A stretch of DNA of 13,356 bases, taken from contig CAKTZN010000027.1 of the NCBI GenBank assembly GCA_934635545.1, forward strand, positions 1 through 13,356. The letters are read 5' to 3'. The DNA is from an uncultured Oscillospiraceae bacterium (GTDB lineage Bacteria; Bacillota; Clostridia; Oscillospirales; Oscillospiraceae). Shown here in pieces: positions 1 through 13,356 of the stretch. The first letter of the stretch is position 1. Each line of letters opens with the position of its first letter. Under the pieces are notes generated by a model, which saw only the letters and a list, made by a program, of their open reading frames with translations, had not been told where the DNA came from and did no database searches. The position numbers and the translations under genes are program-made.

Positions 1-194
1 TGCTTGCGCAGGCGGGCCAGCTCCTCGTTGTCGCCGCCCAGCGCCGTGATGCGGTTCACCGCCGCCAGATCAGCGGCCGCCATGGGCTGCTCCTTGCGGG
101 CGCCGCACTCGGTGCAGATATAAGTCTTGCCGTCATAAGCAACGCTGCTGCTGCCGCAGACAGCGCAGCGGATCGTCTTGGTTACCAGAGCCAT
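1..194 (-). CDS. Small zinc-ribbon protein, partial (C-terminus outside window)
   Basis: Sixty-four N-terminal codons are visible, beginning MALVTKTIRCAVCG, and the frame stays open to the window edge. Two CxxC pairs (C10/C13 and C27/C30), each followed by Gly and separated by a short hydrophobic strand, form a classic zinc ribbon. After it comes an Ala/Leu/Arg-rich stretch (about residues 38-64) that could start a helix. The start is supported by a perfect AAGGAGG (complement of 205-211) placed 10 nt upstream and by a sigma-A promoter at 266-294. It is divergent from the lysR gene. Function cannot be named: zinc ribbons of this kind head many unrelated proteins, and the rest of the chain is missing. 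Confidence 0.75.
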   Translation of the reverse strand, partial: MALVTKTIRCAVCGSSSVAYDGKTYICTECGARKEQPMAAADLAAVNRITALGGDNEELARLRK

Positions 195-265
195 AATTCA
201 ATTACCTCCTTGAGATTCCATGTATATTCGTGTGTTTCTTCGACGCGTCTCGTTCAACTGTCCCT

Positions 266-294
266 ATCATAGCACAGTCTTTTACATTTGTAAA
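266..294 (-). promoter_or_regulatory. Promoter of the leftward zinc-ribbon gene
   Basis: Read on the minus strand, TTTACA (294-289) is followed after 17 nt by TATGAT (271-266), and a TGC just upstream of the -10 makes it an extended -10 promoter. Spacing is optimal and the site lies about 70 nt upstream of the ATG at 194. The -35 box is inside the 280-295 palindrome. Confidence 0.6.
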
Positions 295-295
295 A
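280..295. promoter_or_regulatory. Perfect 16-bp palindrome, candidate repressor operator
   Basis: TTTTACA-TT-TGTAAAA is a perfect inverted repeat with 7-nt arms. It overlaps the -35 box of the leftward promoter, where a bound protein would block RNA polymerase. Its core TACA-nn-TGTA is the operator core known for BlaI/MecI/CopY-family repressors (the 'cop box' form). The match is seen directly; the identity of the binder is inference, and no such repressor gene is in the window. Confidence 0.4.
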
Positions 296-308
296 CGCAT
301 AATCGTAC

Positions 309-338
309 TTGCAACTATGAGGAAAAGTATGATATAAT
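309..338 (+). promoter_or_regulatory. Promoter of the lysR gene
   Basis: TTGCAA (309-314), an 18-nt spacer and a perfect TATAAT (333-338) lie 24 nt upstream of the ATG at 362. A partial dyad, TACTT (306-310) and AAGTA (325-329), brackets the spacer and could be an autoregulatory LysR-type site, but it is short. Confidence 0.65.
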
Positions 339-361
339 GTCAGAAGAAACGAGGTGGCATC

Positions 362-1246
362 ATGAGCATTTCCAAATACCAGATCTTCCTGAAAACCGCC
401 CAGTGCGGCAACTTCTCCCGGGCGGCCCGTGCCCTGAACTTCACCCAGTCCGGCGTCAGCCACGCAGTGCAGGCGCTGGAGGACGAGCTGGGCGTGACCC
501 TGCTCAGCCGCAACCGGGGCGGCGTGGTGCTGACGGCGGATGGCCGCGCCCTGCTGCCCCAGATCGAAAAGCTCTGCGCCGCCCACCACGCCCTGATGCA
601 GTCCGCCGCCAGCCTGAAGGGCGTGGACGCGGGCCTGGTGAAGGTGGCCACCTTCTCCAGCGTGTCCGTCCACTGGCTGCCCTCCATCCTGCAAAGCTTC
701 GGCGAGCGCTATCCCAACATCGAGTTCGAGGTGGTCACCGGCGACTTCTACGACCAGATCGAGGAGTGGATCCTCCGGGGCACGGTGGACTGCGGCTTCC
801 TGCGCCTGCCGTCGGTGAAGCACCTGCAGACCTATCCCCTGCACCGGGAGCAGCTACAGGTCATCGTCCCCTGCGGCCACCCGCTGGAGCACGCCGCCCC
901 CTTCCCCCTGGACGCCCTGGCGACAGAACCCTTTATCCAACTGGAGGAGGGCGAGGACTACGAGATCGTGGCGGCCTTTGACAAGATGGGCATCCGCCCC
1001 AACGTGAAATACACCGCCCGCGAGGACCGCACCATCCTCTCCATGGTGTCCAAGGGGCTGGGCATCAGCCTGCTGCCGGAGCTGATGGTGCGCCACAGCC
1101 CCTACCCCGTCACCGCCTGTCCCCCGCCCATGACCTTCCACCGCGATATCGGCATCGGCGTCAAGGATGAAAAGGCCCTGTCCGCCTCCACCCGCCGCTT
1201 TGTGGACTACGTCCGTACCTGGGTAGCGGAAAACGGCGACCGGTAA
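362..1246 (+). CDS. LysR-family transcriptional regulator
   Basis: A 294-residue protein, the usual LTTR length. Residues 1-60 are the winged helix-turn-helix (MSISKYQIFLKTAQCGNFS, then ARALNFTQSGVSHAVQALE and LGVTLLSRNRGGVVLTADG), matching the family pattern in which the recognition helix contains S-x-S-x-AI/V. Residues from about 88 on (VKVATFSSVSVHWLPSIL) form the periplasmic-binding-protein-like effector domain, continuing to VKDEKALSASTRRFVDYV near the C-terminus. The ATG at 362 is preceded by GAGG (351-354) at 7 nt. It is divergent from the zinc-ribbon gene, the usual position for an LTTR relative to a target, but that neighbour is not a typical metabolic target. The effector cannot be deduced. 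It is followed by the riboswitch locus, with its own promoter beginning 15 nt after the stop. Confidence 0.93.
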   Translation: MSISKYQIFLKTAQCGNFSRAARALNFTQSGVSHAVQALEDELGVTLLSRNRGGVVLTADGRALLPQIEKLCAAHHALMQSAASLKGVDAGLVKVATFSSVSVHWLPSILQSFGERYPNIEFEVVTGDFYDQIEEWILRGTVDCGFLRLPSVKHLQTYPLHREQLQVIVPCGHPLEHAAPFPLDALATEPFIQLEEGEDYEIVAAFDKMGIRPNVKYTAREDRTILSMVSKGLGISLLPELMVRHSPYPVTACPPPMTFHRDIGIGVKDEKALSASTRRFVDYVRTWVAENGDR

Positions 1247-1260
1247 GTGCAAATTCCCTC

Positions 1261-1289
1261 TTGCAATTTGATGGGCTGTGTGCTATATT
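1261..1289 (+). promoter_or_regulatory. Promoter of the cobalamin riboswitch RNA
   Basis: TTGCAA (1261-1266), 17-nt spacer, TATATT (1284-1289), with TGC directly before the -10 (extended -10). The predicted start near 1296 lies about 13 nt before the first helix of the aptamer. It lies just past the lysR stop, so the RNA can be made independently of lysR. Confidence 0.6.
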
Positions 1290-1302
1290 GAGTTTGTGAA
1301 TC

Positions 1303-1450
1303 AAATAACAGGACGGCGTGCCGGTCTTTCCGGCAGCGGAATGGGGTGAGATGCCCCGCGAGAAGGTCACTGTGATGCCCCCGTGTCAAAGCGGCGGGAT
1401 AAGTCAGATACGTCATGCGCCGCCCCTGGGCTTTCGCCATTCCCGAAGCC
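1303..1450 (+). promoter_or_regulatory. Cobalamin (B12) riboswitch aptamer, orphan
   Basis: Conserved cobalamin-riboswitch blocks appear in order: GGAA (1338-1341), the stem-loop GGGTGAGATGCCC (1344-1356), GTCACTGTGA (1366-1375), and AAGTCAGATAC (1401-1411). The closing helix P1 can be drawn as CAGG-a-CGGCG (1309-1318) with CGCCG-cc-CCTG (1418-1428). After it comes hairpin GGCTTT/GAAGCC (1429-1434 with 1445-1450), whose loop CGCCATTCCC is where the kissing loop L13 is expected. In this family bound cobalamin stabilises the kissing loop and switches the downstream platform. No rightward coding region follows, which is unusual. The class assignment is by motif recognition, not a covariance-model search. 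Confidence 0.85.
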
Positions 1451-1460
1451 GAAGCGAAAA

Positions 1461-1505
1461 GTGTGTATCGACGCACGGTCTGCTTTGGCCGTGCGTTTTC
1501 TTTTT
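1461..1505 (+). terminator. Riboswitch expression platform: antiterminator and intrinsic terminator
   Basis: The terminator stem ACGCACGG (1471-1478) pairs with CCGTGCGT (1489-1496), extendable by two inner pairs, and is followed by TTTTCTTTTT (1496-1505). An alternative hairpin, GTGTGT (1461-1466) with ACGCAC (1471-1476) around the tetraloop ATCG, uses the same 5' arm and excludes the terminator. This pair of exclusive folds is the expected switch. Ligand binding in B12 riboswitches usually favours termination. Confidence 0.8.
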
Positions 1506-1628
1506 GCAAGCCGAACGCGGCAACGCGCCGCAGCTTTCCCATAGAACGGCAGGAGGGGTTTGCCGGCCCCTCCTGCCCATCCTCACATTTTACTCTCTTA
1601 CATTTTCTACCCTTTCAATATCCCCCCC
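1506..1628 (+). other. Gene-free tail downstream of the riboswitch, with a 10-bp hairpin
   Basis: No ATG occurs on the plus strand here, and no open frame resembles a protein. The main structure is a perfect hairpin, GCAGGAGGGG (1549-1558) with CCCCTCCTGC (1567-1576), loop TTTGCCGG. It has no T-run on either strand, so it is not a terminator. The 5' arm contains an SD-like AGGAGG (1551-1556), but no proper start codon sits downstream at useful spacing. It may be the body of a regulated non-coding RNA or the remnant of a lost gene. Confidence 0.5.
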
Positions 1629-1677
1629 AAAAGCAGCATGGCCTCCCGATTTTTGACCGGGAGGCCATGCTGTTTTC
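1629..1677. terminator. Bidirectional terminator between the riboswitch RNA and yibE/F
   Basis: CAGCATGGCCTCCCG (1634-1648) pairs perfectly with CGGGAGGCCATGCTG (1658-1672), giving a 15-bp stem and 9-nt loop. It is flanked by AAAA (1629-1632) and TTTT (1674-1677), so it works on both strands. It ends the leftward yibE/F transcript 21 nt past the stop and would stop riboswitch read-through. Confidence 0.9.
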
Positions 1678-1697
1678 TTCATGTGTTCAGATTTTCC

Positions 1698-2873
1698 TTA
1701 CGCCTTTCCCTTCGTCAGGATCACCGAGCTGATCAGCGCCGTCAGCGGCACCGACAGTATCACGCCGATGCTGCTGGAGATACTGCTGACCACCTCGATG
1801 GTCAGGTACGCCGAGCTGATGAGCTGATAGGGACTCAGGCCCAGTGAATAGAGGTAAATAATGAGGGCAAAGCCGCTGCCCAGGAAGGCCAGGATCAGCG
1901 TGTTGGTCATGGTGCCCACCATGTCCCGGCCGATGTTCATGCCGGAGCGGAACAGCTCCTTCGCGCCCCGATCCGGCGCGACAGCATGCACCTCCGTCAG
2001 CGCCGAGGCGATGCTCATGGCCACGTCCATCACCGCGCCCAGGGCGCTGATGACGATGCCGCCCACCAGAAGGCCCCGCATGCCGATGGGGGTGCCCGTC
2101 TGCCGGAGCTGCAGAAGGGGCTCCACATCCGCCAGCCGCAGGCCGTCCACCCGTGCCAGGCTCTGGGCCGCCAGGCCGAACAGCAGCGCCAGCGCCGTTC
2201 CCGCGATGGTGCCCAGCGTGGCGCACACGGTCTTGCGCTGCACGCCGCCCAGGATCACCATGGTCACCACCGTGACATACGCGCACACCAGAAACACCGT
2301 CAGCAGCGTGGGCGCACCTTTCATCAGCAGCGGGATCAGTATCCAGAACAGACACACCAGCGTCATGGCCAGCGCCACCAGCGACTTGGCGCCCACCTTG
2401 CCGCCCACGGCCACCGTGGCGATCAGGAACAGCGCCACGATCACCGCCAGCACTGGCAGACGGTTGTACTCATATACCGTGGCGGTGTGGGTGCCGTCGG
2501 CATAGGTGGAGATCAGCAGCGTCGCCCCGTCGCCCACCTTCAGTTGTCCGCCGTACAGCGGCCCCACATAGCCGTATACCTGCAAGGTCTCGCCCTTGTA
2601 CTGGCCGGTCTTCACCTCCGCCAGCAGAAGCTGCTCACCCCGCAGGGCGTTGTCCGCCGTGGGATCCACGAACGTGTTGTCCGACAGCACCGCCGTAATC
2701 ACGGCGTTTTCATACTCGGCGTATTCCGCGGCATCGCTGGGCGCGGTCTTTTCCGGCGCGGCGACGGCGCGGACGGCGATAAACAGCACCAGCGCGGCGG
2801 CCAGCACAAGGCAGCTCACGCGGTTTTCCCGCCACCATTGGCCCGGCGTGGGCCGTAAAGCGCTCTTTTTCAT
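1698..2873 (-). CDS. YibE/F family membrane protein
   Basis: A 391-residue integral membrane protein. A first hydrophobic segment (about 19-38) is followed by an outside domain of about 100 residues (40-138). Then come seven or so membrane segments, approximately at 138-156, 162-182, 188-208, 217-235, 266-286, 321-342 and 366-386. The family signature is clear in GAVMDVAMSIASALTE (279-294) and GRDMVGTMTNTLILAF (315-330). The family is widespread in Firmicutes and its biochemical role is not established, so none is claimed. The ATG at 2873 has GGAGG (complement of 2882-2886) at 8 nt. It is monocistronic: promoter at 2903-2931, terminator at 1629-1677. It converges on the orphan riboswitch. Confidence 0.88.
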   Translation of the reverse strand: MKKSALRPTPGQWWRENRVSCLVLAAALVLFIAVRAVAAPEKTAPSDAAEYAEYENAVITAVLSDNTFVDPTADNALRGEQLLLAEVKTGQYKGETLQVYGYVGPLYGGQLKVGDGATLLISTYADGTHTATVYEYNRLPVLAVIVALFLIATVAVGGKVGAKSLVALAMTLVCLFWILIPLLMKGAPTLLTVFLVCAYVTVVTMVILGGVQRKTVCATLGTIAGTALALLFGLAAQSLARVDGLRLADVEPLLQLRQTGTPIGMRGLLVGGIVISALGAVMDVAMSIASALTEVHAVAPDRGAKELFRSGMNIGRDMVGTMTNTLILAFLGSGFALIIYLYSLGLSPYQLISSAYLTIEVVSSISSSIGVILSVPLTALISSVILTKGKA

Positions 2874-2902
2874 CCGGAAGTCCTCCGTTTTTCGTTTTTA
2901 CC

Positions 2903-2931
2903 AGCATAACAAGTTCGCCGCCCGATGTCAA
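2903..2931 (-). promoter_or_regulatory. Promoter of yibE/F
   Basis: On the minus strand a perfect TTGACA (2931-2926), a 17-nt spacer and TATGCT (2908-2903). The predicted start is near 2896, leaving a short leader of about 23 nt with no visible structure. Confidence 0.75.
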
Positions 2932-2992
2932 TACCGGTCCGCCGCAGCGCCAAAGCATGACAAAGGTTTTACAAAAATGGTGATTTTAGGGG

Positions 2993-3021
2993 TGGCTTTT
3001 GCCGGAAGGATATGGTACAAT
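2993..3021 (+). promoter_or_regulatory. Extended -10 promoter of the large surface-protein gene
   Basis: TACAAT (3016-3021) is preceded by TGG, an extended -10 element. The -35 position (2993-2998, TGGCTT) is poor, so this promoter may depend on the extended -10 or an activator. The predicted start is near 3028, giving an untranslated leader of about 210 nt. Confidence 0.5.
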
Positions 3022-3062
3022 GTAGCCATCAACTCGAAAGGTCTGCTCCGGTTTTTGGCACT

Positions 3063-3129
3063 ATCCACGATTTGGGACAAGTTTCGCCTGAGATTCGGCA
3101 CACAGCAAACCCCTCCTGAATTTGTGGAT
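3063..3129 (+). promoter_or_regulatory. Structured leader RNA, candidate riboswitch of unknown class
   Basis: Four helices nest without conflict: ATCCACGA (3063-3070) with TTGTGGAT (3122-3129, one G-U), GGG (3074-3076) with CCC (3111-3113), GTTT (3081-3084) with AAAC (3107-3110), and GCC (3086-3088) with GGC (3097-3099), closing an 8-nt loop. Only 6 nt separate the outer helix from an intrinsic terminator at 3136-3166. I could not match it to the conserved cores of cobalamin, TPP, purine, SAM, lysine, glycine, c-di-GMP, ydaO, ZTP, guanidine, fluoride or T-box elements. Inner helices are short, so the fold is a hypothesis. Confidence 0.4.
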
Positions 3130-3135
3130 CGCCGT

Positions 3136-3166
3136 CCGCCTGCCCTGTGCAGGTGGGGCGGTTTTT
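3136..3166 (+). terminator. Leader terminator (attenuator) upstream of the large gene
   Basis: CCGCC (3136-3140) pairs with GGCGG (3157-3161), with inner CCT/AGG pairs (3144-3146 with 3151-3153), followed directly by TTTTT (3162-3166). It lies between the promoter and the start codon, 73 nt before the ATG, so transcription of the gene must pass it. This implies conditional read-through. Confidence 0.65.
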
Positions 3167-3239
3167 CTGTCTGTATCAGAAAAGCGACCGTGCCGGGCCC
3201 GGACCGGCCAAGTAGGAAAATGAGACGGGAGGTTTATGA

Positions 3240-6200
3240 ATGAAAGGACGAACAAGCAAGCGGATTCTCTCCGCGCTGCTGTCACTGGTAATGCTGCTGT
3301 CGCTGCTGCCGGTGGCCGCATTCGCCACGGAGACGGCAACAACGGCGACATGGACGAAAGTCACGTCCGCCCCGGAAGATTGGTCGGGCACTTACCTGAT
3401 CGTTTCCGAGGGTGATAAACTTATTTTGGATGGCTCTCGCGACAAGCTGGATGGCGAGGGCAATAAGATTGACGTGACTATTGCCGACGGCACAATCACT
3501 GGCGACTATGCCAAATATGCCTTTACCATCGCTTCGATGGAAGGCGGCTATTCAATCCAGTCTGCCAGCGGAAAGTATATTTCCGGCACGGCAAATAAGA
3601 ACGCATTAAATAGCAATGCTGCCGCTGTACTGAATACCATTGCAATGAGCGACGGCAATGTGATCATTACCAGCAACAATACAACACTGCAATACAACAA
3701 TGCAGCCACAAACGGTACTCGTTTCCGCTACTACAAGAGCCAGAATCAGCAGCCCATCGCTCTTTATGCGCTCACCGCCACCGGCGGCAGCGAAACAGAG
3801 ACCGTAGCCGCCCCCACCGCCAATTATCCGAACGGCAGCGATCTGGAGATCGGCACTCAGATTGAGTTCACCTGCGAAACCGAGGGTGCCACCATCCAGT
3901 ATCACACCGGCGACGGCAACTGGGTGAAATACACCGCCCCCATCCCGGTGAACGCCAATACAGCTTTCACTGTGAAAGCTGTCAGCGCCACTGGCGCTGA
4001 GTCCGATGCGGCCACCTTCACCTACACCGCCTACAAGCTGGTGGACAAGTACGTCAAGGCGGACACCATTGCCACCGGCGACAAGGTGATCATCTACAAC
4101 ACGGGCAATACCAGCGCTATCAGTGCTACCATGAAGGGCAGCTACTACCTGACCCCTGTGACCGCCACCGTGGCCGAAAATGCTTTGACCGCTGATGACA
4201 TGAGCGCCATCGTCTGGACGGTCACCAAGAACGACGACGGCACCTATACCTTCGCGCAGGGTGAAAATACCCTGACCATGGGCACCAACAACGGCAAGTT
4301 CAATCTGAACCTGACCAGTGACGGCGCCACCAACTGGGATCTGGAAGCCATCGGCACAGGCGGCGCGTACACCATGTCCGGCAACGGTGTCACCGGCCAA
4401 TACGGCAAGGTGTACATCGAGTACTACGCAAAGTACACCGAGTTCTCCGCCTACTGCACCAGCACAGATCGTCTGTCCGAAAAAGACTTCGGCATGACGT
4501 TCTTCAAGCTGACCCAGGAGAAGCAGCCCGTGGACGGCGAGACCCCTGCCGGGACCGTGGCCGCCCCCACCGCGTCCCCCGCTGCCGGTGAGATCGACAA
4601 GGGCACCAAGGTCACCTTCTCCTGCGCCACCACAGATGCGACGATCCTCTATAAGACCACCGGCGATTACACGACCTACACTGGCCCCATCACGGTCAAT
4701 GAGGACACCACCTTCACCGTCAAGGCCACCAAGGACGGCATGAACCCCAGTGCCGAGGTCACCTTCATCTACACCGTGAAGGCCGAGGCCGGTGACAAGT
4801 ATGTCCTGGCGGACACCATCGACACCGGCGACCAGGTCGTGATCTATTACCCCAAAGACAAGAAGATCATGACCACGGAGGGCTACACATACACCAATAA
4901 AAACACCGGCAAATCCAAGGATGAAATGGTAGCCGCCGGCGCCACCGTGACCGGCAGCGAATTGACCACCGCAGCCACCAATGCCGCCGTGCTGACCGTC
5001 ACCAAGGACGCCAACGGCAAGTATACCTTCACCACCGCCGACGGCAGGCACCTTTATATGGACGGCACTCATGTGCGTCTGGTGAATACTGCCGACGCCA
5101 ACACCCTGTTCCAGTTGGAACCCGCCACCAACGGCTGGTTCATCAAAGCCGATACGGCGCAGGTCAGCAATAAGGCCCAGTACCTGGAATACTTCGGTGG
5201 CTACTTCACCGTATTCGGTATGAGCAGCAATACGGCGATCTACACCTTCCAGTTCTACAAGCTGGCCCGGGCCACCGACCCGGTCTCCGGCCTGCAGGAC
5301 GGCGATAAGGTCGCCATCTACAACGATGCCAACGCCATCGCCATCGGCACCGCCGCTTCCGGCAGCAACCTGACCGGCGTGGCCACCACGCTGGACGGTG
5401 AGCTGGTAAAGTCTGCCGCCGGTATGGCAGAATTCACCGTTCGCGTCAACGATCAGAATCAGTTGACCTTCGTCTGCGACGGCAAGTATCTGACGTCTGC
5501 CCAGACTGGCAAGGGTCTGTCTCTGGCGGCAGCCGAGTCCGACTACAGCCTGTGGGTGGCCGAAGCGAATGGCAGCGGCTTCTATCTGAAGAATGTCAAT
5601 GCCCAGTTTAAGACCAATGCGCAGTACCTTCAGGTGTTCAACTCCAACTTCTCTACCTTCGGTCTCGGCACCGGCGGTGACAACTATACCGTGACCTTCC
5701 GCAAGATCGCCGCCGACACCCCCGACACCGGCGATCTGCCCAAGGCTGGCGACCAGGTCGTCATCTACAACGCCAACGCCAATGCCGCGCTGGCCGCCCA
5801 GGACAAAAACCCCGACAGCCCCTCCATCACCAAGTCCGGCGCTGTCGAGCTCACTGACGACGGCAAGCTCGCCAAGGGCAACGGCGCCGCCGTGTTCACC
5901 GTGGAGCAGAGCGGCCAGTATCTGCGCTTCAAGAACGAGACCTACGGCTACCTGTGCGCCAACGGCACCGGCAACAACGCCTTCTACAGCCAGGCCGTCA
6001 GCGAGGACGCCGACTGGCTGGTACGCACCTGCTCCGGCGGCGTGGGCGGCTTCGAGATGGAGAGCCGTACCGCCAAGTACAAGGGCTACAGCCAGTGGCT
6101 GGAGTATTACAGCGACAGCTTCAAGGTGTATAGCATGGACAAATCCAAGGTCACGGATTACACCATCTACTCCTTCCAGTTCCTGCCCGTGGCGGACGGC

Positions 6201-9200
6201 GTGCGTATCACCAACGACATCGTCAACCAGCCCGCCGTGGACTTCGGCACCGTGCAGCCCGCTTATGTGGGGCAGGAATATGCGCTGACCTTCACCGTGG
6301 ACGCCCCCTTCGGTGTCAACGGCGACATGACCGCCAAGCTGGGTGAAAAGACGCTGGACGTCACCAAGGATGAGGATGGCGTCTACACCGCCGTCATCCC
6401 CGTGGAGGACGTGACCGGCACCGAGCTGACCGTCACCGTCACCGGTACGGACAACCAGGGCATTGCCATCACCGGCGAGGCCAAGATCGAGGTCAAGGAC
6501 GAGCCTTCCATCACCGATCCCTTCCCCGCCAAGGGCACGGAGACCGGCGATGACAAGCGTCCCGTCATCGGCGCCACCGTCGTCAACGCCGGTGAGGATC
6601 CCACCGTGACCATGACCGTCAACAACGCGGCCGTGACACTCGTCAAGGGCGACAACGGCAAGTACACCTATACCCCCACTGCGGACATGTCCGATGGCCG
6701 CGTGACCGTGACCATGACCGTCACCCGCGCGAATGCTCCCACCAAGACCGCCACTCTGAGCTGGTTCTTCACCGTGGGCGAGGCCCAGTATCAGATGTAC
6801 TTCGGCCAGCTCCACTCCCACACCCAGTATTCCGACGGCTCCGGCTCTCTGGAAAGCGCGCTGGCCTATGTGAAGTCCCTGCCTGAAAGCGCCAATGTCC
6901 AGTTCGTGGCCTTCACCGACCACTCCAACTACTTTGATAAGAGCGGCGCCGCCAACCCCGAGGGTGCGCTGTATGACATGAGCCTCGCCACCGAGTACAG
7001 CCAGAGCACCTGGAGCTCCTACAAGAGCGCCATCGATGCCTTCAACGCCGAAAACAACGGCATTGTCGCCATCGGCGGCTTCGAGATGACCTGGTCCGGC
7101 GGCCCCGGCCATATCAACACCTTCAACACCCCCGGCATCGTCTCCCGCAACAACTCCACGCTGAACAACAAGACCGATGACGCCGGTATGAAGGCCTACT
7201 ACAAGTTGCTGAGCCAGACCGAGGGTGCGGACTCCATCAGCCAGTTCAACCACCCCGGCAAGACCTTCGGCAACTTCTCCGACTTCTCCTATTGGGATGC
7301 CATGATCGACACCCGTATGTACATGGTGGAGGTCGGCAACGGCGAGGGCCAGATCGGTGCCGGCGGCTACTATCCCAGCTATGAGCAGTACATCATGGCC
7401 CTGGATAAGGGCTGGCATGTGGCCCCCACCAACAACCAGGATAACCACAAGGGCAAGTGGGGCAACGCCAACGACGCCCGTGACGTTATCATCACCGACG
7501 ACTTCTCCGAGGAAGGCATCTACGCGGCCATCCGCGCAAGACACATGTACGCCACCGAGGATAAGAACCTTGAGGTGACCTACACCGTCAACGGTAATCT
7601 GATGGGCACCATCATTGAGGATATCCCCGCCGAGCTGGATATCAGCATCACCGTCAGTGATCCCGATGCCAGCGATTCCATCAGCAAGGTAGAGCTCGTG
7701 GCCAACTCCGGCCGCGTCATCAAGGCCTGGGATACCGCTGCCGAGCTGGCCTCCGGTGAGCTGTCCGCGACCCTGGCGCCCGAGTACAGCTACTACTTCG
7801 TCCGCGTCACCGAGGGTGACGGCGATCTGGCCGTTACCGCTCCCGTCTGGGTGGGCGATACCCTGAAGCTGGGCATCACCAGCACGGAGACCAACTCCGC
7901 CACCCCCGTCACCGGCGAGGAGCTGACCGTCACCACCACCCTGTTCAACAGTGAGGCCACCGACGCCACCGTCAAAACCATCACCTACTCCATCGGCAGT
8001 GAGGTCATCGGCATCGACGAAAAAGGCTATACCCTGCCCGCCAACGGCACGCTGCCCATCGACTTCAACTACACCCCCACCTCCGCCCGTGTCGTGACCA
8101 TCACGGTCACCGCTGTCGTGGTGCAGGATGGCAAGGAGTTCACCTTCGCCAAGGATATCACCCTTGACGTGCTGAACGCCGACTCTCTGGTCTACATCGG
8201 CATCGACGCCTCCCACTACAACGAGTATGTGAACGGCAACTACAAGGACAACATGGGCAACTTCAGCGCTCTGGCCGCGGAGTACAGCATCCGCACCGTG
8301 ACGCTGAGCACCAGCGAGGAACTGATCGCCGCCTGCTCCAACCCCAAGTACAAGGCTCTGATCTTGACCGCGCCCAGCCGCCGTGACGGCGACGATACAC
8401 TGCGCAATCCGTACTCGAACTATACCGATGATGAGATCACCGCCATCAAGGGCTTCAATGAAACCGGAGGCACCGTGATCCTGACCGGCTGGTCCGACTA
8501 CTACGAAAGCTACAAACACTCTTTCCCCTTCCCTGCCGAGGATCACATGGCCGCCCAGCAGAACCGCATCCTCTCCGCGCTGGGCTCCAGCCTGCGCATC
8601 AGCGATGACGGCACGCTTGACGACACGCTCAACGGCGGTCAGCCCCAGCGTCTGTACTTCAGCACCTACAACCTCGACCACCCGCTCATGAACGGCGTCG
8701 AGTTTGACCCCGATCACCCGAATGACGTGCTCTACACCGAGCGTTTCAGCCAGTACGGCGGCGCGTCCATCTACGCGGTGGGTGCTGACGGCACCCTGCC
8801 CGCCACCGTCTCCCCCATGGTCTACGGCCATGCCACCACCGTCTCCAAGGATCAGGACAGCGACGGTCTGGGCGGCGCGAATACGCCCAAGTACACGGTA
8901 GCCGAGAATGACAGCCGCCTGCTGGTCATGGCCACCGAGCAGCTCAGCGGCAAGGGTCTGATCGTTGTCTCCGGCGCGGCCTTCCTGTCCAACTTCGAGG
9001 TACAGGCAAAGGTGGAGGACAGCGGCGCAGAGAAGAACTACTCCAACTATAAGATCTGCGAGAATCTGCTCAACCTGCTGAACCCCACGAAGATCAGCAC
9101 GGTCGCCGAGGTGCAGGCCGAGCCGGAGGAGGGCGTCAAGTTCACCATCGAGGCCATCGTCACCTCCAACGCCTCCGGCTATGATAAGGACACCGCCTTC

Positions 9201-10034
9201 TTCGACTGCATCTACGCGCAGGATGACACCGCCGGCATCAACTGCTTCCCCGTGGCCGGCAACTTCAAGGTCGGCGACAAGGTCCGCATCACCGGCACCA
9301 CCAGCTCCTATCAGGGTGAGCGCCAGTTGTCCGTCAGCTCCATCAAGAAGATCGGCGAGGCAACGCCCATCGAACCCACGAAGGTCACCGCCGCGCAGGT
9401 CACCGACGGCAGCGTCCTGGGCAGCCTGATCAAGGTCAGCGGCACCGTCACCAAGATTGAAGAAGCCGACGGCCTGGTGCAGACCATCATGGTAAAGGAC
9501 GCCGCCGGCAACGAGTGCCGCATCTTCATCGACGGCTACATCACCATCAACAAGGCCATCCAGGATCTGGCCATCGGCTGCAAGATCGAGGCGATCGGTC
9601 TGGCCTCCTACGACGACACCTTTGTCCTGTCTGACGGCACCGCCGTAGCGCCCCGTATCCGCATCCGTGACCGTGCCGATATCATCTGCACCAAGTCCGG
9701 CACCAGCGGAGACTGCAGCCACGTCTGGGGTGCTTGGACGACTGTCAAGGATCCCACCTGCACCGAGACCGGCTCCAGGTCCCACACCTGCAAGCTCTGC
9801 GGCTATGTCGAGACCGGCTCCATCCCCGCCACCGGCCACGACTATGTGAACGGCAAGTGCAAGGTCTGCGGCAAGCTGAAGCCCACCAGCTCGCAGCCCA
9901 CCGTCAAGCCCGCCACCCCCGTCAAGTCCGGTGCCACCGCTGACACCAGCAACATGGGCCTGTGGCTCGTGATGCTGAGCCTGTCCCTGTTCGGCTCCGT
10001 CACGCTGCTGCGCAGCAGAAAGCGCCGCGCGTAA
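3240..10034 (+). CDS. Secreted multidomain PHP/CehA-type metallohydrolase, membrane-anchored
   Basis: 2264 residues. A signal peptide (1-29, cleavage likely after AFA) is followed by a beta-rich module (35-178), chitobiase C-terminal-like modules (182-266 and 439-515), four more related beta modules (269-435, 519-680, 680-825, 830-985), and two Ig-like domains (990-1185). The PHP domain (1187-1437) has all four metal motifs: H1192-x-H1194, T-D1227-H1228, H1338 in NHPG, and D1401-x-H1403; E1282 and H1291 are further candidates. Next come two beta-sandwich domains (1440-1640, the second CARDB-like), a class I glutamine-amidotransferase-like domain (1645-1945), two OB folds (1947-2150, YhcR type), a Cys-rich CxxC tail (2159-2217) and a C-terminal membrane helix plus RSRKRRA. 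PHP enzymes hydrolyse phosphoesters with a metal cluster; CehA relatives hydrolyse other esters. OB folds hint at a nucleic-acid or nucleotide substrate, which is inference. The ATG at 3240 has GGGAGG (3227-3232) at 7 nt. Confidence 0.88.
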   Translation: MKGRTSKRILSALLSLVMLLSLLPVAAFATETATTATWTKVTSAPEDWSGTYLIVSEGDKLILDGSRDKLDGEGNKIDVTIADGTITGDYAKYAFTIASMEGGYSIQSASGKYISGTANKNALNSNAAAVLNTIAMSDGNVIITSNNTTLQYNNAATNGTRFRYYKSQNQQPIALYALTATGGSETETVAAPTANYPNGSDLEIGTQIEFTCETEGATIQYHTGDGNWVKYTAPIPVNANTAFTVKAVSATGAESDAATFTYTAYKLVDKYVKADTIATGDKVIIYNTGNTSAISATMKGSYYLTPVTATVAENALTADDMSAIVWTVTKNDDGTYTFAQGENTLTMGTNNGKFNLNLTSDGATNWDLEAIGTGGAYTMSGNGVTGQYGKVYIEYYAKYTEFSAYCTSTDRLSEKDFGMTFFKLTQEKQPVDGETPAGTVAAPTASPAAGEIDKGTKVTFSCATTDATILYKTTGDYTTYTGPITVNEDTTFTVKATKDGMNPSAEVTFIYTVKAEAGDKYVLADTIDTGDQVVIYYPKDKKIMTTEGYTYTNKNTGKSKDEMVAAGATVTGSELTTAATNAAVLTVTKDANGKYTFTTADGRHLYMDGTHVRLVNTADANTLFQLEPATNGWFIKADTAQVSNKAQYLEYFGGYFTVFGMSSNTAIYTFQFYKLARATDPVSGLQDGDKVAIYNDANAIAIGTAASGSNLTGVATTLDGELVKSAAGMAEFTVRVNDQNQLTFVCDGKYLTSAQTGKGLSLAAAESDYSLWVAEANGSGFYLKNVNAQFKTNAQYLQVFNSNFSTFGLGTGGDNYTVTFRKIAADTPDTGDLPKAGDQVVIYNANANAALAAQDKNPDSPSITKSGAVELTDDGKLAKGNGAAVFTVEQSGQYLRFKNETYGYLCANGTGNNAFYSQAVSEDADWLVRTCSGGVGGFEMESRTAKYKGYSQWLEYYSDSFKVYSMDKSKVTDYTIYSFQFLPVADGVRITNDIVNQPAVDFGTVQPAYVGQEYALTFTVDAPFGVNGDMTAKLGEKTLDVTKDEDGVYTAVIPVEDVTGTELTVTVTGTDNQGIAITGEAKIEVKDEPSITDPFPAKGTETGDDKRPVIGATVVNAGEDPTVTMTVNNAAVTLVKGDNGKYTYTPTADMSDGRVTVTMTVTRANAPTKTATLSWFFTVGEAQYQMYFGQLHSHTQYSDGSGSLESALAYVKSLPESANVQFVAFTDHSNYFDKSGAANPEGALYDMSLATEYSQSTWSSYKSAIDAFNAENNGIVAIGGFEMTWSGGPGHINTFNTPGIVSRNNSTLNNKTDDAGMKAYYKLLSQTEGADSISQFNHPGKTFGNFSDFSYWDAMIDTRMYMVEVGNGEGQIGAGGYYPSYEQYIMALDKGWHVAPTNNQDNHKGKWGNANDARDVIITDDFSEEGIYAAIRARHMYATEDKNLEVTYTVNGNLMGTIIEDIPAELDISITVSDPDASDSISKVELVANSGRVIKAWDTAAELASGELSATLAPEYSYYFVRVTEGDGDLAVTAPVWVGDTLKLGITSTETNSATPVTGEELTVTTTLFNSEATDATVKTITYSIGSEVIGIDEKGYTLPANGTLPIDFNYTPTSARVVTITVTAVVVQDGKEFTFAKDITLDVLNADSLVYIGIDASHYNEYVNGNYKDNMGNFSALAAEYSIRTVTLSTSEELIAACSNPKYKALILTAPSRRDGDDTLRNPYSNYTDDEITAIKGFNETGGTVILTGWSDYYESYKHSFPFPAEDHMAAQQNRILSALGSSLRISDDGTLDDTLNGGQPQRLYFSTYNLDHPLMNGVEFDPDHPNDVLYTERFSQYGGASIYAVGADGTLPATVSPMVYGHATTVSKDQDSDGLGGANTPKYTVAENDSRLLVMATEQLSGKGLIVVSGAAFLSNFEVQAKVEDSGAEKNYSNYKICENLLNLLNPTKISTVAEVQAEPEEGVKFTIEAIVTSNASGYDKDTAFFDCIYAQDDTAGINCFPVAGNFKVGDKVRITGTTSSYQGERQLSVSSIKKIGEATPIEPTKVTAAQVTDGSVLGSLIKVSGTVTKIEEADGLVQTIMVKDAAGNECRIFIDGYITINKAIQDLAIGCKIEAIGLASYDDTFVLSDGTAVAPRIRIRDRADIICTKSGTSGDCSHVWGAWTTVKDPTCTETGSRSHTCKLCGYVETGSIPATGHDYVNGKCKVCGKLKPTSSQPTVKPATPVKSGATADTSNMGLWLVMLSLSLFGSVTLLRSRKRRA
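3342..6194 (+). repeat. Diverged intragenic module array in the N-terminal half of the large protein
   Basis: Five copies of a module of about 150 residues recur, with two chitobiase-like modules between the first three. Each of the last four copies opens with a G-D-x-V-x-I-Y-N-like strand (GDKVIIYN, GDQVVIYY, GDKVAIYN, GDQVVIYN), carries a central TF...GKYL-type strand, and ends with an aromatic strand pair such as QYLEYF and YTFQFYKL. The copies are diverged at DNA level, so this is an old duplication rather than a recent slippage product. They are probably binding or spacer modules lifting the PHP domain off the wall. Confidence 0.65.
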
Positions 10035-10070
10035 GGCAAAAGCGGTAAGTATTCCCCATCATACAGCACA

Positions 10071-10106
10071 AACCCCGCCCTCCGGCATACGCCGGAGGGC
10101 GGGGTT
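10071..10106. terminator. Bidirectional terminator between the large gene and the right operon
   Basis: AACCCCGCCCTCCGGC (10071-10086) pairs perfectly with GCCGGAGGGCGGGGTT (10091-10106) around the loop ATAC. It sits 37 nt after the stop of the large gene and 17 nt after the stop of the convergent GH25 gene. T-tracts are modest (TTCTTATT on plus, TTTG on minus), but the 16-bp GC-rich stem is very stable. Confidence 0.88.
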
Positions 10107-10122
10107 CTTATTCTGTCGTCTT

Positions 10123-11019
10123 TCAGTTCTTCGGCACGAACAGCAAATTCTCGTCCACCTGGATGTCGAAGCCCTCCACCTGCCCGTTGGCGGTGTACTG
10201 CCACATGTCGAACCGGTAATAGAAGTCCGGATAGCTGTTGTAGTCCGCCACCCACAGGGAGTAGTCCGCCAGGCGGCTCAGGTCATAGTGGTAATATCCC
10301 TGCTGGCGGTTGATGTACACCCCCGCCTGATAGCCCGCCGCCTCGATGGTCTGGCAGAAGGCCACGGCGCTGTCCGTCAGGTTGGCGTAGTCATAGCCGT
10401 TGGTGCGGGAATCCTCGGCGCTGACCGGCTCCCAATCGAAGTACACCGGCAGCTCCAGCGCCCGGCCGTCCAGCCGCTCCAGCACATACTGTGCCTCCTC
10501 CCGGCCCTCCTCCGCCGTCAGCGCCTGGGAGAAAAAGTATACCCCCGCGTCGATCCCGGCGGCGTGTGCGCCCTCCAGATGGCTGTCAAACAGATCATCC
10601 GGCTGCAGAACGCCTTTGCCGTAGCCCCGGAAGCCCAGCCGGATGACGGCGAACCCCACGCCGCTCTCCGCCGCCGCGGCCCAGTCCACGTTCTTCTGGA
10701 ACACCGACAGGTCGATGCCCCGCCGGACGGTGAATTCACTGCCCGCGTACCAGGGCCGCTCCTCCAGCGTCACGAACTGCCACCGGTGCAGAGGGCTGGC
10801 GGCGAAGTTGTCGTGGGGCGTCAGCCACACCATGTTGGCCCCGTCGTTGACGTAGATCTGTCCCGCGTGGGGATCCGGCGTCTCCCGCTGGGCCGCGGGC
10901 CGCAGTGAGCGGTACACCAGCACCAGCAGCACCGCCGCCGCGGCTGCCGCCAGCATGACAGCCAGCACCACCGGCAGGATGCTTCTTCTCTTTCGTCTCT
11001 GTCTCGTCATGGCCGCCAT
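10123..11019 (-). CDS. Membrane-anchored GH25 muramidase (lysozyme)
   Basis: 298 residues from the chosen start. A basic N-terminus (RQRRKRR) and one membrane helix (about 13-36) place the enzyme outside the cell, attached to the membrane. A linker of about 60 residues precedes the GH25 barrel (about 99-298). The family signature is present: GIDLS with D103, YFDWEP with D195 and E197 (the DxE catalytic pair), MWQYT (272-276) and VEGFDIQVD (281-289). GH25 enzymes cut the MurNAc-GlcNAc bond of peptidoglycan. I chose ATG 11019, which follows the upstream stop by 1 nt with GAAGG at suitable spacing; ATG 11010 (MTRQRRK) is a possible alternative. It is the last gene of a four-gene operon and is probably translated by coupling. 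A wall-remodelling or spore-related role is possible but not shown. Confidence 0.88.
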   Translation of the reverse strand: MAAMTRQRRKRRSILPVVLAVMLAAAAAAVLLVLVYRSLRPAAQRETPDPHAGQIYVNDGANMVWLTPHDNFAASPLHRWQFVTLEERPWYAGSEFTVRRGIDLSVFQKNVDWAAAAESGVGFAVIRLGFRGYGKGVLQPDDLFDSHLEGAHAAGIDAGVYFFSQALTAEEGREEAQYVLERLDGRALELPVYFDWEPVSAEDSRTNGYDYANLTDSAVAFCQTIEAAGYQAGVYINRQQGYYHYDLSRLADYSLWVADYNSYPDFYYRFDMWQYTANGQVEGFDIQVDENLLFVPKN

Positions 11020-11020
11020 C

Positions 11021-11614
11021 TCAAGCCTTCGCCTGCATCTGCCACAGCACCTGCTGGGCAAAGTGCCGGGCCCGCCGGGCCTTCTCCTCGTCCATAAAGG
11101 CGGTCTGATAGCCCAGATGCCGTTCGCCGTACAGTCCCAGCCACCGGAGATGGGCATGCTTGCAGGTACGGCGCAGGGCCTCCTCCCACAGGTCGGCCCC
11201 CTTCTCCACCCGATAGCCGCAGGTGGTGATGGCCGCCACCGCCTTGCCCTCCCACAAGGAAGGCCCCTTCTCGTCGCCGTAGTACTTGCACAGGGCGTAG
11301 ATGCAGCGGTCCAGCGCCGCCTTCATAGGCGCGGTGCAGCTCCACAGATAGATGGGGCTGGCCAACAGCAGCAGGTCGCAGGCCAGGATCTCCTCATAGA
11401 TACCGGTCATGTCGTCGTCAATGACGCAGTTGGGGCCGTCCCAGTCCCACTGGCAGCCCCGGCAGGCCATGCAGGGGCTGATGGCCTCGTCATAGAGGGA
11501 ATACACCACAAAGGTGTTGCCCGCCGCCTGCCACTCGTCCAGAAACTCCGTCAGCAGCGCACGGGTGTTGCTCTGGCCGCCCCGGGGTGAACCAAACAAA
11601 ACGCAGCATTTCAT
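11021..11614 (-). CDS. Flavodoxin-fold NAD(P)H-dependent FMN oxidoreductase
   Basis: 197 residues, a normal length for the family. The FMN phosphate loop is GSPRGGQSNT (8-17), and the flavin-contacting loop is SPIYLWSCTAPMK (86-98). Four cysteines (C48, C51, C54, C63) in the PCMACRGC...NC segment match the iron-sulfur-flavoprotein-like subgroup, in which CxxCxxC plus a distal Cys can hold a 4Fe-4S cluster, though many relatives keep only some of them. Such proteins reduce flavins, quinones or other small acceptors; the substrate cannot be read from sequence. The ATG at 11614 has GGAG (complement of 11621-11624) at 6 nt. It lies 12 nt downstream of rlmA and 1 nt upstream of the GH25 start. Confidence 0.85.
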   Translation of the reverse strand: MKCCVLFGSPRGGQSNTRALLTEFLDEWQAAGNTFVVYSLYDEAISPCMACRGCQWDWDGPNCVIDDDMTGIYEEILACDLLLLASPIYLWSCTAPMKAALDRCIYALCKYYGDEKGPSLWEGKAVAAITTCGYRVEKGADLWEEALRRTCKHAHLRWLGLYGERHLGYQTAFMDEEKARRARHFAQQVLWQMQAKA

Positions 11615-11626
11615 GGCCTTCTCCTT

Positions 11627-12451
11627 TCACTCGCGCTCAAAAATGTGGATATCGAATGCCGCCGTGGTGGTCAGGGACGCCAGCGCCGCCAGACGCTCCT
11701 TCCCCGCCCGGGGCGTTTTCCAGCAGTAGGGCGTCATACCGAACAGCGCCTGGATGTCCTCCTGGCAGGGCAGGGTGATGGTGTCCCGCACACGGGCGAT
11801 GGTCACATACTGAAAGCCCTCATAGGGCGTCTCCCCCGTCTCGTTGCGATAGGGCCGGTCGTACAGCACCTGCTTCATCTCCCACAGGTGCTCCGCCGCC
11901 GGAACGACGTACAGAAAGTGCCCGCCGGGCTTCAGCACCCGCCGGAACTCGTCAACGGCCAGCGGCGAAAAGCAGTCCAGCAGCAGATCCACGCTGCCGT
12001 CCGCCAGCGGCAGATGATAGGCGCTGGCCACGGCGATCTCTGCCTGCCGCACCTGCTTTGCCGCCCGCCGTGCCATGTCCTTGGAGATGTCGATGCCCGC
12101 CAGCCGGGGCTCCTTCCCGGCGTTGGCCAGGATGCTCCAGATGGCGGCGGTATAGTACCCCTCGCCGCAGCCCACGTCCAGCACCGCCGGGGCGTGGCGG
12201 GTATAGGTCAGTGCGATGTCGCACAGGGCATCCCGCAGAAAATCATAGTAACCCTTGGCGAGAAACGCGCTCCGCGCGGCGGTCATGGCCTTGTCGTCGC
12301 CGGGGGACTTGGAGTGCCGCTGGTTCACCGGCAGCAGATAGGTATAGCCCTCCTTGGCGATGTCAAAGCAGTGCCCGTTGGGACAGTGATAGCGCTTCTC
12401 CTCCCGTTCAAGAGGCGCGCCGCACACGGTGCAGCGAAAGAGACTTATCAT
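11627..12451 (-). CDS. rlmA: 23S rRNA (guanine-N1)-methyltransferase RlmA
   Basis: 274 residues, the family length. The N-terminal zinc site is complete: C7, C10, C23 and H27, followed by FDIAKEGYTYLLPVN (29-43), almost the same as in Escherichia coli RrmA. The SAM-binding motif LDVGCGEGYYT (91-101), the acidic residue D121 in GIDISK, and LPLADGS (147-153) belong to the class I methyltransferase fold. The C-terminal FGMTPYCW (237-244) and FDIHIF (266-271) are also RlmA-specific. The enzyme methylates N1 of G745 (RlmAI) or G748 (RlmAII/TlrB type, usual in Gram-positives) in helix 35 of 23S rRNA; methylation of G748 contributes to tylosin resistance with a second methylase. Its ATG overlaps the stop of the MATE gene by 4 nt (ATGA), with AAGGA just upstream. 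Confidence 0.92.
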   Translation of the reverse strand: MISLFRCTVCGAPLEREEKRYHCPNGHCFDIAKEGYTYLLPVNQRHSKSPGDDKAMTAARSAFLAKGYYDFLRDALCDIALTYTRHAPAVLDVGCGEGYYTAAIWSILANAGKEPRLAGIDISKDMARRAAKQVRQAEIAVASAYHLPLADGSVDLLLDCFSPLAVDEFRRVLKPGGHFLYVVPAAEHLWEMKQVLYDRPYRNETGETPYEGFQYVTIARVRDTITLPCQEDIQALFGMTPYCWKTPRAGKERLAALASLTTTAAFDIHIFERE

Positions 12452-13356
12452 CGTTCCTTACCCTCCGGCACCGTCACGTCGTGGATCCACCTGCCCTTCC
12501 GGATGCGGAAGAAGCACAGCGGCACCTTGATCAGGGACTCCGCCTGGATGGCCGCCGCCACCCACCAATAGGAGCTGTGCAGCACCAGGGCGAACAGCGC
12601 CGTCAGCGGCAGCGCCGCCAGCCACTGGGGCGCGATATCCAGCACGGCGGAGCAGAACACGTCGCCGCCCGCCCGCAGTACGCCGGTGACGGCGGTGATG
12701 GAATAGGCGTGCAGCGGGATGGACGCAAAGCCCGTCACCGCCAGCGCCGTGGCGATCCGGGCCGTCTCGCCGTACAGCTCAAACAGCGGGAACACCACCG
12801 GCTGGAACAGCAGCGGCACCAGTATCAGCGCGCATGCCGCCAGCGCCGTACCCACCAGGATGGTGACCCACAGCAGCGTGTGGCTCAGATCCAGCACCTC
12901 CTCGTGGCTCTGCCCCTCGCCGATGGCCTTGCCCACCATGACGGCGGTGGCCGCGCCCAGGCCGAAGCATACCACCAGGAACAGCCGGTTCAGGTTGCCC
13001 ATAACGGCATATGCCGCCAGATACTCCACGGAATTGACCGTATAGCCCAGGATCACCGTCAGCATACTGTTGCCCAGACCCCAGAGAAGCTCATTGCACA
13101 GCACCGGCGAGGAATATTTGATAAACCGGCGGCACATCTCCCATCCGGGCCGGAAAAAGGCCTTCAGGTGCAGGGGCATGGTTCTGCTGCGCAAGGCGCA
13201 GAACAGACACACCGCGAACTCCGCCACGCGGCTCAGCAGCGTGGCCACAGCCGCGCCCTCCACCCCCAGCATGGGGAATCCGCACTTGCCGAAGATCAGC
13301 AGATAGTTCATGCCGGTGTTGATCACCGTGGACATGCCGAACAGCTTCATGCCGAA
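12448..13356 (-). CDS. MATE family efflux transporter, partial (N-terminus outside window)
   Basis: 302 C-terminal residues are visible and the frame is open to the window edge (FGMKLFGMSTVINTG...). The ATG at 13350 is an internal Met, not the start: family proteins are about 440-460 residues, so about 145 are missing, including roughly four membrane helices. Family marks include NTGMNYLLIFGKCGFPMLG, the adjacent GVEGAAVATLLSR, and the second-half helices with GLGAATAVMVGKAIGEG. MATE proteins export cationic drugs and metabolites with Na+ or H+ exchange; the substrate is not deducible. The last helices are followed by a short basic tail (RIRKGRW). Its stop overlaps the rlmA start, showing cotranscription. 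Confidence 0.9.
   Translation of the reverse strand, partial: FGMKLFGMSTVINTGMNYLLIFGKCGFPMLGVEGAAVATLLSRVAEFAVCLFCALRSRTMPLHLKAFFRPGWEMCRRFIKYSSPVLCNELLWGLGNSMLTVILGYTVNSVEYLAAYAVMGNLNRLFLVVCFGLGAATAVMVGKAIGEGQSHEEVLDLSHTLLWVTILVGTALAACALILVPLLFQPVVFPLFELYGETARIATALAVTGFASIPLHAYSITAVTGVLRAGGDVFCSAVLDIAPQWLAALPLTALFALVLHSSYWWVAAAIQAESLIKVPLCFFRIRKGRWIHDVTVPEGKER

Follow-up and report, generated by a model that had tools for sequence, protein, structure and literature searches.

An orphan riboswitch of a divergent corrinoid subfamily, possibly gating a non-coding small RNA, in an uncultured Oscillospiraceae bacterium

To our knowledge, very few cases of small RNAs gated by a riboswitch are known. 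In EutX of Enterococcus, a B12 riboswitch stands ahead of a non-coding RNA. Rli55 and AspocR were described in Listeria (PMC8079631, in excerpt). In the excerpted model of repression by a corrinoid riboswitch, L5 and L13 form a kissing contact, and an antiterminator can form between the 3' side of P13 and the terminator (PMC10653944). Transcobalamin-like surface proteins of Gram-positive bacteria, with SLBB and toroid domains, were predicted to scavenge B12 (PMC1796856, 2007, in excerpt).

The locus analysed here lies in a 13,356-nt stretch of DNA from an uncultured Oscillospiraceae bacterium (the window, to which coordinates refer unless a locus is named), and was compared with these systems using a covariance model, R1, built with a hand-set structure from homologues plus the window copy. 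The RNA resembles the cobalamin family RF00174 (clan CL00101) in block order, in the GGTG hairpin, the CACTGT block, the B12-box-like AAGTCAG and the P13 hairpin with its loop, in control by a terminator, and in the corrinoid genes downstream of relatives' R1 copies. It differs in L5, which is GGU in 46/47 variant rows of the R1 alignment (two weak canonical rows set aside) against the consensus UCCCG in the excerpted source (PMC10653944). That consensus with its matching L13 was not found in the window, where L5 is GGU and L13 carries CCC; P6 is short, and the box reads AAGTCAGATACG, where canonical copies in relatives have the AGTCAGGAAACCTGC type. The repression logic of P13, antiterminator and terminator and the short kissing contact are shared with the metE riboswitch of Priestia megaterium (PMC10653944, in excerpt), but the metE switch controls an mRNA and has a canonical L5. 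Like Rli55 and EutX, the locus combines a B12-type riboswitch ahead of a non-coding RNA with a short and a long transcript, but the window lacks the ANTAR dual hairpin and no eut gene was found among the window proteins scanned. AspocR and Rli39 of Listeria likewise have a B12 riboswitch before an RNA that faces a convergent gene; in the window, by contrast, a terminator-like hairpin precedes that gene.

The window locus

An extended -10, sigma-70-type promoter (TTGCAA-17-TGC-TATATT) was found by promoter scan at 1261-1289 on the + strand. The original prediction had assigned the locus a promoter of its own at this position, and the scan agreed: it is the sole promoter-like site within 1200-1750 (mean in shuffles 0.2). 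Transcription is expected to start near 1296, and hexamers resembling those of the window promoter precede several other copies, as judged by eye. The aptamer (1306-1428, + strand) was assigned to the R1 subfamily from the R1 match, alignment and covariation; the match itself covers 1306-1467 at 129.8 bits, with the window copy among the 16 model sequences. Its parts are the outer helix, the GGAA block, the GGGGTGAGATGCCCC hairpin, L5 GGT (1365-1367), CACTGTGA and the B12-box-like sequence at 1401-1412. These conserved core blocks stand in the predicted order and align with canonical cobalamin riboswitches of relatives, homologous blocks having been seen in five canonical copies that a loose pattern caught.

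P13 (1429-1450, + strand; GGCTTT/GAAGCC, with the L13 loop CGCCATTCCC at 1435-1444) is helix 8 of the R1 structure, in which both sides change in 3/3 modelled pairs. Because L13 has CCC in place of the usual ACC, as in the gene-linked copy L126, the L5-L13 contact of the window copy may be weak. A pairing of GGCGG with the GCC of L13, proposed by RNAalifold, was set aside and is unused in the structure. The switch terminator (1470-1505, + strand) was found by two terminator scans and consists of an 11-pair stem at 1470-1497 followed by the T-rich tail TTCTTTTT; terminator-like sites numbered 2 by scan, with a mean of 0.9 in shuffles. It is overlapped by a hairpin at 1461-1476 and the two are mutually exclusive, which bears out the competing hairpins predicted for 1461-1505. 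Complementarity further points to an antiterminator (1448-1489, + strand), in which the 3' side of P13, GCCGAAGC (1448-1455), would pair with GCTTTGGC (1482-1489). On direct reading the two give 8 pairs, one of them G-U, and GCTTTGGC falls within the terminator's loop and 3' side, not its 5' side. This is the same type of design as in the P. megaterium metE model (PMC10653944, in excerpt). The anatomy predicts termination, and thus repression, in the presence of corrinoid, and corrinoid is the probable ligand from homology and gene linkage.

Behind the terminator, the start-codon scan of 1506-1628 returned no ATG and no GTG, with one TTG at 1560, and no gene was seen between 1506 and 1634. The region closes with a strong bidirectional terminator-like hairpin (1634-1677), placed where both the readthrough RNA and the leftward unit of yibE end. 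From direct reading, its stem-loop (1634-1672) is flanked by T's on both strands; it was picked up by our looser scans and is omitted by a stricter one with a loop limit of 8. No rightward gene begins before this hairpin. The leftward yibE occupies 1698-2873, and the next rightward gene starts at 3240 with 2264 codons, so that the predicted lack of an ATG ahead of a bidirectional terminator and of any rightward gene before 3240 was found as described. The closest yibE relative belongs to an uncultured Oscillibacter MAG (76%). By eye, promoter-like words and a terminator-like hairpin were also seen in a leader at 3017-3166, ahead of the 2264-aa secreted protein at 3240; this leader had no match in 32 genomes, a blank that is uninformative for the tool used.

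The R1 subfamily and its genes

A significant match to RF00174 had been set as a test of the original prediction and was not obtained, either at the gathering score in the window or at E <= 10 on 1150-1750. RF00174 was dropped as proof of identity, and comparison with homologues was used instead. The RNA region was searched as DNA against 32 genomes of the relative's genus, which gave strong matches in several of them (under 1e-10, eight places in G009 and three in G008). The 18 copies retrieved and the window copy make 19 sequences, 16 of which were aligned after L132, L134 and L135 had been dropped as near-duplicates; the invariant columns include GGAA, GGTCACTGTGA and the GCC of L13. R1 matched 127/400 family genomes at E <= 1e-3, a lower bound given strict filters and 7 candidates scored per genome; the 400 are an even sample of a larger group.

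Over 61 sources (the window plus 60 loci), R1 gave 49 matches. Double-sided changes were present in 24/31 pairs of the 49 rows, and in 9/9 pairs of the outer helix. The covariation score was 0.533, against 0.146 in shuffled and at most 0.123 in slid alignments, although the alignment was fitted to the R1 model and leans toward the structure. R1 thus has a common covarying structure, by which a corrinoid riboswitch in the wide sense is recognized. The L13 pattern GCCnnnACC was found in 28/49 rows, a rough pattern that loses rows by position.

The two models scarcely overlap. Among the loci recruited by RF00174 (L081-L095, n = 15; 14 above its cut-off), R1 matched two, weakly (33.7 and 22.9 bits). 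RF00174 at its gathering score recovered 0 R1 places in 20 loci (L162-L181), with two matches adjoining R1 places (L162 1701-1853, L170 190-420); at E <= 0.5 it recovered one R1 place in 19 loci (L175, 25.7 bits, below the 31.5 cut-off). When seven genomes were searched at E <= 10, six of which carry variant copies, none of the retrieved variant copies appeared among the matches listed (124 candidates scored from genomes that contained more); the nearest match, a fragment of 8 bits, lies immediately downstream of the copy in G028. As judged from alignment and covariation, the window RNA is a structured riboswitch of a divergent corrinoid subfamily and not a member of RF00174 by score, a status that the original prediction did not anticipate. 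The subfamily is unlisted in Rfam 15, and no description of it, or of the type A RNA treated below, was found among the open-licence papers listed. R1 and RF00174 aptamers were also observed in tandem on one strand (L162 1501-1656 and 1701-1853; L170 460-615 and 190-420). At L087 (G001 C26 13853-14079), a weak RF00174 match of 21.4 bits carries cobalamin-like words while R1 is silent, and it is perhaps a further divergent copy.

By eye, 14/18 genus-level copies face a long rightward frame with a secreted-looking product, which begins 132-648 nt past the listed aptamer start; the others have an interrupted frame (L135), no rightward gene (L138, L140) or a recombinase-like frame (L142). Thirteen of the secreted proteins were scanned. 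DUF4430, which we take to be the SLBB domain of the transcobalamin-like surface proteins, was found in nine at E <= 0.01 (one below its cut-off), and the toroid domain in four, all just below cut-off. Many gene-linked R1 copies are followed by secreted proteins of this kind, with DUF4430 or toroid domains; they are the counterparts of the SLBB/toroid proteins of the excerpted report (PMC1796856), but no such gene is present in the window. Genes that by eye look like cobU and cobS precede L128 and L138. First genes at 26/60 family-level loci were compared with Pfam, the remaining 34 being judged by frame and composition only, and comprised 9 of corrinoid or cobalt type (Peripla_BP_2, CbiQ, CbiD, three CbiK and three TP_methylase, one of these truncated), 10 with DUF4430, toroid or SLH domains, and 7 others. 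The genes after R1 copies thus include cbiD, cbiF-type, cbiK, cbiQ and BtuF-like genes as well as those for secreted DUF4430/toroid/SLH proteins, and linkage to corrinoid synthesis or uptake genes is a property of the subfamily that the window copy lacks. At L203 (1922-3805) and L217 (3966-5819), the gene behind the riboswitch joins a CbiK cobalt chelatase domain to S-layer homology domains, which suggests a surface-anchored chelatase-like protein. Tyrosine-recombinase-like genes (names by eye) were seen upstream of L126 and L131 and downstream of L142; such neighbours may be relevant to the high copy number within genomes.

Orphan copies and the RNAs behind the switch

Orphan R1 copies are recurrent and not single. 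In at least 7/60 family-level loci (L191, L196, L201, L218, L220, L233, L238), a rough count by eye, the neighbouring gene is convergent and no rightward gene is near. Several orphans besides the window copy have a second terminator-like hairpin before the convergent gene, which varies between loci (names by eye).

A conserved RNA, type A, follows the riboswitch terminator in some relatives, several of the orphans included. It has the layout GTTTCC, hairpin, GGAAAC, unpaired pyrimidine-rich linker and second hairpin, and is carried by 13/60 loci, two in part only (L217, L218), as judged by eye. A model, R2, was built from 11 of the 13 and gave 17 places in 15/400 whole genomes; with strict filters and 10 candidates scored per genome, these counts are lower bounds, and 11 of the places are training sequences and six are new. 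Each of the 17 has an R1 riboswitch 53-101 nt ahead of it on the same strand. The apical hexaloop is AUGGGG in 12/17 copies, and the loop of the second hairpin is UCUCAAGACC-like and alike in several copies by eye. Three folded type A RNAs had z-scores of -4.0 to -5.7, and stem covariation was 0.321 against 0.135 shuffled in an alignment fitted to the model. A terminator-like hairpin was found past the linker in 13/17 by a loose scan, some of the 13 being weak; L261 and L269 lack one behind the linker, with L269 at a contig end, as do L265 (at L203) and L270 (at L215). Because the L203 and L215 copies precede genes, that of L203 being the CbiK-SLH gene, with no such hairpin in between, type A may also work as a leader element. 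At L265/L275 (G065 C30 5468-6233), riboswitch, type A, riboswitch and type A were observed in succession, followed by the CbiK-SLH gene. R2 had no match in the window, which shares the type A layout and not its sequence.

The readthrough part of the window RNA begins with another element, type B (1506-1577, + strand), delineated by word comparison and fold as CAAGCCGA, a hairpin, CTTTCCCATA and a 13-bp hairpin (1548-1577), then ATCCTC. Type B-like words stand behind the terminator at the gene-linked copies L128, L133 and L137, where they form the 5' UTR of surface-protein genes, and at the orphan L138. Two tandem copies occur in L250, a 2653-base locus without an R1 copy, and the first part occurs in L253, whose searched stretch has no R1 copy; the type B copy there is about 2.1 kb downstream of the G032 R1 copy. 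The 40-nt start of type B is identical in L250 and L253, which come from two genomes, and in both the element is preceded by a small gene whose leader holds a terminator-like hairpin (by eye).

Next comes a G-free C/U-rich stretch of 57 nt (1576-1632, + strand), identified by run scan and simulations and unpaired in a predicted fold whose input ended at 1655. It is the longest G-free run in the window (runner-up 25), and this length was reached in 0/300 whole-window and 1/5000 local order-1 simulations. The fold of the readthrough RNA gave a z-score of -2.4. In 400 genomes it returned only fragments of 19-46 nt at E 3e-4 or worse, and it is not conserved. Synteny was followed through yibE and through lysR. 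The 80 yibE loci held no R1-like RNA by pattern or blastn. Five close lysR orthologues (77-79%) were found in 32 genomes, with an R1 RNA behind lysR only in G032, where a tyrosine-recombinase-like frame comes after it; at E <= 1e-135 the 400-genome family sample gave only two lysR orthologues.

Readings of the window RNA and what they imply

Our tentative preference, held at somewhat under even confidence, is that the window carries a working corrinoid transcriptional riboswitch of the divergent subfamily that gates a non-coding small RNA. With corrinoid bound, the L5-L13 contact would keep P13 closed, the terminator at 1470-1505 would form, and transcription would stop at a dead-end product of about 210 nt. 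Without corrinoid, the 3' side of P13 would pair with 1482-1489, the terminator would fail, and RNA polymerase would extend the transcript as far as the 1634-1677 hairpin, to about 380 nt. The 3' part of this longer RNA, made of a hairpin, the G-free strand and the terminator, would be the small regulatory RNA in corrinoid shortage, acting most likely by base-pairing to G-rich sites in mRNAs, ribosome-binding sites for example. The small-RNA reading is favoured by the window layout and the type A precedent; against it stand the unconserved readthrough RNA, the blank R2 search, the presence of type B in gene UTRs, the missing ACC in L13, the lysR synteny result and the possible role of type A as a leader. 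We place it slightly ahead of the view that the locus is a remnant, the riboswitch and 5' UTR of a lost surface-protein gene, still transcribed with no product of consequence. Loss of the gene, the alternative named in the original prediction, is a serious contender of somewhat lower probability, because the type B element is shared with the UTRs at L128, L133 and L137. Within the clade, homologous RNAs are followed by large secreted proteins, L138, from another genome, is truncated in the same way (riboswitch and element, then a convergent gene), and decay is seen elsewhere at L209, where 42 residues of TP_methylase run into an unrelated dehydrogenase. Yet promoter, aptamer, P13, antiterminator and terminator all look intact in the window, a G-free strand of this length is improbable by chance, and orphans recur.

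The remaining explanations carry little weight. Readthrough in corrinoid shortage might enter yibE on the opposite strand and silence it, as AspocR does with pocR in the excerpted Listeria report (PMC8079631); a convergent gene lies directly downstream here and, by eye, in at least seven of the 60 family-level loci, but antisense control is improbable given the strong hairpin at 1634-1677, similar hairpins at several other orphans and convergent genes that are not constant across loci. We know of no link between YibE and corrinoids. An overlooked short peptide is less credible still: + strand frames are open across the region and a TTG is available, but neither ATG nor GTG lies in 1506-1628, and no ribosome-binding site with a start codon was seen. 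The original prediction had pointed to EutX and Rli55, in which the RNA sequesters an ANTAR antiterminator protein. The logic is the same, the lengths are similar (Rli55 measures about 200 nt when terminated and about 450 nt at full length; PMC8079631, in excerpt), and the type A hexaloop fits A-N-N-G-N-N. However, the window has no pair of hexaloop hairpins; the sole one in 1303-1680 (1462-1477) lies at the switch terminator, outside the readthrough part, and is at chance level, about 0.5 being expected from the window rate (18 on the + strand). ANTAR proteins were found in 8/16 related genomes and in just 3/10 type-A genomes among the 16. Sequestration is accordingly the least probable of these readings, and that part of the prediction found no support, whereas a riboswitch-controlled non-coding RNA stands as a serious reading, given the conserved RNA behind the same riboswitch in relatives.

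Since R1 occurs in 127/400 genomes and RF00174 recovered none of its places in 20 loci, annotation of the B12 regulons in these gut bacteria is probably incomplete. The link of R1 to DUF4430 and toroid proteins supports the B12-capture prediction of 2007 (PMC1796856, in excerpt) and gives a direct handle for testing it. A recurrent, conserved riboswitch-gated RNA would make corrinoid-dependent RNA regulation testable in commensals. It is conceivable, though on balance doubtful, that in gut Oscillospiraceae R1 controls B12 genes, transcobalamin-like surface proteins and also a group of small RNAs produced only when corrinoid is short, with type A as one conserved family and the window RNA as another, lineage-specific one. 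If true, such RNAs would allow cells to economize on corrinoid in the way that RyhB does for iron.
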